Shown one piece after another: positions 1-64,000 of a stretch of DNA of 64,000 bases. Position 1 is the first letter of the stretch, and the number at the start of each line of letters is the position of its first letter. The notes under the pieces are model-generated. The model had not been told where the DNA came from. It ran no database searches and saw only the letters and a program-made list of their open reading frames with translations. Position numbers and translations under genes: made by a program. The stretch lies in assembly GCF_025061645.1 (NCBI RefSeq), contig NZ_JANYMP010000020.1:62001-126000 (forward strand), written 5' to 3'. This stretch comes from Umezawaea endophytica (lineage in GTDB: Bacteria; Actinomycetota; Actinomycetes; Mycobacteriales; Pseudonocardiaceae).

Positions 1-220
1 GCTGGCTGAAGACCCGCTCGATGGCGATCACCTCCGGCCGGTACCGGTCCAGCCAGACCTCCACCTCGTCGGCGAGGTGCATCAGCCGGATCGCCAGCTC
101 GTCGTCAACCGACGTGCGGACCACGTCGACCGCGACGATCTTCACCGCGCGGCCGGGGCCACCGTCGACGACGCCGAACCCGCACCGGGTCAGGCCTGGG
201 TCGACGCCGAACACGCGCAC
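1..220 (-). CDS. ruvC: Crossover junction endodeoxyribonuclease RuvC, N-terminal part (runs off the left edge)
   Basis: The 73 visible residues are the start of RuvC, the Holliday-junction resolvase that works with RuvAB. The N-terminus reads [10 protein letters not shown], placing the first catalytic aspartate at D7, and the segment AIERVF carries the second acidic residue at E68; both match the family. The chosen start is the GTG at 220-218, preceded by a GGAGG-type ribosome site about eight bases upstream. The rest of the gene, and presumably ruvA and ruvB, lie beyond the window. A LexA-type box sits 20 bases upstream, so SOS control is likely. Partial only because of the window boundary. 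Confidence 0.93.
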
Positions 221-240
221 TGGGGTCCCTCCACCGAGAC

Positions 241-252
241 GAACATCCGTTC
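241..252. promoter_or_regulatory. LexA (SOS) box upstream of ruvC
   Basis: GAAC-ATCC-GTTC, flanked by C and G, matches the actinobacterial LexA consensus CGAAC-N4-GTTCG. It lies 20 bases before the ruvC start, where repressor binding would cover the promoter. The diguanylate cyclase on the other strand starts about 210 bases away and is less likely to be a target. Confidence 0.75.
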
Positions 253-462
253 GAACTTTAGTGGGTGGGCCACCGCCCGCTCCCCGCGACACGCGACCAC
301 CCGTCCAGGTGGTCCGCGACCGCCGATTCCCCCTCACGGGGACAGTCACGGATTGGCGACACCGGGGACGTGCGCGGTCGACACTGAGTCACCACCTCGC
401 TACGGTGACGCGGTCCCTTTGATCCACTTCACCTTCCCGGTCGCGACAAGCGGGAGGCCACG

Positions 463-1980
463 ATGCCGAGGCGATTCTGCGCTCGAACGGCCTTCCTCTG
501 CACCCTGCTGGCGCTGCTGGTGGGTGTCGTGGTGTCGGGCGTGCTCGGCCACCAGGCGTCCGTCGCGCTGGACAAGACGTCGCAGCTCGCCGCCGCCGTC
601 GCCGCGCTGGTCCTCTTCCTCCGGGCCGCCCGCCGCGAGCAGGGCACCGAGCGCCGCTGGCGGCTGTGGATGGTCGCGTCGACGGCGAGCCTGACCGTCG
701 GCCTGAGCGCGTGGATCTGGGGCCAGCTCTTCCTCGGCGTCTCGCTGCCCTCGTCCACGTTGGCACCGCTGGGTTTCATCCTCACGCCGGTGCTCGCGCT
801 GGGCGCGGTGCTGACGCTGGCGCACGGCGCGGCGGACTCGCTGCCGAACCACCGCAGCAAGCTGCTGGTGGTGCTGGACGGCCTGATCGTCGTGGGCTCG
901 CTGTTCGTGCTGACCTGGGTGTCGGCGCTGGAGTCGATCGCCCGCGCCTGGGCCACGTCCGGGCCCGGTTTCGCCACCGTGATCGCCCACCCGGCCGCGT
1001 ACCTGGTGCTGCTGGTGACGCTCCTGGTCACGTCGTGGACCCACCGCACCGTCCGCCAGTTGCCGATGCTGTTCCTCGCCCTCGCGGGGCTCGCGCAGTC
1101 GGCGTCCGGCTGGATCTTCGCCTGGCTCGTCAGCCACGGCGCCGAGGCCATCCCACCGATCGCCGACGTGGGCTTCATGGCGTGCCCGGTGATGCTCCTG
1201 CTCAGCTCGTTGGCCCCCACCAAGGGGAAACCGGTCCGCACGGGCGGGCTCGGCACCGGGGAGCTGCTGCACCTGCTCGTGCCGTACCTGCCGATGCTGA
1301 TCACCGGTCTGTTCATCGTCGTCGGCACCGCGACGGGCGTCAGGTTCAACCCGCTGGAGATCTACGCGGGTCTCGGCGTCGTGCTGCTGGTGATCGTGCG
1401 GCAGCTCGTGACGCTGATGGACAACGCCCGCCTGCTCGACCAGCTCCACGAGAGCCGGGAACAGCTCCGGCACCAGGCCTTCCACGACCCGCTGACGGGG
1501 GTGGCGAACCGCGAGCTGTTCCGCGAGCGCCTCACCGCCGCGCTCCGCCGCGGCGACCCGGTCGTGCTCGCGTTCATCGACGTGGACGGCTTCAAGCACG
1601 TCAACGACAACTTCGGCCACGCCGAGGGCGACGCCGTCCTGCGGATCGTGGCGACCAGGCTCCAGCACTGCGTGCGCGACGAGGACACCGTAGCCCGGCT
1701 CGGCGGCGACGAGTTCGGCGTCCTGGTGGAGAGCGGCGACGTCGACCCGTCGGAGATCGGCAACCGCGTCCTGGCCGCGCTCAAGTCCCCGCACCAGACC
1801 CAGGGCCGCGAGCACGAGGTGTGCGCGAGCGTGGGCATAGCCCACCGCACGGCCCACGACGCCGCCGTGTCCGCCGACGACATGCTCGGTTCGGCCGACG
1901 CCGCCATGTACACGGCGAAGCGGCTGGGCAAGGGCATGGTCGTCGTCCACGGCTCGATCCCCGCACCGGAGCACGCGTGA
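463..1980 (+). CDS. Membrane-bound GGDEF diguanylate cyclase
   Basis: A 505-residue protein that should make cyclic di-GMP from GTP. About nine hydrophobic segments fill residues 10-310, forming an integral-membrane sensor region without a recognised name. The cytoplasmic catalytic domain follows: HDPLTG begins it, FIDVDGFK gives the metal-binding aspartate, and GGDEF is intact at residues 414-418. An inhibitory I-site RxxD (405-408) sits exactly five residues before GGDEF, so feedback inhibition by product is expected. No EAL domain is present. The ATG has a GGGAGG site just upstream. The cupin gene downstream overlaps its stop codon, so the two are translationally coupled. Confidence 0.93.
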   Translation: MPRRFCARTAFLCTLLALLVGVVVSGVLGHQASVALDKTSQLAAAVAALVLFLRAARREQGTERRWRLWMVASTASLTVGLSAWIWGQLFLGVSLPSSTLAPLGFILTPVLALGAVLTLAHGAADSLPNHRSKLLVVLDGLIVVGSLFVLTWVSALESIARAWATSGPGFATVIAHPAAYLVLLVTLLVTSWTHRTVRQLPMLFLALAGLAQSASGWIFAWLVSHGAEAIPPIADVGFMACPVMLLLSSLAPTKGKPVRTGGLGTGELLHLLVPYLPMLITGLFIVVGTATGVRFNPLEIYAGLGVVLLVIVRQLVTLMDNARLLDQLHESREQLRHQAFHDPLTGVANRELFRERLTAALRRGDPVVLAFIDVDGFKHVNDNFGHAEGDAVLRIVATRLQHCVRDEDTVARLGGDEFGVLVESGDVDPSEIGNRVLAALKSPHQTQGREHEVCASVGIAHRTAHDAAVSADDMLGSADAAMYTAKRLGKGMVVVHGSIPAPEHA

Positions 1981-2420
1981 CCGCCGACGACGTCATCGCC
2001 GCACTCGACCTCGCCCCGCTACCCGTGGAGGGCGGCCACTTCGCGCAGGGCCACCGCTCCGCGGACCTGTCGACCATCTACTACCTGCTGCGCGCGGGCG
2101 AGTCCTCCGCCGTGCACAGGCTGACGAACGTCGAGGTGTACGCGCACCACGCCGGCGCCCCGCTGCGGATGCTGCTGCTGCACCCGGACGGCTCGGTGAC
2201 CACACCGGTGCTCGGCTCGGCCCTCGCCGACGGGCAGCGCCCGCAGGTCGTGGTGCCCGCCGGGGTGTGGCAGGCGAGCGAGCCCGACGGCGACTGGGCG
2301 CTGGTGACCACGGTCGTCGTGCCGCCGTACACCGACGACGTGGTGGAGTTCGGCGACGCCGACGCACTGGCCGCCGAGTACCCGTCGCACGCGGCGGAGG
2401 TCAGGCGGCTCTGCCCGTGA
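1977..2420 (+). CDS. Cupin_5 (DUF985) family protein
   Basis: 147 residues that match the single-domain DUF985/Cupin_5 family: an N-terminal PLPVEGGHF segment, STIYYLL, a HRL metal-type strand and a late VPAGVWQ strand, all part of a double-stranded beta-helix. The family has no settled function; some members resemble sugar isomerases or epimerases in fold. The GTG start overlaps the stop of the diguanylate cyclase (GTGA), so expression is coupled to it. A functional link with c-di-GMP is not established by the sequence. Confidence 0.85.
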   Translation: MTADDVIAALDLAPLPVEGGHFAQGHRSADLSTIYYLLRAGESSAVHRLTNVEVYAHHAGAPLRMLLLHPDGSVTTPVLGSALADGQRPQVVVPAGVWQASEPDGDWALVTTVVVPPYTDDVVEFGDADALAAEYPSHAAEVRRLCP

Positions 2421-2460
2421 CGGTGCCGCGCGTGCGGGGGGTCGTGCTGCCCGTGGTCCG

Positions 2461-3168
2461 CTAGCGGTACGGGCCCTGGCCGGTCGGCCGGACCACGACC
2501 TCGTTCACGTCCACGGACGGCGGCTGCGACACGGCGTACAGCACCGCGCGGCCCACGTCGGCCGGGTCGAGCTTGGGTTCGGTGGCCCGTGACGCCGGGA
2601 TCGCGCCGGTGTCGGTCAGGCCCGGCTGGACGACGGTGACGCGGACGCCGGTGTCGGCGCACTCGGCGCGGATGTTCTGCGCCAGGCCGGTGACGGCCCA
2701 CTTCGTGGCCGAGTACAGGTTGCCGGGGCGGACGCCGCGGCCCGCCGCCGAGCCTGTCAGCACGAGGTGGCCGCGGCTGCGGACGAGCGCGGGCATGGCG
2801 GCCTTGGCGGTGTACGCGGGGCCGCAGACGTTGGTGAGCACCATGTCCGCCCACTCGGCGGGCGGGGCGCCCTCGTCGGAGGTGAAGGACGTGACGACGC
2901 TGGCGCCCGCGTTGGCGAAGACGACGTCGATCGAGCCCCACTCCTCCTCGACGCGCCCCATCAGGAACGCCAGGTCGTGCCACGAGGTCACGTCGCACGA
3001 GGCCGCCCAGACGCGGTCGGGCCCTCCCAGCCTCATCCCCGCGTTGACCAGGTCCTCCGCGCGCCGGGAGGCCAGCACCAGCCGGTAGCCGGCGGCGGCG
3101 GCCAGTTCCGCGGTGGCAGCGCCGATGCCACGGGAAGCACCGGTGATCACGAAGACCGAGTCGCCCAT
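2461..3168 (-). CDS. Short-chain dehydrogenase/reductase
   Basis: A 235-residue classical SDR: the NAD(P)-binding TGASRGIG motif at residues 9-16, NAG at 86-88, and the catalytic tetrad N113, S140, Y152 and K156 (YSATK). Substrate cannot be told from the sequence. An open frame continues upstream of the chosen ATG, but family alignment places the start at MGDSVFVITGA; the ribosome site there is weak. The basic residue after the second strand (SRR) suggests NADP(H). The gene is convergent with the cupin gene and divergent from the serine hydrolase gene. Confidence 0.9.
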   Translation of the reverse strand: MGDSVFVITGASRGIGAATAELAAAAGYRLVLASRRAEDLVNAGMRLGGPDRVWAASCDVTSWHDLAFLMGRVEEEWGSIDVVFANAGASVVTSFTSDEGAPPAEWADMVLTNVCGPAYTAKAAMPALVRSRGHLVLTGSAAGRGVRPGNLYSATKWAVTGLAQNIRAECADTGVRVTVVQPGLTDTGAIPASRATEPKLDPADVGRAVLYAVSQPPSVDVNEVVVRPTGQGPYR

Positions 3169-3250
3169 GGCGCGAACGCTACCCAAAGTCGTCAGCGGGA
3201 CGACAGTGACACCTGATTGGATCATCTCACTGGTCCGAACAGGGGGTTTC

Positions 3251-4297
3251 ATGAACATCACACGCAGGTTCGCGCTCGGCTTGGGGTCGGCCGCGGCGGC
3301 GTCGGCGGTGCTGGGCTCGGGAACGGCGGCGGCGCAGGACGACGAGGTCGACACCGAGCCGGAGCTGGAGGCGGTGGTCCCGCGCACGGCCGAGGTGGCG
3401 AGGCGCAAGATCGCCCGCAAGTACCGCCTGGAAACCCGCAGGGCGCGCGGCACCTGGTCCTCCTACATCGGTGTGGCGAACCCGGACGGGTCCGTGCGGG
3501 CGGCCGTGGAGGAGCACCCGGACACCGTCGTGGAGGCGTACAGCGTCAACAAGATCGCCGTGGCGGTCACGGTGCTGGACAAGGTCGACCGGGGGCTGCT
3601 GACGCTCGACCAGCGGATCGAGCTGACGGCGGACATCGTCATCCACGACACCGACGGGATCTTCGGGCTGGACGGCGCGTACCCCAGCTCGATCACCGTC
3701 GGCCACGTCCTGTCGGCGCTGCTGACCGTCTCGGACAACACCGCCGTGCGGCTGTGCGGCCTGCTCGTGCCCGCGCGGGAGATCAACGACATCCTGCGGG
3801 GCAAGGGTTTCGTCCACACGCAGGTCGTGCCGGTCGCCAACCCGAACCGGTACTACCTCGGGACGACGACGCCGCGCGAGACGTTCACGCTGCTGCGGAA
3901 GCTGGTGAACGAGGAGCTGCTGTCGCCCGCCTCGACCACCCACCTGCTGACGGTGCTGAGGTCGCTGACGTCGTTCACCGACGGCGTCCGGCTGGAGCTG
4001 TCGTCGAACGAGCGGCTCCAGGTCGCGACGAAGGCCGGTTGGTTCGCGGACGGCCGCAACGAGGCGGGTGTCGTGTTCGACGCCGACGGCAAGCCGGTGA
4101 TCACGTTCGCGCTGTTCGCGTCCGGTCGGTTCCGCGGGGACGAGACCGCCAACAACGACAACTACAGCGCCACGCACCCGGCGCTGCGGGCGCGCGCGGC
4201 GATCGGCAGGACCCTGTTCGACTCGGTCCGGCAGATCACCTGCCCGGCGCCGAGGCCCCGTCTCTCGCAGGTCTACCGGCCCTGGACGGGCGCGTGA
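3251..4297 (+). CDS. Exported class A beta-lactamase-fold serine hydrolase
   Basis: 348 residues. A twin-arginine signal (TRRFALGLG, then an Ala-rich stretch ending near residue 28) should send it through Tat. The penicillin-recognising core follows: S98-V-N-K101 is the SxxK nucleophile motif, S161-D-N163 the second, and K261-A-G the KTG-like third. I do not see the ExxLN omega-loop motif that supplies the general base in class A beta-lactamases. It could therefore be a slow beta-lactamase, a penicillin-binding hydrolase or another serine enzyme acting in the envelope. ATG at 3251 follows AGGGGG at a good distance. A strong hairpin follows the stop. Confidence 0.82.
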   Translation: MNITRRFALGLGSAAAASAVLGSGTAAAQDDEVDTEPELEAVVPRTAEVARRKIARKYRLETRRARGTWSSYIGVANPDGSVRAAVEEHPDTVVEAYSVNKIAVAVTVLDKVDRGLLTLDQRIELTADIVIHDTDGIFGLDGAYPSSITVGHVLSALLTVSDNTAVRLCGLLVPAREINDILRGKGFVHTQVVPVANPNRYYLGTTTPRETFTLLRKLVNEELLSPASTTHLLTVLRSLTSFTDGVRLELSSNERLQVATKAGWFADGRNEAGVVFDADGKPVITFALFASGRFRGDETANNDNYSATHPALRARAAIGRTLFDSVRQITCPAPRPRLSQVYRPWTGA

Positions 4298-4338
4298 CGT
4301 ATTTCCCGAGGAGCTGCGCGCTCCTCACCTAGTGGACA

Positions 4339-4371
4339 GGGTCGGTCGTCGCCGCCGTCGACGACCGACCC
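4339..4371 (+). terminator. Transcription terminator hairpin after the serine hydrolase gene
   Basis: Two perfect 13-base arms (4339-4351 and 4359-4371) separated by a 7-base loop, 42 bases after the stop codon. There is no U-tract, as is common for actinobacterial terminators. It separates the hydrolase from the LacI gene. Confidence 0.7.
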
Positions 4372-4476
4372 GTTCACTCCCCGATCGGCTCGGGGGAGGT
4401 GTTGTCGGTGGTCACCGTGCCGCGTCCGGGGTCCGCGACGACTAGGCTCCCGGCAAGCTATCGAGGAGGAACGGGT

Positions 4477-5517
4477 TTGACTCCCAGGCAGGTGACGCTG
4501 GCGGAGGTCGCGAGCCACGCGGGGGTGTCGCTGGCGACCGCGTCGCGAGTCCTCAACGGCAGCACGCGGCAGGTCAGCGACGAGCTGCGAGACCGCGTCG
4601 TCGGGTCCGCGCAGGAGCTGGGCTACCTGCCGAACGCCGCCGCGCAAGCGCTGGCGCGCAACAGCAGCGTGCTCGTGGGTCTCGTGGTGCACGACATCTC
4701 GGACCCGTACTTCTCCAGCATCGCGGCGGGCGTGACCAGGATCGCCGAGGAGGCGGGCCTGGTCGTGGTGCTCGGCACCACCGGCCGCGACCCCGAGCGC
4801 GAGGTCGAGCTGCTGTACACGCTCCGCGCGCACCGGGCGCGGGCCGTCGTGATCGCGGGCAGCCGCACCACGGACCGAGGGGCCACGGCCAGGCTCGCCG
4901 CCGAGGTCGAGGCGTTCACCGCGCAGGGCGGGCGGGTCGCGTGCGTCTCGCAGTCCCGCATCCCCGCGGACACCGTCGTGCCGTCGAACCGGGCGGGTGC
5001 CCGCGCGCTGGCGCGGGAGCTGGCGGCGCTGGGGCACAAGCGGTTCGCCGTGCTGGCGGGGCCGCCGAACCTGGTGGTGGCGCGCGACCGGCTCGCGGGC
5101 TTCAAGGCCGGGCTGGCCGACGCCGGGCTCGACCTGCCCGCCGCGTCCGTGGTCACCGGGGCGTTCACCAGGGACGGCGGGCACGCGGCGGCGACCGAGC
5201 TGCTGGCCGCGAAGACCGGCGCGACCTGCGTGTTCGCCGTCAACGACGTGATGGCGCTCGGCGCGATGGCGGCGCTGCGCGAATCCGGGCTGCGGGTGCC
5301 GGAGGACGTGTCCATGGCGGGGTTCGACGACATCCCGACGCTGCGGGACCTGGTGCCGGGGCTGAGCACCGTGCGGCTCCCGCTGGAGGAGCTGGGCGAA
5401 CGGGCGGCGCGGCTCGTGCTGGACGAGGGGACCGCCGAGGTCCGCACGGTCAAGGTCGCGGGCGAGGTCGTACTCAGGGCGAGCACCCGAGCACCCTCCG
5501 GAACCGGCCTGCGGTGA
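4477..5517 (+). CDS. LacI-family transcriptional regulator
   Basis: A 346-residue repressor-type regulator. The first 30 residues form the LacI helix-turn-helix and hinge (VTLAEVASHAGVS then TASRVLNG), followed by a periplasmic-binding-protein-like sensor domain with the typical DPYFS, FAVNDVMALGAM and MAGFDDIP segments. I chose the TTG at 4477 because GAGGAGGA lies seven bases before it and the HTH begins immediately after; an upstream in-frame ATG would add 26 residues unlike the family. The effector is probably a sugar, but no sugar genes adjoin it. Confidence 0.9.
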   Translation: MTPRQVTLAEVASHAGVSLATASRVLNGSTRQVSDELRDRVVGSAQELGYLPNAAAQALARNSSVLVGLVVHDISDPYFSSIAAGVTRIAEEAGLVVVLGTTGRDPEREVELLYTLRAHRARAVVIAGSRTTDRGATARLAAEVEAFTAQGGRVACVSQSRIPADTVVPSNRAGARALARELAALGHKRFAVLAGPPNLVVARDRLAGFKAGLADAGLDLPAASVVTGAFTRDGGHAAATELLAAKTGATCVFAVNDVMALGAMAALRESGLRVPEDVSMAGFDDIPTLRDLVPGLSTVRLPLEELGERAARLVLDEGTAEVRTVKVAGEVVLRASTRAPSGTGLR

Positions 5518-5620
5518 GGGCCATACCCTCTAAACTGGACCGAACCGCTCTCCACCAGCATGCCCGACCGAGGAGTGACTCCTTCCGTGCGCGACGCGCA
5601 GTCACCTGGCTTCAGTACTG

Positions 5621-5641
5621 AGCCGGGTCGAACACCCGGCT
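5621..5641 (+). other. Stem-loop in the leader of the CNNM genes
   Basis: AGCCGGGT and ACCCGGCT form a perfect 8-bp stem with a 5-base loop, 40 bases before the GTG of the first CNNM gene and 104 bases after the LacI stop. It lacks a U-tract. It may be part of a structured 5' leader or a weak terminator of the LacI transcript. No known riboswitch class is recognisable. Confidence 0.45.
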
Positions 5642-5681
5642 GCCACACCAGCTCGATCCCGTCCCTCGCCGGAGGCGACAG

Positions 5682-7016
5682 GTGATCGGAACACTCCTGA
5701 GCGTCCTCGGCCTGCTGGCCGTCGTCGCTCTCACCCTCGGGACCGCCACCGCGGTCGCCGCCGAGTTCTCGTTGACCGCCCTCGAACGCAGCACCGTGGA
5801 CAACCACGCCGCCGTCGTGGGCGATGCCAGGGCCCTGAAGCTCCAGAAGGCGCACAAGTCGCTGTCCTTCCAGCTCTCCGGCGCCCAGTTGGCCATCACC
5901 ATCACCACCCTGATCACCGGCTACATCGCCGAACCCGCCATCGCGGAACTGGTCGAACCCGGCCTGACCGCCCTCGGCGTGCCGTCTTCGGTGGCCGACC
6001 CGCTGGCACTGGCGTTCGCGCTGGCGCTGGCCACGGCCGTGTCGATGGTGTTCGGCGAGCTCGTGCCGAAGAACCTCGCCATCGCGAAGCCGATGGAGAC
6101 GGCCCGCGCGGTCGTCGGCTACCAGGCGGCGTTCTCCAGCACGTTCCGCTGGCTGATCAGCGGCATGAACCTGACCGCGAACTGGCTGGTGCGCCGCTTC
6201 GGCGTCGAACCGGTCGAGGAGCTGGCGTCCGCGCGGTCGCCGGAGGAGCTGAGCGCCCTGGTGCGCTCCAGCGCCGAGCACGGCACGCTCGACCAGGGCA
6301 CGGCGACGCTGCTGGACCGCTCGCTGCGCTTCGGCGACCGCACGGCCGGTGAGCTGATGACGCCGCGCGTGCAGGTCGAGGCGCTGCGCGTCGACGCGAC
6401 CGTGCTGGACCTGATCTCCAAGACCCGCGAGACCGGCTTCTCCCGGTTCCCCGTGCACAACGGCGACCTGGACGAGGTGCGCGGAATGGTGCACGTGAAG
6501 CAGGCGTTCAGCGTGCCGGTGAACCAGCGCGGGACCACGCCGGTGTCGGCGCTGACCCGGCCGGTGCAGATCGTGCCGGAGACCCTGGAGGGCGACGCGC
6601 TGCTGGACCGGCTGCGGGCGTCCGGGCTCCAGACCGCGCTCGTCGTGGACGAGTACGGCGGCACGGCCGGGCTGGTGACGCTGGAGGACGTGGTCGAGGA
6701 GATCGTGGGCGACGTCCGCGACGAGCACGACCGGGGCGAGGCCGCTCCGGTCCGCCCGCTGGGCAAGGGGAGCTGGATGGTGTCCGGGCTGCTGCGCGAC
6801 GACGAGGTCGCCGAGGCCACCAGGTTCCGGATGCCGGAGGGCGACTACGAGACGCTGGCCGGTCTGGTCATGGCCAGGCTCGGCCGCATCCCCGAGGTCG
6901 GCGACGAGATCCGGGTCGACGGCTGGCGCATCACCGTGATGCGGATGGACCGGCACCGCACGGCCGAGCTGCGGGTGGCCAGGGTCGCCGACGCGGACCA
7001 GGTGGCGGCGCAGTGA
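5682..7016 (+). CDS. CNNM/CorC-type membrane protein with CBS pair and CorC_HlyC domain
   Basis: 444 residues with full CNNM architecture: a DUF21 transmembrane domain (about 1-190, including FSLTALERS and FGELVPKNLAIAKP), two CBS domains (about 210-335) and a C-terminal CorC_HlyC domain (about 350-435). The family covers magnesium or divalent-cation efflux transporters and proteins once called hemolysins. GTG at 5682 follows GGAGG six bases upstream. Its stop overlaps the start of a second CNNM gene, so the pair is cotranslated and may form a heteromer. Confidence 0.9.
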   Translation: MIGTLLSVLGLLAVVALTLGTATAVAAEFSLTALERSTVDNHAAVVGDARALKLQKAHKSLSFQLSGAQLAITITTLITGYIAEPAIAELVEPGLTALGVPSSVADPLALAFALALATAVSMVFGELVPKNLAIAKPMETARAVVGYQAAFSSTFRWLISGMNLTANWLVRRFGVEPVEELASARSPEELSALVRSSAEHGTLDQGTATLLDRSLRFGDRTAGELMTPRVQVEALRVDATVLDLISKTRETGFSRFPVHNGDLDEVRGMVHVKQAFSVPVNQRGTTPVSALTRPVQIVPETLEGDALLDRLRASGLQTALVVDEYGGTAGLVTLEDVVEEIVGDVRDEHDRGEAAPVRPLGKGSWMVSGLLRDDEVAEATRFRMPEGDYETLAGLVMARLGRIPEVGDEIRVDGWRITVMRMDRHRTAELRVARVADADQVAAQ

Positions 7017-8050
7017 GCATCCTGGTCCTCTTCCTGTTCCTGGCGGGCAACGCGTTCTTCGTCGGCGCCGAGTTCGCGATCATCACCGCCCGCCGCGACC
7101 GGCTCGAGGCGCTGGCCGAGAAGGGCAGCAGCCGGGCCCGCACGGCGATCAAGGCCGGTCGGGAGCTGCCGCTGATGATCGCGGGCGCGCAGCTCGGCAT
7201 CACGCTGTGCTCGCTGGGGCTCGGCGCGATCGGCGAACCCGCCGTGGCGTCGATCCTGGAGTCGCCGTTCCACGCCATCGGCGTCCCGACGGCGGTGCGG
7301 CACGGCATCTCGTTCGCCATCGCGCTGATCATCGTGGTGGCGCTGCACACGATCCTCGGCGAGATGGTGCCGAAGAACCTGGCCATCGCGAACCCGGAGC
7401 AGCTCGCGATCTGGCTCGTGCCGGTGCACTACGGGTTCTGCAAGCTCGTCGGCCCGGTGCTGCGGATGTTCACCGTCGTGTCGACGGCCGTGCTGAAGCT
7501 GATGAAGGTCACGCCGAAGGACGAGCTGGACACGGCGTACACGCCGGACGAGCTGGCGATGCTGATCGCCCAGTCCCGCCAGGAGGGCCTGCTGGAGGAC
7601 TCCGAGCACCGGCGGCTCACGCAGACGCTGTCGTCGGCGGAGCGGACCGTGGCCGACGTGCTGGTGCCGCTGGACCGGCTGACCACGCTGTCGTCCAACC
7701 CGACGGTCGGCGAGGTCGAGTCGTCCGTGGCCCAGACCGGGTTCTCCCGGTTCCCCGTGCGCGGCGACAACGGGAAGCTGCTGGGCTACCTGCACGTCAA
7801 GGACGTGCTGGACCTCGCGGGCGCGGATCCGGGCACGCCCGTGCCCCGCACCCGCATCCGCGGCCTGCCGGACCTGCCCGTGGACGCCCACCTGGACGAG
7901 GCGCTGGCCGCGCTGCGGCGGGCGCAGTCGCACCTGGCGCGGGCCGTGGACGCGGACGGCGCGCTGTGCGGCGTCGTGGCGATGGAGGACCTGGTCGAGG
8001 AGTACGTCGGCACGGTCCGCGACGGCACCCACGTGAGCCGCGAGCTGTGA
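7013..8050 (+). CDS. Second CNNM-type membrane protein, without the CorC_HlyC domain
   Basis: 345 residues: a DUF21 membrane domain (about 1-185, with GAEFAIITAR and GEMVPKNLAIANP) and a CBS pair (about 200-335). The protein stops right after the second CBS domain, so it lacks the C-terminal CorC_HlyC domain its upstream partner has. The GTG start overlaps the preceding stop codon (GTGA). Tandem long and short CNNM genes are common in actinobacteria, which suggests a joint role in divalent-cation handling; this is inference. It is convergent with the MFS gene one base later. Confidence 0.9.
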   Translation: MSILVLFLFLAGNAFFVGAEFAIITARRDRLEALAEKGSSRARTAIKAGRELPLMIAGAQLGITLCSLGLGAIGEPAVASILESPFHAIGVPTAVRHGISFAIALIIVVALHTILGEMVPKNLAIANPEQLAIWLVPVHYGFCKLVGPVLRMFTVVSTAVLKLMKVTPKDELDTAYTPDELAMLIAQSRQEGLLEDSEHRRLTQTLSSAERTVADVLVPLDRLTTLSSNPTVGEVESSVAQTGFSRFPVRGDNGKLLGYLHVKDVLDLAGADPGTPVPRTRIRGLPDLPVDAHLDEALAALRRAQSHLARAVDADGALCGVVAMEDLVEEYVGTVRDGTHVSREL

Positions 8051-8051
8051 G

Positions 8052-9263
8052 TCAGGAGGCCCGAGCGGCGAATCGGGCCTCCTCCGCGGCGAACCCCTTG
8101 GGGGACACGGTCTTCCACATCAGCACCGCGGACAGCAGGTGCACGGCCGAGGCCATCACCCACACCCAGCGCAGCCCCCACGTCGCCGCGACGAACCCAC
8201 CCGCGAGCGCGCCGAGCGGCGTCAGGCCCCAGGCCAGCGCGCGGTGGCTGGTGAGCACCCGGCCGAGCAGCGGCGTGGGCGTGAACCGCTGGCGGCTGGA
8301 CTGCGAGCACACGTTCCACACCAGCGTCGTGGACGACAGCACCACCAGCGTCCCGGCGACCAGCGCGAACACCGGCGGCTCCACCGCGATGAGCAGGATC
8401 AGGACCGAGGCGGACAGCGTCGAGAGCCGCATGGACCAGGCGTAGCCGAGCCGGGTGACCAGTCGGTGCACCACGAACGACGCCCCGATCCACCCGACAG
8501 CCAGGCACGCCATCAGCACGCCGTAGCCGACCGAGCCGACGTGCAGGATCTGCGTCGCGTAGAGGACGAACATCGGCATGCTCGCGCTGGCGGCGAACGA
8601 GCCGAGCGCGACGGTGACCGTGATGGTGCGCAGCAGCGGGCTGCCCACGAGGAACGCGAGCCCGGTCCTGATGTCGCGCAGCGGGTGACCCGGCGGGCTC
8701 GGCACGTGCGGGACGGCGAGGCCACGGGTCAGCAGCAGCGCCACCAGTGCCGCCGCGCAGGCGAGCCACGCGGGCAGCCCGACCGCGAACGCCAGCAGGA
8801 AACCGGTCACCGGCGGCACCACGAACTGCACGACCCCGCGGTCGATGACGATCATCCGGGCGTTCGCGGCGGCCAACCGGTCCGGGCCGACGACGTCCGG
8901 TACCAGCGCGCCGCTGGCGCCGTCGCCGAGCACCTGCGAGCTGACGACGACGAACGAGACGACCAGCAGCAGCGGCAGGGTCAGCACGCCGGTCGACGTC
9001 GCGACGGCGAGCACGGCCGCCGCCGCGGCCTGCACGGCGAACGCCGACGCGAGCACCACCGTCCGCCGGAACCGGTCGATCAACACCCCCGCCGCCAGCG
9101 AGAACAGCAGCCACGGGAGCTGCCCCACCACGTTCACCAGCGCCACCTGCCGCGGATCGGTCGTGATCGTGATCGCCAGGAGCGGCAGCGCCGTCAGCAG
9201 CAGCCCCTCCCCCGTCGACCCGCTGACCGCGACCGCCTGCAACCGCCCCCACCCAGTCCCCAT
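8052..9263 (-). CDS. Major facilitator superfamily transporter
   Basis: 403 residues with about twelve hydrophobic helices and the MFS loop 2-3 signature in LIDRFRRTVVL. It resembles the drug or multi-substrate exporter group (MFS_3 type). Substrate unknown. ATG at 9263. It is transcribed away from an ArsR-type regulator with a 57-bp spacer containing an inverted repeat, the usual arrangement for a regulator that controls an efflux pump. Confidence 0.88.
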   Translation of the reverse strand: MGTGWGRLQAVAVSGSTGEGLLLTALPLLAITITTDPRQVALVNVVGQLPWLLFSLAAGVLIDRFRRTVVLASAFAVQAAAAAVLAVATSTGVLTLPLLLVVSFVVVSSQVLGDGASGALVPDVVGPDRLAAANARMIVIDRGVVQFVVPPVTGFLLAFAVGLPAWLACAAALVALLLTRGLAVPHVPSPPGHPLRDIRTGLAFLVGSPLLRTITVTVALGSFAASASMPMFVLYATQILHVGSVGYGVLMACLAVGWIGASFVVHRLVTRLGYAWSMRLSTLSASVLILLIAVEPPVFALVAGTLVVLSSTTLVWNVCSQSSRQRFTPTPLLGRVLTSHRALAWGLTPLGALAGGFVAATWGLRWVWVMASAVHLLSAVLMWKTVSPKGFAAEEARFAARAS

Positions 9264-9272
9264 GCACCCACC

Positions 9273-9294
9273 TTGGCCGGATCACTGGCCAAGT
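9273..9294. promoter_or_regulatory. Candidate operator between MFS transporter and ArsR-type regulator
   Basis: CTTGGCC and GGCCAAG form perfect 7-base inverted arms with an 8-base spacer in the 57-bp divergent region. A second, weaker dyad (TTTAG-N6-CTAAA, 9302-9317) lies beside the regulator start. Either could bind the adjacent winged-helix regulator. Confidence 0.5.
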
Positions 9295-9320
9295 CGAACG
9301 TTTTAGGCTGGGCTAAAGCG

Positions 9321-10238
9321 ATGGCCCTCCGCTTCGCCGTCTCGCCGCTCTGGGAAACGATCGCCGGCCTGCGCGTGCTGGCCGCCCCGGAGTGCGCCCC
9401 GGTCCACCAGCGCTGGACCACGTGGGCCGAATCGCGCCTGGGCAGCCTGCCGGACGACCCGTGGTTCCGCCTGCTCCGCCGCCTCGCCACCCGCGGCCCC
9501 GTCGTGCCCGAGTTCCTCATCCCCACACCGGGTCTGCGCTCCACCGGCATCGACACGGAGGTCGACGCCCTCTTCCGCGCCACCCCCGAGCGCATCACCG
9601 CCGCCGTCGGCGCCGACCCCCACGCCCGCCCCCTGCTGGACGACCCGACCGAGGCACTGACCGCCCTGCGCGACCGCGTCCGAGCCGTCCACGACGCGAT
9701 CGTCGAACCCCTCTGGCCGAGGCTGGAGGGCGTCCTCCAGGGCGACGTGGAACGCCGTGGCCGCAGGCTCACCGAACACGGCGGCCCCACCGTGCTCAAC
9801 GAACTGCACGACACCGTCACCTGGCACCCGACCGCCGTCGAGGTGGCAGGCACCATCACCGAACTGGGCACCCGCGACCTCGTACTGGTCCCGTCGGCCT
9901 TCATCTGGCCGGACGTCTACCTCCGCGACAGCCCCGTCCGCCTTGCCCTCTGCTACCCGGCCACCGGCTTCGGCACCCTGTGGACCAGACCGACCCCACC
10001 AGCCCGCCCCGCCCTCACCCGCCTGCTCGGCACCACCCGCGCCCGCCTGCTGCACGAACTGGAACGCCCGAGCACCGTGTCCGAACTCGCCGAACGCCTG
10101 GACGTGACCGCGGGGTCGGTCTCGCAGCACCTCGGGGTGCTGCGGGCGACCGGCCTCGCGGTCAGCCGCCGGGAGGGGCGGGAGGTGGTGTCGCTGCGAA
10201 CGGCACTGGGGCTGGCGCTGGTGCAGGGCGGGGATTAG
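9321..10238 (+). CDS. ArsR-like winged-helix regulator with DUF5937 N-terminal domain
   Basis: 305 residues. The N-terminal 240 residues match the DUF5937 type (starts LRFAVSPLWETIAGLR), of unknown ligand. The C-terminal 60 residues are a winged helix of the ArsR type, with TVSELAERLDVTAGSVSQHL as the DNA-reading helices. No metal-binding cysteine cluster is visible, so it is probably not a metal sensor. It faces the MFS gene across a short divergent region and likely represses that transporter and itself. The ribosome site is weak, and the ATG was chosen from the family start. Confidence 0.85.
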   Translation: MALRFAVSPLWETIAGLRVLAAPECAPVHQRWTTWAESRLGSLPDDPWFRLLRRLATRGPVVPEFLIPTPGLRSTGIDTEVDALFRATPERITAAVGADPHARPLLDDPTEALTALRDRVRAVHDAIVEPLWPRLEGVLQGDVERRGRRLTEHGGPTVLNELHDTVTWHPTAVEVAGTITELGTRDLVLVPSAFIWPDVYLRDSPVRLALCYPATGFGTLWTRPTPPARPALTRLLGTTRARLLHELERPSTVSELAERLDVTAGSVSQHLGVLRATGLAVSRREGREVVSLRTALGLALVQGGD

Positions 10239-10260
10239 GGCTTGGGCGCATTGGTGCGGA

Positions 10261-10826
10261 TCACGCCGGCTCCCTGTCCAGGAGCTGCGTCCCACCGTCC
10301 CGCATGGTGTTCGCCACGCTCGCGCAAGCCTCGGTGAATGCACTGGCATCACGTCCCCAGTAGTCCGAGACGGCTTGGCCGCCACGAACCAGGAGATCAG
10401 CCACATCGGCGGCCATGAACAGGTGGGACGCCTCACCCCAGCGGGAATGGCTGTGCACTCCGCCACCAGAGGCATCCTCGATCAGCGTCGTCGACGGGCA
10501 AGCGCCCAGAAAGCTTGGTGCGGACCCAACGGCGTACCAGGCAAATAGGCCTTGGCCAGGGAAGGCACGTGGTGGAGCGTGCTCTCGGCCGCGCCGTCGG
10601 CGGCCAACTCGGCGGCCTGGAACAGGATTTGACGTTCCGTGATCGGGCTGCCTTCCGGCGCGGACTTCCAAGTGGATCCAAGTGCGTCGGGATCGTGTCG
10701 TAGGTCCAGGAGCAGAGCGGCCCACTGGTCCCGCAGATCGACGTAACCGCTGTACAGGAACTCGATCTCTCGAACATCGCTCGGCCAGGTCCACCCTCCC
10801 CCAGACTCACGCGGAGTCTGCCCCGT
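10261..10826 (-). pseudogene. Broken gene of unknown function (frameshift and missing start)
   Basis: Two frames carry one protein. From about 10826 to 10482 one frame reads DVREIEFLYSGYVDLRDQWAA, then LFQAAELAADGAAESTLH, and ends ARRRR-stop. The other frame picks up from about 10495 with TTLIEDASGGGVHSH, then HLFMAADVADLLVRG, and stops at 10261. Joining them needs one small indel near 10490-10500. The first frame opens after a stop near 10830 with no ATG, GTG or TTG before the conserved-looking part. I do not recognise the family. Either it is a decayed gene or the sequence has an error here. Confidence 0.6.
10802..10820. other. Stem-loop at the 5' end of the broken gene
   Basis: CAGACTC and GAGTCTG form a perfect 7-bp stem with a 5-base loop. 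It lies where the start of the broken gene would be. No U-tract on either side; role unknown. Confidence 0.35.
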
Positions 10827-10889
10827 CCGTCAGCGACGCACGGGGCAGAACCACAACGTTGAGCGGTCAGGTCCCCAGACAACACCGCA

Positions 10890-11456
10890 CTAGATCTCCC
10901 TCACCACTCGCACCGGGCTCCCCACCGCGATGACGTTCGCGGGCAGGTCGCGTGTCACCACGGCGCCCGCGCCGACCACGGTGTTCTCCCCGATGGTCAC
11001 CCCGGCGAGCACGATGGCGCCGCCGCCGAGCCACACGTTGTCGCCGATGACGATCGGCTTGGCGGCCTCCCACTTCGCGCGGCGCGGTTCCGGGTCGACC
11101 GGGTGGGTCGGGGTGAGGAGTTGCACGTTGGGCCCCATCTGGACGTCGTCGCCGATGGTGATCGGGGCGACGTCTAGCGCGACCAGGCCGAAGTTGGCGA
11201 ACGTGCGGGCGCCGATGGTGATGAACCTGCCGTAGTCGACGTGGAACGGCGGGCGGATGGCGGTGCCCTCGCCGACGGCGCCCAGCCACTCGGTGAGCAG
11301 TCGGGAGCGTTCGGCGTGCTGGCGGGACGTGGTCGCGTTGTAGGCGTCCTGGAAGTCGCCGGAGACGGCGGACAGCTCCTCGAGTTCCGGGTCGTCGGCG
11401 ATGTACAGGTCTCCGGCGAGCATCCGCTCGCGCATGGTTCGGGTGTCCGGCGTCAT
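10890..11456 (-). CDS. maa: Maltose/galactoside O-acetyltransferase family protein
   Basis: 188 residues of the left-handed beta-helix sugar acetyltransferases, which use acetyl-CoA. An N-terminal Mac domain (about 5-58, MLAGDLYIADDPEL) is followed by hexapeptide repeats (for example ITIGDD, IVIGDN, VTIGEN). The catalytic histidine is H118 in LLTPTHPVD. Length is normal for Maa/LacA. I use the ATG at 11456; an in-frame ATG five codons upstream is possible, and neither has a strong ribosome site. It is divergent from the next gene by 41 bp. True sugar substrate unknown. Confidence 0.9.
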   Translation of the reverse strand: MTPDTRTMRERMLAGDLYIADDPELEELSAVSGDFQDAYNATTSRQHAERSRLLTEWLGAVGEGTAIRPPFHVDYGRFITIGARTFANFGLVALDVAPITIGDDVQMGPNVQLLTPTHPVDPEPRRAKWEAAKPIVIGDNVWLGGGAIVLAGVTIGENTVVGAGAVVTRDLPANVIAVGSPVRVVREI

Positions 11457-11497
11457 GGGACGACCGTACAAACGCGCGGCACGAATAAGCTGACCGC

Positions 11498-12379
11498 ATG
11501 GTGGTGTTGACCGAGGCCGAGTGGACGGCGCGCCGGGCCGAGCACCGGGCGCGCGTGCTGCGCTGGACGGGTCCGCACCACGAGCGGAAGGCGACCGGGG
11601 AGAAGCACCCCGTGCTGGACTTCCTGTTCTCCTACTACTCGCACCGGCCGTCGCGGCTGGAGCGCTGGCACCCCGGTCCCGGTGTCGTGCTGGAGGGCGC
11701 GGCGGCGCGCGAGTTCCTGCGGTGGCCCGCGTACGGGGAGACCGCCGACGGCGTGGCGCTGGACGTCGAGCGGTTCGCCGAGTCGCGGCGGGCGACCGTC
11801 GACTTCGTGCGGCGGCTGCTGGGGGCGACGGCGCGCCGGGCGCCGCGGCTGGGCTGCTTCGGGCTGCACGAGTGGGCGATGGTCTACCGGCAGCGGCCCG
11901 AGCAGGTGCGGCACAACGCGTGGCCGCTGCGGCTGGGGTCGACGGGGACGGACGCGGTGGTGGACGCGAGCCGCGTGCAGTGCGGGCACTTCGACGCGTT
12001 CCGCTTCTTCACGCCGGACGCGCGGCCGCACAACACGCTCCAGCCGACGAGGGAGACGCAGGTCGAGTTCGACCAGCCCGGCTGCCTGCACGTCTCGATG
12101 GACCTGTTCAAGTGGGCGTACAAGCTGGACCCGGCGACGCCGTCGGAGCTGGTCGCGGACTGCTTCGCGTTGGCCGTGGAGGTGCGCGAGCTGGACATGC
12201 GCGCGAGCCCGTACGACCTGGCCCCGCTGGGGTACGAGCCGGTGGCGATCGAGACGCCGGAGGGGCGGGCCGAGTACGTGCGGCAGCAGGCGTCGTTCAG
12301 CGCGAGAGCTGTGCCTTTGCGTGCCGCACTGCTCGACCTATCAGTAACATTGAGTCACACAGCAGACCTGAGAAACTGA
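11498..12379 (+). CDS. Conserved actinobacterial protein annotated as 3-methyladenine DNA glycosylase
   Basis: 293 residues. It matches a family widespread in actinobacteria, with HPVLDFLFSYYSHRP near residue 37 and CGHFDAFRFFTPDA near residue 165. Databases commonly call it 3-methyladenine DNA glycosylase, but I see no helix-hairpin-helix or other clear glycosylase motif, so treat that name as inherited. It is rich in His, Trp and aromatic residues. ATG at 11498; no strong ribosome site, possibly a near-leaderless transcript. Confidence 0.7.
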   Translation: MVVLTEAEWTARRAEHRARVLRWTGPHHERKATGEKHPVLDFLFSYYSHRPSRLERWHPGPGVVLEGAAAREFLRWPAYGETADGVALDVERFAESRRATVDFVRRLLGATARRAPRLGCFGLHEWAMVYRQRPEQVRHNAWPLRLGSTGTDAVVDASRVQCGHFDAFRFFTPDARPHNTLQPTRETQVEFDQPGCLHVSMDLFKWAYKLDPATPSELVADCFALAVEVRELDMRASPYDLAPLGYEPVAIETPEGRAEYVRQQASFSARAVPLRAALLDLSVTLSHTADLRN

Positions 12380-12546
12380 CCCAATCGGGTAAATATCCCG
12401 CCAAGTCAGCCACAAGTACTTAACCCAGCCCTCAGTCTTCACCTGTTAGCGTGACGGTTGCCGGTACAGGTGTCGTCGGGGCGGTGAATCCGGGTACCGA
12501 ACGCGTTCGTGTCACGAGCCGCGGGAAGACGCTGAAAGGGAAGTCG

Positions 12547-14328
12547 ATGTCTCGACATCGCACGCTGCGCACACGGGTGCGGCGCGGCGTGGCAGGCTGG
12601 CCCGTCGCGGTCGTCGGCCTCGTCGCGCTGATCGTCCTCGGTGTCCTCGGCTGGAGCTGGCTCGGTGGCGTGATCGAACGCCGGGCGGCCGCCGAGGCGG
12701 GCGACTGCGCCGAGGGTGAGGCGGCGCTGCGGATCGCGTCCACGCCGAGCGCGGCGGACGCGGTGCGCGACGTGGCGAAGGCCTGGAGCGCGACCCGACC
12801 GGTGGTCTACGACCACTGCATCCGGGTCGAGGTGCAGTCGATCGACTCCGAGGTCGTGCTCGAAGGCCTCACGCAGGGCTGGGACGAGGAGAAGCTGGGC
12901 ACCCGGCCGCACGCGTGGATCACCGACTCGACGCTGTGGGTGAACCGGCTCGGCGCGCAGAACCACGCGCTGCTCGGCGCCGCCCCGCAGTCGATCGCCG
13001 CCAGCCCCGTGGTGCTCGCCTTGCCCGAGGAGGGCGCGACGGCCGTGCAGGCGTCGTCGGGCTTCCGCTGGACCGACCTGCCGGGCGTCACGTCCTCGCC
13101 CGCGGGCTGGGACCGCTTCGGCCAGGCGGCGTGGGGGCCGTTCAAGGTCGCCATGCCGGACCCGACGGTCAACGCGGCCACGGCGATGGCGATCCAGTCG
13201 GCGCTGGCGGGCGCGAGCCCCGAGGGCAAGGGCCCCGTCACCACCGACATGCTGAACCTGGACCCGGTGAAGAACACCATGGCGAGTCTGGTCGCCGCGA
13301 AGCCCGCGCAGACCCCCTCGACCACGTGGGAGGCGATGTCGCTGCTCGCCGACAAGCCCACCGTGAACGCCGCGGGCTTCAGCGCGGTCCCCGTGTTCGA
13401 GGTCGACCTCTACCGGCACAACACGGGCAAGGACACCGGCACCGCCCCGTTGAAGCCGCTGTTCGGCGTGACCCCCGGCGGTCCGACGCCGGTCGCGGAC
13501 TTCCCGTTCGTGGCGCTCTCGGGCGACTGGGTCGGCGAGGCGCAGGTGCGGGCCGCGCAGGCGTTCCGCGACTTCCTGACCGACGAGGCCCAGCAGAAGA
13601 TCCTGGCCGCGTCCGGGCTGCGGGTCCCGTCCTCGACGGACCGCCCGAAGCCGTCACCGGGTGTGCGCTGGGCGACGATGACCGAGGGCCTGGCGCCCGC
13701 GGACGCGAACACCGCGCAGCAGATCTCGGCGACGTGGGCGACGGCCGACAACGGCCAGGTCGTGACGCTGCTGGTGGACTCGTCGAAGTCGATGGAGGAG
13801 TCCGGCGGCGACGGGAAGAGCAGGATGGAGTGGCTCAAGGCCGCGCTGTCCGGGCAGGTGAACCGCTCGCTGTCCGGTTCGGTCGGGCTGTGGGAGTTCT
13901 CCCGGCAGCTCGACGGTGAGCGCCCGTACCGGAGGCTCGTGCCGACCGGTCCGGTCCTGGAGCAGCGGCAGGCGCTGCTCGACGGGATCGCGGGCCTGAA
14001 GCCGTTGAGCGCGACCCAGCTCTACACGAGCCTGCTGGCGCTGTACGAGGACACGCAGGAGAACTACCAGGAGGGCAAGCGCAACAGGATCGTCGTGCTG
14101 ACCGACGGCCCCAACGACGGTGGCCTCGGCTTCGACGAACTGCGCGCCAAGCTGGACGAGTTGAAGCGCGACGACCGACCGATCCCGATCAGCGTCATCG
14201 CCATGGGTCCCGCGCCGGAGCGCGATCCGCTGAACAAGATCACCCAGTCGACCGGGGGCACCTTCTCGGTGGCGGAGGACGGCAAGGCGATCGACGCGGC
14301 GCTGGCGCAGATCCTGTCGGCGGGCTGA
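12547..14328 (+). CDS. Membrane-anchored solute-binding plus von Willebrand factor A protein
   Basis: 593 residues. One transmembrane helix (about 20-40, VAVVGLVALIVLGVLGW) anchors the protein, with the rest outside the cell. Residues 55-380 look like an extracellular solute-binding fold; residues 400-590 are a vWA domain with an intact MIDAS: D411-S-S-K-S415 and a later LTDG. The vWA metal site suggests protein or matrix binding. This fused architecture is common in actinobacteria but functionally obscure. ATG at 12547 is preceded by AAAGGGAAG. A 167-bp region before it should hold the promoter. Confidence 0.85.
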   Translation: MSRHRTLRTRVRRGVAGWPVAVVGLVALIVLGVLGWSWLGGVIERRAAAEAGDCAEGEAALRIASTPSAADAVRDVAKAWSATRPVVYDHCIRVEVQSIDSEVVLEGLTQGWDEEKLGTRPHAWITDSTLWVNRLGAQNHALLGAAPQSIAASPVVLALPEEGATAVQASSGFRWTDLPGVTSSPAGWDRFGQAAWGPFKVAMPDPTVNAATAMAIQSALAGASPEGKGPVTTDMLNLDPVKNTMASLVAAKPAQTPSTTWEAMSLLADKPTVNAAGFSAVPVFEVDLYRHNTGKDTGTAPLKPLFGVTPGGPTPVADFPFVALSGDWVGEAQVRAAQAFRDFLTDEAQQKILAASGLRVPSSTDRPKPSPGVRWATMTEGLAPADANTAQQISATWATADNGQVVTLLVDSSKSMEESGGDGKSRMEWLKAALSGQVNRSLSGSVGLWEFSRQLDGERPYRRLVPTGPVLEQRQALLDGIAGLKPLSATQLYTSLLALYEDTQENYQEGKRNRIVVLTDGPNDGGLGFDELRAKLDELKRDDRPIPISVIAMGPAPERDPLNKITQSTGGTFSVAEDGKAIDAALAQILSAG

Positions 14329-14340
14329 CCAGGTAGGCGG

Positions 14341-14754
14341 TCAGCGCTGGATGGCGAGCTTGGCGAGTTCGCGGTCGAAGTCGATCCAGAGCTCCTCCTC
14401 ACCGGAGGACACGACGTCGTAGGAGAGGTCGAGGAACTCGGCGATGTCCTCGGCGCGGCCGGACAGGACGGCGAAGCCGGTGGGCGCGTCCAGTTCCACG
14501 AGCACCCGCTCGGGGTCCTCCGGCGCGGGGCGGACGGCGATGTCGCCCTCACCGGTGCGGGTGATGAGCCCGTCGGCCAGTAATTCGCGGCCGAACATCC
14601 ACTCCACCTCACCCTGCCCCGTGTGGAAGCTGATGGCGACGGCGTACGGATCATCGGGGTCGTAGCGCAGTTCGGCCTCGATGGGAGCGGGTGCGGCTCC
14701 GGGCGTGAGCAGGTCGAAGGTCGTGGCGACGGTGATGACGATCTTCTTGTTCAT
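14341..14754 (-). CDS. ssgB: SsgA-like sporulation/cell-division regulator (SsgB type)
   Basis: 137 residues matching the SsgA-like proteins found only in morphologically complex actinomycetes. In Streptomyces, SsgB recruits FtsZ to future septum sites. Characteristic segments are ELRYDPDDPYAV, SFHTG, VEWMFGRELL, GDIAVRP and a short acidic C-terminus. Length is typical. ATG at 14754. It is convergent with the vWA gene 12 bases away. Presence of this gene supports a sporulating or filamentous host. Confidence 0.92.
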   Translation of the reverse strand: MNKKIVITVATTFDLLTPGAAPAPIEAELRYDPDDPYAVAISFHTGQGEVEWMFGRELLADGLITRTGEGDIAVRPAPEDPERVLVELDAPTGFAVLSGRAEDIAEFLDLSYDVVSSGEEELWIDFDRELAKLAIQR

Positions 14755-14891
14755 ACTTCAACGATAAGTACCGACCGTGACGGCCGACACCCCTAGAAAG
14801 GGTGAGAGGACCCCGGAATCACCAAATCGTGCGCACTTTACCCACGAACGGGTGAACGGTTGTTCGTAGCGTGGCGGACCAGGGGACCGCG

Positions 14892-15869
14892 TCAGGGCGG
14901 GTACACCTTCGCCATGGCCGCCACCGAGGCCGCCATCCGCTCCCGGAGTTCCGGCGGCCCGACGACCTCCACGTGCGGGCCGAGCCTCAGCAGGTCCGGC
15001 TCGGCGTGGTCGAGCGACTCGGTCGGCAGCTCGACCGTCGTCCACCCGTCCGCGGCCGGTTCGGCGTCCGAGGCGCGCAGCGCGCGGGCGGCGACGACGC
15101 CGAGCAGGTACCCGGCGCGCCGAACGCCCTCCGGCGACAGCCGCACCGTGACGCGCACGCCGTACATGCGCTGCTCGAACCCCTCCGACCAGTCCTCCCA
15201 GAACGCCGTCAGGTCGAAGTCGGCGGGCCGGTCGAAGTGGTCGTCGGTCGTCGTGATCTCCAGGACCCGCGCGACCCGGTACGTGCGCAGGTCGCCGTCG
15301 GACCGCGCCACCAGGTACCAGACGCCCGCCTTCAGCACGAGGCCGAGCGGGTCCACGGTCCGACGCACCTCGACCGCCTTTCCGCCCCACCGCCGGTACC
15401 GGACGTCGAGCCTGCGCTGGTGCCACACGGCGTCGGCGATCGTGGTCAGGTTCGGGGTCTCGTCGGAGTGCCGGAACCAGCCGGGCGTGTCGAGGTGGAA
15501 GCGCTCGCGGACGCGCCCGGCCCGTGACCGCAGCTCGGGCGGGAGCGCGGCCTGGAGCTTGAGCTGCGCCGCCGCGACCACGGTGCCCAGCCCGAGTTCG
15601 GCGGCCGGACCGGGCAGCCCGGCGAGGAACAACGACTCCGCCTCCTCCGTGGTCAGGCCGGTCAGCCGGGTGCGGTAGCCGTCGACCAGCCGGTACCCGC
15701 CCGCCGGGCCGCGGTCGGCGTACACGGGCACGCCCGCGGCGCCGAGCGCCTCGACGTCGCGGTAGACCGTGCGGACCGACACCTCCAGTTCGTCGGCCAA
15801 CTCCTGCGCCGTCATCCGGCCGCGCGACTGGAGCAGGAGGAGCAGGGACAGCAGTCGGCTCGCGCGCAT
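14892..15869 (-). CDS. YafY/DeoR-type regulator with WYL domain
   Basis: 325 residues: an N-terminal winged HTH (1-60, MTAQELADELEVSVRTVYRDVEAL), a WYL ligand-binding domain (about 140-215, with GLVLKAGVWYLVARSDGDLRTYRVARV) and a C-terminal WCX extension. WYL domains sense nucleotides, nucleic acids or small ligands. The start is the ATG at MRASRLL; an upstream in-frame extension is not family-like. It is divergent from a DUF3224 gene across a 62-bp spacer with a perfect inverted repeat, so it most likely controls that gene and itself. Confidence 0.9.
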   Translation of the reverse strand: MRASRLLSLLLLLQSRGRMTAQELADELEVSVRTVYRDVEALGAAGVPVYADRGPAGGYRLVDGYRTRLTGLTTEEAESLFLAGLPGPAAELGLGTVVAAAQLKLQAALPPELRSRAGRVRERFHLDTPGWFRHSDETPNLTTIADAVWHQRRLDVRYRRWGGKAVEVRRTVDPLGLVLKAGVWYLVARSDGDLRTYRVARVLEITTTDDHFDRPADFDLTAFWEDWSEGFEQRMYGVRVTVRLSPEGVRRAGYLLGVVAARALRASDAEPAADGWTTVELPTESLDHAEPDLLRLGPHVEVVGPPELRERMAASVAAMAKVYPP

Positions 15870-15888
15870 GCGTCCAAGTTTCCCCCCG

Positions 15889-15911
15889 TACCTGACGGGC
15901 GGTGTCAGGTA
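15889..15911. promoter_or_regulatory. Operator between WYL regulator and DUF3224 gene
   Basis: TACCTGAC-N7-GTCAGGTA is a perfect 8-base inverted repeat, centred in the 62-bp divergent spacer. Position and symmetry fit a dimeric winged-HTH repressor. The right arm may overlap the promoter of the DUF3224 gene. Confidence 0.7.
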
Positions 15912-15931
15912 TCGGGTGCAGGATCTCCCGC

Positions 15932-16345
15932 ATGACCACACACGCGGCGGGCAACGTCGAGATGAAGAGCTGGGAAGAGAAGACCTGGGACGGCAAGGCG
16001 CACGACGAGGTCTCGGGTGCCAAGCTCACCTCGGGCACGATGGTCGGCGTCTACCACGGAGCGCTGGAGGCCACCGGCGAGACCCGGTTCGTCATGACGT
16101 ACATCGACGACAACAACTGCTACACCATCGGTCAGGAACTGGTGACCGGCACGCTCGACGGCCGCACCGGCACGTTCGTGCTCCAGCACATCGGCCGGTA
16201 CAAGGACGGCTCCGTGTCCGGCGGGTTCACCGTGGTCCCGGAATCGGGCACCGGCGAGTTGGAGGGCCTGAGCGGCAGCGGCGGGATCACCTGGGAAGCG
16301 GGCCAGTCGGGCGTCTACTCCGTGGACTACGTCCTGTCCGCGTGA
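15932..16345 (+). CDS. DUF3224 family protein
   Basis: 137 residues matching DUF3224, a small beta-barrel (allene oxide cyclase-like) family of unknown role. Typical features are a KSWEEKTW opening, repeated G/T-rich strands and the RYKDGSVSGGFTVVPESGTGEL segment. These genes frequently sit next to WYL or YafY-type regulators, as here. ATG at 15932 has no strong ribosome site. Confidence 0.88.
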   Translation: MTTHAAGNVEMKSWEEKTWDGKAHDEVSGAKLTSGTMVGVYHGALEATGETRFVMTYIDDNNCYTIGQELVTGTLDGRTGTFVLQHIGRYKDGSVSGGFTVVPESGTGELEGLSGSGGITWEAGQSGVYSVDYVLSA

Positions 16346-16418
16346 CCGCCTCGCCGTCTTGGAGCACGGGCGGGGCGCGGTTCGGCCGCCGGACCGCGCC
16401 CCCGTCCGAAGCCCGCGC

Positions 16419-16784
16419 CTACTCGACCGAGATCGACACCTTGTTCGGGTAGAACGCCACGTGCCCGGTGATCTCCTTCACCGACGGGTACGGCTCGTCG
16501 TAGGTCCAGATGACGTCGGTCAGCGCCTGGTCGCCCGTGATCGAGTAGTACGACGCGTCGCCCTTGTACGGGCAGTAGGTGCTGGTGTCGGTGCGCTCGA
16601 TCGCGGACTGGTCGACGTCCTCGATCGGGATGTAGTGCACGGCCGGGTAGGTCGACTCCTGCAACGTGAGCGACCTGGTCGTGTCGGCGACGACCCGGTC
16701 GCCCGCGCGCACCACGACGTGCTCCGTCGACGGCGTCACGGTGATGGGGTGGTCGGGGCCGGGGGTCTTCACTGGGCGTGCCAT
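16419..16784 (-). CDS. DUF427 family protein
   Basis: 121 residues matching DUF427. Key segments are VVVRAGDRVVADT, YIPIEDVD, TYCPYKGDASYYS and the final AFYPNKV; the CPYKG cysteine is the family hallmark. Function unknown. ATG at 16784, leaving 130 bp to the divergent DUF899 gene. Confidence 0.88.
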   Translation of the reverse strand: MARPVKTPGPDHPITVTPSTEHVVVRAGDRVVADTTRSLTLQESTYPAVHYIPIEDVDQSAIERTDTSTYCPYKGDASYYSITGDQALTDVIWTYDEPYPSVKEITGHVAFYPNKVSISVE

Positions 16785-16913
16785 GGCTGGTGCTGCCTTT
16801 CGCCGTTGTCGTGCTCCTCCCTGGGTCAACGACGGCCGGGGCCCGATCATTTCCCACGCCCTCCGACCAGGCACGATCGGTTTTTGTCGGTGCTCGGGTC
16901 CACAATCGGCGGC

Positions 16914-17543
16914 ATGGGAAAACCGGAGATCACCTCCCTCCAGGAGTGGCAGAAGGCCCGCGACGAGCTGCTCATCGCGGAGAAGGAGCTGACGCGCGCC
17001 CAGGACGCGCTCGCCGCCCGTCGGCGGCGGCTGCCGATGGTCGAGTTCGCGGGCGACTACCCGTTCGACACACCGGACGGCCCGAAGACGCTGCTGGACC
17101 TGTTCGAGGGCCGCCACCAGCTCGCCGTGTACCAGTTCATGGACCTCGGCCCGGACGCCTTCTGCGGCGGGTGCACGTGGTTCACCGCCAACGTGCCCGC
17201 GACCGGGCGGGGGATGCTGGCCGACAGCGGGGTGACGTGGGTGAACGCGTCGACGATGCCGCTGGCGCAGATCGAGGCGTACAAGGAGCGGATGGGCTGG
17301 ACGCTGCCGTTCGTGTCGTCGCACGGCACCACGTTCGCCCAGGACTGCGGGGCCGACGGCGGATTCATGCTGACCCTGTTCCTGCGCGACGGCGACGCCG
17401 TCTACCGCACGTACGGCACGACCCACCGGGGCGTGGACAGACTGGTGTTCACCAACAACATCCTCGACCTCGCGCCGTACGGCAGACAGCAGGACTGGGA
17501 GGACTCACCGGACGGCTGGCCGCAGCACCCGACCTACGGCTGA
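16914..17543 (+). CDS. DUF899 thioredoxin-like family protein
   Basis: 209 residues of the DUF899 family, a thioredoxin-fold group of unknown redox role. The CxxC motif is C84-G-G-C87 in FCGGCTWF, preceded by LAVYQFMDLGPD. An N-terminal heptad-like helix (LIAEKELTRAQDALAARRRRLP) is typical. The ATG at 16914 matches the family start (MGKPEITSLQEW). The C-terminus YGRQQDWEDSPDGWPQ is also conserved. Confidence 0.9.
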   Translation: MGKPEITSLQEWQKARDELLIAEKELTRAQDALAARRRRLPMVEFAGDYPFDTPDGPKTLLDLFEGRHQLAVYQFMDLGPDAFCGGCTWFTANVPATGRGMLADSGVTWVNASTMPLAQIEAYKERMGWTLPFVSSHGTTFAQDCGADGGFMLTLFLRDGDAVYRTYGTTHRGVDRLVFTNNILDLAPYGRQQDWEDSPDGWPQHPTYG

Positions 17544-17725
17544 CGGCTGGTGACGGGCGGGGCTTGGTTGCGGGCAGGGCTGGTCGCTGCCTGACAGCCG
17601 ACACAAGCTTGCCCACCGGAGGCGACCCAGCGCCGAACCACCCGCACGAACCGACCTACCCGCCACGAGCAGGCCTGCCACCCTCGACACAACGGTGACG
17701 GACCGCCCGTGAGCGGCCCGTCACC

Positions 17726-17779
17726 CGTGTTCTAGCTGTACGTGTCCTAGCAGTACGTCGACGTCGTGTCCTAGCTGTA
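17726..17779. repeat. Three near-identical 15-bp repeats at the 3' end of gcvP
   Basis: CGTGTTCTAGCTGTA (17726-17740), CGTGTCCTAGCAGTA (17741-17755) and CGTGTCCTAGCTGTA (17765-17779). The third copy contains the real gcvP stop codon on the minus strand, so the other two look like duplications of the gene's last codons. The rest of 17544-17770 shows no gene. Confidence 0.75.
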
Positions 17780-20656
17780 AGCCGAGAGAGGAGGGCAGGA
17801 GCAGACCAGGTTGCGGTCGCCCTTGGCGCCGTCGATCCGGCGCACCGGTGGCCAGATCTTCGGGGCGTCGACGCCTGCCGGGAAGACGGCGGTCTCGCGG
17901 CTGTACGGGTGGTTCCACTCGCGGGTGACGGAGGCCGCGGTGTGCGGTGCGTTGCGGAGCGGGTTGTCGTCGGCGGGCCATTCGCCGGAGGCGACCTGGT
18001 CGATCTCGTGGCGGATCGCGATCATCGCGTCGATGAAGCGGTCGATCTCGCCGAGGTCCTCGCTCTCCGTCGGCTCGACCATGAGCGTGCCCGGAACCGG
18101 GAACGACATGGTCGGGGCGTGCAGGCCGTAGTCGGCGAGGCGCTTCGCCACGTCGTCCACGGTGACGCCCGTGGACTTGGTGATGCCGCGCAGGTCGAGG
18201 ATGCACTCGTGGGCGACGAAGCCGCCCTCGCCGGTGTAGAGGACCGGGTAGTGCTCGTCCAGGCGGCGGGCGACGTAGTTGGCGGCGGCGACGGCGGTGA
18301 GGGTGGCGCGGCGGAGGCCGTCGGCGCCCATCATGCGCACGTACGCCCAGGAGATCGGCAGGATCGACGCGGAACCCCAGGGGGCCGCGCTGATCGGGCC
18401 GACGCCGGTCGCGGGACCGGCCAACGGCTGGAGGGGGTGGTTGGGCAGGTACGGGGCGAGGTGGGAGCGGACGCCGATGGGGCCGACGCCGGGGCCGCCG
18501 CCGCCGTGCGGGATGCAGAACGTCTTGTGCAGGTTGAGGTGCGAGACGTCCGAGCCGAACTTGCCGTACTGGGCGAGGCCGATGAGGGCGTTGAGGTTCG
18601 CGCCGTCGACGTACACCTGGCCGCCCGCGTCGTGCACGAGCGCGCAGACCTCGCGGACGGTGTCCTCGTACACGCCGTGCGTGGACGGGTAGGTGATCAT
18701 GATCGCGGCGAGGTCGTCGCGGTGCTCGTCGACCGTCTGGCGCAGGTGGCCGAGGTCGATGTTGCCCTTGTCGTCGCACTTCACCACGACCACCCGCATG
18801 CCTGCCATGACGGCGCTGGCGGCGTTGGTGCCGTGCGCGCTGGACGGGATGAGGCAGACGTCGCGAGCCGCTTCACCGCGCCCGCGGTGGTAGGCGCGGA
18901 TCGCGAGCAGGCCCGCGAACTCACCCTGGCTGCCAGCGTTCGGCTGGATGCTGACCGCGTCGTACCCGGTGACCTCGGCGAGCCAGTCCTCCAGGTCCTT
19001 GACCAGCGCCAGCAGGCCCTCGGCGTCCTCGGCCGGGGCGAACGGGTGCAGGTCGGCGAACTCGGGCCAGGTGATGGGCTCCATCTCGGCGGTGGCGTTC
19101 AGCTTCATCGTGCAGGAGCCGAGCGGGATCATGCTGCGGTCGAGCGCGACGTCCTTGTCGGACAGCGCGCGCAGGTAGCGCAGCAGCGCCGTCTCCGAGC
19201 GGTGCAGGTGGAACACCGGGTGCGTCATGAACTCCGACGTGCGGCGCAGCTCGGACGGGATGCCGTCGGCCGTGTCGGCGTCGAGCGCGTCCACGTCCGG
19301 CACCTGGACGCCGAAGGCCTGCCAGACGTCGACCAGGTTCGCGCGGGTCGTGGTCTCGTCGCACGCGATGGCGACGGTCGAGCCGTCGACCAGCCGCAGG
19401 TTGACGTCGAGCGCCCGCGCGGCCTCGACGACCGCCGCCGCGCGGTCCGGCACGTGCGCCTGCACCGTGTCGAAGAACTCGCCGTGGACGACGTCCACGC
19501 CGCCTTCGAGCAGTCCGGCGGCCAGCACCGTGGCCATGCGGTGGGCGCGCGTGCCGATGGCCCGCAGGCCCTCTGGGCCGTGGTAGACGCCGTACATCGA
19601 GGCGATCACGGCGAGCAGCACCTGCGCGGTGCAGATGTTGCTGGTCGCCTTCTCGCGGCGGATGTGCTGCTCGCGCGTCTGGAGCGCCAGCCTGTAGGCG
19701 CGGTTGCCGTCGGCGTCCTCGGACACCCCGACCAGCCTGCCGGGGAGCTGCCGCTCCAGGCCCGTGCGCACCGCCATGTACCCGGCGTGCGGCCCGCCGA
19801 ACCCGATCGGCACGCCGAAGCGCTGGGTCGTGCCCACGACGACGTCCGCGCCGATCTCGCCCGGCGGGCGCAGCAGCGTCAACGCCAGCAGGTCGGCCAC
19901 GACGACGGCGTTCGCGCCCGCCTTGTGCACCTCGGCGATCACGGACTCGTGGTCGCGCACCGCGCCGGACGCGCCGGGGTAGGACAGGAGCACGCCGAAG
20001 AAGTCGCCGCCCAGCCCGAGCCCCTCGATGCCCTGCGACAGGTCCGCGACGACGATCTCGATGTCCAGCGGCTCGGCCCTGGTCTCGATCACGGCCAGCG
20101 TCTGCGGCAGCGTGTCGGCGTCGACGACGAACTTCTTCGACTTCGACTTGCCCGCGCGGCGCACCAGCGTCATCGCCTCGGCGGCGGCGGTGGCCTCGTC
20201 CAGCATCGACGCGTTCGACAGCGGCAGCGCCGTCAGGTCGCCGACCATCGTCTGGAAGTTCAGCAGCGCCTCGAGCCGCCCCTGCGAGATCTCCGGCTGG
20301 TACGGCGTGTAGGCCGTGTACCAGGCCGGGCTCTCCAGCACGTTGCGGCGGATGACCGGCGGCGTGATCGTCCCGTAGTAGCCGAGCCCGATCATCTGCG
20401 TCATCGGCCGGTTGCGCCCGGCCAGCTCGCGCAGCTCGGCCAGCGCCTCGGTCTCGGTGGCAGGCGCGGGCAGGTCGAGCACCAGGTCGCCTTCGCGGAT
20501 CGACGGCGGGATCGCGCGCTGCGCCAACTCCTCCAGCGAGCCGACACCGATGACGTCGAGGATCCGGGCCAGCTCGGCGGGCCGGGGGCCCACGTGCCGA
20601 TCGGCGAACGGGGTGCCGTGTTCGAGAGCGGCGAGAGGAATGCGGTCCTGCGTCAT
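17771..20656 (-). CDS. gcvP: Glycine dehydrogenase (decarboxylating), P-protein
   Basis: 961 residues, the full single-chain P-protein of the glycine cleavage system. It decarboxylates glycine through PLP and passes the aminomethyl group to the lipoyl arm of GcvH, encoded about 3.6 kb upstream on the same strand. The N-terminal half begins FADRHVGPR; the C-terminal half holds the PLP-binding region [17 protein letters not shown] with the lysine near residue 711. The ATG at 20656 has GGAGG just upstream. A tandem glycine riboswitch precedes it, so expression should rise with glycine. gcvT is not in the window. Confidence 0.97.
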
Positions 20657-20707
20657 GGAGGCGCCTCCGGCGAGGGTTGGGCTACGGACACACTTCTGCC
20701 GTCTGCC

Positions 20708-20903
20708 CTCCCCCTCTGTCTCCAACCCGCTCGGCGGGCGCCTGAGAGCTTCACCCGGCCGGGACCGGGCTTTCACCGTCGGCGGGACCGGAACCGGCCC
20801 ACTTTCCAGAGGCGTCTATCCCGTGCGGTCCTTGCGCCTGAGAGGTTCCGGGGAGGATTTGCTCCTTCGGCGCCGAACCTCGCCGGGTTCGGACTCTCCC
20901 GCA
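20708..20903 (-). ncRNA. Tandem glycine riboswitch upstream of gcvP
   Basis: Reading the minus strand, aptamer I starts with GGAGAG near 20900, carries GCCGAAGGAGCAAA (20871-20858) and CTCTCAGGC (20844-20836). Aptamer II starts with CTCTGGAAAG (20811-20802), carries CCGACGGTGAAAG (20782-20770), CTCTCAGGC (about 20748-20740) and GGAGACAGAGGG near 20722-20711. These are the conserved cores of the two cooperative aptamers. The leader lies directly before gcvP and normally turns the gene on when glycine binds. A -10-like TACGAT at 20932-20927 would start the transcript just before it. Confidence 0.95.
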
Positions 20904-20904
20904 C

Positions 20905-21360
20905 GGGGTCATGCGACTACCCGACGATCGTACCCGCCTGGCCTCGTTCGGGTACCTCGGGCGCGACGCGGATCACCGCACGTCACGCCCCGAAGTCGGG
21001 TTTCGTCGGGAGGGCGCCGGGTCGCGGGTGGTGGAGGGGGCGACGTGCTCGGCCGCACCGCCGCGGGTGACGGCGAGCGCGGAGCGGAACGGGGGCGTTG
21101 TTTCCGCGAAGCGGAAGAACTCCGCTGCGTCAGCGGACGCGAAGGGGCAAGGCGAGCGTTCGATTCGTGACGAAACCACCCGCGGCCGACCGCGTTCCGG
21201 CCGACCGCCCCCTCCGGGACGAGCGCGCCGCGGCGTCGAGGAGCGCCACGACCATGATCACGAGCACGCGGCGGGCAACCGCTCCCCGAGCCCACCACGA
21301 CCGACGGACAGGCCGATCGCGCGGACGCCTGAACCGACCGCGACGGACGGTTCGGGAGGG
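20905..21360. other. 456-bp intergenic region without a recognised gene
   Basis: Between the MerR stop and the gcvP riboswitch. Short open frames occur on both strands, but none has a ribosome site or recognisable family. It should contain the gcvP promoter (TACGAT near 20930, minus strand). Confidence 0.5.
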
Positions 21361-21927
21361 TCAGCCGATCGCGCGGTTGCGCCTGCGCTGGGACAGTTCG
21401 TCGTTGCTCATGGCCTCGATCTCCACGCCGTCGGCGCGCTCCGCGGGGAACTCGTGGATGGTGCCGCTGATCTCCCGCATGGCACCGCTCACCGCGATGC
21501 CGAACACGCCCTGGCCGCCCTGCAAGAGGTCGACGACCTCCTCCGGCGACGTGCACTCGTAGACCGTCGTGCCGTCGCTGAACAACGTGATCCTGGCCAG
21601 GTCCTGCACGCCGCGCTGGCGGAGGTGGTCGACCGCGACCCGGATGTTCTGCAACGAGACACCGGTGTCGAGCAGCCGCTTCACCACCTTGAGGACGAGG
21701 ATGTCCTTGAACGAGTACAGCCTCTGGCTCCCCGACCCCTGCGCGCTCCTTATCGTCGGGTTGACCAGTCCGGTGCGCGCCCAGTAGTCGAGCTGGCGGT
21801 AGGTGATCCCGGAGATCTGGCACGCGGCGGGCCCGCGGTAGCCGACGTACTCGTCTGGCAGCGAGGAGTCCGGGAACAGCTCACCTTGTTCCCCGGATCC
21901 GGCCCGGATGGGCGCTTCCTCTGCCAC
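21361..21927 (-). CDS. MerR-family regulator (homologue of the mycobacterial regulator beside gcvB)
   Basis: 188 residues. The MerR winged HTH is GYRGPAACQISGITYRQLDY then WARTGLV (about 30-60), followed by a SQRLYSFKDILVLKVVKRLLDTGVSLQNIR dimerisation start. The C-terminal TTVYECTSPEEVVDLLQGGQGVFGIAV segment matches the actinobacterial orthologue group located between DUF151 nuclease and gcvP. No cysteine pair for metal sensing is visible. I chose the GTG at 21927 because GGGGAGG lies six bases upstream; an upstream in-frame start would add 28 residues. Probably regulates cell-cycle or glycine genes; inferred from synteny only. Confidence 0.87.
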   Translation of the reverse strand: MAEEAPIRAGSGEQGELFPDSSLPDEYVGYRGPAACQISGITYRQLDYWARTGLVNPTIRSAQGSGSQRLYSFKDILVLKVVKRLLDTGVSLQNIRVAVDHLRQRGVQDLARITLFSDGTTVYECTSPEEVVDLLQGGQGVFGIAVSGAMREISGTIHEFPAERADGVEIEAMSNDELSQRRRNRAIG

Positions 21928-22101
21928 GCCTGCCTCCCCTCGGCCGGCCTCACGACCGGCGACCGTGACCGGCGCTCCCGTGGTCGGGGAACACCGGCCG
22001 TGAAGGGCCACGCTGTGGAATCACACCGTCGCAATTCACTTGAGTTCGACGGTAGGACCGGGTTGGGGGCAGGTCAACGCGACGCGCGGTACACGAATTT
22101 C

Positions 22102-22124
22102 CTCACCCTCAACCAGAGGGTGAG
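22102..22124. promoter_or_regulatory. Inverted repeat upstream of the MerR gene
   Basis: CTCACCCTC-N5-GAGGGTGAG, 9-base perfect arms, 175 bp before the MerR start. Symmetry and length fit a MerR-family operator, though it could also be a stem-loop. No other gene features are seen in 21928-22323 except the terminator at 22268. Confidence 0.5.
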
Positions 22125-22267
22125 AGAAAGCGCTCGAATAACCCTTTCGAGTGACGTTTAGTGATCGTTTAGCCCAACGCTGATGACCTTGAGTAGCGCG
22201 CCCGTGGGACCCCCAAGAGTGCGGTCTCGACAAGCGCCGTCACGCTCCGTCGTTACCCCGGACGCAC

Positions 22268-22302
22268 GAAGGGCCACTCACCAGACTCGTGAGTGGCCCT
22301 TC
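22268..22302 (-). terminator. Strong terminator hairpin after the DUF151 nuclease gene
   Basis: GAAGGGCCACTCAC and its exact complement form a 14-bp stem with a 7-base loop, 21 bases past the DUF151 stop. No U-tract. It should separate the ftsR/DUF151 transcription from the MerR gene. Confidence 0.8.
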
Positions 22303-22323
22303 GGCACGTTCAGGTCGCGGGAC

Positions 22324-22797
22324 TCAGGTATCCGCTCCGCGGAAGTCCTCCGGCGAGATGGAGTCGAGGAACTCGCGGAACTTCTCGACCTCGTCCTCCT
22401 GCTCGTCCGGGATGATCAGGCCCGCTTCGGCCAGCACGGACTCGTCGGCGTGGATCGGCACCCCGACCCGCAGCGCGAGCGCCACCGAGTCGCTGGGCCT
22501 CGCCGACACCCGCACGTCGCCGTCGAACACCAGCTCGGCGAAGTACGTGCCCTCTTGCAGGTCGGTGATGCGGACCTGTTCGAGCTGACGGCCCAGTGCG
22601 CCGATGACGTCCTTGAGGAGGTCGTGGGTCAGGGGACGGACGGGCCGCACGCCCTGCTGCTCCAGCGCGATGGCGGTGGCTTCGACCGAGCCGATCCAGA
22701 TCGGCAGGTACCGTTCACCTTCGGTTTCGCGCAGCAACAGGATCGGCTGGTTGGCGGGCAGTTCCACCCGCACTCCCACGACGCGCATTTCGCTCAT
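22324..22797 (-). CDS. Bifunctional nuclease family protein (DUF151)
   Basis: 157 residues of the BFN_dom/DUF151 family, described in plants and bacteria as RNase/DNase. Conserved features are a MRVVGVRVELP start, ILLLRETEGERYLPIWIGSVEATAIALEQQG, and SVALALRVGVPIHADESVL. The family's catalytic residues are not well defined. It sits between two MerR-type genes in the same order as mycobacterial Rv1828-Rv1829-Rv1830. ATG at 22797. Confidence 0.93.
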   Translation of the reverse strand: MSEMRVVGVRVELPANQPILLLRETEGERYLPIWIGSVEATAIALEQQGVRPVRPLTHDLLKDVIGALGRQLEQVRITDLQEGTYFAELVFDGDVRVSARPSDSVALALRVGVPIHADESVLAEAGLIIPDEQEDEVEKFREFLDSISPEDFRGADT

Positions 22798-22969
22798 CGG
22801 GTATCGCCTCCCTCAGCGCGCTGAACCACGGCGTCCCCGTACGACTACGAGGATCCTCCACGTACATCTCCGACGCTACCCGCCAAGCGGGCCCAGTGCC
22901 CCATTGGCGTCCACATGGACATCACGATGCGGACACCGGGGGCGAACAGCCGCGATCCGGCGGAAATCC

Positions 22970-23674
22970 CTATCCACCTGCGACACCGCGCAACCCGGCC
23001 TTCACCAGCAGTGTGTGCAACGTGACGGAGAGCACTGCCAATTCCCGGAGCACTTCCTCGGCCCGGCCGCGCGCGTCCGGATCGCGTTGCCGGTAGAGGG
23101 GCGTCACGATTTGCTCCAGCAGACCGACTTCACGATCCGCGGATGCCCGAAACGCCCTGAGGTGTCGGGGTTCGATGCCGAATTCGGCCATCGCGCGCAC
23201 GGTTTTCGCGACCAGCACCGATTCGGGGTCGAAGAAGCCCGCGGCGCCGGAACGCACGATCCCGTACTGCTCCAGGTCGGTGAGCATCGTCTTGCTGATG
23301 CCCGCCTGGGCCAGGAGTTCTTCACGGGTGAGCCGTGGCGTCGACGCGGGCTGTTCGAAGTGCTCGACCGTCGGAACGCCCTCGACGGCCATCAGCGCCC
23401 GTCTCGGCGGTTCGTCCGCGGAGTCGAGCTGCTGCTTGATGACCTTCAACGGGAGGTAGTGGTCCCGTTGTGCGGCCAGGACGAAGCGCAGGCGCTCGAC
23501 GTCCGTCGAAGTGAACTGCCGATAGCCCGAAGCAGTGCGTGCCGGGCGGACCAGCCCCTCGGATTCCAGGAATCGGATCTTCGAGATGGTCACGTCGGGG
23601 AACTCGGGGCGGAGCTGTGCCAGCACCGCCCCGATGCTCAACCCACCGCGCTGTGGCCGCCCGGCAGCCGTCAC
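22970..23674 (-). CDS. ftsR: MerR-family regulator FtsR
   Basis: 234 residues. The N-terminal winged HTH reads LSIGAVLAQLRPEFPDVTIS then IRFLESEGLV and RTASGYRQF, matching the Rv1828/FtsR group, which activates ftsZ in corynebacteria. The C-terminal half (TREELLAQAGISKTMLTDLEQYG) resembles a second, effector-side wHTH typical of the group. The GTG start overlaps the GarA stop (GTGA), so it is translationally coupled to garA. Role in cell division here is inferred from orthology. Confidence 0.92.
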   Translation of the reverse strand: MTAAGRPQRGGLSIGAVLAQLRPEFPDVTISKIRFLESEGLVRPARTASGYRQFTSTDVERLRFVLAAQRDHYLPLKVIKQQLDSADEPPRRALMAVEGVPTVEHFEQPASTPRLTREELLAQAGISKTMLTDLEQYGIVRSGAAGFFDPESVLVAKTVRAMAEFGIEPRHLRAFRASADREVGLLEQIVTPLYRQRDPDARGRAEEVLRELAVLSVTLHTLLVKAGLRGVAGG

Positions 23675-24135
23675 TGAAGCCCCTGGCCCCCGGCTCCCGG
23701 ACCGGTCAGGAACACGAGGCGGAACTTGCCGATCTGCACCTCGTCGCCGTTCGCGAGAACGGCCTGGTCGACCGGCTCGCGGTTGACGTAGGTGCCGTTG
23801 AGGCTGCCCACGTCGATCACCACGAACTCCCCGCCTTCACGGCGGAACTCGGCGTGCCGCCGGGAGACCGTCACGTCGTCGAGGAAGATGTCGCTGTCGG
23901 GGTGCCGTCCCGCGCTGGTGGTGTCGCGGTCGAGCAGGAACCTGGACCCCGCGTTGGGGCCGCGCTTCACCACCAGGAGGGCTGACCCGGCGGGGAGGGC
24001 GTCGACGCCCGCTACCGCAGGTTCCGGCGCTGGCGCCTCGGCGCCCTCCACGTCGGCGAGGAAATCCGCCCGGAAAACGGAGGTCCGCTCCGGGGACTGC
24101 TCTGGCGGAACGCCTGGCCCGTCGTTCGTGCTCAC
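23671..24135 (-). CDS. garA: FHA-domain metabolic regulator GarA/OdhI
   Basis: 154 residues. The C-terminal FHA domain has G76-R-H78, S91-x-x-H94 and N113-G-T115. Unphosphorylated GarA binds and inhibits 2-oxoglutarate dehydrogenase and adjusts glutamate enzymes; Ser/Thr kinases switch it off by phosphorylating an N-terminal ETTSVFRAD motif. Here that motif is E16-R-T-S-V-F-R-A-D, so only the second threonine (T18) is left. I chose the GTG at 24135, which has AGGAGGAGAG upstream. An in-frame extension starting at the gcvH stop (GTG 24252) would add 39 residues and is less likely. Confidence 0.92.
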   Translation of the reverse strand: MSTNDGPGVPPEQSPERTSVFRADFLADVEGAEAPAPEPAVAGVDALPAGSALLVVKRGPNAGSRFLLDRDTTSAGRHPDSDIFLDDVTVSRRHAEFRREGGEFVVIDVGSLNGTYVNREPVDQAVLANGDEVQIGKFRLVFLTGPGAGGQGLQ

Positions 24136-24248
24136 CTGAGCTCTCCTCCTGCTGCTGGAACCGTCGAGACCACTAGAACCTATCGTGCCCGATTCCTCAC
24201 GTGAGGAGCGGCTCCCGAACAGGCCGAGAAGACGTCGGAAGATCGTCG

Positions 24249-24650
24249 TCACTCCCCCGCCGCCAGCTCTTGGTAAGCGGCCGCGTCCAGCAGGTCGTCG
24301 ACCGCCGTCGGGTCCGCCAACCGCAGCTCGACCATCCAGCCCTCGCCGTACGGATCGGTGTTCACCAGGTCCGGCTGCTGGTCGAGCGAGTCGTTGCGGG
24401 CGACCACCTCGCCCGCGAGCGGCGCGTAGATGTCCGAGACGCTCTTGGTGGACTCGACCTCGCCGACCGTCTGGCCGACGTCGACGGTTTCGCCGAGCTC
24501 GGGGAGCTGGACGAACACGACGTCGCCCAGTTGCTCCTGGGCGTAGTCCGTGATGCCGATGCGCACGGTGGCCTCACCTGTGCGCTGCACCCACTCGTGT
24601 TCCTCGGTGTACTTGAGCTCCTCGGGAATCACCGCGGCGCGCTCCTTCAT
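24249..24650 (-). CDS. gcvH: Glycine cleavage system H protein
   Basis: 133 residues as annotated. The lipoyl-carrier fold is complete: YTEEHEWV, GITDYAQEQLGDVVFVQLP, and the lipoylated lysine K69 in GEVESTKSVSDIYAP. It shuttles the aminomethyl group between GcvP and GcvT. The ATG at 24650 has GGGGAAG upstream. A GTG six codons later (24632) has a better-spaced AAGGAG and matches the usual family N-terminus, so the mature start is uncertain by six residues. Downstream are garA and ftsR in the same direction. Confidence 0.96.
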   Translation of the reverse strand: MKERAAVIPEELKYTEEHEWVQRTGEATVRIGITDYAQEQLGDVVFVQLPELGETVDVGQTVGEVESTKSVSDIYAPLAGEVVARNDSLDQQPDLVNTDPYGEGWMVELRLADPTAVDDLLDAAAYQELAAGE

Positions 24651-24739
24651 GGTGGTCTTCCCCGCTCGCCCGGATGGACGAGTCCGTCATGTCGAAGGGT
24701 GATCTTCGCACGCGGGATCTTCCCACGCGGCTCACCCGT

Positions 24740-25336
24740 TCAGGCAGCCACCACCCCTGGGGAGCGACGCACGGCGAGCACCAGTTGACAGAGGTACAGG
24801 CCGGCGGACCACAGGTACAGCGCACCACCCCAAAGCATGAACGCGTACGCGATCGGGCGAGCGATCTGCGCCGCGGTCGAAGCGCCCTGCGCGAGCAGCA
24901 GGACCGGGAACGCGTAGAGCAGGTTGAACGTCGCCGCCTTGCCGAGGTAGTTCACCTCGAACGGCCCGTAGCCGTGGTGGCGGAGGATCAGCAGGAACAC
25001 CCCGACCAGCGCTTCCCGGCCCACCAGGACCGCCGCGAGCCACCACGGCACGATGTCGCGCACCACGAAGGCGAGCAGCGTGGCGAAGATGTACAGCCGG
25101 TCCGCCGCCGGGTCCAGCAGCACGCCGAGCCTGCTCGTCTGGTCGAGCCAGCGCGCCAGCTTGCCGTCCAGCCAGTCGGACGCGCCCGCGACCGCGAGCA
25201 CCACCACGGCCCACCCGTCGGCCTGCGGACCGAGCAGCAGGTAGAGGAACAGCGGCACCCCGAGCAGGCGCAGCACGCTCAACGCGTTCGGAACGGTCAC
25301 CCACCGGTCACCCGGATCCTGACCTGCCTCGGCCAC
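24740..25336 (-). CDS. CDP-alcohol phosphatidyltransferase (PgsA2-like)
   Basis: About 198 residues with five or six membrane helices. The catalytic signature D-G-x2-A-R-x8-G-x3-D-x3-D is intact in LDGKLARW through GVLLDPAADR. Such enzymes join CDP-diacylglycerol to an alcohol such as glycerol phosphate or inositol phosphate. The position beside gcvH matches the mycobacterial pgsA2 locus. The start is uncertain: GTG at 25336 has GGGGAG at about ten bases, while a GTG three codons earlier is also in frame. Exact lipid head group cannot be told. Confidence 0.85.
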   Translation of the reverse strand: MAEAGQDPGDRWVTVPNALSVLRLLGVPLFLYLLLGPQADGWAVVVLAVAGASDWLDGKLARWLDQTSRLGVLLDPAADRLYIFATLLAFVVRDIVPWWLAAVLVGREALVGVFLLILRHHGYGPFEVNYLGKAATFNLLYAFPVLLLAQGASTAAQIARPIAYAFMLWGGALYLWSAGLYLCQLVLAVRRSPGVVAA

Positions 25337-25345
25337 GTCCCTCAC

Positions 25346-26138
25346 ACTCCCCGTCAGCGCCGCCCGAACGAGGCGGTCACGCGGGAATGCTAATGCCGCA
25401 GGTCCGCCCCCACCCGGCCATGTCGGTCTCAGGTGGTGCGAGGCGGTTCGAGCGGGTGAACGACCGAGGCCCGCCAACGGCGTGAGCTGCTGCGAAGGGG
25501 CAACCACCCGAAATTGTCGGACCCTGGCCGTAGTCTCGAATCCGGGGGCCCACCCAGGCGGGGGACCTCGGGTCAAGACTGGTCAAGGCAGGTTTTGAAG
25601 GCACGACGGGTTCGAGGGTCCGGCGGGTTTCGAAAGACAGGTCGGCATCGAACGCCAGGGTGGCTTCGAAGGCCGGGTCGGGTTCCGGAGACCGGGGCGG
25701 GTTCGAAAGCCGGGCAGCTTTCGGAGACCGGGGGTGCGAACGCTGGGAAGCTTCCGAAGACCTGATCGGCGCTGAAAGCCTGCCGGTTCCAAAAGCCAGG
25801 CTGGCTTCGAAGACCTGGCAGGGCTTCGAAAGCCTGGCTGCTTGGCGCCGGGGTGTGTGCCGCGCGGGAATCACGGACCGACTCGGCCGCTGAAGTGCGG
25901 TGGCCGGTCGCCGCGACATCCGGTCAACGCCGGTTTGTTTCCACCGCGCTTCGAACACGCGAGTCCGTTCTGGGTGGACCGACCGATCCGCCACCGACGA
26001 ACGCGGCCGAGCGGAACGGCGCGACACGCCACCGGTCGCGCCCGAAACGCCATACCCAAGAACCCCACCCAACCCGAATCGACACGACGTCGACCCCCAT
26101 CGACAGCGCGTCGACGAGCGGTCCGCCCGGCGGACCGG
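25346..26138. other. 793-bp gene-poor region with a decayed minisatellite
   Basis: No open frame on either strand here has a ribosome site and a recognisable family. Its centre (25591-25845) is a degenerate 18-bp tandem repeat. The promoter of the phosphatidyltransferase gene should lie near 25340-25400. Confidence 0.6.
25591..25845. repeat. Degenerate 18-bp tandem repeat, about 14 units
   Basis: Units follow the pattern GG(c/t)TTCGAA(a/g)(g/a)CC(g/t)GGnn, for example GGCTTCGAAGGCCGGGTC, CGGGTTCGAAAGCCGGGC and GGCTTCGAAGACCTGGCA. Copies differ at several positions and a few are 16-19 bases long, so the array is old. TTCGAA recurs as the palindromic core. Frames through it give repetitive Arg/Pro/Gly-rich peptides without start signals. 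Confidence 0.8.
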
Positions 26139-26372
26139 TCAGGCGGAGCGGGTGTACGTCCAGCCGCGGCGTTGGAGGTCCGCGCCGGTGAACGCCTGCG
26201 GGCGGCCTCGGTCGTCGACGCCTACCCAGCGGGCGCGGAAACCTTCGAGCACGTAGGCGTGGCCCTTGCTCCAGACGACGCTGCACGGTGCGGTGGGCAG
26301 CGCGCTGGTGCTCGTCGTGCGCGCCGCCCTCGGCATCGCGGGCTCGGGCTTGGTTTCCGTGGTGGTGCTCAT
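26139..26372 (-). CDS. Small hypothetical protein
   Basis: 77 residues, not recognised. After a Thr/Pro/Ala-rich N-terminus (about 1-30) comes a compact part: SVVWSKGHAYVLEGFRARWVG, then DDRGRPQAFTGADLQRRGWTY. The pattern of W, Y and G suggests a small beta-rich domain. The ATG at 26372 has a perfect GGAGGG site six bases upstream, so expression is well supported. It is separated from its neighbours by gene-poor DNA on both sides. Confidence 0.75.
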   Translation of the reverse strand: MSTTTETKPEPAMPRAARTTSTSALPTAPCSVVWSKGHAYVLEGFRARWVGVDDRGRPQAFTGADLQRRGWTYTRSA

Positions 26373-26565
26373 GTGTATCCCTCCACTGGGACTGTCGTCG
26401 ACGTGGTGTTCGGCGTTATCCACGTCTCATCGATTCTGCGGGACTGTGGTGGGGAACACCGTCCGAAATCGGGGGTCGCGCGCCAACCGAGCACCTGTCG
26501 GCGCTGAGCTGTCGGGCGAGTACGCCGGGCCGTCCACAGACTGATCGAGCTGACAACCGTTCACC

Positions 26566-26583
26566 GTGCGGGGGCTGCCGCAC
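26566..26583 (-). terminator. Hairpin downstream of the P-type ATPase gene
   Basis: GTGCGG and CCGCAC pair with a 6-base loop, about 50 bases past the ATPase stop. A short but GC-rich stem without U-tract; the intergenic region 26373-26633 otherwise shows no gene. Confidence 0.4.
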
Positions 26584-26633
26584 GTCGTCCGACGAACTAC
26601 ACCCGCACTGATCAACTTCGCCATAACCGCAGT

Positions 26634-28943
26634 TCAAGGCAGCAAGCGGCGGACAAACCCGATGGCGGCGACGGCGACGAGCGCGGTCACCACGGCGGTC
26701 GAGACGGAGCTGGCGTTGGTCGGGTCGAGCTCGAAGAACGACTGTCCGAACGGGACCAGCAGGGCGACCAGGAACAACGCCGCCATGGTCGCGATGAGCG
26801 CGAGTTTCCACCAGACGAGTGGTCGTGCGACGAGGACGAGCACCCACAGCGCGATGACGAAGAGGGTGATGACGGCGGTCGTGCTGTCCTGTGCCTGGGT
26901 CGTGCCGTTGTCGACCGCGCGGGACGTCCAGTAGGCCGCGAACGTCGCCACGGCGGCGACCGCGCCCACCGGGACGGCCATCCGCAGCACCCGGCGGACG
27001 AAGCCGTCGCGGGCGCGGTCGCCGTTCGGCGCAAGCGCCAGGAAGAAGGCGGGGATGCCGATGGTGAGGCCGCCGATGAGGGTCAGGTGCAGCGGCTGGA
27101 ACGGGAACGGGAAGCCGACCACGCCGATGAGGACGGCCAGCAGCACCGAGTAGACGGTCTTGACGAGGAACAGCGCGGCGACGCGTTCGACGTTGCCGAT
27201 GACCCGCCGCCCTTCGGCGACGACGAACGGCAGCGTGGCGAACCGGTCGTCCAGCAGCACGATCTGCGCGACCGCCCGCGTGGCCGGGCTGCCGGAGCCC
27301 ATGGCGACGCCGATGTCCGCGTCCTTCAGCGCCAGCACGTCGTTCACGCCGTCGCCGGTCATCGCGACGGTGTGGCCGCGGGCTTGGAGCGCGCCGACCA
27401 TGTCGCGCTTCTGCGCGGGCGTGACGCGGCCGAACACCGTGCCCTCCTCGACCTCGTCGCCCAGCGTCGACGGCAGCCGCCGCGCGTCCACCGGGGCGGT
27501 GGCGCCGACGAGTCCGAGCGACGCGGCGACGGCGCCGACGGCCACGGCGTTGTCGCCGGAGATGACCTTCACCGCCACGCCCTGGCCCGCGAAGTACTCC
27601 AGCGTCTCCCCCGCGTCCGGCCGCACGCGCTGGGCGAGCACGACCAGCGCCATCGGCTCGACCTCGCCGGGCGCGCCCGCCGCGTCGACCGGCACGGACG
27701 CGCGGGCCAGCAGCAGCACCCGCAGGCCTTGCGCGCCGAGTTCCTCGGCGGCGGCCAGCGCGGCGGAAGCGGCAGGCAGGAGCACGTCGGCCGCGCCGAG
27801 CACCCAGTTCCCGTGCGGGCCGAAGCTCGCGCCGCTCCACTTGCGGGCCGACGAGAACGCGGCGAACGCCGTGACCGGCCATCCGGGTGGGTTCGGGTGG
27901 GCCTCGGCGACGGCCTGGAGGCTCGCGTTGGGGCGCGGGTCGGCGGCGGCGAACGCGGCGAGCACCTCGGCCGCCTCGAACCCGGCGAACAGCGGCCGCA
28001 CCTCGGTCAGGCGCATGCCGTTCTCGGTCAGCGTGCCGGTCTTGTCCGCGCACACGACGTCGACGCGGGCCAGGCCCTCGATGGCGGGCAGTTCCTGGAT
28101 GAGGCAGTTCCGCTGCCCGAGCCTGATGACACCGACCGCGAAGGCGACGCTGGTCAACAGCACCAGGCCTTCCGGGATCATCGGCACGAGCGCGGCGACG
28201 GCTCCGCGCAGCGCGGACGGCAGGTCCTCGTTCCCGTGCAACTGGCTGTAGACGATGAGGGCGCCCGCGGGCAGCAGGATCCACGTGACGAACCGCAGGA
28301 TGCGGTCGATGCCCGCGCGGAGTTCCGAGCTGACCAGGGTGAACCGGCTGGCCTCCTCGGCGAGCTTCGCCGCGTAGGCGTCGCGGCCGACCCTGGTGGC
28401 GCGGTAGCGGCCGGTGCCCGCGACGGCGAAGCTGCCGGACATCACCGGGTCGCCGGGGTGCTTCACGACCGGGTCGGCCTCGCCGGTCAGCAGCGACTCG
28501 TCGACCTCCAGCGCGTCCGCGCCCACGACCACGCCGTCGACCACGACGTTGTCGCCCGTCCCGAGTTCGAGGACGTCGTCGAGCACGACCTCGCTCGCGC
28601 CGACCTCGGTCCTCGCGCCGTCGCGCCACACCACGGGCTTGGCCTCGCCGACGATGGCGAGGCGTTCCAGGGTCTGCTTGGCGCGCAACTCCTGCACGAT
28701 GCCGATCAGGCTGTTGACCACGATGATCAGCCCGAACAGGCCGTCCTTGAGCGGCCCGACGACGACGATCACGGCGAACAGCGCGCCGAGCACCGCGTTG
28801 AAGCGGGTGAGGACGTTCGAGCGGACGATGTCGCCGAGCGTGCGCCCGGCCTGTGTCGGCACGTCGTTGGTCCGGCCGTCCGCGACGCGGTCGCGCACCT
28901 GTTCCGACGTCAGTCCGTGCTCCTGGCGCGTCGCTTCCGGCAT
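26634..28943 (-). CDS. P-type cation ATPase (CtpE-like, probably Ca2+)
   Basis: 769 residues with all P-type ATPase landmarks: actuator LTGEAD (about 165), the PEGL motif in helix 4 ([11 protein letters not shown]), the phosphorylation site D300-K-T-G-T, and [13 protein letters not shown] in the hinge. Ten membrane helices are plausible. The PEGL rather than CPx motif excludes heavy-metal pumps and resembles the mycobacterial calcium transporter CtpE. The KGAPE-type nucleotide-site sequence is degenerate (SARKW is present). ATG at 28943 was chosen at [16 protein letters not shown]. Ion specificity is inference. Confidence 0.88.
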
Positions 28944-29009
28944 GTGCCGAGGGTAGATCCGCTGCGGCGACCCGGCTGATCGAAAGTGGCATCTCAGCAC
29001 AGTGGCCGA

Positions 29010-29660
29010 ATGGATCTGTTCAGCAGTCCACTCGGACGTGATCCTGACCTCGTGCTGATCCACCCCTGGGACACCGCGAGCGAGGCCGAGTGGCGGCCGT
29101 GGCTGGCCGTGCGCGACTTCGGCCAGCTCATCGCGTCCGGCCGCGACCGGGACCTGCCCGTGGTCGTCCCGACGCACTTCCTGTTCGACGGCGACACGAC
29201 CGTGCGGGTGCACCTAGCCCGACCGAACCCGATCTGGGCGGCGCTGGCGGAGAACCCGAACGTCCTGCTCGCCGTCGTCGACGACTACGACTACGTGCCC
29301 GCGGCCTGGGGCGGCACCGACGTCCCCACCTCGTACTACGCGGCCGTGCACCTGGTCTGCACGGCGGTGGTGATCGACGACCCGGCGGCGAAAGCGGACC
29401 TGCTGACCCGGCAACTGGCGCACTTCGAGCCGCCGGGCGGGCGGACCGACGTGTCCGAAGAGGTCGACGCGGACCGCAGGCAGCTACCCGGCATCCGCGG
29501 GCTCGAACTGACCGTTCGGGACGTGCAGGCCAAGTTCAAGTACGGCGGGAACAAGTCGCCCGAGGTCCGCGCGCGGATCGCGGAACACCTGTCCGAACGG
29601 GCCGGTCCGCACGACGCGGCGGCGCGCGAGCACCTCCTGAGCCGGGGCTCGGCCGACTGA
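29010..29660 (+). CDS. FMN-binding PaiB-family negative regulator
   Basis: 216 residues of the PaiB (FMN_bind_2) family. Hallmarks are [52 protein letters not shown] and, near the end, [13 protein letters not shown]. In Bacillus PaiB is tied to protease and sporulation control, and the fold binds flavin in many relatives. The first residues, [21 protein letters not shown], differ from the usual short start. ATG at 29010 has no clear ribosome site. It is divergent from the P-type ATPase. Confidence 0.87.
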
Positions 29661-29757
29661 CCTCGGCTACCGTGGGGTTCGACCGCTGGACACGGGGCCG
29701 TCCCCCGTGCGGACCGCGGTCAGGCTGATGAGGTGCTGGGTGACCGGTGTCAGACGG

Positions 29758-30042
29758 TTGAGCACGACCGACCACTTGGAGATCCGCCGCTGGGCGGAGA
29801 GCAGGGAAGCCGCGCCGATCGCGCACCGCGCGGAGGGCCTCGGGTTCGACTTCCCCGACTACGACGACGACATCGACCCGATCGCGTGGGACCGGTGGTT
29901 CGCCGAGTTCGACGCCCGCGACCTGGAGTTCGTCTACCAGGTGAGCGAGACGGAACGGCAGACGAACTTCTTCCAGCTCAGGCCGCGGAACCCGGACCGC
30001 GCACTGACCACACAGGACTCGCGGGTACCCCGGTCCTTGTGA
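29758..30042 (+). CDS. Small conserved actinobacterial protein of unknown function
   Basis: About 94 residues. It resembles small actinobacterial proteins with the pattern TTDHxEIRRWAExR..P near the start and a later DFP-x(n)-W-x2-WF-x-F-D-x2-L-x-F-x-YQ. Here these read DHLEIRRWAESREAAPIAHR and WDRWFAEFDARDLEFVYQ, with an acidic DYDDDIDP in between. I use the TTG at 29758 because it gives the family N-terminus; an ATG at 29728 would add ten residues. Neither has a good ribosome site. Function unknown. Confidence 0.68.
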   Translation: MSTTDHLEIRRWAESREAAPIAHRAEGLGFDFPDYDDDIDPIAWDRWFAEFDARDLEFVYQVSETERQTNFFQLRPRNPDRALTTQDSRVPRSL

Positions 30043-30216
30043 TGGTTCATCACGTTACGTACGGTAGGTCTCGCAGCGGTTGAGCCAACAGCCGCGCCGG
30101 GGAGTTCCGGCGGGCCCGCACGGCCTTTTTTCGCTGCACGCACGCGTCGCGGCTTCTCGTCGTGCCCTCCAGGACTCCCCACCACATCCACGGGCACAAC
30201 AAGAGGGAGATCCCAC

Positions 30217-30594
30217 GTGACGGTCCAGGATCCGAACGTCGTGGACGCGAACCGCAACGAGCAGGCCATCGGCCTCGCGGTGAGCCACCCGACGCAGGAT
30301 GTCACCGTCGTGTCGGTCTCGGGCGAGATCGACATGCTGTCGGCACCTGCCCTGCGCACCTACGTCACCACCAACCTCGTCCACGAGGGCACGTTCGTGC
30401 TCGACCTCACCGGGGTGTCGTTCCTCGGTTCCGCGGGGTTGGCCGTGCTGGTGGAAGCCGCGCAGGAGAGCAGAACGAGGGCGGTCGCGTTCCGCGTCGT
30501 CGCCGCCGACCGAGCCGTGACCAGGCCGATCGTGGCCACCGGGCTCGGCGAGGTGTTCGCGGTGCACAGGACGCTCGACGAGGCGATCGGCTGA
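30217..30594 (+). CDS. STAS-domain anti-sigma-factor antagonist
   Basis: 125 residues forming a single STAS domain. The regulatory serine is S72 in LDLTGVSFLGSAGLAVL, the position an anti-sigma kinase phosphorylates. Dephosphorylated, such proteins bind the anti-sigma factor and free the sigma factor. GTG at 30217 has AGAGGGAGA upstream. It lies next to an ATPase-STAS fusion gene and 0.9 kb from the anti-sigma/sigF pair, so it is the likely antagonist of that system. Confidence 0.92.
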   Translation: MTVQDPNVVDANRNEQAIGLAVSHPTQDVTVVSVSGEIDMLSAPALRTYVTTNLVHEGTFVLDLTGVSFLGSAGLAVLVEAAQESRTRAVAFRVVAADRAVTRPIVATGLGEVFAVHRTLDEAIG

Positions 30595-30601
30595 CGCGTC
30601 C

Positions 30602-31378
30602 TCACCCGATGGGCGACACCACGTCCGCCACGTGCGGCACCCCGGACGCCGTGAGCGCGTCCCACGCCGGGGTGTCCGGCCTCGCGAGCACGACTACGCG
30701 GTTGCCCGCCGCCGAGGCCGCATCGGCGACCGCGAACACCGCGTGCACGGCTCCGGCCGTCTCGTCCCCCAGGTCACCGAGGTCGACCACGACCGGCACC
30801 GCGCCGCCGCGGGCCGCCGTGAGCAGGGAGCGGCGCAGGGCCGCCCCGGTGCCCGCGGGCACGTCACCGCGGACGGTGACGAGCACCCCGGTGTCGCGTT
30901 CCTCGACCAGCACCTCGTGGCCGTCCTGCCGGTCGTCCAGCGCTTCGGAGCGCCGGGTGCGCGGCGAGCGGCACAGGCTGACCGTGGTGCCCCGCGAGGT
31001 GCGGTCGACGACGACCTGGTCGACGTTCTCGCGCATCAGCAGCAGGCCCCGGCCCCGGCCGGACAGTGCGGCGGGTGGCACGCGCCACCGGCCGTCGTCG
31101 GACACGACCGCGCACAGGGTGCCGTCGGCCTTCAGGTGGGCGCTGATCAGCACCCTCCCGTCGGCGCCTGGCGGGTAGGCGTGCTCGACGGAGTTGGACA
31201 CGGCCTCGTTGACGGCCAGGAGGAGGTCGTACGCGACGTCGTCGTCGACGCCCGCGGAGACCAGCCAGGAGTCGAACGAACGGCGCATCTCCGCGAGGCT
31301 GGTCGAGTGCGTCCGGAAGTCGAGGGTGAAGCGCTCCACGTGGGTCCCGGAGCTCTCGGCGGGCGGTAGGGCGCTCAT
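30602..31378 (-). CDS. Histidine-kinase-like ATPase fused to a STAS domain
   Basis: 258 residues. Residues 15-140 are an RsbW-like ATPase with N box N57-E-A-V-S-N62 and G box G108-R-G-R-G-L-L-L-M; residues 165-255 look like a STAS domain (VVDLGDLGDETAGAVHAVF). The usual phospho-acceptor serine is replaced by threonine in DETAG. A kinase and its antagonist joined in one chain suggests a self-contained switch acting on SigF or another regulator. ATG at 31378. It is convergent with the STAS gene and divergent from the anti-sigma gene. Confidence 0.85.
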   Translation of the reverse strand: MSALPPAESSGTHVERFTLDFRTHSTSLAEMRRSFDSWLVSAGVDDDVAYDLLLAVNEAVSNSVEHAYPPGADGRVLISAHLKADGTLCAVVSDDGRWRVPPAALSGRGRGLLLMRENVDQVVVDRTSRGTTVSLCRSPRTRRSEALDDRQDGHEVLVEERDTGVLVTVRGDVPAGTGAALRRSLLTAARGGAVPVVVDLGDLGDETAGAVHAVFAVADAASAAGNRVVVLARPDTPAWDALTASGVPHVADVVSPIG

Positions 31379-31413
31379 CAGAACGGACTTCCCGCGACTG
31401 ACCGGTTCTACAC

Positions 31414-31439
31414 GTGTGAAACGGGTCGGTTTCGGGTAG
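31414..31439 (+). promoter_or_regulatory. Candidate SigF/SigB-type promoter before the anti-sigma/sigF operon
   Basis: GTGTGA (31414-31419), 14 bases, then GGGTAG (31434-31439), 40 bases before the anti-sigma start. The -10 matches the GGGTA core of actinobacterial general-stress promoters and would make the operon autoregulated. Confidence 0.5.
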
Positions 31440-31478
31440 TGCTAGGACCATGGCCAGAACAACAGGACGGACTACGAG

Positions 31479-31916
31479 GTGAGCGTGTCGCAAACGGAGC
31501 CGCACCGCGGTGAGTCGGAAAGCACCCTCCAGGGCGTCGAGCTGCGGATGGCGGCGAACCCGACGCAGTTGTCGATCGTGCGCGCTGTCGCCGCGGACAT
31601 CGCGATGCGACAGGACTTCGACCTCGACTCCATCGAGGACCTCAAGCTCGCCGTGGACGAGGCGTGTTCCACGCTGATCGCGCTGGCCGCGCCGGAGGCC
31701 GTGCTGAGCGCGCGGTTCGTGGTGACCGACGGCGTCGTCCAGGTGTCCACGCAGGTGGCGTCGAAGCGGTCGTCACCGCCGGACCGCGACAGCTTCGGCT
31801 GGCGGGTGTTGAGCGCGCTGGTGGACTCGGTGACCACGTGGGTGGCGCCGCAGGCCGGTGATGACGAGTACGTGGTGCACATCGACCTGGTCAAGCGCGG
31901 ATTGGTGGATGCGTGA
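31479..31916 (+). CDS. Anti-sigma factor of the UsfX/RsbW type
   Basis: 145 residues of the small actinobacterial RsbW-like anti-sigma group. The core LRMAANPTQLSIVRAVAADIA, IEDLKLAVDEACSTLI and the C-terminal DSFGWRVLSALVDSVTTWV are characteristic. The classical N-box asparagine is not conserved (DEACST), as in the UsfX group. Its stop overlaps the sigF start (GTGA), giving equal synthesis of sigma and anti-sigma. GTG at 31479; a GTG two codons later is also possible. Predicted to hold SigF inactive until a STAS antagonist binds it. Confidence 0.88.
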   Translation: MSVSQTEPHRGESESTLQGVELRMAANPTQLSIVRAVAADIAMRQDFDLDSIEDLKLAVDEACSTLIALAAPEAVLSARFVVTDGVVQVSTQVASKRSSPPDRDSFGWRVLSALVDSVTTWVAPQAGDDEYVVHIDLVKRGLVDA

Positions 31917-32752
31917 CCGAAACCGGCGCGGAGACCACTACCGAGGCCGCCACCACGGCGACCTCCACGGCGGAGGCTCCCAGCTCGTCGTCCAGCACGC
32001 GGGGTGACTACGACCACCTCGCGCCGCTGTTCGTCAAGCTGGCGGCGACGCCCGCCGACGACCCCCGCCGGGAGCGGCTGCGCGACGAACTGGTGACCGA
32101 GCACCTCCCGGTCGCCAAGCACATCGCGCGCAGGTTCGGCAACCGCGGCGAGCCGCACGACGACCTCGTGCAGGTGGCCACGGTCGGGCTGATCAACGCG
32201 GTGGACCGGTTCGACCCGGAGCGCGGGAGCGACTTCCTGTCGTTCGCGGTGCCGACGATCATGGGCGAGGTCCGGAAGTACTTCCGGGACTCGAGCTGGT
32301 CGGTGCGGATGCCGAGGCGGCTCAAGGAGCTGCACCTGGCGATCAACGCGGGGTCGTCACGACTCTCGCAGACGCTGGGCAGGGCGCCGACGCCCAGCGA
32401 GCTGGCCGCGCACCTCGGGCTGACCCGTGAAGAGGTCCACGAGGGCCTGGCGGCGGGGAACGCCTACCACAGCGCGTCGCTCGACGACATGCTGCTGGCG
32501 GACGACAGCTCGATCTCGCTCGGCAACACGCTCGGCGCCGAGGACCCGGAGATGGAGGTGATCGAGCAGCGGGAGGCTCTGCACCCGCTGCTCGAACAGC
32601 TACCGGACCGGGAACGCAAGATCGTGGTGATGCGGTTCTTCGGGAACATGACGCAGACGCAGATCGCCGATAAGATCGGCATCTCGCAGATGCACGTGTC
32701 GCGACTGCTGGCGAAGACGCTCCGCCAGCTCCGCGACGGTTTGCAGGAGTAG
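31913..32752 (+). CDS. sigF: General stress/sporulation RNA polymerase sigma factor SigF (SigB family)
   Basis: 279 residues. After a Thr/Ser-rich N-terminus (1-28) come region 2 (PVAKHIARRFGNRGEPHDDLVQVATVG and FAVPTIMGEVRKYFRD), region 3 (RLSQTLGRAPTPSELAAHLGL) and region 4 (RERKIVVMRFFGNMTQTQIADKIGISQMHVSRLL). This is the SigB/F/G type controlled by partner switching. It is translationally coupled to the anti-sigma gene. Expected targets are GNGT-N16/17-GGGTA promoters, several of which occur within 8 kb. Confidence 0.94.
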   Translation: MTETGAETTTEAATTATSTAEAPSSSSSTRGDYDHLAPLFVKLAATPADDPRRERLRDELVTEHLPVAKHIARRFGNRGEPHDDLVQVATVGLINAVDRFDPERGSDFLSFAVPTIMGEVRKYFRDSSWSVRMPRRLKELHLAINAGSSRLSQTLGRAPTPSELAAHLGLTREEVHEGLAAGNAYHSASLDDMLLADDSSISLGNTLGAEDPEMEVIEQREALHPLLEQLPDRERKIVVMRFFGNMTQTQIADKIGISQMHVSRLLAKTLRQLRDGLQE

Positions 32753-32753
32753 C

Positions 32754-33050
32754 TCAGGCGACTCGGAGGCGACGACGGGCCGACGCGATGATCTTGCGTC
32801 GCTCGTCCTCGCCCATCCCGCCCCACACGCCGTACGGCTCCTGGGCCTCCAGCGCGTGCTGGCGGCACTGCTCCAGCACCGGGCACGCCGCGCAGATGCG
32901 CTTCGCGTGGTCCTCGCGCGCCGAGCGGGCCGAGCCGCGCTCGTTGTCCGGGTGGAAGAAGATGGCGCTGTTGGCGCCTCGGCAGTGGCCCTCCATCTGC
33001 CAGTCCCACACGTCGGCGACCGGCTTGGGCAAGCGGGTGGTGCAGGTCAT
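32754..33050 (-). CDS. WhiB-family iron-sulfur transcription factor (WhiB3/WhiD-like)
   Basis: 98 residues with the four cluster ligands C23, C53, C56 and C62 and the G74-V-W-G-G78 turn, then a basic DNA-contact tail (RRKIIASARRRLRV). The region from VADVWDWQMEGHCRG through FFHPDNERG is closest to WhiB3/WhiD, needed for redox response and spore maturation in relatives. ATG at 33050 sits six bases after GAGGAG. The upstream region holds a strong SigF-type promoter, which links it to the convergent sigF gene. Paralogue assignment is moderately sure. Confidence 0.92.
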   Translation of the reverse strand: MTCTTRLPKPVADVWDWQMEGHCRGANSAIFFHPDNERGSARSAREDHAKRICAACPVLEQCRQHALEAQEPYGVWGGMGEDERRKIIASARRRLRVA

Positions 33051-33088
33051 CACGGTCTCCTCAGCGGTAACTGTTCGGCGACCCTGAA

Positions 33089-33116
33089 CTACCCGGCTTC
33101 GCGCGGGGCGCAAACC
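33089..33116 (-). promoter_or_regulatory. SigF-type promoter of the whiB gene
   Basis: On the minus strand GGTTTG (33116-33111), 16 bases, then GGGTAG (33094-33089). This matches the GGTTTC-N16-GGGTAT pattern of SigF promoters almost fully, about 40 bases before the WhiB start. Confidence 0.65.
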
Positions 33117-33154
33117 TGTCCCATACCGCTTTTTCCCGCTTCCCACCGATCGGG

Positions 33155-33358
33155 TTACGGACCGACGTCCGGTTCCTCCTGCTTGAGCCGTTCGTCCAAC
33201 GGCTCCCCGGCCCGCTGCTCGGCCGACGTCGTCCCGAACTTGTTCGCCCCCGACCAGTGGTCAGGGGCCTCGTAGCCCTCGTCGAGCGGGTCCGCGCCCA
33301 GCTCGTCCTCGTCGGTCTCCTCGGTCGTGTCCAGCGGGTTCTCGTTCGGGTCGGTCAT
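33155..33358 (-). CDS. Small acidic DUF5709-like protein
   Basis: 67 residues, very acidic, without hydrophobic segments. Its second half (GTTSAEQRAGEPLDERLKQEEPD) matches the conserved core of actinobacterial DUF5709 proteins, which are usually longer; here the protein is short. The ATG at 33358 has GAGGAG four bases upstream. It lies between whiB and the ThDP-dependent oxidase gene, both with SigF-type promoters, so a stress role is plausible but unproven. Confidence 0.78.
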   Translation of the reverse strand: MTDPNENPLDTTEETDEDELGADPLDEGYEAPDHWSGANKFGTTSAEQRAGEPLDERLKQEEPDVGP

Positions 33359-33402
33359 GACGCTCCTCACGTGCTTGATCGTTTCGTCCTCCCCACCCAA
33401 CC

Positions 33403-35184
33403 TCAGGCGAAGAACTCCCGCACCTTGGTGCGCAGGCCCTTGTCCACCAGGTCCCAGGCGTCCGGGTCGCCGCGCAGCACGGCCTCGGTGACGGACTGGA
33501 TCTGCTCCACGGTCGCGTGCGGCGGGATCGGCGGGATGTTCGGGTCGCAGCGCACGTCGAGCACCACGGGCCTGCCCGCGGTCAGCGCGCGGTCCCAGGC
33601 CGGACCCAGGTCGTCCGGGTCGTCGACGGTGATGCCCTCCAGGCCGACGGACCTGGCGAACCCGGCGTAGTCGACGTCCGGCAGCACCTGGGACTCCTCG
33701 AACTTCGGCGCGCCACCCATCGCGCGCAGCTCCCACGTGACCTGGTTGAGGTCGTTGTTGTGCAGCACGCAGACCACGCACCGCTGGTCGGGCCACTCGT
33801 GCCGGTAGCGGGCGATGGTGATCAGCTCGGCCATGTTGTTCATCTGCATCGCGCCGTCGCCGACGAGGGCGATCACGGGCCGGTCCGGGTGGGCGAGCTT
33901 GGCGCCGATCGCGTACGGGACGGCCGCGCCCATCGTCGCTAGGGTGCCGGACAGCGAGCCGCGCATGGTGCCGCGCATCCGCAGCAGGCGGGCGTACCAG
34001 TTCACCGACGAGCCGGAGTCGGCGGTGATGATGGCGTCGTCCGGCACGCGGCTGGACAGCTCCGACACGATCCGCATCGGGTTGACCGGGTCGCCCGAGA
34101 CCATCGCCTGCCCCTCCACGACCTCCCACCACCGCGCGACGCCCCGCTCGACCTCCTCGCGCCAGGAGCGGTCCTCCTTGCGCGTCAGCAGCGGCAGGAG
34201 CTTGCGCAGGGTGGCGCCGGAGTCGCCGACGAGCGTGCACTCGGTCGGGTAGCGCATCCCGATCACCCGACCGTCCACATCGATCTGGACGGCGCGCGCC
34301 TTCCCGTACTCCGGCAGGAACTGCGAGTACGGGAAGTTCGAGCCGACGACCACCAGCGTGTCGCAGCCGGTCATCAGCTCGTAGCTCGGCCGGGTGCCCA
34401 GCAGTCCTATCGAGCCGGTCACGTACGGCAGCTCGTCGGACAGCACGTCCTTGCCCAGCAACGCCTTCGCCACGCCGCCGCCGGTCAGGTCGGCCAGCGC
34501 CCGCACCTCGTCGGCCGCGCCGCGCGCGCCCTGTCCGATGAGGATCGCGACCTTCTCCCCCGCGTTGATCAGCTCGGCGGCGCGGGCGACGTCCTCGTCC
34601 GGCGGGACCGCCACGCTCACCGGGTGGCTCGGCGGGCTGGACGGCACGTGCTTGAACTCGTGCCGCGGCGGCGAGTAGTCCAGCTCCTGCACGTCCGCGG
34701 GGATGATCACCACGGTGGGCGCGCGCCGGTCCAGCGCCGTGCGGATCGCCCGGTCCAGCGCGTTGGGGAGCTGCTCGGGCACGGTGACCTCGACCAGGAA
34801 CTCGCTCGCGACGTCGGCGAACACCGCCTGGAGGTCGACCTCCTGCTGGTAGCTGCCGCCGCGGGCGGTGCGGGCCGTCTGGCCGACGATCGCCACCACC
34901 GGCACGTGGTCCAGCTTCGCGTCGTAGAGCCCGTTGAGCAGGTGGATCGCGCCCGGCCCTGACGTGGCCATGCAGACCCCGACCCGGCCGCTGAACTTGG
35001 CGTACCCGACGGCCTCGAAGGCCGACATCTCCTCGTGCCGCGCCTGGATGAACGCGGGCCGGTTGTCGGCCTTCCCGAACGCGGCGACGATGCCGTTGAT
35101 GCCGTCGCCGGGATAGGCGAACACCTGCTCGACGCCCCAGTCCCTCAGGCGTTCCAGCAGGTAGTCGGCGACCTTCTCGGCCAT
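33403..35184 (-). CDS. Thiamine-diphosphate enzyme of the pyruvate oxidase/acetolactate synthase type
   Basis: 593 residues with three ThDP-enzyme domains: PYR with catalytic E51 (QARHEEMSAFEAVGYA), a central domain, and PP with the ThDP motif GDGAMQMNNMAEL leading to NNDLNQV. The GKADNRPAFIQARHE and TSGPGAIHLLNGLYDA segments match pyruvate-oxidase-like proteins of actinobacteria rather than anabolic acetolactate synthase. Likely product is acetate or acetyl phosphate with FAD as cofactor; not provable here. ATG at 35184 follows GAGGAGG. A GGGTAC-type stress promoter precedes it. Confidence 0.85.
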   Translation of the reverse strand: MAEKVADYLLERLRDWGVEQVFAYPGDGINGIVAAFGKADNRPAFIQARHEEMSAFEAVGYAKFSGRVGVCMATSGPGAIHLLNGLYDAKLDHVPVVAIVGQTARTARGGSYQQEVDLQAVFADVASEFLVEVTVPEQLPNALDRAIRTALDRRAPTVVIIPADVQELDYSPPRHEFKHVPSSPPSHPVSVAVPPDEDVARAAELINAGEKVAILIGQGARGAADEVRALADLTGGGVAKALLGKDVLSDELPYVTGSIGLLGTRPSYELMTGCDTLVVVGSNFPYSQFLPEYGKARAVQIDVDGRVIGMRYPTECTLVGDSGATLRKLLPLLTRKEDRSWREEVERGVARWWEVVEGQAMVSGDPVNPMRIVSELSSRVPDDAIITADSGSSVNWYARLLRMRGTMRGSLSGTLATMGAAVPYAIGAKLAHPDRPVIALVGDGAMQMNNMAELITIARYRHEWPDQRCVVCVLHNNDLNQVTWELRAMGGAPKFEESQVLPDVDYAGFARSVGLEGITVDDPDDLGPAWDRALTAGRPVVLDVRCDPNIPPIPPHATVEQIQSVTEAVLRGDPDAWDLVDKGLRTKVREFFA

Positions 35185-35212
35185 GGGTCCTCCTCGGTGG
35201 TGTCCGGAGGGG

Positions 35213-35239
35213 GTACCCGGCGATCCCGGTCCGTCACAC
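35213..35239 (-). promoter_or_regulatory. Candidate SigF/SigB-type promoter of the pyruvate-oxidase-like gene
   Basis: Minus strand GTGTGA (35239-35234), 15 bases, GGGTAC (35218-35213). It has the same GTGTGA half as the candidate before the anti-sigma gene, and overlaps the stop of the M50 peptidase gene. Confidence 0.5.
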
Positions 35240-35920
35240 GGCGAGCAGGAGCAGTCCGCCGAAGTAGAGGGACGCGAGGGAGATCGCGCCGAACACCAGC
35301 ACCCACAGCGTGCCGGGGACGCCGGTCAGGCGGGCCAACTGGTCGGCGTCCGAACTGGGGGCACGGCCGCGCACACGTTTGCGCTGGAGTTCCCACACCG
35401 GGCGGACGCCGCCGAGCAGCAGGAACCAGCAGAACAGGTAGCCGAAGGCGTTCTGGACCTCCACGGTGGCGAACCACGACACCGCGAACACGATCGCGCC
35501 CGTGACCACGACGGAGATGACGCCGAAGACGTTGCGGATCATCACGAGCATCGCGATCAGCAGCGCGGTGCTGCCCCACAGCAGCGGGCGGATCTGGTCG
35601 GCCGCCACCAGCGCGGCCCCTCCCAGCCCCAGCAGCGACGGGGCGACGTACCCCGCGAACCCGGTGAGGATCATCCCGAACCCGGTCGGCCTGCCCCGCG
35701 ACACAGTGACGCCCGACGTGTCGGAGTGCAACGTGATCCCGGACAGCCTGCGCCCGCTGAGCAGCGCGAACAACGCGTGACCGCCCTCGTGGGCGATGGT
35801 CACGACGTTGCGGCTGACCCGCCAGATCCCCCGGCTGAGCACCAACACCATGGCCACCAGCGCCGACCCGAGCACGACCGCGGCGTCCGGCCTGTCCCAC
35901 AACTCCGTCAACGTCGGCAC
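35234..35920 (-). CDS. M50-type membrane metalloprotease
   Basis: 228 residues with about six membrane helices. The zinc motif H44-E-G-G-H48 lies in the first membrane segment (VTIAHEGGHALFALLSG), as in M50B proteins; a likely distal ligand region is in the loop after residue 150. Such proteases cleave within the membrane, often anti-sigma factors or other anchors, though many actinobacterial members are unstudied. GTG at 35920 was chosen from the family start; the frame is open further upstream into the decarboxylase gene. Confidence 0.85.
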   Translation of the reverse strand: MPTLTELWDRPDAAVVLGSALVAMVLVLSRGIWRVSRNVVTIAHEGGHALFALLSGRRLSGITLHSDTSGVTVSRGRPTGFGMILTGFAGYVAPSLLGLGGAALVAADQIRPLLWGSTALLIAMLVMIRNVFGVISVVVTGAIVFAVSWFATVEVQNAFGYLFCWFLLLGGVRPVWELQRKRVRGRAPSSDADQLARLTGVPGTLWVLVFGAISLASLYFGGLLLLAV

Positions 35921-35937
35921 CGCACCAATACTGCCAG

Positions 35938-37308
35938 TCAGGATTCGCGGGCGGCCCGGCGGACGATGTCCAGTGCCTCCTCGACGTGCGCGCGGTGGGT
36001 GCGGTGGCTGAGCACGCACAGCCTGAGCGTGTGCTTCCCGTCGAGGCGGGTGCTGGACAGGAAGATCCTCCGGGTGCCGTTGATGCGCTCCAGCAGCCGC
36101 TCGGTGGTGGCGTCGCCGAACGGCGAGCGGAACACCGTGACCGTCAGGTCGGGCACCAGCGGCACCTCCAGGTTCCCCTCCGCCGACAGCTCCCGGTGCA
36201 CCAGCGCGGCGAGGTCGAGCTTCTCGTCGAGTTCGGCCCGGAACGCGGCCACGCCGTGCAGGTGCAGCGGCAGCCACAGCCGCAGCCCGCGGTACTCCCT
36301 GGTCAGCTCGGGGCCGAGGTCGCCGTAGTCGGGCAGGTCGTGCTCGCGGTCGAGGTCCTGGAGGTAGTGGCCGTCGGCGGCGTGCGCGGCCCGCAGCCGG
36401 GCCTCGTCGCGGACCAGCAGCAGGCCGGTGCCGTAGGGCAGGAACAGGCTCTTGTGCGGGTCGAGGGTGATCGAGTCGGCCCGGTGCACCCCGTGCAGGA
36501 TCGCCCGGCCGCGGTCGGTGAGCTGGAACGAGCCGCCGTAGGCGCCGTCGACGTGGAACCAGAGGTCCTCGCGCGCCGCCAGCGCCCCGAGCGCGTCCAG
36601 CGGGTCCACGGTGCCGGTGCTGGTCGACCCGGCCGTGCCGACCAGGAAGAACGGCCTCAGCCCGCGGTCCCGGTCGTCGGCGATCAGCGCCTCCGCGGCG
36701 GCCAGGTCCATCCGCAGGTCGTCGTCGACCGGCACCACGCGCACCTGCGCCGAGGTGAACCCGGCGATCCGGGCGGCCTTCGCCACGCAGTAGTGGGTGT
36801 GCTCGGTGACGTAGATCGTGCCGAGCGGGTCGGGTCCGCCGAGCCGGTCCTCGCGGGCGGTCGTCAGCGCGGCCAGGGTCGCGAGCGACGCGCCGGACGT
36901 GATCACGCCGCCCGCGCCGTCGGGGAGGTCGAAGCGCCTGCAGAACCAGCGGATCACCGCGTGCTCCATCGCGACCAGCGCGGGCGCGGTGTCGGCCACG
37001 CCGGTGAAGCGGTTCACCGCCTGCGCCAGCGTCTCGGCGAGCACGGAGCTGAGCAGCCCGCCCGCCGGGAAGTAGCCGAGGTAGCCGGGCCCGGCCGTCT
37101 CCACGGCGTAGCCCGCCGCCCGGCCGAACGTCGCCAGCAGGTCGTCGAACGTGCCTGGCCGCTCCGGCGGTTCCGCCAGGAACTCGGTCAGGTCCGCCGG
37201 GGCGGGCTCGCTCGCGGGCGCCTTGGCCAGGCCCGCGACGAAGTCCTCCACGAACGCGCCCACGGCGTCGGTCCACTCGCGCCGGGTCTCCCGGTCCGGT
37301 TCCAACAT
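35938..37308 (-). CDS. PLP-dependent group II decarboxylase (aromatic amino acid/glutamate type)
   Basis: 456 residues. The PLP lysine is K286 in LDPHKSLFLPYGTG, with HVDGAYGG and TSGASLATLAAL as the other cofactor contacts. The family includes aromatic L-amino acid decarboxylases and relatives. Substrate cannot be fixed; no glutamate-decarboxylase-specific tail is seen. ATG at 37308. It lies 22 bases after an AraC regulator gene and 17 bases before the M50 gene, so the three may be cotranscribed. Confidence 0.9.
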   Translation of the reverse strand: MLEPDRETRREWTDAVGAFVEDFVAGLAKAPASEPAPADLTEFLAEPPERPGTFDDLLATFGRAAGYAVETAGPGYLGYFPAGGLLSSVLAETLAQAVNRFTGVADTAPALVAMEHAVIRWFCRRFDLPDGAGGVITSGASLATLAALTTAREDRLGGPDPLGTIYVTEHTHYCVAKAARIAGFTSAQVRVVPVDDDLRMDLAAAEALIADDRDRGLRPFFLVGTAGSTSTGTVDPLDALGALAAREDLWFHVDGAYGGSFQLTDRGRAILHGVHRADSITLDPHKSLFLPYGTGLLLVRDEARLRAAHAADGHYLQDLDREHDLPDYGDLGPELTREYRGLRLWLPLHLHGVAAFRAELDEKLDLAALVHRELSAEGNLEVPLVPDLTVTVFRSPFGDATTERLLERINGTRRIFLSSTRLDGKHTLRLCVLSHRTHRAHVEEALDIVRRAARES

Positions 37309-37330
37309 GGCGGCAGGCTAGGTCGGGACG

Positions 37331-38143
37331 TCAGGGCCGATCTTGTACGTTCTTGCGCCGGTAGTGCCCCGGCGCGACGCCGACGATCCGGCGGAAGTGC
37401 CGCGCCAGGTGCGACTGGTCGGTGAACCCGACCTCCACGGCCGCCCGCGCGACGGGCGTGCCCAGGTCGAGCAGGGCGCACGCCCGGCGGACGCGGAGCT
37501 GGTTGAGGTACGCGTGCGGCGGCAGCCCGTGCCGGGCGCGGAACGCCCGCAACAGAGCGAACTGTCCCGTGCCGACCTCGGCCGCCAGTTCGGCGAGGCT
37601 CGGCGGCTCCGCCAGCCGCTCGTGCAGGATCTCCCGCGCGGCCTCCACGTCCCGGCCGCCACCGGGTGGCGGCGGTGGCACGTGCTTCCCGCCGTACGCC
37701 CGCAGCAGCGCCGACAGGGCCTGCCCCAGCAGGGAACTCGCGGCCAACCGGTCGGCGGACTCGGCGGCCCGGTGCGCGGCGACGACCGCCGCGGCCGCGT
37801 CGGCGTGGTAGACGATCCGCTCGGTGAACCACGGGCTCGCGGTACCGGCGACCTCCGCCACCACCTCGACGTCCGGGTAGAACGCCCGGTAGGCCCACCC
37901 GCCCTCGACGGCGGGGCGGCCGGTGTGCACGACACCGGGGTTGATCATCACCAGCCCGCCGGGCAGCACCCGGTGCACCTCGCCGTCGAGCCGCAGCTCC
38001 TCGACGCCGGTGGTCGCGACGCCGATCGCGAACGTGTCGTGGCTGTGCCTGCCGAACCCGTGGGTCACGTAGTGCGCGCGGATCAGGTCCACACCGGACA
38101 CCGCGGGGTGCCGCCAGTAGCGCACGTCGTCGACAACGGTCAT
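37331..38143 (-). CDS. AraC-family transcriptional regulator
   Basis: 270 residues: an N-terminal cupin-like arm (about 10-130, HSHDTFAIGVATTGVEEL and GGLVMINPGVVHTG) and a C-terminal pair of HTH motifs (about 175-265), including LAELAAEVGTGQFALLRAFRARHGLPPHAYL and ARAAVEVGFTDQSHLARHFRR. Such regulators sense small molecules and activate neighbours. The decarboxylase gene starts 22 bases downstream and is the obvious candidate target. ATG at 38143. Confidence 0.92.
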   Translation of the reverse strand: MTVVDDVRYWRHPAVSGVDLIRAHYVTHGFGRHSHDTFAIGVATTGVEELRLDGEVHRVLPGGLVMINPGVVHTGRPAVEGGWAYRAFYPDVEVVAEVAGTASPWFTERIVYHADAAAAVVAAHRAAESADRLAASSLLGQALSALLRAYGGKHVPPPPPGGGRDVEAAREILHERLAEPPSLAELAAEVGTGQFALLRAFRARHGLPPHAYLNQLRVRRACALLDLGTPVARAAVEVGFTDQSHLARHFRRIVGVAPGHYRRKNVQDRP

Positions 38144-38223
38144 CCGGTCACAGTAAGCGGCGCGGACGGCGTCGCCGCGTTCCCGGAAGTGGGGATAGGA
38201 CTGTCCTATGGACCGCGATCGGT

Positions 38224-39153
38224 CTAGCCGGACCCCGCGCTGAACGCCTCCACGCGCCGCACCAGTTCCCTGGCGCCCTCGTGGTCGGGTCTCGCGTTGG
38301 CCGCTTGGCGCAGCGGCCGCATCCGGTCCACCGTGCGCACCGAGCGGATCGGCGTCGCCTGGCGGACGGCGTCGTGCCCCGCTTCGACGCCCGCGTCCAC
38401 CTCACCCGCGAGCAGGGAGCTGACCGCGAGTTCGATCGTGCCGAACGCCCGGCTGCGGGCCATGGACTCGCCGTAGCCCTCGATGGCTTCGAGCAGGGCG
38501 GGCACCGCCTGTTCGACGTGCCGGACGTCGCCCGCCTCGGCGAGGCTCGCGTGGACGGTGCCGGTCATGCCGGTCAGGTCGGCGGCGGTGAAGAAGCGGG
38601 CCCAGTCGGGGGCCGCCTCCGGGTCGGCCGCGGCGAAGCCGTCGTGCGCGGCGGCGAGGAACCGCTCCGCCCGCACGGCGTCCCCCTGCTTGGCGTGCGC
38701 CCAGGCGCGGTTGGCGTCCACGATGGCCAGTTCCAGCTCGGAGCCCGCCGCGCCCGCCACGTGGGCGGAGGCGTCGAACTCGTGCAGCGCCTCGTCGAGC
38801 CTGCCGTGGTGCAGGTGGACCCGACCGAGCCGGTAGCGCACGTTCGCCGCGAGCGACTGGTTGTCCGCCGCGTCGGCGAGGTCGAGCGCCGCGCGGAAGT
38901 GGGCCTGGGCGGACTCGGCCCGACCGAGGTCGAACGAGATCCAGCCCGCGAGGTTGTGCAGGTCGGCCAGCGCGAGCCGCAGCCGCGCGGCCACGTCGGG
39001 GGAGACGGCGTCGCCGAGCAGTCGGCGGCCGGTGGTGAGCTGGGCGAGCACGGCGGAGACGCATGCGCCTCCGCCGTGCTCGTAGTCCAACGCCCTGAGG
39101 GTGCGGGTCGCGGCTTCCAGTCGAGCCACGTCCGAGGCACCCAGCCGGGTCAA
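38224..39153 (-). CDS. TPR-type protein resembling the C-terminal part of a regulator
   Basis: 309 residues of helical repeats: LADLHNLAGWISFDLG, SAQAHFRAALDLADAADNQSLAANVRYRLGR and similar units. In actinomycetes this pattern normally forms the C-terminal part of longer regulators that begin with an HTH; the TRLGASDVARLEAATRTLRALDYEHGG segment at residue 2 is usually internal. The start is a TTG overlapping the stop of the DUF4383 gene (TTGA), with no room for an HTH. It may be a truncated gene or a domain expressed alone. Confidence 0.7.
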   Translation of the reverse strand: MTRLGASDVARLEAATRTLRALDYEHGGGACVSAVLAQLTTGRRLLGDAVSPDVAARLRLALADLHNLAGWISFDLGRAESAQAHFRAALDLADAADNQSLAANVRYRLGRVHLHHGRLDEALHEFDASAHVAGAAGSELELAIVDANRAWAHAKQGDAVRAERFLAAAHDGFAAADPEAAPDWARFFTAADLTGMTGTVHASLAEAGDVRHVEQAVPALLEAIEGYGESMARSRAFGTIELAVSSLLAGEVDAGVEAGHDAVRQATPIRSVRTVDRMRPLRQAANARPDHEGARELVRRVEAFSAGSG

Positions 39154-39836
39154 TGACCCACCCGGTGGCGCTTCACGTCCTCCTGCGCCTGGGCCGGGAC
39201 GTCGCCGGTGCGGGGTTCGGGGGTGTGCTGCGCGGGCAGGGGCGTCGTCGTGTGGGGCTCGACGACGTCGCGGTCCCGCGTGGTCGGCTCGTTCACGTCG
39301 CTCGTCCGCTCGGGCACGATCCGGTGGTCCGTCTCGTGCGCGGGCTCGACGACCGGCTGCTCGACGAGCTCGGGCTCGTCGACGATGATCTTGCGCCGGG
39401 CCGGGAGGACGGCGATCAGCAGACCGACCGCGGCGAAGCCGAGGTGCAGCCAGTTGTCGTTGCTGTTGAGCGCCAGCGGGTTGCCCATCCCGGAGACGGG
39501 GTTGGACGAGATGACGCCCGCGAGCATCAGACCCCAGATGAACACCGCGCCGTACGCGATGAACAGCACCCAGCCGTAGGTGCGGGCCAGGGCGGAACTA
39601 CCCGCCAGCAGCAGGCCGAGCACACCGAAGGCGAGGTGGATGACGTTGTGGAGCGGGTTGACGGCGAACCCGAGCACCATCGCGTGCTCGTCCCCGGCGA
39701 AGTCGCCGAAACCCGTGCGAAGGAAGCCCACCACGCCCGCTGCGATGAACAGCAGGGACACGAGCGCCACCAACACCTGTGCCGGTTGCAGGCCGGCGAC
39801 CTTGACCTTGACACGCCCAGCAGTCGAGTTCCTCAT
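39150..39836 (-). CDS. DUF4383 membrane protein
   Basis: 228 residues. Four membrane helices fill residues 15-145, with the family features AAGVVGFLRTGFGDF, NPLHNVIHLAFGVLGL and DNWLHLGFAAVGLL; the last 80 residues are a charged, proline-rich cytoplasmic tail. Function unknown. The ATG at 39836 lies only about ten bases after a SigF-type promoter, so the transcript may be nearly leaderless. The next gene starts inside its stop codon. Confidence 0.88.
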   Translation of the reverse strand: MRNSTAGRVKVKVAGLQPAQVLVALVSLLFIAAGVVGFLRTGFGDFAGDEHAMVLGFAVNPLHNVIHLAFGVLGLLLAGSSALARTYGWVLFIAYGAVFIWGLMLAGVISSNPVSGMGNPLALNSNDNWLHLGFAAVGLLIAVLPARRKIIVDEPELVEQPVVEPAHETDHRIVPERTSDVNEPTTRDRDVVEPHTTTPLPAQHTPEPRTGDVPAQAQEDVKRHRVGH

Positions 39837-39845
39837 GACGGGCGG

Positions 39846-39871
39846 TTACCCGGATCACACACAGAGCAAAC
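39846..39871 (-). promoter_or_regulatory. SigF-type promoter of the DUF4383 gene
   Basis: Minus strand GTTT (39871-39868), 16 bases, GGGTAA (39851-39846), immediately before the DUF4383 start. Spacing matches the other candidates in this window. Confidence 0.6.
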
Positions 39872-39916
39872 GCGCAGGGTGAGATTGAGTGAAATCGGTG
39901 TTCAGCGCCGCGTTGG

Positions 39917-39990
39917 GGAGATCGGTGGGACTCGAACCCACTTGCACCGGGATCACGACCCGGCCCCTCGTCCACTTCGGGATCGATCTC
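39917..39990 (-). tRNA. tRNA-His(GTG)-like, aberrant
   Basis: A full cloverleaf can be drawn: a 7-bp acceptor GAGATCG/CGATCTC, anticodon stem CCGGG/CCCGG, and T arm GTGGG-TTCGAGT-CCCAC. The loop TCGTGAT gives anticodon GTG. C73 is followed by an encoded CCA (39916-39914), and C73 is the histidine identity base. Odd points: C instead of U at position 33, a 3-bp D stem with an 11-base loop, and U rather than G at position -1. It may be a degenerate or specialised tRNA. Confidence 0.6.
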
Positions 39991-39992
39991 AG

Positions 39993-40064
39993 CACCTCCG
40001 GCGCGAGTCGAACGCGCTCCGGCCGGGTCTGGACCCGGTGCCCCTCCCGTAGGGCTACAGAGGT
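39993..40064 (-). tRNA. tRNA-Trp(CCA)-like with a six-base anticodon loop
   Basis: Acceptor ACCTCTG/CGGAGGT (one G-U pair), TA, D stem GCCC/GGGC, anticodon stem CCGGG/CCCGG, variable CCGGA and a perfect T arm GCGCG-TTCGACT-CGCGC. The anticodon loop is only TCCAGA; if residue 32 is missing, T33 and anticodon CCA follow (Trp), with CAG (Leu) as the alternative. No CCA end is encoded. The short loop makes function doubtful. Only two bases separate it from the His-like gene. Confidence 0.5.
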
Positions 40065-40075
40065 TCGGGCCGGAC

Positions 40076-40105
40076 GGGGAACGGGTGACCACGGACCCGT
40101 TCCCC
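40076..40105 (-). other. 11-bp hairpin inside the tRNA array
   Basis: GGGGAACGGGT pairs exactly with ACCCGTTCCCC around an 8-base loop. The segment 40065-40184 also has a 6-bp hairpin (ACCTCG/CGAGGT). It may be a decayed long-variable-arm tRNA or a processing signal; I could not fold a convincing cloverleaf. The segment 40257-40324 is likewise unresolved. Confidence 0.4.
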
Positions 40106-40184
40106 GCCGGTACCGGACAGGAGTTCAACCAGCGGACCTCGCCGTGCCGAGGTGTACCCGACCCACCCCATGAAGGCCGGGCAG

Positions 40185-40256
40185 CAGCGCGTACGGGAGT
40201 CGAACCCGTGTTTCCGGAGTGAGAATCCGACGTCCTGACCACTGGACGAACACGCC
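40185..40256 (-). tRNA. tRNA-Glu(CTC)
   Basis: Acceptor GGCGTGT/ACGCGCT (two G-U pairs), D stem GTCC/GGAC with loop AGTGGTCA, anticodon stem TCGGA/TCCGG with loop TTCTCAC (anticodon CTC), T arm ACGGG-TTCGACT-CCCGT. Discriminator G, no CCA encoded. The D and T arms match normal actinobacterial tRNA-Glu closely. Confidence 0.8.
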
Positions 40257-40324
40257 TGGTCGCCGAACTCGCGAAGAAGGAACGGCTGATAACGCACTCG
40301 CCCCTTCCCCGAACTCGTCGGCAG

Positions 40325-40398
40325 CATCCCAACCTGGACTCGAACCAGGGACCCCGGCATTCGTAGTGCCGTGCTCTGTCCACCTGAGCTACTGGGAT
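40325..40398 (-). tRNA. tRNA-Arg(ACG)
   Basis: Canonical cloverleaf: acceptor ATCCCAG/TTGGGAT, D stem GCTC/GAGC with loop AGGTGGACA, anticodon stem CGGCA/TGCCG with loop CTACGAA (anticodon ACG, read as ICG), variable GGGTC, T arm CCTGG-TTCGAGT-CCAGG. Discriminator G, no encoded CCA. It is the first gene of the array in the direction of transcription. Confidence 0.85.
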
Positions 40399-40422
40399 AT
40401 CCGAATTGACACAAACGCAAAA

Positions 40423-40454
40423 GAGCCGCCGACCGGTTTCCCGATCGACGGCTC
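40423..40454 (-). terminator. Rho-independent terminator between the small peptide gene and the tRNA array
   Basis: A 14-position stem with two mismatches (GAGCCG...CGGCTC outermost, 4-base loop) followed on the minus strand by TTTTGCGTTT. It ends the transcript of the 26-residue peptide gene, and possibly of the pucR-type gene. Confidence 0.75.
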
Positions 40455-40476
40455 CCCGTCGTGACCTATGCGCAGG

Positions 40477-40557
40477 TCACGACCGGAAGCGCCGATCGCG
40501 TTCGAGATGCCGGAATCGCGTCGCCGCACCGGTCCACTCTTCTCCGCGCTGGTTCAT
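40477..40557 (-). CDS. 26-residue Arg-rich peptide
   Basis: ATG at 40557 follows GGGAGGAGGGG four bases upstream, one of the strongest ribosome sites in the window. The product starts MNQRGEEWTGAATRF and ends in an Arg-rich tail (RDRRFRS), 26 residues, too short for family recognition. A promoter with exact 17-base spacing lies about 25 bases before the ribosome site and a U-tailed terminator 23 bases after the stop, so it is a complete small transcription unit. It could be a real microprotein or a leader peptide whose translation controls read-through into the tRNA array. Confidence 0.55.
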   Translation of the reverse strand: MNQRGEEWTGAATRFRHLERDRRFRS

Positions 40558-40589
40558 GATCCCCTCCTCCCGTTCGCCGTGTTGGCACA

Positions 40590-40618
40590 ACTATGAACGA
40601 CTCCCGCACTATCGGCAA
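40590..40618 (-). promoter_or_regulatory. Housekeeping-type promoter of the small peptide gene
   Basis: Minus strand TTGCCG (40618-40613), 17 bases, CATAGT (40595-40590). Each hexamer matches four of six consensus positions. It lies just beyond the PucR stop codon. Confidence 0.55.
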
Positions 40619-40623
40619 AGCAT

Positions 40624-42057
40624 TTATTCGGATTGTTCCGGCACCGGCCAACCGGGTGGCAGCCAGTTGATCGCACACCACAGATCGGTGCGGTGCTGGG
40701 CCGAGGAGAGATCGAGTCCGAGTGCGCGTTCAACGTGCGCCATGCGGTGCCGGACGCTGTTGCGGTGCACGCCGAGCGCGGCGGCGCTGCGGTCCCAGTT
40801 GCCGTGCTGCGCGAGCCACGCGCGGGCCGTCTCGACGAGTTCGCCCGCGGACGGCGAGCGCTGCTCCGCGAGCGGCGCGAGGAGCCTGCACGCGAACCGC
40901 TGGGCGCTGGCCGGGTCGACGAGGGTGGCGATGCCGGTGCCCTCCTCCGCCCAGGTGGACCGGCCGGTGGCGCGGGCGCGGCGCAGCAGTGCGGCGGCTT
41001 CCCGTTCCGCCGCGGGGAGTTCGGCCGCGGTCGCGGGCGCGCTGACGCCGACGACCAGGTCCGGTGCGGTCACCGACCCGGCGGCCACGACGGCGCGGAA
41101 CCCCTCGGCGAGCACGTCCACCAGCGGTGTGCCCAGCGTTTCCGCCAGCCGCTCGTAGTGCTCCTCCCCCGCGCCCGCGACGACCTGGAACGACGAGTCG
41201 CCGACCAGCCGTTCCAGCAGGTCGGCCGGGTCGCCGCCGAACACCAGCCTGGCCGCGAGCCTGGCGGCGGGGTCGGGGTCCTGGCGCAGCAGCGCGAGCA
41301 GCGCCAGCGCCACCGCGACGACGGCCCGGTCCGCGACGGACAGCGAGCGGGCCCGGCCGATCACCAGCACCGACGGGCGCCTGCCGATGTGCTCGACCGG
41401 CGTCAGCACGACGTGGTCGCCGTCGACCCTGGTGCCCGCGCTGCGCGGCCCCCGGCCCGCGCCGACCCGGTCGGCCAGCGCCCGCAGGTCGTCCGACGGG
41501 GTGGGCGCGCCCCCGGTCCTGGCCAGCACCTCGCCGTCGGCGTCGAGCAGCAGCGCCCAGCAGTCCAGCGCGTCGGCGAGCGCGGCGAGCGTGCCGTCGA
41601 CCGGACCGGGCCGGACCGCCGCCCTGGTCATCGCCCGCTGGCTGTCGGCGAGCAGCCGCAGCTCGGCGTTCTGCGCCTCGGCGAGCGCGGTGCCCACGGC
41701 CTGGCTGACGGCCAGGAACGGCGTCCCCGGTGGCACGGCGACCAGCGGCAGTCCCTGCGCGCGGCAGGCGTCGACCAGGTCGGTCGGCACGGCGTTGTGC
41801 ACCGGCGTGACCCCGAACCCGAGCGCGGAGACGCCCCGCCCGACCAGCCCGGACACGTAGGCGTCGAGGTCGTCCGGGAGGGTCACCCCCGCGGTGAGCA
41901 GCAGTTCCTGCCCCAGCAGGTAGGGCACGGGGTCGACGAGTTCGCTGACGTGCGCCCAGCACACCGGGCGGTCGAGGGCGTCCTCGCCGACGAGCACGGT
42001 GAGCCCGAGGTCGGCCCGGTCGACCAGTGCGGCGAGTGGGACGGTGCGCATGACCAT
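40624..42057 (-). CDS. PucR-family transcriptional regulator
   Basis: 477 residues: an N-terminal PucR domain (about 5-125, [19 protein letters not shown] and [10 protein letters not shown]), a GAF/CdaR-like middle, and a C-terminal HTH_30 ([23 protein letters not shown]). PucR-type activators control purine, proline, GABA or other nitrogen-compound catabolism in response to intermediates. ATG at 42057 has GGAGG five bases upstream; another ATG follows two codons later. It is divergent from the agmatinase gene across a region with three GCACAACG half-sites, so it likely regulates that operon. Confidence 0.92.
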
Positions 42058-42072
42058 GGCTTCCTCCGAAGT

Positions 42073-42151
42073 GCACAACGGACGGCTCCGCGTTGTGCGA
42101 ATGGTCCACTTACCGCTTCAGCGTGCGCTTCCTATGGTCTGGAGCACAACG
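42073..42151. promoter_or_regulatory. GCACAACG half-sites between PucR regulator and agmatinase
   Basis: GCACAACG (42073-42080), its inverted copy CGTTGTGC (42091-42098) with a 10-base spacer, and a third direct copy at 42144-42151 just before the agmatinase ribosome site. A -10-like TATGGT at 42133-42138 lies between. The set is a good candidate for the PucR operator. Confidence 0.6.
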
Positions 42152-42172
42152 GTTCAAGGGGAGGACTGCGAC

Positions 42173-43150
42173 GTGGTTCCGGTGCACGGCACGGCGCGGC
42201 CCCCGCTGGGCCCGGCCGACTCCTCGGTCACCACCCGGTTCGCCGGGCCCGCCACGTTCGCCCGCCTGCCGCGCCTGGACCAGGTGCCGAACGCGGACAT
42301 CGCCGTCGTCGGCGTCCCGTTCGACACCGGCGTCTCCTACCGGCCCGGCGCCCGCTTCGCGCCGACGGCCGTGCGCGAGGCCAGCCGCCTGCTGCGGCCC
42401 TACCACCCCGGTCTGGACGTGTCGCCGTTCGCGGAGTGCCAGGTGGTCGACGCGGGCGACATCGCGTGCACCCCCTACGACATCGGCGCGGCCATCGCCG
42501 AGATCGAGTTGCAGGCGTCCGGGCTGATGGACACCGGCGCGAAGCTCGTGACGATCGGCGGCGACCACACCGTAGCGCTGCCGCTGCTGCGGGCCGTGGC
42601 GCGCAGGCACGGTCCGGTGGCGCTGCTGCACTTCGACGCGCACCTGGACACGTGGGACACCTACTTCGGCGAGCCGTACACGCACGGCACGCCGTTCCGC
42701 CGCGCGGTGGAGGAGGGCCTGCTGGACACCGAGGCCCTGTCGCACGTCGGTACCCGCGGACCGCTGTACGGGCGGGGCGATCTGGACGAGGATCGACGGC
42801 TCGGCTTCGGTGTCGTCACGTCGGCCGACGTGATGCGCCGGGGCGTGGACGAGGTCGCGCACGCGCTGCGCGAGCGGATCGGCGACCGGCCGCTGTACGT
42901 GTCGGTCGACATCGACGTGCTCGACCCCGCCCACGCCCCCGGCACGGGGACCCCGGAGGCGGGCGGGCTGACGAGCAGGGAGCTGTTGGAGATCCTGCGC
43001 GGGGTGGCGGGGGCGAACCTGGTCGGCGCGGACGTCGTCGAGGTCGCGCCCGCCTACGACCACGCCGACATCACGTCGGTCGCGGCCGCGCACGTCGCTT
43101 ACGACCTGGTGTCGCTGGTGGCGCTGAACGAGAGGGGGAGGTGCCGGTGA
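42173..43150 (+). CDS. speB: Agmatinase/ureohydrolase family enzyme
   Basis: 325 residues of the arginase-agmatinase fold. Manganese ligands are all present: H132 in GGDH, D155-A-H157-L-D159, and D246-I-D248. The [20 protein letters not shown] start matches actinobacterial agmatinases, which split agmatine or related guanidino compounds to an amine and urea; guanidinobutyrase or guanidinopropionase activity is possible. The GTG at 42173 has AGGGGAGG eight bases upstream. The ThDP-like gene overlaps its stop (GTGA). Confidence 0.88.
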
Positions 43151-44496
43151 GCGAGCGCACCGGAGGGGACCTGCTGGCCGAGGCGCTGGTGGCGCTGGGA
43201 GCCCGCACGGTGTTCGGGCCGCTGGTGCTCGGGCCGTTCGACGCGATCGGGCGGTCGAAGCTGCGGTACGTGGACTGCCCGGACCCGGCGTTCACCGCCG
43301 ACGGGCACTCCCGCGTCACGGGGGACGTGACGCCGCTGCTGGCGCCGGGGGTCGTCGGGGAGCTGAGCGGGTCGGCCGCGGTGCTCGCGATCGGCGTGCG
43401 GGACGCGACGGTGCCGGTGAAGCACAGCGAGACCGTCGCGAACGCCGCCGGGATCGCGGAGGCGGTGGCGCGGGCGTGGGACGTGGCCGCGACCGCGCCG
43501 TTCGGGCCGGTGTGGGTGCGGGTGCCGGAGGAGGTGCTGCGCGGGCGGGCGTCGATCCCGTCGGTCGCGGCGATCGTGTCCTGCCCGGACGCGGTGATCC
43601 CCGAACCCCGATCGGTCAAGTCGGTGGCCCAGCGGCTGGACGAGGCCCGGAACCCGGTGGTGGTGGCGGGCGGCGGCGTGGTGCGCGGGGACGCGCGGGC
43701 GGAGCTGCTGGCGCTGGCGGAGAAGCTGGGCGCGCCGGTGGTGACGACGTTCGGCGGCAAGGGCGCGTTCCCCTGGGACCACGCGCTGTCCGCGCAGTCG
43801 TGGCTGTCCGACGAGCACACCACCCGGTTCCTGGAGGAGGCCGACCTGCTGCTGGTGGTCGGGTCCGGGTTGGACTCGCCGCGCGACAACGTCGTCCGGG
43901 TGGACGCCGACGCGGACAAGGTGGGTGACGGGGGCGTGCACGGCGACGCGCGGTTCGTCCTGGCGGACCTGGCGGAGACCGTGAAGCCCAGGACCGCGGG
44001 CGCCGGGGAGGCCGCGGTCCACGCCCTGCTCGACCTGGTGCGCCGCCCGGAACCCGAGCTGGACGCGATCCGGGCGGCGGTGCCCGACGACTCGCCGACC
44101 TTCTGGGACCGGACCGTGTTCGGGGACAGACCCTGGTGCGCGTGGGATCCGCGGGACTCCGCGATGGGCGGGAGGCCCGAAGGCGTGGGCTACGCCCTGC
44201 CCGCCGCGCTGGGGGCGGCGGTCGCGCTCGGGGACCACGTGCCGGTGCTGGCGGTGTCCGGGGGCGACACGGCCGCGCTGGGGCTGCGGGAACTCGCCAC
44301 GGCCCGGCGGCACGACCTGCGGGTGACGTGGCTGGTGGTGGACGGCGAAGCGGACCTGCTCGGCATCGCGCACGCGCTGGGCGTGCCCGCGACCGGCAGC
44401 ACCCCCTCGACCGTGCGCGACGACCTGTCCGAGGCGCTCGCCTGGCAGGGCCCCCACGTGGTGGTGCTGGGGCTGCCGTGGGGGGTCGACCACTAG
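43147..44496 (+). CDS. Degenerate thiamine-diphosphate-enzyme homologue
   Basis: 449 residues, shorter than usual ThDP enzymes (about 550). The PYR, central and PP domains are recognisable: ADGHSRVTG near residue 51, the central [19 protein letters not shown], and [16 protein letters not shown]. The catalytic glutamate of the PYR domain is missing ([13 protein letters not shown] has no Glu) and the cofactor GDG-N motif is replaced by SGGDTAALG without the asparagine. It is probably not an active carboligase. Coupled to agmatinase by a 4-base overlap, it may bind or stabilise that enzyme; this is speculation. Confidence 0.8.
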
Positions 44497-44560
44497 ACCG
44501 TTCGAGTTCGACGCGACCAGGCGTTACGCGGAAGCAACCGGAGTAGACCACTATCAGGTG

Positions 44561-45376
44561 ATGGGAGACCGACGGCTGCGCATCGGGTGCGAGTTCACGT
44601 ACGAGGCCGCCATCAGGACGCCCACGGTGTTCCAGGTGCAGGCGAACGACGAGCCTCGGGTGAAGGTGCTGTCCGAGGAGTGGCGGATCGACCCCGAGGT
44701 CGACTCGCACGGCTACCGCGACCTCTACGACAACCCGTGCCTGCGGGTCGTGCTGCCGCAGGGCATGTCGACGCTCACGTACGAGGCGCTCGCGGTGGTG
44801 CCGGACGCGGTCGAGGACTTCGACGAGGACGCGCCGGAGATCGTGCCGGAGCGGCTGCCCGACGACGTGCTGATCTACACGCTGCCCAGCCGGTACGTGC
44901 TGCCGGACATGCTCGCCGACCAGTCGTGGTCCCGGTTCGGCTCGACGCCGACCGGCTACCGGCGCGTCCAGGAGATCACCCAGCACGTCCACGACCACCT
45001 CACGTTCAGCTACGGCAGCAGCCTGCCCACGTCGACCGCGCTGGACGTCTACACGTCCGGGTACGGCGTGTGCCGCGACTTCACCCACCTGGCGATCTCG
45101 TTCTGCCGCGCGCTGAACATCCCGGCCCGCTACGTCTTCGGGTACCTGCCCGACCTGGACACCGAGCCCTCGCCGGACCCGATGGACTTCGCGGCGTGGA
45201 TGGAGGTCTGGCTCGGCGACCGCTGGTGGACGTTCGACCCGCGCAACAACCGCCGCCTCAAGGGGCGCGTGGTCGTGGGGCGCGGACGTGACGCGTCCGA
45301 CGTGGCGATGGCCACGACGTTCGGCGGCCCTACGCTCCACTCGATGGTGGTCCACGCCGAGGAGGCACAACCGTGA
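44561..45376 (+). CDS. Transglutaminase-like protein, first of a coupled pair
   Basis: 271 residues. An N-terminal beta-domain (about 5-130) precedes a transglutaminase-like core with C171 in YGVCRDFTHLAI and D226 in WWTFDPRNN. The histidine expected in the HAW motif is alanine (DFAAWMEVW, about 211), a change also seen in some relatives, so classical catalysis is doubtful. ATG at 44561 overlaps a GTG one codon earlier; there is no good ribosome site. The second transglutaminase gene overlaps its stop. Confidence 0.83.
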   Translation: MGDRRLRIGCEFTYEAAIRTPTVFQVQANDEPRVKVLSEEWRIDPEVDSHGYRDLYDNPCLRVVLPQGMSTLTYEALAVVPDAVEDFDEDAPEIVPERLPDDVLIYTLPSRYVLPDMLADQSWSRFGSTPTGYRRVQEITQHVHDHLTFSYGSSLPTSTALDVYTSGYGVCRDFTHLAISFCRALNIPARYVFGYLPDLDTEPSPDPMDFAAWMEVWLGDRWWTFDPRNNRRLKGRVVVGRGRDASDVAMATTFGGPTLHSMVVHAEEAQP

Positions 45377-46254
45377 CGCTGAGCCCCGAGTTGCTGTCCC
45401 GCCCGCTGCTGGACCACACCGCCGTGGACCTGGACGGCGCCGAGCGGGTCACCTACGTGCTGGAGCAGAGCTTCCACTACGGCTACGACCAGCCGATCGA
45501 CCAGCTCGACCACCGGCTCGTGGTCGTGCCGCTGGCCCGGCACGGGAACCAGCACCGCCGCGCGCACCGGCTGGACGTCGAGGGCGCGGCCGTCCGCAGG
45601 CGGTCGCGGTTGGACGGCCACGGCAACACCGTCGTGCGCGTCCGGGCGGACCGCGTGGAGGAGGGTGTCCGGTTCGGTGTCGTCGCGCTGCTGGAACGCG
45701 TCCGCGCCGACGGCCCCGTGCACCTGCCCGCGTCGGCGCTGCGCGACCAGCGCCTGCTCCGCCCGACCAGGCTGACCACACCGGACGATCGCCTGCGCGA
45801 CCTGGCCGCGGGCGTGCGCGGCGGTTCGCCGCTGGAGCGGGCCGAACGGATCTGCGCGCTGGTGCACGACGCCGTCCACTACGAGTACGGCGTCACGTCG
45901 GTCGAGACGACCGCCGCCGAGGCGCTGTCCGGTGGTCGCGGCGTCTGCCAGGACTCGGCGCACGTGATGATCACGTTGTGCCGCTTGGTCGGCGTGCCCG
46001 CGCGGTACGTGTCCGGGCACCTGCTCGGCGAGGGCGGCACCCACGGCTGGATGGAGGCCGTCGTCCCCGACGGCGACGCCGCCGTGGCGATCCCGTTCGA
46101 CCCGTGCAACGGGAAGCGGGCGGGCGCGGAGTACATCACCGTCGCCACCGGCCGGGACTACGCGGACGTGCCGCCGACGTCCGGCAGCTACAACGGCACC
46201 CCGAACAGCACCCTCACCACGAACCGCCGCGTGGGTGTCCTCAGTGCGGCGTGA
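45373..46254 (+). CDS. Transglutaminase-like protein, second of the pair
   Basis: 293 residues with an N-terminal beta-domain (about 20-115, ending near the FGVVALLERV strand) and a complete core triad: C192 in GVCQDSAHV, H224 in GTHGWMEAV and D243 in FDPCN. This copy should be catalytic, as peptidase or amidase, possibly on a peptide or cell-wall substrate. GTG at 45373 overlaps the upstream stop (GTGA). A catalytic and a His-less copy made together suggests a heteromer. Confidence 0.85.
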   Translation: MTLSPELLSRPLLDHTAVDLDGAERVTYVLEQSFHYGYDQPIDQLDHRLVVVPLARHGNQHRRAHRLDVEGAAVRRRSRLDGHGNTVVRVRADRVEEGVRFGVVALLERVRADGPVHLPASALRDQRLLRPTRLTTPDDRLRDLAAGVRGGSPLERAERICALVHDAVHYEYGVTSVETTAAEALSGGRGVCQDSAHVMITLCRLVGVPARYVSGHLLGEGGTHGWMEAVVPDGDAAVAIPFDPCNGKRAGAEYITVATGRDYADVPPTSGSYNGTPNSTLTTNRRVGVLSAA

Positions 46255-46269
46255 TCCGGAAGCACGGTC

Positions 46270-46300
46270 TTGACCTCCACCTAACCTCAGCTCCTACGTT
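46270..46300 (+). promoter_or_regulatory. Candidate long-spacer promoter of the quinone oxidoreductase gene
   Basis: TTGACC (46270-46275), 19 bases, TACGTT (46295-46300). The 19-base spacer is typical of MerR-family-controlled promoters, but the spacer has no clear dyad, and no MerR gene is adjacent. Confidence 0.4.
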
Positions 46301-46329
46301 CGGTTGATCACCGAACCGAGGAGACGCCC

Positions 46330-47289
46330 GTGCACGCCATCCGCCAGCACACCTTCGGCCCCGCCGAGAACCTGGCCTTCGAGGAGGTCCCCGATCCGGA
46401 GCCCGGCGCGGGCCAGGTGCGGATCGCGGTGTCCGCCGCCGGGGTCCACGTGGTCGACACGACCATCCGGTCCGGGCTGAAGAGGGGCCCGTTCCCGTTG
46501 CCCGCCCTCCCCATGACCCCCGGACGCGAGGTGGCGGGTGTCGTCACCGCGCTCGGCGCCGACGTCGACCCGGTGTGGCTCGGCGGCCGGGTCGTGGCGC
46601 ACCTCGGCCAGGCCAGCGGCGGTTACGCGGAGGTCGCCGTGGCGAACGTCTCCGCGCTGCACTCCCTGCCGGACCACGTGTCCGACGACGTGGCGGTCGC
46701 GATGATCGGCACCGGACGGACGGCGATGGGCGTGTTCGAGGCCGCCGCGTTCCGCCCGGACGACACCGTGCTGGTCCTCGCCGCGGCGGGCGGCATCGGC
46801 GCGCTGGCCGTCCAGGAGGCGCACGCCGTCGGCGCGCGGGTGATCGGCGCGGCGGGTGGCGCGGCCAAGGTCGACCTGGTGCGGAGCCTGGGCGCGGACC
46901 TCGCGGTCGACTACCGGGAACCGGGCTGGGACAAGGGGATCGAGGGGGTCACGGTGGTGCTGGACGCCGTCGGCGGAGCGGCGGGCCGGACCGCGTTCGA
47001 ACTGCTCGTGCCCGGCGGCCGGGTGGTGCTGTTCGGGTGGGCGCTGGGCACCGAGCCGACGAAGTTCACCAGCGACGAACTGTTCGCCCGGACCCTGTCG
47101 GCGTCCGTGGCGCTGGGCCCGCGCCTGTTCCCCAGGCTGCGGGAGTTCGAGGAACTTTCCCTCGCGGCGGCGGCGTCCGGCAGGCTCACTCCCGTGGTCA
47201 GCTCGACGTTCCCGCTGGCCGACGCCGCGCGGGCGCACCGGGCGCTGGAGAACCGCGAGACCGTGGGCAAGGTCGTGCTCAAGCCGTGA
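46330..47289 (+). CDS. NAD(P)H:quinone oxidoreductase (MDR superfamily)
   Basis: 319 residues. The GroES-like N-terminal domain (1-120) lacks the catalytic and structural zinc cysteines, as in quinone oxidoreductases; the Rossmann motif is VLVLAAAGGIGALAVQEAHAVGA (about 155-177). GTG at 46330 with GAGGAGACG upstream. The 3' end overlaps the convergent TIR gene by 11 bp. Confidence 0.88.
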   Translation: MHAIRQHTFGPAENLAFEEVPDPEPGAGQVRIAVSAAGVHVVDTTIRSGLKRGPFPLPALPMTPGREVAGVVTALGADVDPVWLGGRVVAHLGQASGGYAEVAVANVSALHSLPDHVSDDVAVAMIGTGRTAMGVFEAAAFRPDDTVLVLAAAGGIGALAVQEAHAVGARVIGAAGGAAKVDLVRSLGADLAVDYREPGWDKGIEGVTVVLDAVGGAAGRTAFELLVPGGRVVLFGWALGTEPTKFTSDELFARTLSASVALGPRLFPRLREFEELSLAAAASGRLTPVVSSTFPLADAARAHRALENRETVGKVVLKP

Positions 47290-47725
47290 CACCGGGGTAG
47301 GGCGGCGGGGTCCTCGGCACGTTGCGGCCTGGCGAGAGGCCGTCGAGGAGGACCTCGCGCGCCTGCTCCGGAGGCAGGTCCAGCAGCTTGATGTAGACGA
47401 TCGGGGCGAGCAGTCCGGGTAGCTCGCAGTCGCTCACCAGCACCGGGACCAGCTTGCGGGCCCTGCCGACCGGGTCCTGGAAGAACACCGAGTACCACTC
47501 GGCGGCCGGGAAGTCGCGGTCGAAGAGGTCCGGGCTCAGCACCAGGATCGTGCGGTCGGCCTGGACGCCCTGCTGGGTCAGGTGCACGATGTTCCGCCCC
47601 GGCCGCATGTCCCGCGCCTGGGTCAGCACCGTGTACCCCTCGGCCTCCAGGACGTGGGCCATCCACTCCGCCCACGGTTCGTCCGGACCGCCGAAGCTGA
47701 TGAAGAAGTCGAGTCGATCCGCCAC
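47279..47725 (-). CDS. Stand-alone TIR-domain protein
   Basis: 148 residues, almost entirely one TIR domain: DFFISFGGPDEPWAEWMA opens it, ILVLSPDLFDRDFPAAEW gives the fourth strand and the putative catalytic E76. Such TIR domains cleave NAD+ or make cyclic ADP-ribose signals in bacterial immunity. The C-terminal 20 residues are proline-rich. GTG at 47725 has a weak ribosome site. It is divergent from the large TIR-NACHT gene with 49 bp between starts. It could be a partner, an effector or a duplicated sensor domain of that protein. Confidence 0.82.
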   Translation of the reverse strand: MADRLDFFISFGGPDEPWAEWMAHVLEAEGYTVLTQARDMRPGRNIVHLTQQGVQADRTILVLSPDLFDRDFPAAEWYSVFFQDPVGRARKLVPVLVSDCELPGLLAPIVYIKLLDLPPEQAREVLLDGLSPGRNVPRTPPPYPGVTA

Positions 47726-47740
47726 GCCGCGACGCTACTA

Positions 47741-47756
47741 CCCGTTCCGGAACGGG
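47741..47756. promoter_or_regulatory. Perfect palindrome between the two TIR genes
   Basis: CCCGTTCCGGAACGGG, fully symmetric over 16 bases, near the middle of the 49-bp divergent region. It is the opposite orientation to a LexA box. Probably an operator shared by both genes. Confidence 0.65.
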
Positions 47757-47774
47757 CAAGGCAGGATTGCGGGG

Positions 47775-50700
47775 GTGTCCGCCGGCATCGCGATCAGTTG
47801 GGTCGAGGCGGATCGATCATGGGCCGAGTGGATCGCCTACCAGGTCGACGACCTCGGTTTTCCGGTCCACCTGGACTACCGCGCGGGCAGCAACCGCGTC
47901 CACGAGTTCGACCGGATGCTGGAGGAGGGCTACCGCGTCTTCGCGGTGGTCAGCGATGCCAGCCTCGCCGACGAGGTGACGCGGAGCGAGTGGCTGCGCG
48001 CCGTGCACCGCGACCCCACCGGCAAGCGCGGGCTGGTGGCCCCGCTGCTGGTCCGCCCCGGCGACGCGGGCCCGCTGTCACCGCTCATCCCCGTGCCGCT
48101 CTACGACTTCCGGTCCGAGTCCGCCGCCGCGGACCGCCTCCTCACCGCGCTGGGCCTGCGCGAGAAGCCCGCGCTCACGCCGAGCTTCCCCGGCCTCACC
48201 CCGGCCGAGCACCGGAGCTTCCGGTCCGTCGACCGGTTGATCAAGGAGGCGCCCGCGCCGCCCCGCCGCGTCCTCCACCAGACCGACGACGCGCTCCCCC
48301 GGCTGCGGGTGCTGAGCGGCCTGGCCCGGTCCGAGGCGGGCCAGGTGCCCCACGGGCTCCGGTCGGGCGACTTCGGCAAGGGCCTCTACGTCGAACGCGA
48401 CGTGGCGCCGGAGGTGCTCGGCCGCCTGCTCGACGGAACGAGCGCGCCGCAGTTGCTGGTCGGAGGTCCCGGCACCGGCAAGACGAGCCTGTTGTGGGGC
48501 TTGGCGAACGGCCTGCTGGCGGGCGACGGGCACGAGGTGTTCCTGCTCAAGGCGACCTGGCTGCGCGGCGTCGGCGACCGGCCCGCGCTGGTGGACGCGG
48601 GCATGATCGCGGCGGCCGTCGAACGGGCGGGCCAAGCGTGCACTCTGCTCGTCGACACCGCCGACCTGGTGGTCACCGGCGAGGCCGGGCACCTCGCACT
48701 GGTCGAAGCGGTCAACGCCGCGGCGGACGGCGGGGCGTCCGTGGTCGTGACCTCACGTCCGGACGAAGCGGGCCTCCTGCCGGAGGACTGGGTCGTCGTG
48801 GAGCTGACCGACTACGCGACGGACGGCTCGCCGAGCGAGTTCGAGCGCGCGGTGGCGTCGCACAGCCGTTTCTACTGCCACAGCGCGGAGAACGCCCGCG
48901 GGATGGCGGCCCGGATCATCTCCGCCGTGGCGCGCCAACGCCCTCTCGGCTCCCTGTGCCTCCGCCCGTTGACGCTGCGCATGCTCTTCCAGCTCTACGC
49001 GCCGTCGGCCATCGCCGACAACGTCGACATCACCGACCTGTACTACGAGTTCTGGCGCGACCGGGTCGTCCGCGACCGCCGCGTCGGGTCGGCGGAGGAG
49101 TCGTCGGACGACGTCGACCTGGCCGGGTCGGTCCGGCAGCTCGCGGTGGCCATGCTGCGCGACGGCATCCCCGAGGTCGCGCCGGACCGCTCGTTCGACC
49201 CCGGTGAGCGGCGCCGGGAGGTCGACCTCCTGGTGCAGCGGGGCGTGGGTGAACTCGTCGTCGGCTCCTCCGGGCAGGCGTTCCGCTTCTTCCACCAGAC
49301 TTTCTTCGAGTTCGCCGCCGCGCAGGCCCTGCTGCACGCCAGGCGAGCCGACGCGCTGGCGCTCCTGCACGACCGCATCCGCGGCAGGCCGGACGACTAC
49401 CTGCTGCTGGCCGTCTTCGAGCAGGCGTGGCTGTGCGCGTGGCGCGACGACTCCATGGTTTCGGCGGCGAGAAACCTGGCCGTGCGGATGCTCGCCGACC
49501 TCTCGCGGACGTTCACCGACCGCGCGGGCGATCCGTTCCCGTACGCGCTCCAGCGCACGATCCTCTCGGTGCTCGCCCAGAGCCCGGACGTGCCGGAGGA
49601 GTGCTGGGAGCCCTTCGGCCACGTGCTGGCGCGGGCGAGCCTGCCCGTGGCGCGGGACTGCCTGGCGCTCATGCCCCCGCCGCAGCGCCGGTGGACCGAG
49701 CACGACGTGGACGTCCTGAAGGCGTGCGCGGACCGAGCCGACGCCGCGTGGGTGAGCGTCCTGGGAGTGCTGTCCCGCCTGGCGCAGCGCGATCCCGAAC
49801 TGGCGGTCGTCGGCGCGCGGCGGCTGGAGCTGACGAAGCGGGCGGCGGGGCTGGCCACGTTCCGCGCCGAGCTGCCGAGGCTGTTCACCGGGCTGCTGAC
49901 CGTCGACCCGGAGTTCGCGCTGGCCGAACTGCGGGAGCTGGGCAGGCTCACCGCGCTCAGGAGCGCGGGCCACCACCTGGTCACGATCCTGCGCCCGGTG
50001 CTGGACCGGGAGGCGGACCTGCCGGACGTCGACCTGGCGACGTGGGCGGACGGCGTCGTCGGCGCGACGGCCACCCGCGGGCAGGCGGTCACCCTGGCGC
50101 ACGCCGAGGCGCACCGGATCGCGGCGACGCGGCTCGCCGAGCGGTACGGGTGGTCGCTCCTGCTCGTCGAGTTGAAGACCGCGCTCGCCACGGTCGCCGC
50201 GGCGGACAAGGTCGCCTCGCGCGACGGCGCGCTGCTCGGCGGGGTGCTGGCCGCGCTCGCCACGGACGGTCCGCTGGAGACGGTCGACGTGGTCGCGCTC
50301 CTGCTGCGCGGGCACGACGAACCCCAGGTGCACGCCGAGATCAACCGCGGCTGGCTGGTGGGCTACACCCGCCGCGCGCCGAACCGGATGCTCGACCGCT
50401 GGGCGGACTGGCTGGCCGAGGGGCTGCCCGCGTCCCACAAGAAACCCGTGGGGGCGCGGCAGCGGTGGGCGGACACGGTTCGGCGCACGCTGGAGCGCCA
50501 GGACGTGGAACCCGTGGTCGCCGTGGGCGTCGCGGAAGCCGCCTCCCGCCGCCTGTCCGACGACGAGGTCGCGCCGTGGCTGGACCCCGACGTGCTGCTG
50601 CGCCTGGTGGTGCGGGGCGCGGGGGTCGGCTCGGCGGGGGCGCGGGCCGCGGTGGCCGGGATCGCGGCGGGGCAAGAGCTTGCGCCGCACGCGATCCGGA

Positions 50701-51656
50701 CGTTCATCCAGCAGTCGTTGCGCGGCACCGCTTCCCCGGAGGAGCAGCGGATGCTGCTCGACGTGCTGATCGAGCGCCGCGGGTGCGGGCACCTCCACCA
50801 GTTTCTCGAACGGCACCCCGACGTGGCCGGTTACCCGCTCCGCGCTCGGAGCGGGCCGCTGCGAACGCTGGTCGAGTCCGGTCTGGGGTCCGACCGGGCG
50901 ACCGACCGCCGCGACGGGGCGCGCCTGCTGGTCGCGCTGGTCCGCCGCGACGGGCTGGTGCCACCAGCGTTGAGCACCGTGGAGGGGTGGCTCGGGGCGG
51001 CGCGCGAGGTGTCGGTGCGGAAGTCGCTGGTGCAGGTGCTGGGGCTGGGACTCGCCTCGGGCCACTACCCGGCGGCGGACGTGCGGCGCGTCCTGGCACC
51101 GCGGGCGGACTGGGACCCCGCGGAGGGGGCGCCGTCCGCCAACGCGCTGGAGGCCCGGTCGCTCCTGGTGGTGCTGCTGGCCGGGTGGGGTGCGCCGGGT
51201 GACGCCGAGGAGTTGCTGCGGCTCGCGTTTCGCGAACCCGTCGAGTCCGCCGTCCTGGGGAAGGTGTCGGGCTTCGTGCGGCACGGGGCCGCGGGGCTGC
51301 CGTTCCTGCTGGACTTCGGCAGGCGGCTCCGGCACGCGCCGCGCCGGGCGTGCAAGGACACGGCCGTGCGCTGGCGACCGGCCATGGCCGAGGTGCTGGC
51401 CGGGGCCGAACCGGGCGAGCACCTCGCCGTCCTGGACGCGCTGAGGGGCGACCTGGACGAGGAGTTCGCCGCGAGCGTCGTCCTGCACCTGGAACCCCGG
51501 CGGCACGCCGAACTGCGGCACGGGATGACCCTGCTGCTCGACGAACCCGACCTCGACGAACGGGTGCGGCGCAACATCCGGCTGGCCCTCGTGGAGAGGA
51601 CCGCCCACCGCTCGCGGCGCACCGGTTACGACTGGCCGGACCTGCTCAAGCCGTGA
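47775..51656 (+). CDS. TIR-NACHT NTPase with long helical-repeat C-terminus (NLR-like)
   Basis: 1293 residues in four parts. Residues 3-125 are a TIR domain (AISWVEADRSWAEWIAYQ; putative catalytic E72 in TRSEW). A linker follows. A STAND/NACHT ATPase has Walker A GGPGTGKTS (about 229-237), Walker B LLVDTADL (D294) and TSRPDE (326-331). A winged-helix part ends in HQTFFEFAAAQALL (about 507), the NACHT-type FxHxTFxEfxAA signature. Residues 560-1293 are helical, Ala/Leu/Arg-rich repeats, the likely sensor. Architecture is that of bacterial NLR-like antiphage proteins, with TIR as effector. GTG at 47775 has no strong ribosome site. Confidence 0.85.
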   Translation: MSAGIAISWVEADRSWAEWIAYQVDDLGFPVHLDYRAGSNRVHEFDRMLEEGYRVFAVVSDASLADEVTRSEWLRAVHRDPTGKRGLVAPLLVRPGDAGPLSPLIPVPLYDFRSESAAADRLLTALGLREKPALTPSFPGLTPAEHRSFRSVDRLIKEAPAPPRRVLHQTDDALPRLRVLSGLARSEAGQVPHGLRSGDFGKGLYVERDVAPEVLGRLLDGTSAPQLLVGGPGTGKTSLLWGLANGLLAGDGHEVFLLKATWLRGVGDRPALVDAGMIAAAVERAGQACTLLVDTADLVVTGEAGHLALVEAVNAAADGGASVVVTSRPDEAGLLPEDWVVVELTDYATDGSPSEFERAVASHSRFYCHSAENARGMAARIISAVARQRPLGSLCLRPLTLRMLFQLYAPSAIADNVDITDLYYEFWRDRVVRDRRVGSAEESSDDVDLAGSVRQLAVAMLRDGIPEVAPDRSFDPGERRREVDLLVQRGVGELVVGSSGQAFRFFHQTFFEFAAAQALLHARRADALALLHDRIRGRPDDYLLLAVFEQAWLCAWRDDSMVSAARNLAVRMLADLSRTFTDRAGDPFPYALQRTILSVLAQSPDVPEECWEPFGHVLARASLPVARDCLALMPPPQRRWTEHDVDVLKACADRADAAWVSVLGVLSRLAQRDPELAVVGARRLELTKRAAGLATFRAELPRLFTGLLTVDPEFALAELRELGRLTALRSAGHHLVTILRPVLDREADLPDVDLATWADGVVGATATRGQAVTLAHAEAHRIAATRLAERYGWSLLLVELKTALATVAAADKVASRDGALLGGVLAALATDGPLETVDVVALLLRGHDEPQVHAEINRGWLVGYTRRAPNRMLDRWADWLAEGLPASHKKPVGARQRWADTVRRTLERQDVEPVVAVGVAEAASRRLSDDEVAPWLDPDVLLRLVVRGAGVGSAGARAAVAGIAAGQELAPHAIRTFIQQSLRGTASPEEQRMLLDVLIERRGCGHLHQFLERHPDVAGYPLRARSGPLRTLVESGLGSDRATDRRDGARLLVALVRRDGLVPPALSTVEGWLGAAREVSVRKSLVQVLGLGLASGHYPAADVRRVLAPRADWDPAEGAPSANALEARSLLVVLLAGWGAPGDAEELLRLAFREPVESAVLGKVSGFVRHGAAGLPFLLDFGRRLRHAPRRACKDTAVRWRPAMAEVLAGAEPGEHLAVLDALRGDLDEEFAASVVLHLEPRRHAELRHGMTLLLDEPDLDERVRRNIRLALVERTAHRSRRTGYDWPDLLKP

Positions 51657-51661
51657 AAGAG

Positions 51662-51772
51662 CCCGGTGCGCGTCCCGCTTCCCCTGCGAAAGCGGCACGC
51701 GCACCGGGTGTCCGCACCCCAGCGGGTGCGGGTGGCGTGTTCTCCGCTTCCCCTGCAGAAGCGGTGAACACG
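51662..51772. terminator. Three consecutive hairpins between convergent genes
   Basis: Hairpin 1 (51662-51708): 12-bp arms CCCGGTGCGCGT/ACGCGCACCGGG, then an inner CCGCTT/AAGCGG stem. Hairpin 2 (51712-51731): CCGCACCC/GGGTGCGG with loop CAGC. Hairpin 3 (51736-51772): CGTGTTC/GAACACG plus the same inner CCGCTT/AAGCGG. They lie between the TIR-NACHT stop and the anti-sigma stop and should block read-through both ways. Hairpins 1 and 3 share the apex CGCTTCCCCTGC. Confidence 0.8.
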
Positions 51773-51778
51773 TGGCTC

Positions 51779-52483
51779 CTAGACCTTCACGCTGACGAAC
51801 TTCTTGCCGTCGAAGTTCTCCACCTCGACAGCCGCCACGTCGTCCGGGGCGATGAGGGCCGAACCGTCGAGGTTCGTGCCGTCCGCCTCCCCGGCCTTCG
51901 AGACCAGCCAACTACCAATCTCCTCGCGGTGGCCGTCCTTCGCCACGACGAACAACCGGCACTTCTCGTTCTGCGGGATCCCGCCGATGCCCGCGTTGAC
52001 CCGGACCCAGCCCGCGGCGGGCTTGACCTGGACGGTCATCCGCGCGCCGGTGTTCGGGTCCGCGAACGTGGCGACCTTCGTGCCCGCGGGTGGAGTGGCG
52101 GCCGACGACGTCGGTCCGGGCAGCGCTTCCGTGACGGGCGCGGTGCTCCGACCGACCACGACACCGCTGCCGAGCACGACCGCGGCGACGACGGCGGCCG
52201 CCGCGCCGAGTGCGAACTGCCTGCGCCGGACCGCGCCACCGCGTTCCGACCGCATCTGCCGCAGCGTGCGCTGGAGCAGCAGGTCACCGCCTTCCGGCGG
52301 TCCGTCGAGCAGCGCCTCCGGCGGAACGTCGCCGAGGTAGGCCTCCATGGTCCGCAGCTCGTCGAGCTCGGCCCGGCACTCCGGGCAGCGGGAGAGGTGC
52401 TCCTCCACGGACCGCACCTCCTGCTCGTCGAGGGCTCCCAGCACGTAGGCGCCCAGCAGTTGTGGATCGTGCTGCGTGGTCAT
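51779..52483 (-). CDS. Zinc-finger anti-sigma factor (RskA-type C-terminal domain)
   Basis: 234 residues. The N-terminal ASD has H29-L-x2-C33-x2-C36 (HLSRCPECRAEL), the zinc motif that grips ECF sigma factors. One membrane helix (about 88-110) separates it from an extracytoplasmic RskA-like domain with WVRVNAGIGGIPQNEKC, IGSWLVSKAGEADG and the final FDGKKFVSVKV. It probably traps the ECF sigma factor encoded upstream until cleaved. The ATG overlaps that sigma gene's stop (ATGA). Confidence 0.92.
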   Translation of the reverse strand: MTTQHDPQLLGAYVLGALDEQEVRSVEEHLSRCPECRAELDELRTMEAYLGDVPPEALLDGPPEGGDLLLQRTLRQMRSERGGAVRRRQFALGAAAAVVAAVVLGSGVVVGRSTAPVTEALPGPTSSAATPPAGTKVATFADPNTGARMTVQVKPAAGWVRVNAGIGGIPQNEKCRLFVVAKDGHREEIGSWLVSKAGEADGTNLDGSALIAPDDVAAVEVENFDGKKFVSVKV

Positions 52484-53031
52484 CCGGCCACCCCCTTCAA
52501 GGCCACCTGTTGTCCGGCGAACGTCTCGCGCAGGGCGCGCAAGGCGTAATGGGATCTGGATTTGACCGTGCCCGGTGGCACGCCCAGCGCTTCGGCGGCC
52601 TCCGTGACGCTGCGGCCGTTGAAGTAGATCTCCCGCAGGACGTCGCGGTGGTCCGGGGAGAGCTGGTCGAGCGCTTCGAGCACCACGACGGAGTTCACCA
52701 CCGACTCGGCGTGATCGCGTTCGATCGGAGGGGTCGTCGGCGACTCCGCGACCTCCTGCGGTCGGGCCGCCTTGGCCCTGACCCGGTCTGTCACGATGTT
52801 GCGGGCGACGGTGAGCAGCCAGCCGCGCACCGAACCCTTCCCGTTGACGAGCGCGTCGGGGTGGCGCCAGGCCCTGAGGAGGGTCTCCTGGACCACGTCC
52901 TCGGCAGCCGCCCGGTCGCCGGTCAACCGCGTCGCGTAGGCGAGCAGAGCCCGACCGTGCTCCTCGTAGAGCGATCGGATCAGCGCCTCGTCGGCCGCGG
53001 CCTCCCGTTTGCGGGACCACAGTGCCGCCAT
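52480..53031 (-). CDS. ECF-type RNA polymerase sigma factor
   Basis: 183 residues: region 2 (LIRSLYEEHGRALLAYATRL, AAEDVVQETLLRAWRHPD) and region 4 (LDQLSPDHRDVLREIYFNGRSVTEAAEALGVPPGTVKSRSHYALRALRE). It resembles the SigL/SigK group of zinc-anti-sigma-controlled factors. ATG at 53031 was chosen because GAGAGGAG is seven bases upstream; a start 11 codons earlier would also be in frame. The adjacent ZAS-type anti-sigma gene overlaps its stop, so the pair is translationally coupled. Confidence 0.93.
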   Translation of the reverse strand: MAALWSRKREAAADEALIRSLYEEHGRALLAYATRLTGDRAAAEDVVQETLLRAWRHPDALVNGKGSVRGWLLTVARNIVTDRVRAKAARPQEVAESPTTPPIERDHAESVVNSVVVLEALDQLSPDHRDVLREIYFNGRSVTEAAEALGVPPGTVKSRSHYALRALRETFAGQQVALKGVAG

Positions 53032-53122
53032 CCACCCACTCCTCTCATCAACCTGTCCAGGCACACACGGCTCCGGGGCCGCGGTGGTTCACGAAAGTGT
53101 CGAAGTACTTCCACCGATGTCC

Positions 53123-54058
53123 TCAACCGCAGGTCCGCCCCTCGTTGAGGCAGTCGGCCAACCGGGCCATGACCTCGTCGGGGAACACGTTCACGAACAT
53201 CGCGTGGTCGGTGATCGGGTCGCGGTGCTCGTCGGGGAAGCTGTCGACGGCGAACGGCCTGCCCGCGGGCACGTCGTAGGAGACCACCAGCCGCAGCCGC
53301 GGCACCGGGAACGTCGTCGGCGGGCACGCGCCGTTGGCCGCGGCGGGAACGATGTGGTCGCGGTGCGACGTGCTGTCGACGTTGCGGCCGTCCCAGCAGT
53401 TGGGGAAGTCGAACGTGCGTTGCAGCTTGCTGCCCGCCGGGCAGCGCGGGTACTTCACGGTGAACCGGTCGGCGAACCCGGAGCAGCCCCACTTGGCGTT
53501 GGCGTTCAGGCCGCCGCTGGTGGCGGCCGACGGGTTGCCGGTGATCGTCCGCAGGAACCGGGGCAGCGGCACGACCTTGCCCACCGGGCTGCCGGTGAAC
53601 GTCACGGTCACCGAGTCCGGCGACAGCACCTCGCCGGTGTTGCCGTGCACGCCCCCGCCTTCCGCGTGCGCGTCGTGGCCGACGACGTCGGTCAGCCGCA
53701 GCACGGGCCAGAAGTAGGACGACAGGTCGCCGTTCGCGCACGTGCTCGTCGCGGCGGCGAGGCTCTCGGGCGTCGAGAACGCGGTCGTGGACAGGTTTCC
53801 GACGTACTCGTGGGTGTGGTGCGCGCCGTTGGCCAGGCCCGGCGAGATGACGGCGTTGTCGGCGTTGAGGTGGCGCTCGGCGTTGCGGCCGCACGAGGAC
53901 GTGACCACGCCCGTCGACGCGTCGGGGCTCGGCGCGGGGTCGCCTGGGGAGACCTGGACCTGGTCGATGCCGACGAACAGGTCGTCCGCGGGGGTCGCGC
54001 CCGGCGTCGTGCACGCCGCCACGAGGGCGACGGCCGCGAGCGGGATCGTTCGGAGCAC
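53123..54058 (-). CDS. DUF1996 lipoprotein
   Basis: 311 residues. A signal peptide ends in the lipobox LVAAC, so the mature protein should be a membrane-anchored lipoprotein. The body matches DUF1996: GAHHTHEYVGNL, FWPVLR, WGCSGFADRFTVKYPRCPAG, CWDGRNVDSTSHRDH and a final SFPDEHRDPITDHAMFVN. Conserved Cys pairs suggest disulphides outside the cell. The family is often seen in fungi and actinobacteria; function unknown. GTG at 54058 without a strong ribosome site. Confidence 0.88.
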   Translation of the reverse strand: MLRTIPLAAVALVAACTTPGATPADDLFVGIDQVQVSPGDPAPSPDASTGVVTSSCGRNAERHLNADNAVISPGLANGAHHTHEYVGNLSTTAFSTPESLAAATSTCANGDLSSYFWPVLRLTDVVGHDAHAEGGGVHGNTGEVLSPDSVTVTFTGSPVGKVVPLPRFLRTITGNPSAATSGGLNANAKWGCSGFADRFTVKYPRCPAGSKLQRTFDFPNCWDGRNVDSTSHRDHIVPAAANGACPPTTFPVPRLRLVVSYDVPAGRPFAVDSFPDEHRDPITDHAMFVNVFPDEVMARLADCLNEGRTCG

Positions 54059-54124
54059 GGCGACAGCTAACCAACCCCCCGCGTCGACGTGTCGACTACC
54101 CCTGTCGCGGAAGATCGGCGGGAC

Positions 54125-54703
54125 CTAGTGGGGAGCGGACACCAGGACGTGGCCGTCGAGCGTTTCGACGTTGACCGCCTCCAGGTCGTCGGCGGCGACG
54201 AGTGCGGCGCCGTCGAGCGTGACGCCGCGGCCGGGTTCGCCGGTCCCGGCGATCCAGCTACCCACGACGAACCGGCCGCCGTGCACGTCGGTGACCACGA
54301 GCCAGCACCGCTCGCCCGCGCGCACGCCCTTGACGTTCACCCGCAGCCGCGACCAGCCTTCGGCGGGACTGACCACCGCGCTGATGCTGGCGCCGTTCGA
54401 GATGGCGCCGACGACGAACTCGTCGGAGTCGCCGGTCAGGTGCCTGCCGATCACCACGCCGCCCGCGAGGGCCGCGGCGAGCAGGCTCGTCGACACCACG
54501 ACGGCGAAGCTCTGGCGCCGTCTGCCCTCGCGCGCCTTCTCGTGCCGGACCCGGCCGAGGGTGCGCTGGAGCAGCAGGTCACCGCCCTCGGGACGGCCGT
54601 CGAGGGCTGCTTCGGGGGGTAGGTCGAACTCTCGGTGCATCGTCGTCTCGTTCAGCTCGAACTCCTGTGGTGACCACGGCGGCACGCGGACGTCAGCGGC
54701 CAT
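54125..54703 (-). CDS. RskA-like membrane protein without zinc-binding domain
   Basis: 192 residues, a diverged paralogue of the anti-sigma factor 2 kb away. Shared parts are PPEAALDGRPEGGDLLLQRTL, one membrane helix (about 65-90), RVNVKGVRAGERCWLVVTD, VGSWIAGTGE and the final LDGHVLVSAPH. The HxxxCxxC anti-sigma domain is absent and no sigma gene adjoins it, so it is unlikely to bind an ECF factor in the usual way. It may compete for a protease or ligand. ATG at 54703; start uncertain. Confidence 0.8.
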   Translation of the reverse strand: MAADVRVPPWSPQEFELNETTMHREFDLPPEAALDGRPEGGDLLLQRTLGRVRHEKAREGRRRQSFAVVVSTSLLAAALAGGVVIGRHLTGDSDEFVVGAISNGASISAVVSPAEGWSRLRVNVKGVRAGERCWLVVTDVHGGRFVVGSWIAGTGEPGRGVTLDGAALVAADDLEAVNVETLDGHVLVSAPH

Positions 54704-54869
54704 GACCCGGATCGATCGCGGTGGCCGCGCGGACGGGTAGTGCGCGGTTGGTGGTCATGGCCGGCCCTCCTGGACGTTTGGGGAGGCCCGCGGTTCCACG
54801 TGACCTGCATCTGGAAACGGGGCTCCCCCGAAATCGGTTCAACGGCACCCCAATCACGAGCTTTCATCA

Positions 54870-54886
54870 CAATTAAGGTTCAATTG
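54870..54886. promoter_or_regulatory. Inverted repeat upstream of the LacI gene
   Basis: CAATT-N7-AATTG in an unusually AT-rich patch, six bases before the GTG start of the LacI gene. Likely an autoregulatory operator or promoter element. Confidence 0.4.
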
Positions 54887-54892
54887 GCCACC

Positions 54893-55882
54893 GTGACGAT
54901 CACCATCCGCGATGTGGCACGCCGAGCTCACGTGTCGGTGGCGACGGTGTCGCGCGCGCTGTCCTCCCCCGACCTCGTCCGACCCGACACGAGATCACGA
55001 GTGCTGGCCGCCGCCACGGAACTCGGCTACCAGCCGAATCGCGCCGCCCGAGGCCTCATCACCGGCAAGACCGGCAACATCGGCATCGTCGTTCCCGACC
55101 TCGACAACCCGTTCTTCACCGGCATCCTGAAGGCCGTGCAGACCCGCGCGGCCCAGGCCGACTACGCGGTGTTCGTGGCGGACAGCGACGAGGACCCGGT
55201 GGCCGAGGCGAAACTCGTGCGGGCGATGGCGAAGCAGGTCGACGGCCTCCTGCTGTGCTCCCCCGGCGTGACCGACCCGCAGATCGTCCTGGCCGCCGAC
55301 ACCGCGCCACTGGTGCTGCTGAACCACCGCCTGGCGGGCGTCCCCAGCACCGTGATGGACGGCGCGGACGGCCTGCGCCAGGTCGTCGCCCACCTGGTCG
55401 CGCTCGGGCACTCGCGCATCGCCTACCTCACCGGGCCGCGCACCGCGTGGGCCAACTCCGAACGCCGCCGGGGCCTGGCCGCGGCCGTCGCGGACCACCG
55501 CGTCGACCTGGTCGAACTCGGTCCGTTCGCCCCCCGCTACGAGGGCGGCCTGCAAGCGGCCGACCTGGCGCTGGCCGCCGACGTCACCGCGATCATGGCG
55601 TACAACGACGTGATGGCCCTGGGTGTGCTGGCCCGGCTGCGGGACCGCGGCGTGTCCGTACCGGACGACGTCAGCGTCACCGGTTTCGACGACCTGACCT
55701 ACGCGTCCCTGACGGCCCCCGCGCTCACCACGGTCGCCATGCCGCTCGCGACGGCGGGCCGCACCGCGGTGAACATGCTGCTCGACTGGCTCGACACGAC
55801 CGGCGAACCGGCTCCGCACATCACCCTGCCGACGCAGATCATCGTCCGCGGCACGACCGCGCCGCCACCGGGCGGGGCGTAG
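54893..55882 (+). CDS. LacI-family transcriptional regulator
   Basis: 329 residues. HTH and hinge TIRDVARRAHVSVATVSRAL (about 3-25), then a sensor domain with DLDNPFFTGIL, ADSDEDPVAE, VAHLVALGHSRIAYLTG and TGFDDLTYASL. GTG at 54893 gives the family N-terminus; the frame is open upstream into non-family sequence. No ribosome site is visible, suggesting a leaderless message. Target and sugar unknown; no sugar genes adjoin. Confidence 0.9.
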   Translation: MTITIRDVARRAHVSVATVSRALSSPDLVRPDTRSRVLAAATELGYQPNRAARGLITGKTGNIGIVVPDLDNPFFTGILKAVQTRAAQADYAVFVADSDEDPVAEAKLVRAMAKQVDGLLLCSPGVTDPQIVLAADTAPLVLLNHRLAGVPSTVMDGADGLRQVVAHLVALGHSRIAYLTGPRTAWANSERRRGLAAAVADHRVDLVELGPFAPRYEGGLQAADLALAADVTAIMAYNDVMALGVLARLRDRGVSVPDDVSVTGFDDLTYASLTAPALTTVAMPLATAGRTAVNMLLDWLDTTGEPAPHITLPTQIIVRGTTAPPPGGA

Positions 55883-55889
55883 AGCGGCC

Positions 55890-56246
55890 CTAGCGGTCCA
55901 CCCACAGCTTCGCCAGCGCGTCGTGGGCCTCGGCCGCGGCCTCGCGCAGCTCGCGCCACTCGGCCGCCTCGCCGAGCGCGGCCTCCGTCCACAGTGGACC
56001 GGGACTGGGCGGCATGGCGTCGACGTGGTCGCCAACGCGTTCGACGAGCGCCAGCTCCTCCTCGTCCAGCAGGCCTTCCCGGTACTTGGCCTGCGCGGTG
56101 ACGACGGCGTCGTCGAGCTCCAGCACGAGTTCGTCGACGCCGACCCCGACGGAGCGGAGGTAGCGGATCTGGCGGATGGAGTCCGCGGCGACGCCGTCGA
56201 GGACGGCGAGGATCCAGCGGCGGAACTCGGTCAGGTCGTCGGGCAT
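55890..56246 (-). CDS. Hypothetical protein
   Basis: 118 residues, not recognised. Predominantly helical and acidic, with FRRWILAVLDGVAADSIRQIRYLRS near the start, ELVLELDDAVVTAQAKYREGLLDEEELALV in the middle and a C-terminal EAAEWRELREAAAEAHDALAKLWV. No membrane segment or cysteine. ATG at 56246 without a strong ribosome site. It lies alone between LacI and the acyl-CoA ligase operon. Confidence 0.7.
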   Translation of the reverse strand: MPDDLTEFRRWILAVLDGVAADSIRQIRYLRSVGVGVDELVLELDDAVVTAQAKYREGLLDEEELALVERVGDHVDAMPPSPGPLWTEAALGEAAEWRELREAAAEAHDALAKLWVDR

Positions 56247-56372
56247 GGTCAGGCGACCGTACCCGTGTCGTGCGCGGAGAACAGCAAGAACAGCCCCAGG
56301 TGTTCGGCGCGCGTCCCCCCGGACGCGCGGACACCCGAGCATGCCGCGTTGATCAACTTCGCACAACGGTGA

Positions 56373-56402
56373 CGCTGGGCACACCCGCGGGTGCGCCCAG
56401 CG
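56373..56402 (-). terminator. Terminator hairpin after the acyl-CoA ligase operon
   Basis: CGCTGGGC pairs with GCCCAGCG, extended inward by CACC/GGTG after one mismatch. It begins six bases beyond the acyl-CoA ligase stop. No U-tract. Confidence 0.65.
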
Positions 56403-56407
56403 ACGGC

Positions 56408-58162
56408 CTACGAGTAGAGGTCCTGGTACAGGCCTTCGTGGACGGTGTGGATGACCTTGCGCTTCACCTTCAGCGTCGGCGTGAGCTCACCGTCCTCCTG
56501 GGACAGGTCGCGGTCGAGGATGGTGAACCGCTTGATCTGCGAGTCCTTCACGAAGTGCGCGTTGGCCTCGTCGACGATCCCCTGCACCAGCGCGACGACG
56601 TCCGGGTGCCGGACCAGCTCCGCGTAGCTCCCGCCGATCCCCTGCTTCTCCGCCCACGGCAGCAGTTCCTCCGCGTCGAGCGTGATCAGCGCGACCAGGT
56701 ACGGGCGGCGGTCGCCGAAGATCACGGCGTGCGAGATCCACCGCGACTGGCGGAGCTGGTTCTCGACGTTGGCGGGCGCGATGTTCTTGCCGCCCGCGGT
56801 GATGATGATGTCCTTCTTGCGCCCGGTGATCCGGACGAAGCCGTCCTCGTCGACCTCGCCGAGGTCGCCGGTGTGCAGCCAGCCGTCGCGGAGGACCTCG
56901 GCGGTGGCCTCGGGGTTGCGCCAGTACCCGGCGAACAGGTGGGGGCCGTTCATCAGGATCTCGCCGTCCTCGGCGATCCGGATGTCGAGGCCGCCCACGC
57001 CGAACGCGCCCACCGAGCCGATGCGGAACCTGGCCAGGGTGTTGGTGGTGCCGACTCCGGTGGACTCGCTCATGCCGTAGCCCTCCAGCACCGGAACCCC
57101 CGCGGCGAGGAAGAAGTTCAGCACCTCCGGCGAGATCGGCGCGGCGCCGGACAGCGCTTGCCGCAGCCTGCCGCCGAACACCCCGCGCACGCGGGCGAAC
57201 ACGGCGTCCACCTGGGCGAAGGCGGCGGCCAGCTCCGGCGGGACGGGCTGCCCCGCCGCGACGAGCGCGCGGTGCTTCAGGCCGACGCCGACGGCCTGCT
57301 GCAACTGCTCGGCCGGGATGCCCGCGGTGGCGATGGTGTAGATCTTCTCGAAGATCCGCGGCACGGACGGCAGGAACGTCGGCTTCACCTCGGCCAGCTC
57401 CGGCACGATCCGCTTCGCGTCACCGCCGTAGAACGCCAGCGTCGCGCCCATGTACAGCGCGGAGAACTGGGTGATCTGCGCGAACACGTGCGCCAGCGGC
57501 AGGAACAGGTAGACCGTGTCGTCGGCGACGACGTAGGACAGCTCCTCGGTCAGGTGGCACATCGCCAGCCAGTTGCGGTGCGTCAGCACGCAGCCCTTGG
57601 GCGGCCCGGTGGTGCCCGAGGTGTAGATGATCACGCTGGGGTCGTCCGGCGACAGTCCCGCGCGCCGCGTCTCCAACTCCTCCCCGGCGGGGGTGGCCCG
57701 GCCCTCCGCCGCGAGGTCGGCGATCGTCCGGCCCTCGCCCTCGATCAGGACGACCTCGCGCAGGTCCTCGATCGCGGCCACGTCGACCTTCGCGGCCTGC
57801 GCGGCGTTCTCCGCGACCAGCAGCACCGCGCCGGAGTCGCCGAGGATGTAGGCGACCTCCTCGGGAGAGCTGCTCGCGTAGATCGGCACGACCACACCGC
57901 CCGCGGCGAGGATCGCCAGCCCCGCGGTCGACCACTCGTACCGGGTCTCGGCGAGCACGGCCACCCGGTCACCGAGCCCGACGCCCGCGAGCACCAGGCC
58001 GGAAGCCAGGTCCCCCACCGACTTCGCGACCTCGACGAAGGTCTTCTCCTGCCAGGAGTCGTCCGCTCGGTAGCGCCAGGCCACGCGGTCCTGGTGGACC
58101 TCGGCGGCCACGAACGGGAGGTCCGAGACGACGCGCGCGGAACCGACCGTGGGGACGGACAT
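56408..58162 (-). CDS. Long-chain fatty acid-CoA ligase (AMP-forming)
   Basis: 584 residues of the ANL superfamily. AMP-binding motif Y180-T-S-G-T-T-G-P-P-K-G; later GYGMSESTG, HTGDLGEVDEDGFVRITGRKKDIIITAGGKNI. The FLPLAHVFAQITQF segment and overall length match the long-chain ligase group (AMP-dependent synthetase FadD15-like). ATG at 58162 has AGGAGA upstream. It is the last gene of an operon with a molybdopterin oxidoreductase eight bases upstream, a pairing whose pathway is not clear. Confidence 0.92.
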   Translation of the reverse strand: MSVPTVGSARVVSDLPFVAAEVHQDRVAWRYRADDSWQEKTFVEVAKSVGDLASGLVLAGVGLGDRVAVLAETRYEWSTAGLAILAAGGVVVPIYASSSPEEVAYILGDSGAVLLVAENAAQAAKVDVAAIEDLREVVLIEGEGRTIADLAAEGRATPAGEELETRRAGLSPDDPSVIIYTSGTTGPPKGCVLTHRNWLAMCHLTEELSYVVADDTVYLFLPLAHVFAQITQFSALYMGATLAFYGGDAKRIVPELAEVKPTFLPSVPRIFEKIYTIATAGIPAEQLQQAVGVGLKHRALVAAGQPVPPELAAAFAQVDAVFARVRGVFGGRLRQALSGAAPISPEVLNFFLAAGVPVLEGYGMSESTGVGTTNTLARFRIGSVGAFGVGGLDIRIAEDGEILMNGPHLFAGYWRNPEATAEVLRDGWLHTGDLGEVDEDGFVRITGRKKDIIITAGGKNIAPANVENQLRQSRWISHAVIFGDRRPYLVALITLDAEELLPWAEKQGIGGSYAELVRHPDVVALVQGIVDEANAHFVKDSQIKRFTILDRDLSQEDGELTPTLKVKRKVIHTVHEGLYQDLYS

Positions 58163-58170
58163 GTCTTCTC

Positions 58171-60402
58171 CTAGTGGTGTGCGGCGGGGCTGACGGTCAC
58201 GCGAACGCCGTTGAGCACGGCGGTTCCGGACAGCGGGTCGATCCTGAGGTCGTCGGTGAGCAGGTTGACGTTCACGCCCGCGTGGGCGGTGGCGGTGGTG
58301 AGCCGGGTGCCGGGCTGGTCGTGGCCCCAGCCGTGGGGCAGGCTCACGACGCCCTCGGCGATGTCGTCGGTGACCTCCACGGCCACCTCGACCTTGCCGA
58401 CCCGTGACGCCACCTGTGCCACCCCGCCGCCGACCAGTCCGAGCCGCCGCGCGTCGGAGGTGTTGACCAGCAGCGTGCAGAGGTCCTTGCCCTTCACCAG
58501 CGCGGGCACGTTGTGCATCCAGGAGTTGTTGGTGCGCAGGTGCCTGCGGCCGACCAGGAGCAGGTCGTCGTGCCGCTCCCGCAGCGCCGCGAGGACGCGC
58601 GGGACGTCGTCGGCGATCAGGTCGGGGCACAGCTCGATCCGGCCGGACGGGGTGCGCAGCACCTCGGGGATCCGCGGCTCCAGCGGGCCGAGGTCGACGC
58701 CGTGCGGGTTCGCCAGCAGCTTCGCCATGGACAGGCCGTCGGGCACGGCGCCGAACCAGTCGCCGTAGGAACCGGTGCGGAGCTTGAGGTCCAGCAGCCG
58801 TTCCTCGCGGGTCTCGCCGACGATCGCGGACCGCAGCTCGGCGACGTCGCGGCCGTGCAACGGGCTCTTGGGGTGCTCGACCAGCTTGGTGATCTGGGCC
58901 TCGAGCTGCTGGTCGGCCACGGCGTCGAGGTCGACGTCCGGGTCGCCGCCGTTGAGGATCGCGGTGAGCCGCAGCAGGATGTCCGCCTCCGGCACCGAAC
59001 CCTCGTCCGGCGGGATCACCGGCGGGGAGAACTTGGCGACGTTGCGGACGGCGAAGCCGAGGAACGCGATGTCGTAGTGCGGTCGCCTGCTCGGCGGCGG
59101 GGGCGGCAGGATCACGTCGGCGTGCCGGGTGGTCTCGTTGAGGTACGGGTCGACGGACACCACGAAGTCCAACGTGGACAGTGCGGGGTCGAGCCTGCCG
59201 GAGTTCGGCAGGGACAGCGCGGGGTTGCCCGCGATCGTCACCAGCGCCCGCACCTGGCCCTCGCCCGGCGTCTCGATCTCGTCGACCAGCGTCACGGCCG
59301 GGAACTCGTTCGCCACCTCGGGCAGCCCGCGGACCCGGCTGTGCCAGCGGCCGGTGGTGAAGCCCTGCCCCGATCCCCGACCCCTGCCCAGGTGCGCTGG
59401 CAGCGGGAACATCGAGCCGCCCGGCCGGTCCAGGTTGCCGGTCATGATGTTGAGGACGTCCACCAGCCAGCTCGCCACGGTGCCGAAGTCGACGGTCGTG
59501 GTGCCGATCCGGCCGTACACGGCGGCTTTCGGCGCGGCGGCGAACCGGTGGGCCAGGTCGCGGATGGTCGCGGCGTCGATCCCGCACCGGTCCGCCACCG
59601 CCTCGGGGGTGAACGGCTCGACCAGCGCCCGGACGCGCGCGAGGCCGTTCACGTGCGGCGCCAGGTCGCCGAGGTCGACCAATCCGGCGGCGAACAGCTC
59701 GTTGGCCAGTGCCAGCAACAGGAACACGTCCGTGCCCGGCGTGATCGGCACGTGCTGGTCGGCCGCCGCGGCGGTCCGGCTGCGGCGGGGGTCCACGACG
59801 ACGAACGAGCCGCCGCGCGCCCGCAACGCCTTGAGCCGCTTGGGCATGTCCGGTGCGGTCCACAGGCTTCCGTTGGACGTGTACGGATCGGCGCCGAGCA
59901 GCAGCAGGAAGTCCGTGCGGTCGATGTCCGGCACCGGGATCGTGTAGATGCCGCCGTACAGCAGGCCGGACGACACGTGCTTCGGCATCTGGTCCACGGT
60001 GGACGCGGTGAACACGTTGCGGGAGCCCAAGGCCCGGCGCAGCGCGCCCGCGTACAGTCCGCCCGCCAGCGAGTGCACCATGGGGTTCCCGAGGTACATC
60101 GCCACGGCGTCGCGGCCGTGCTCGGCGATGATCGCGGTCAACCGCTGCCGCACGACCTCGAACGCCTCGGCCCAGCTCACCGGCACGTGCACGCCGTCGC
60201 GCTTGACCAGGGGGGTCGCGAGCCGGTCCGGATCGGCGTCGAGCGCGCCGAGTGAAGCGCCCTTGGGGCAGAGGAACCCGCCGCTGAACTCGTCGAGGCG
60301 GTCGCCGCGCACGCCGGTGATCCGGTCGTCGGTGATCGTCAACTCCAGGCCACAGGTCGCCTCGCACAACGGGCAGGTGGTCAGTGCGGTCCGGGTGGTC
60401 AT
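58171..60402 (-). CDS. Molybdopterin-dependent oxidoreductase
   Basis: 743 residues. The N-terminal [4Fe-4S] motif is C10-x2-C13-x3-C17-x27-C45 (FLCPKG), followed by a catalytic core of the DMSO-reductase family with VVVDPRRSRTA and NIMTGNLDRPGGSMFP. The C-terminal MopB-binding part includes RRHLRTNNSWMHN and SLPHGWGHD. No Tat signal is present, so the enzyme is cytoplasmic, resembling the formate dehydrogenase-alpha-like group used in actinobacterial catabolism. Substrate unknown. ATG at 60402 overlaps the upstream oxidoreductase stop. Confidence 0.9.
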   Translation of the reverse strand: MTTRTALTTCPLCEATCGLELTITDDRITGVRGDRLDEFSGGFLCPKGASLGALDADPDRLATPLVKRDGVHVPVSWAEAFEVVRQRLTAIIAEHGRDAVAMYLGNPMVHSLAGGLYAGALRRALGSRNVFTASTVDQMPKHVSSGLLYGGIYTIPVPDIDRTDFLLLLGADPYTSNGSLWTAPDMPKRLKALRARGGSFVVVDPRRSRTAAAADQHVPITPGTDVFLLLALANELFAAGLVDLGDLAPHVNGLARVRALVEPFTPEAVADRCGIDAATIRDLAHRFAAAPKAAVYGRIGTTTVDFGTVASWLVDVLNIMTGNLDRPGGSMFPLPAHLGRGRGSGQGFTTGRWHSRVRGLPEVANEFPAVTLVDEIETPGEGQVRALVTIAGNPALSLPNSGRLDPALSTLDFVVSVDPYLNETTRHADVILPPPPPSRRPHYDIAFLGFAVRNVAKFSPPVIPPDEGSVPEADILLRLTAILNGGDPDVDLDAVADQQLEAQITKLVEHPKSPLHGRDVAELRSAIVGETREERLLDLKLRTGSYGDWFGAVPDGLSMAKLLANPHGVDLGPLEPRIPEVLRTPSGRIELCPDLIADDVPRVLAALRERHDDLLLVGRRHLRTNNSWMHNVPALVKGKDLCTLLVNTSDARRLGLVGGGVAQVASRVGKVEVAVEVTDDIAEGVVSLPHGWGHDQPGTRLTTATAHAGVNVNLLTDDLRIDPLSGTAVLNGVRVTVSPAAHH

Positions 60403-61241
60403 CGGGGCCTTCCACTACTCCGGGCGCGGTTCGACCGCGCGCCTACTGACAACGGGTACTCGTCGCCGACGGGTGGCCGCAAGCGCCCGGCCGAGGTCAA
60501 CCCCATCAGCTCACTGAGCGCGCGGGCCACCATCTCAGGTCGCCCAAGGCAATCGCCCAACCAGAAGCTCACCACCGCGCGGGACCCCTCGATCGGCCCA
60601 ACGGCCACGGAGGTGGGCGACTCCCCGTGCACGACCATCCGGCCGAACGGCGCAAGCACCGCCAACGACTGCGGGAACGCGACACCGCCGACCGGGGACA
60701 GCACGACGTCGACCGGGTGACCGCCGTTCACGGCCAGCAGCCGGTCGCACAGCCCGTCCGGGTCGGCGTCGACGGCCACGTCCGCGCCGACCGTCGTCGC
60801 GTACTTCCGCCGCGAGGCCGTGTCGGCGACCGCGATGACCTGGCCCGCGCAGAAGCTGCGGGCGAGCTGCACGGCCAGCGCGCCGACCTGGCTCGCCGCG
60901 TCGTGGACCACGACCGCCTCGTCCGGTCTGAGGTGGGCGCACGTGCGGAGCAGGTGCCACGCCGTCACGCCGGGGCCCGCCAGCACGAGCGCCTGGGCGT
61001 CGGTGATCTCGGCGGGCACCGGGAACAGCAGCCGTTCCGGCGCGCTGACCAGGTGGGAGTCCTCCGCCGCGACGCCGAGGGCGACGACCCGGCGGCCGTC
61101 GGAGGTGGTCCCGACGACGCCGCACGGCCCCGCCAGGTCGACCCGGACCACCTCGTGGCCGGGCAGCGTCGCCCGTGTCGCACCCATCCCGCGAGCCAAC
61201 CGCGTGACCGGCGCCACGGTGAAGTACGGAGAACACGACAA
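60399..61241 (-). CDS. MDR-type oxidoreductase with truncated N-terminal domain
   Basis: About 280 residues if the TTG at 61241 is used. The NAD(P)-binding half is normal (AVVVHDAASQVGALAVQLARSF, about 125), but the GroES-like half is short: LPGHEVVRVDLAGPCGVVG at residue 27 is where residue 60 or so would be in the family. ATG at codon 19 (61187) is an alternative start. No ribosome site supports either. Its stop overlaps the molybdopterin oxidoreductase start (ATGA), so it heads a three-gene operon. Possibly a functional minimal reductase or a damaged gene. Confidence 0.65.
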   Translation of the reverse strand: MSCSPYFTVAPVTRLARGMGATRATLPGHEVVRVDLAGPCGVVGTTSDGRRVVALGVAAEDSHLVSAPERLLFPVPAEITDAQALVLAGPGVTAWHLLRTCAHLRPDEAVVVHDAASQVGALAVQLARSFCAGQVIAVADTASRRKYATTVGADVAVDADPDGLCDRLLAVNGGHPVDVVLSPVGGVAFPQSLAVLAPFGRMVVHGESPTSVAVGPIEGSRAVVSFWLGDCLGRPEMVARALSELMGLTSAGRLRPPVGDEYPLSVGARSNRARSSGRPR

Positions 61242-61253
61242 CTAAGGAGTGAC

Positions 61254-61284
61254 TTGACCTTCCCCCTGGAGGAAGGCCCACGGT
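61254..61284 (+). promoter_or_regulatory. MerR-type promoter with a downstream ribosome site and orphan start codon
   Basis: TTGACC (61254-61259), 19-base spacer, CACGGT (61279-61284), with the dyad CCTTCC-N7-GGAAGG centred in the spacer: the geometry of MerR-family-activated promoters. AAGGAG and an ATG (61307) follow, but the frame from that ATG (MEQIDTGGFAGGSRP...) runs antisense into the LuxR-type gene. No adjacent MerR gene is seen. Confidence 0.6.
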
Positions 61285-61402
61285 GATCAGGACGAAGGAG
61301 ACGACCATGGAACAGATCGATACCGGCGGGTTCGCGGGCGGTTCGAGGCCGCTGCGCTGGGCGGCCTCGGCCGTGCGCCACCTGCTCGGGCTGCTGCGCC
61401 GG

Positions 61403-64000
61403 TCAGGGCATCGAGTCCAGGACGCGGGCGAGTTCGAGGCGGGACGAGACGTGCAGCTTGCCGAAGATCCTCGACAGGTAGACCTCGATCGTCCGGGGGC
61501 TGTAGTGCAGCGCGGCGGCGATGTCCCGGTTGCGCATGCCCTGCTGCACCAGCCGGGCGACGTTGTCCTCGGCAGGGGTCAGCAGGCCGGGCGCCTTCGC
61601 CCGCGCCCTCGGCACCTTCGCGCCCAGCTCGCGCAGCCGCGTGCCCGCCTGCCTGCGCTGGCCGTGCACGCCGAGCCGCTGGAAGGTCGTGTAGGCCTCG
61701 GCCAGGTGGTCGACGGCGCCGCCGTCGACCAGGCCGAGCGCGAGCTGCGCGCGGGCCTTCTCGAACTCCAGGCCGCCCGTCGCCGCCTCGTCGACCGCGC
61801 TCCGCAGGAGGTCCGCGTCCTGCTCGACCATGCCCGTGACGCGCAGGTACGTGGCCCGCGTCCAGGGGGCTCCGCGCAGTTCGTAGACCTCCCGGAACCG
61901 GTCGGACTCGTACCGCGCGCGGTCGGTGTCGCCGCGGGCCAGGTCGATCTCGATCATCCGGCCGAGCAGGACGCAGCTATACGCGGCCTTGCCCAGCTCG
62001 TCGACGGCCGTCGTGACCACGTGCCGCGCGCCGTCGACGTCGCCGCGCGCGGCCAGGTAGCCGGCGAGCGCCATCGCGTAGAGGCGGGACATCGTCGGGC
62101 TGACGGGCGCGGCCGTCGATGCCAGCCGGGCGGCGATGTCGAGTTCACCGCGCCACGTCCTGATCTCCAGTTCGATGGCCCGCACGCCCTCCAGCAGCAT
62201 CAGTTCCTGCCGGGTGCCCAGTTCCGCGGTGGCCCGGCCGAGCCGGTCGACGCAGGCGTCCCACCGGCCGCCGAGCCAGTCCAGCGCGACCCTCGTGACC
62301 TGGAGTTCGCCGCGGAAGGCCGTCTCGCCGACGTCGTCGACGAGCAGTTCGGCGCGGCGCAGCCGCCAGGTCGCGTCGTGCACCAGCCCGGACAGCGCAG
62401 CCGTGGAGGCGCACACCGCGAGCGCCTGGAGTTCCAACGCGGGCTGGCCGTCGCTGGACCGCAGGGCGCGGTTCGCGTACTCGACCGTCTTCTCGTGCTG
62501 GAACAGCATCGACGCGACCATCGCCAACTGCTCGAAGACGACCACCCCCTCGGCGGGGGCGAACGCGGGCAGGGCTTCGATCCGTTCGCTCTCGGCCAGC
62601 GCGTCGTCGTAGCGGCCGGTGAACACCAGCAGCAGCGCCCGCTGCGCCAGCACGGCGGGCGACCCGGCGCCCGCGCGGATCTCGTCGTCGGCCAGCCGCA
62701 GGGCCTCGTCCAGCCTGCCGACGGCGAACAGGCTGCTGAGCACCGCGGTCGTGACCCGGTCGCGGTCCGGCCCGGCGGGCAGCACGGCGAGCGCGGCCAG
62801 CCCCGGTTCGACCGCCGCCGCGGGGCGGGAGGCCCGCGCGAGCACCCGGCAGCGCAGTGCCAGCAGCTCGGCGTGCCGCGGCGAGCCCTCGGGCACGAGC
62901 GGCAGGGCGCTCTCGCACAGCGAGGCCGCCGTCTCCGGCGCGGTCGTCCGCGCGAGCGCCGCCGCCTCGGTGAGCACCCGCACGGCCAACTCGTCACCGG
63001 GCTCCGCCGACTCGGCCAGGTGCCAGGCGAGCCGCAGGAGGTCGACCGGCAGGCCCTTCTCCCGGTCGTCCAGCAGGCGCGCGCCGACCAGCCCGTGCAG
63101 TCGCCTCCGCTGCGCCGGTCCGACCTCCTGGTAGAGGGCTTCGCCGACCAGGGCGTGGGAGAAGCGGTAGCCGCGGTCGTCGTCGCGCACCAGGACGTGC
63201 GCGCGCAGCAGGTCGTCGAAGGCCGTCGCGACCGTGGCGTCCGGCAGGGCCGCGACGGTCGCGAGCAGCCCGATCTGGTCGAGCCGCACCCGGCGCAGGA
63301 TCGACACGGCCCGCGCCACCGCGCGGGCGTCCGGTTCCAGCGGCGCGACCCGGCGCAGCACGGCGTCCGCGCGGGTGAGCCGGATGGCGTCGGGCAGCGC
63401 GGTGAGCCGGGCGCGGTCGCCGTCGATCGCGACGAAGTCCAGTTCCCGCAACGACCTGGCGATCTCCGTGGCGAAGAACGGGTTGCCGTCCGCACGCAGC
63501 CGGACCTCCCGCGCGAGCGCTTCGTCCACCGGCGAGTCCAGCACCTCCCGCACGACGTGGCCGATGTCGTCGTCCGACAACGGCGCCAACGCGATCCGCC
63601 GCACCTCGGCGTGCCGTTCAAGGCGGTCCGCGAGTTCCGAACGGTCGTAGGACCGGGCGGCGGCGAGCACCGCCAACGGCGCCGCAGCCAGCCTGCGCAA
63701 CACCACGGCCAGCAGCGCCACCGAGTCGTCATCCAGGTGGTCCAGGTCGTCCAACACCAACACCACGGGCCCGCTGGCGGTCAACCCGGTCAACAGTCGA
63801 GCGACCAACTCGCACGAACGACCAAACGTACTGGGCTCAGTCAGATCCATCGCCGCCAGCGCGGCCCGCCGCACCTCATCGAGGTCACCAAAGCCGCCGG
63901 AGCTGCCAGCGCCACCGGAGGCGCTAGAGCCTCCAGGGCCGCCGAGGCCACCGGGTCCGCCAGGGCCGCCGAAACCGCTGGAGCCACCGAAGCCACCGGA
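61403..64000 (-). CDS. LuxR-family regulator with AAA-type ATPase domain (5' end outside the window)
   Basis: At least 865 residues of a large LAL-type regulator. Visible are Walker B (VVLVLDDLDHLDDDSVALL), ATPase C-terminal parts, a long TPR-like region, and the C-terminal LuxR HTH (LLTPAEDNVARLVQQGMRNRDIAAALHYSPRTIEVYLSRIFGKL). The Walker A part lies beyond the right edge. Codons 64000-63875, in frame, encode about 40 residues of Gly/Ser/Pro (repeats such as GGFGGSSGFGGPGGPGG), an unusual insert in the ATPase half. Such regulators activate secondary-metabolite or sugar genes. Confidence 0.9.
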   Translation of the reverse strand, partial: SGGFGGSSGFGGPGGPGGLGGPGGSSASGGAGSSGGFGDLDEVRRAALAAMDLTEPSTFGRSCELVARLLTGLTASGPVVLVLDDLDHLDDDSVALLAVVLRRLAAAPLAVLAAARSYDRSELADRLERHAEVRRIALAPLSDDDIGHVVREVLDSPVDEALAREVRLRADGNPFFATEIARSLRELDFVAIDGDRARLTALPDAIRLTRADAVLRRVAPLEPDARAVARAVSILRRVRLDQIGLLATVAALPDATVATAFDDLLRAHVLVRDDDRGYRFSHALVGEALYQEVGPAQRRRLHGLVGARLLDDREKGLPVDLLRLAWHLAESAEPGDELAVRVLTEAAALARTTAPETAASLCESALPLVPEGSPRHAELLALRCRVLARASRPAAAVEPGLAALAVLPAGPDRDRVTTAVLSSLFAVGRLDEALRLADDEIRAGAGSPAVLAQRALLLVFTGRYDDALAESERIEALPAFAPAEGVVVFEQLAMVASMLFQHEKTVEYANRALRSSDGQPALELQALAVCASTAALSGLVHDATWRLRRAELLVDDVGETAFRGELQVTRVALDWLGGRWDACVDRLGRATAELGTRQELMLLEGVRAIELEIRTWRGELDIAARLASTAAPVSPTMSRLYAMALAGYLAARGDVDGARHVVTTAVDELGKAAYSCVLLGRMIEIDLARGDTDRARYESDRFREVYELRGAPWTRATYLRVTGMVEQDADLLRSAVDEAATGGLEFEKARAQLALGLVDGGAVDHLAEAYTTFQRLGVHGQRRQAGTRLRELGAKVPRARAKAPGLLTPAEDNVARLVQQGMRNRDIAAALHYSPRTIEVYLSRIFGKLHVSSRLELARVLDSMP

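Follow-up and report, generated by a model that had tools for sequence, protein, structure and literature searches.

The divergent gene pair in the window (the whole 64,000-nucleotide stretch of Umezawaea endophytica DNA that was analysed) encodes a TIR protein and a TIR-NACHT protein, and is supported as a real, recurrent unit that is also present in two other actinobacterial lineages. We lean towards the view, as a somewhat probable one, that the large protein is a NACHT sensor, that its TIR acts chiefly as an adaptor for the separate TIR, a NADase executor, and that the two genes form a moving immune module. Such an arrangement would be similar to plant pairs of the RRS1/RPS4 type and to coupling by effector-associated domains (EADs) in bacterial conflict systems. 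On re-check, the coordinates, protein lengths (148 and 1293 residues), 49-bp gap and divergent orientation given in the preliminary description were correct.

47279–47725, minus strand: small protein of 148 aa with a TIR only, starting at GTG, catalytic-position Glu76 at 47498–47500; proposed NADase executor
47726–47774, no strand: divergent intergenic region, 49 bp, presumably with both promoters
47775–51656, plus strand: large protein of 1293 aa with TIR and NACHT domains, starting at GTG; candidate sensor
47787–48143, plus strand: TIR domain at the N-terminus of the large protein, residues 5–123, Pfam TIR_2 1.6e-15, Glu72 at 47988–47990
48285–49499, plus strand: NACHT NTPase region, about residues 171–575, with Walker motifs, FFHQTFFEF and fold match
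49500–51653, plus strand: C-terminal region of about 720 residues, presumably the sensing part, aligning to relatives along its length

Both proteins matched Pfam TIR_2 above the cut-off (2.4e-23 for the small one, 1.6e-15 for the large one). The 50 best PDB matches of the small protein's structure model (pLDDT 89.7) were TIR or TIR-like proteins, with the SPARTA TIR among the structures matched. In PADLOC, the small protein matched the candidate PDC-S66 in part (E 2.9e-5) and had weaker TIR matches; the PADLOC Ths models matched neither window protein at E<=1, and a search of NCBIfam for a known defence system gave no match above the cut-off. The large protein carries Walker A (GPGTGKTS, residues 230–238), Walker B (LLVDTAD, around residues 291–297) and FFHQTFFEF (residues 505–513), the last of a type that we take to be a mark of NACHT winged helices. 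Most of these positions are invariant across 11 aligned proteins, the window's being one of them, which bears out the Walker motifs and FxHxTFxEF signature reported earlier. The earlier assignment to NACHT stood by fold and failed by profile. The Pfam NACHT model did not match the window protein, in which AAA models gave weak matches below the cut-off, and relatives L061, L062 and L063 had sub-threshold NACHT matches, whereas a model of residues 1–604 (pLDDT 83.7), which takes in the first ~29 residues of the C-terminal region, had the animal NACHT NLRs NLRP7, NLRC4, NLRP3, NLRP2, NLRP14 and NOD2 as its best PDB matches, so that the NACHT label is right by fold. PADLOC matches to the large protein were weak and partial, none better than E 0.03, and no LRR was found in the Pfam search. 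By sequence, the solved structure nearest to the NACHT profile was 9n00 ('AAA family ATPase', E 1.6e-9); a literature search on that structure code found nothing. The predicted folds, TIR for the small protein and NACHT NLR for the large one, favour the proposed sensor and executor roles.

The same divergent pair was found in Kineosporia babensis (L055, gap 45 bp) and Nocardia africana (L062, gap 50 bp). Across 56 distinct NTPase loci, the window included and each with at least 1 kb upstream, a small TIR gene lay beside the NTPase in 3/3 loci with an N-terminal TIR and in 0/53 others, the latter being 7 trypsin-TIR-NACHT loci and 46 without a TIR (Fisher p 3.6e-5, the rows being related). Dropped from this count were L059, L064 and L087, which have less than 1 kb of upstream sequence, L136, which duplicates L082, L137, which duplicates L074, and short loci repeating the same genes. 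The obligate pairing proposed in the preliminary description thus held for every member with an N-terminal TIR; the refuting observation that it named, homologues of the large protein mostly without the small TIR gene, applies only if relatives lacking an N-terminal TIR, or with trypsin ahead of it, are counted. This distribution favours a large protein that works through its small partner. All seven trypsin-TIR-NACHT relatives were so assigned by Pfam, and a separate adjacent trypsin gene was observed in five, which is by analogy a parallel arrangement of a stand-alone effector beside a like-domained sensor and favours the same reading.

The genome survey comprised 1,988 genome look-ups, with query genomes counted, overlapping genome sets and 1–6 candidates scored per genome, so that misses are possible; within it, no N-terminal-TIR pairs beyond the window, L055 and L062 were found, and the small number of known pairs, only three, weakens our reading. 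Query P0001 matched 18/297 genomes of the family at 1e-10; outside its own genome, each match involved just the NACHT part or just the TIR. At 1e-30, profile A3 matched 3/394 genomes in the class, 4/397 in the order, 2/148 in the N. africana genus, 1/197 in the Kineosporia class and 17/295 in the Streptomyces sp. t39 genus; at 1e-20, it matched 1/99 in the Kineosporia order and 3/150 in the Actinomadura BRA 177 order. A late match outside the 56 loci (L152) lacked a TIR of its own and had none beside it. On Actinomadura contig L102, a similar TIR starts an open frame running to a contig end; this frame may belong with L059, whose N-terminus is missing. The phage records searched gave no match, and viral contigs gave pattern matches but no confirmed relative. 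Among plasmid proteins, 16 records were matched, one of them full-length (Streptomyces cellulosae, annotated trypsin-like), and when the insert was compared with plasmid DNA, the one match was partial, covering 24% of the query, and lay on the same Streptomyces cellulosae plasmid.

The pair was probably gained horizontally. Two congeners that were compared both have the site and neither has the pair, and in the window both genes fill one 4.37-kb insert with a 14-bp direct repeat at its ends, which favours a two-gene module. In the stretches compared around the Nocardia pair, no direct repeats >10 bp were found.

47276–47289, no strand: 14-bp direct repeat TGCTCAAGCCGTGA, left copy, at the oxidoreductase gene end and taking in the final codons and stop codon of the small TIR gene
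51643–51656, no strand: right copy of the repeat, at the insert boundary and taking in the final codons and stop codon of the large gene

A tree built from 11 NACHT/C-terminal regions did not place the three pair-bearing proteins in one clade, and their single origin was rejected (AU p 4.8e-6). The module of two TIRs was therefore either kept together across exchanges or losses or assembled more than once, and its retention or reassembly on separate NACHT branches again favours a functional link. The window's small TIR was nearest in the tree to TIRs of Hsp70 cassettes (49% identity, SH-aLRT 88) and not to the other pair TIRs, which weakens that link; a single clade for the three small TIRs was not rejected (p 0.39). 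At E<=1e-8, the small-TIR profile had matches in 3/6 NACHT-carrying genomes searched, namely one Actinomadura (2e-32) and both pair-bearing genomes (E<1e-80), from which the profile was partly built. It is very improbable that a stand-alone TIR gene and a separately working TIR-NACHT gene are neighbours by coincidence. The abundance of TIR_2 in the genome (13 matches, two of them the pair) and the unestablished single clade of small TIRs would fit such a coincidence, but the same divergent layout recurs with 45–50-bp gaps in three lineages at 3/3 versus 0/53 loci, both genes lie in the one segment missing from two congeners, and the small-TIR profile found matches in three of the six NACHT-carrying genomes searched.

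Next to the N. africana pair lie genes for a ThsB-type TIR and a caspase, which favours an immune module; such a role is weakened by the window's neighbours, which are housekeeping-like by look and not a defence island, and by an intergenic palindrome that is not conserved (see below). The Nocardia neighbours, together with the presence or absence of the pair at one site between congeners, also speak against a function other than phage defence, namely a cell-death switch that serves development or allorecognition in a filamentous actinobacterium. We regard such a switch as quite improbable, although the distribution in actinobacteria is rare and patchy and EAD-type systems are over-represented in multicellular bacteria according to the available part of the source (PMC7159879).

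The two TIRs of a pair are not alike. The small TIRs have a glutamate at the catalytic position and a 15-residue BB segment (full BB-loop) in 3/3 pairs, and the large TIRs have a BB-loop three residues shorter in 3/3 and have lost the glutamate in 2/3, the window's keeping it.

47862–47897, plus strand: betaB/BB-loop segment of the large TIR, shortened to 12 residues

Among 34 aligned TIRs, this segment has 12 residues in the three large pair TIRs and 15 in the other 31. The candidate catalytic glutamates of the preliminary description, E76 in the small and E72 in the large protein, both sit at the expected position, but the equivalence that they implied did not hold. The intact small TIRs beside short-looped large TIRs, two of them without the glutamate, favour an adaptor and an executor. 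Since Glu72 is kept, the window's large TIR may, by its sequence, itself be an active NADase, and this weakens the division of roles, as do the trypsin-TIR-NACHT TIRs, six of seven of which retain the glutamate and the full BB segment despite having no small TIR partner (the seventh has Asp at that place).

The same residues would suit two TIRs acting as NADases of equal rank in mixed filaments, with the glutamate loss in Kineosporia and Nocardia as a side branch: both glutamates are present in the window, and the residue is at the same place in 6/7 trypsin-TIR-NACHT relatives. However, the BB-loop segment is short in all three large pair TIRs, the window's among them, and we consider equal rank decidedly unlikely. 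Divergent gene pairs with short gaps are typical of regulator/effector units. This layout, together with the window's Glu72, would agree with a small TIR that acts as a brake or antitoxin-like regulator, capping active TIRs of the large protein until the sensor is triggered. This too is unlikely, because the pattern is the opposite of what it predicts: the glutamate is kept in all three small TIRs, whereas of the three large ones, the supposed effectors, two have lost it and all are short-looped.

The preliminary description also proposed a shared palindromic operator, and the perfect palindrome between the genes was confirmed.

47741–47756, no strand: perfect 16-bp palindrome CCCGTTCCGGAACGGG, exact match, inside the 49-bp gap

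The window contains three perfect 16-bp palindromes against 3.9 expected, and 0.002 were expected in the gap alone. In the 11-Mb genome, the copy in the gap is the single exact one, the scan listed no 1-mismatch copies, and sites with <=2 mismatches numbered 35 against 11 for the reversed control pattern. The gaps of L055 and L062 contain no perfect even-length palindrome >=8 bp and no near-perfect one >=10 bp. The shared operator is thus unsupported, and as a conserved feature it is ruled out.

The locus would then be a horizontally moving two-gene immune module of the abortive-infection type. The 1293-aa protein would be an NLR-like sensor that recognises a phage or stress signal with its C-terminal part, upon which the NACHT domain would oligomerise and display the N-terminal TIRs, with their shortened BB-loops, as adaptors. 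This array may recruit and align copies of the separate 148-aa TIR, which, with its full BB-loop and catalytic-position glutamate, would cleave NAD+ to ADP-ribose or a cyclic product and so stop the infected cell. In this scheme we infer the TIR-TIR contact between the proteins, the NADase activity, the trigger and the role in phage defence.

In Thoeris, a small TIR is the NAD+-consuming component. The pair shares the small TIR with that system, and the Nocardia pair adjoins a locus with a ThsB-type TIR and a caspase, but no ThsA-type effector lies beside the window's TIR, whose partner is a TIR-NACHT sensor. In TIR-APAZ/short Ago (SPARTA), a separate sensor drives the assembly that turns on a TIR NADase. 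The SPARTA TIR is among the matches of our small TIR model, but there the sensor is an Argonaute and not a NACHT protein, and the TIR is fused to APAZ. The bNACHT antiphage proteins, in the available part of PMC12169576, are alike in their layout of effector domain, NACHT and C-terminal sensor and in their NLR fold; the present protein differs in lacking a Pfam NACHT match, in PADLOC matches of E 0.03 or worse and in having a like-domained effector in a second gene.

TIR and trypsin domains fused before STAND NTPases and effector recruitment via a shared domain are both published, and the EADs are without enzymatic features in the portions available of those papers (Kaur et al. 2020, PMC7159879; 2021, PMC8195603). 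As in EAD coupling, one domain copy is on a core protein and the other in an adjacent effector gene (TIR_2 in both window genes, and likewise in 3/3 pairs), recruitment would be homotypic, and the hosts are actinobacteria. The pair differs from EAD coupling, as far as the available portions describe it, in that the shared domain is the TIR itself, the partner copy looks enzyme-like and the genes are divergent with no operon. A partial literature search found no bacterial TIR plus TIR-NACHT pair, which does not establish its absence from print. The label 'undescribed' in the preliminary description may fit this pair, but not its ingredients, since, in the available parts of the sources, TIR-STAND fusions, shared-domain recruitment and plant head-to-head NLR pairs (PMC11298796) are already published.

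The plant TIR-NLR pairs RRS1/RPS4 and CHS3/CSA1 are likewise encoded by divergent, head-to-head genes with a short gap (49, 45 and 50 bp in the bacterial pairs), have a nucleotide-switch NTPase next to the TIR, and have an executor partner that keeps the catalytic glutamate and BB-loop, as the small TIR does in 3/3 bacterial pairs. A degenerate sensor is seen only in part on the bacterial side, where the large TIR is short-looped in 3/3 and without the glutamate in 2/3, the window's retaining it. They differ in that both plant partners are NB-ARC-LRR proteins, whereas the small bacterial partner is a TIR only, without an NTPase, and the bacterial NTPase is NACHT by fold, not NB-ARC, with no LRR seen. 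We do not claim common descent of the plant and bacterial pairing. We tentatively suggest, as a possibility held with less than even confidence, that the pair is a bacterial counterpart of the plant TIR-NLR pairs, composed of a NACHT sensor with a decaying, BB-loop-shortened TIR and a separate minimal TIR NADase that it would switch on by TIR-TIR contact, carried on a recombinase-less 4.4-kb cassette and recombined across NACHT branches. If so, the division of labour of plant paired NLRs, with one TIR as degenerate scaffold or sensor and the other as enzyme, would be shown in bacteria, activation of a catalytic TIR by a non-catalytic one would become testable in a two-gene bacterial system, and the EAD principle would extend to an enzyme family serving as its own adaptor.

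The two genes are located in a genome of 11.0 Mb (G000, contig C20), whose relatives mark it as actinobacterial; they are divergent and separated by 49 bp.

47279-47725, minus strand: small TIR gene, GTG start, 148 amino acids
47775-51656, plus strand: large TIR-NACHT gene, GTG start, 1293 amino acids

These coordinates bear out the layout, gap and protein lengths of the preliminary description, and its TIR and NACHT assignments also held. Pfam TIR_2 was over the cut-off in both proteins, and the best PDB matches of the small-protein model (pLDDT 89.7) were TIR domains, including TRR-2, TLR1, SPARTA, MyD88, SARM1 and AbTir. The model of residues 1-604 of the large protein (pLDDT 83.7, with lower confidence in the TIR part and values below 50 at residues 135-165 and 195-197) best matched the NACHT NLRs NLRP7, NLRC4, NLRP3, NLRP2, NLRP14 and NOD2, with CED-4 and Avs4 ranked after them.

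The divergent pair was found again in other genomes. In one scan of genome contigs, relatives of the large protein turned up at 34 loci, and the same head-to-head pair was observed in two of them, in Kineosporia babensis (45-bp gap; large gene reaching the contig end) and Nocardia africana (50-bp gap); frame, spacing and ribosome-binding sites served to assign the start codons. The retrieved loci were subjected to a profile scan and reduced to 59 distinct NTPase loci, and the 56 with at least 1 kb upstream were counted. A small TIR gene was located within 3 kb of all three NTPase genes with an N-terminal TIR (window included), of none of the seven in which the TIR sits behind another N-terminal part, and of none of the 46 without a TIR (Fisher p = 3.6e-5, inflated by the relatedness of the loci). 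The TIR profile used for this count (threshold 1e-3) was partly built from the very sequences counted, and for some loci the flank was shorter than 3 kb; a distant or unseen TIR neighbour could therefore escape it. A later locus additional to the count, L152, had no TIR either. The seven loci with a preceding N-terminal part all carried Trypsin_2 and TIR_2.

L056, L057, L058, L060, L126, L127, L128: trypsin-TIR-NACHT loci, based on Pfam

A separate Trypsin_2 gene was located directly upstream of the trypsin-TIR-NACHT gene in five of these (L056, L058, L126, L127 and L128).

Comparison with two congener genomes, G060 and G022, delimits the pair as one segment, which is present in the window and absent from both congeners. 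In both, the oxidoreductase gene preceding the pair in the window is adjoined by the anti-sigma region that in the window lies after the pair; the flank alignments meet in G060 with an overlap of 21 bp, and the right-hand alignment in G022 starts about 120 bp further on. The extra 4.37 kb of the window, filled by the two pair genes, is bounded on either side by a perfect copy of TGCTCAAGCCGTGA.

47276-47289: left copy of TGCTCAAGCCGTGA, which ends the oxidoreductase and small TIR genes
51643-51656: right copy of TGCTCAAGCCGTGA, which ends the large gene

Each empty site has one copy of TGCTCAAGCCGTGA with one difference, and no terminal inverted repeat of at least 9 bp was found when the segment ends were compared. 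Instead of a gain in the window, the congeners could alternatively have lost the segment through the direct repeats.

By reading of ORFs, the pair is flanked by an oxidoreductase-like and an anti-sigma-factor-like gene. On the minus strand, a segment is shared by two genes of anti-sigma-factor-like type (about 51779-52483 and 54125-54703), as seen from cross-matches of 52258-52331 and 54557-54604. The Nocardia pair adjoins a Thoeris-like locus (L062:7511-8894), in which a ThsB-type TIR gene (Pfam ThsB_TIR, 4.4e-7) lies beside a caspase (Peptidase_C14) gene.

The perfect 16-bp palindrome, earlier taken as a shared promoter or operator, is real in the window gap, but no comparable palindrome was found in the Kineosporia and Nocardia gaps. 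Such palindromes are locally unlikely (0.002 expected in the 49-bp gap alone) and not rare in the whole window (3 seen versus 3.9 expected). A genome scan found no exact or one-mismatch copy elsewhere, and the palindrome may be a putative local autoregulatory site. Sites within two mismatches of it numbered 35 in the genome, threefold the 11 of the reversed control pattern, an excess possibly caused by codon composition.

The catalytic Glu and the BB-loop have roles in TIR enzymes that are in part general knowledge. In an alignment of 34 TIRs, the betaB/BB-loop segment had 15 residues in 31 and 12 in exactly three, namely the large TIR of each pair (window, Kineosporia and Nocardia). Although gap placement within the large TIRs is uncertain, the shortening is plain from the raw sequences, in which the span from a Gly to the conserved Asn is 16 residues in the window small TIR, against 13 in each of the three large TIRs. 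The models concur: in the small TIR, strand 33-35 leads to a helix at 46, and in the large TIR, strand 31-34 leads to a helix at 41. The candidate Glu proposed for both TIRs was present in both window proteins, but as a conserved trait it stood only for the small TIRs (3/3); the position is occupied by Ala in the Kineosporia large TIR and by Trp in the Nocardia one. The trypsin-TIR-NACHT TIRs have Glu in 6/7 and Asp in 1/7. The roles of the catalytic Glu and the BB-loop are in part taken from PMC11298796.

In a tree of the NACHT and C-terminal regions of 11 proteins, the window protein was nearest to that of L054, and the Kineosporia and Nocardia proteins grouped with that of L063; a TIR was found in neither L054 nor L063. 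A single clade of the three pair-bearing NACHT proteins was rejected (AU p = 4.8e-6), whereas tests on the short TIR domains did not reject one clade of the small TIRs (p = 0.39) or one of the large TIRs (p = 0.49). Thus, the TIR module either is ancestral and has been repeatedly replaced, or it has been exchanged or assembled more than once. In L054, the gene of the window protein's closest relative in this NACHT tree is preceded, at a distance of a few genes, by one for an NNH1-NACHT-LRR protein (L054:3994-7464), a bacterial NLR.

The TIRs closest to the window small TIR were those of Hsp70-associated cassettes (SH-aLRT 88). Four relatives contained Hsp70-linked cassettes with two convergent small TIR genes each (L043:6630-9292, L049:6865-9511, L088:6372-9069 and L089:5394-7944). 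In the aligned rows, one TIR had Glu; the second carried Gln in the L049 cassette and Glu in those of L043 and L089. These cassettes are possibly again active/degenerate TIR pairings. A second TIR locus of the window's own genome (L052, contig C4:480000-499900) combines a gene for a TIR-CHAT-STAND-TPR protein of 1861 amino acids with two genes for Hsp70 and one for a small TIR of 180 amino acids that has Gln at the catalytic position.

We predict that the sensor TIR probably docks a separate small-TIR NADase. The NACHT sensor would oligomerise on a trigger and present TIRs with shortened BB-loops, which would be poor enzymes able to dock small TIRs, and the docked small TIRs would then cleave NAD+. 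The chief weaknesses of this mechanism are that the window large TIR keeps its Glu and that three pairs are known in all. The arrangement follows the principle of effector-associated domains, in which, according to PMC7159879 and PMC8195603, a domain on a core protein recruits an effector that carries the same domain and is encoded by an adjacent gene.
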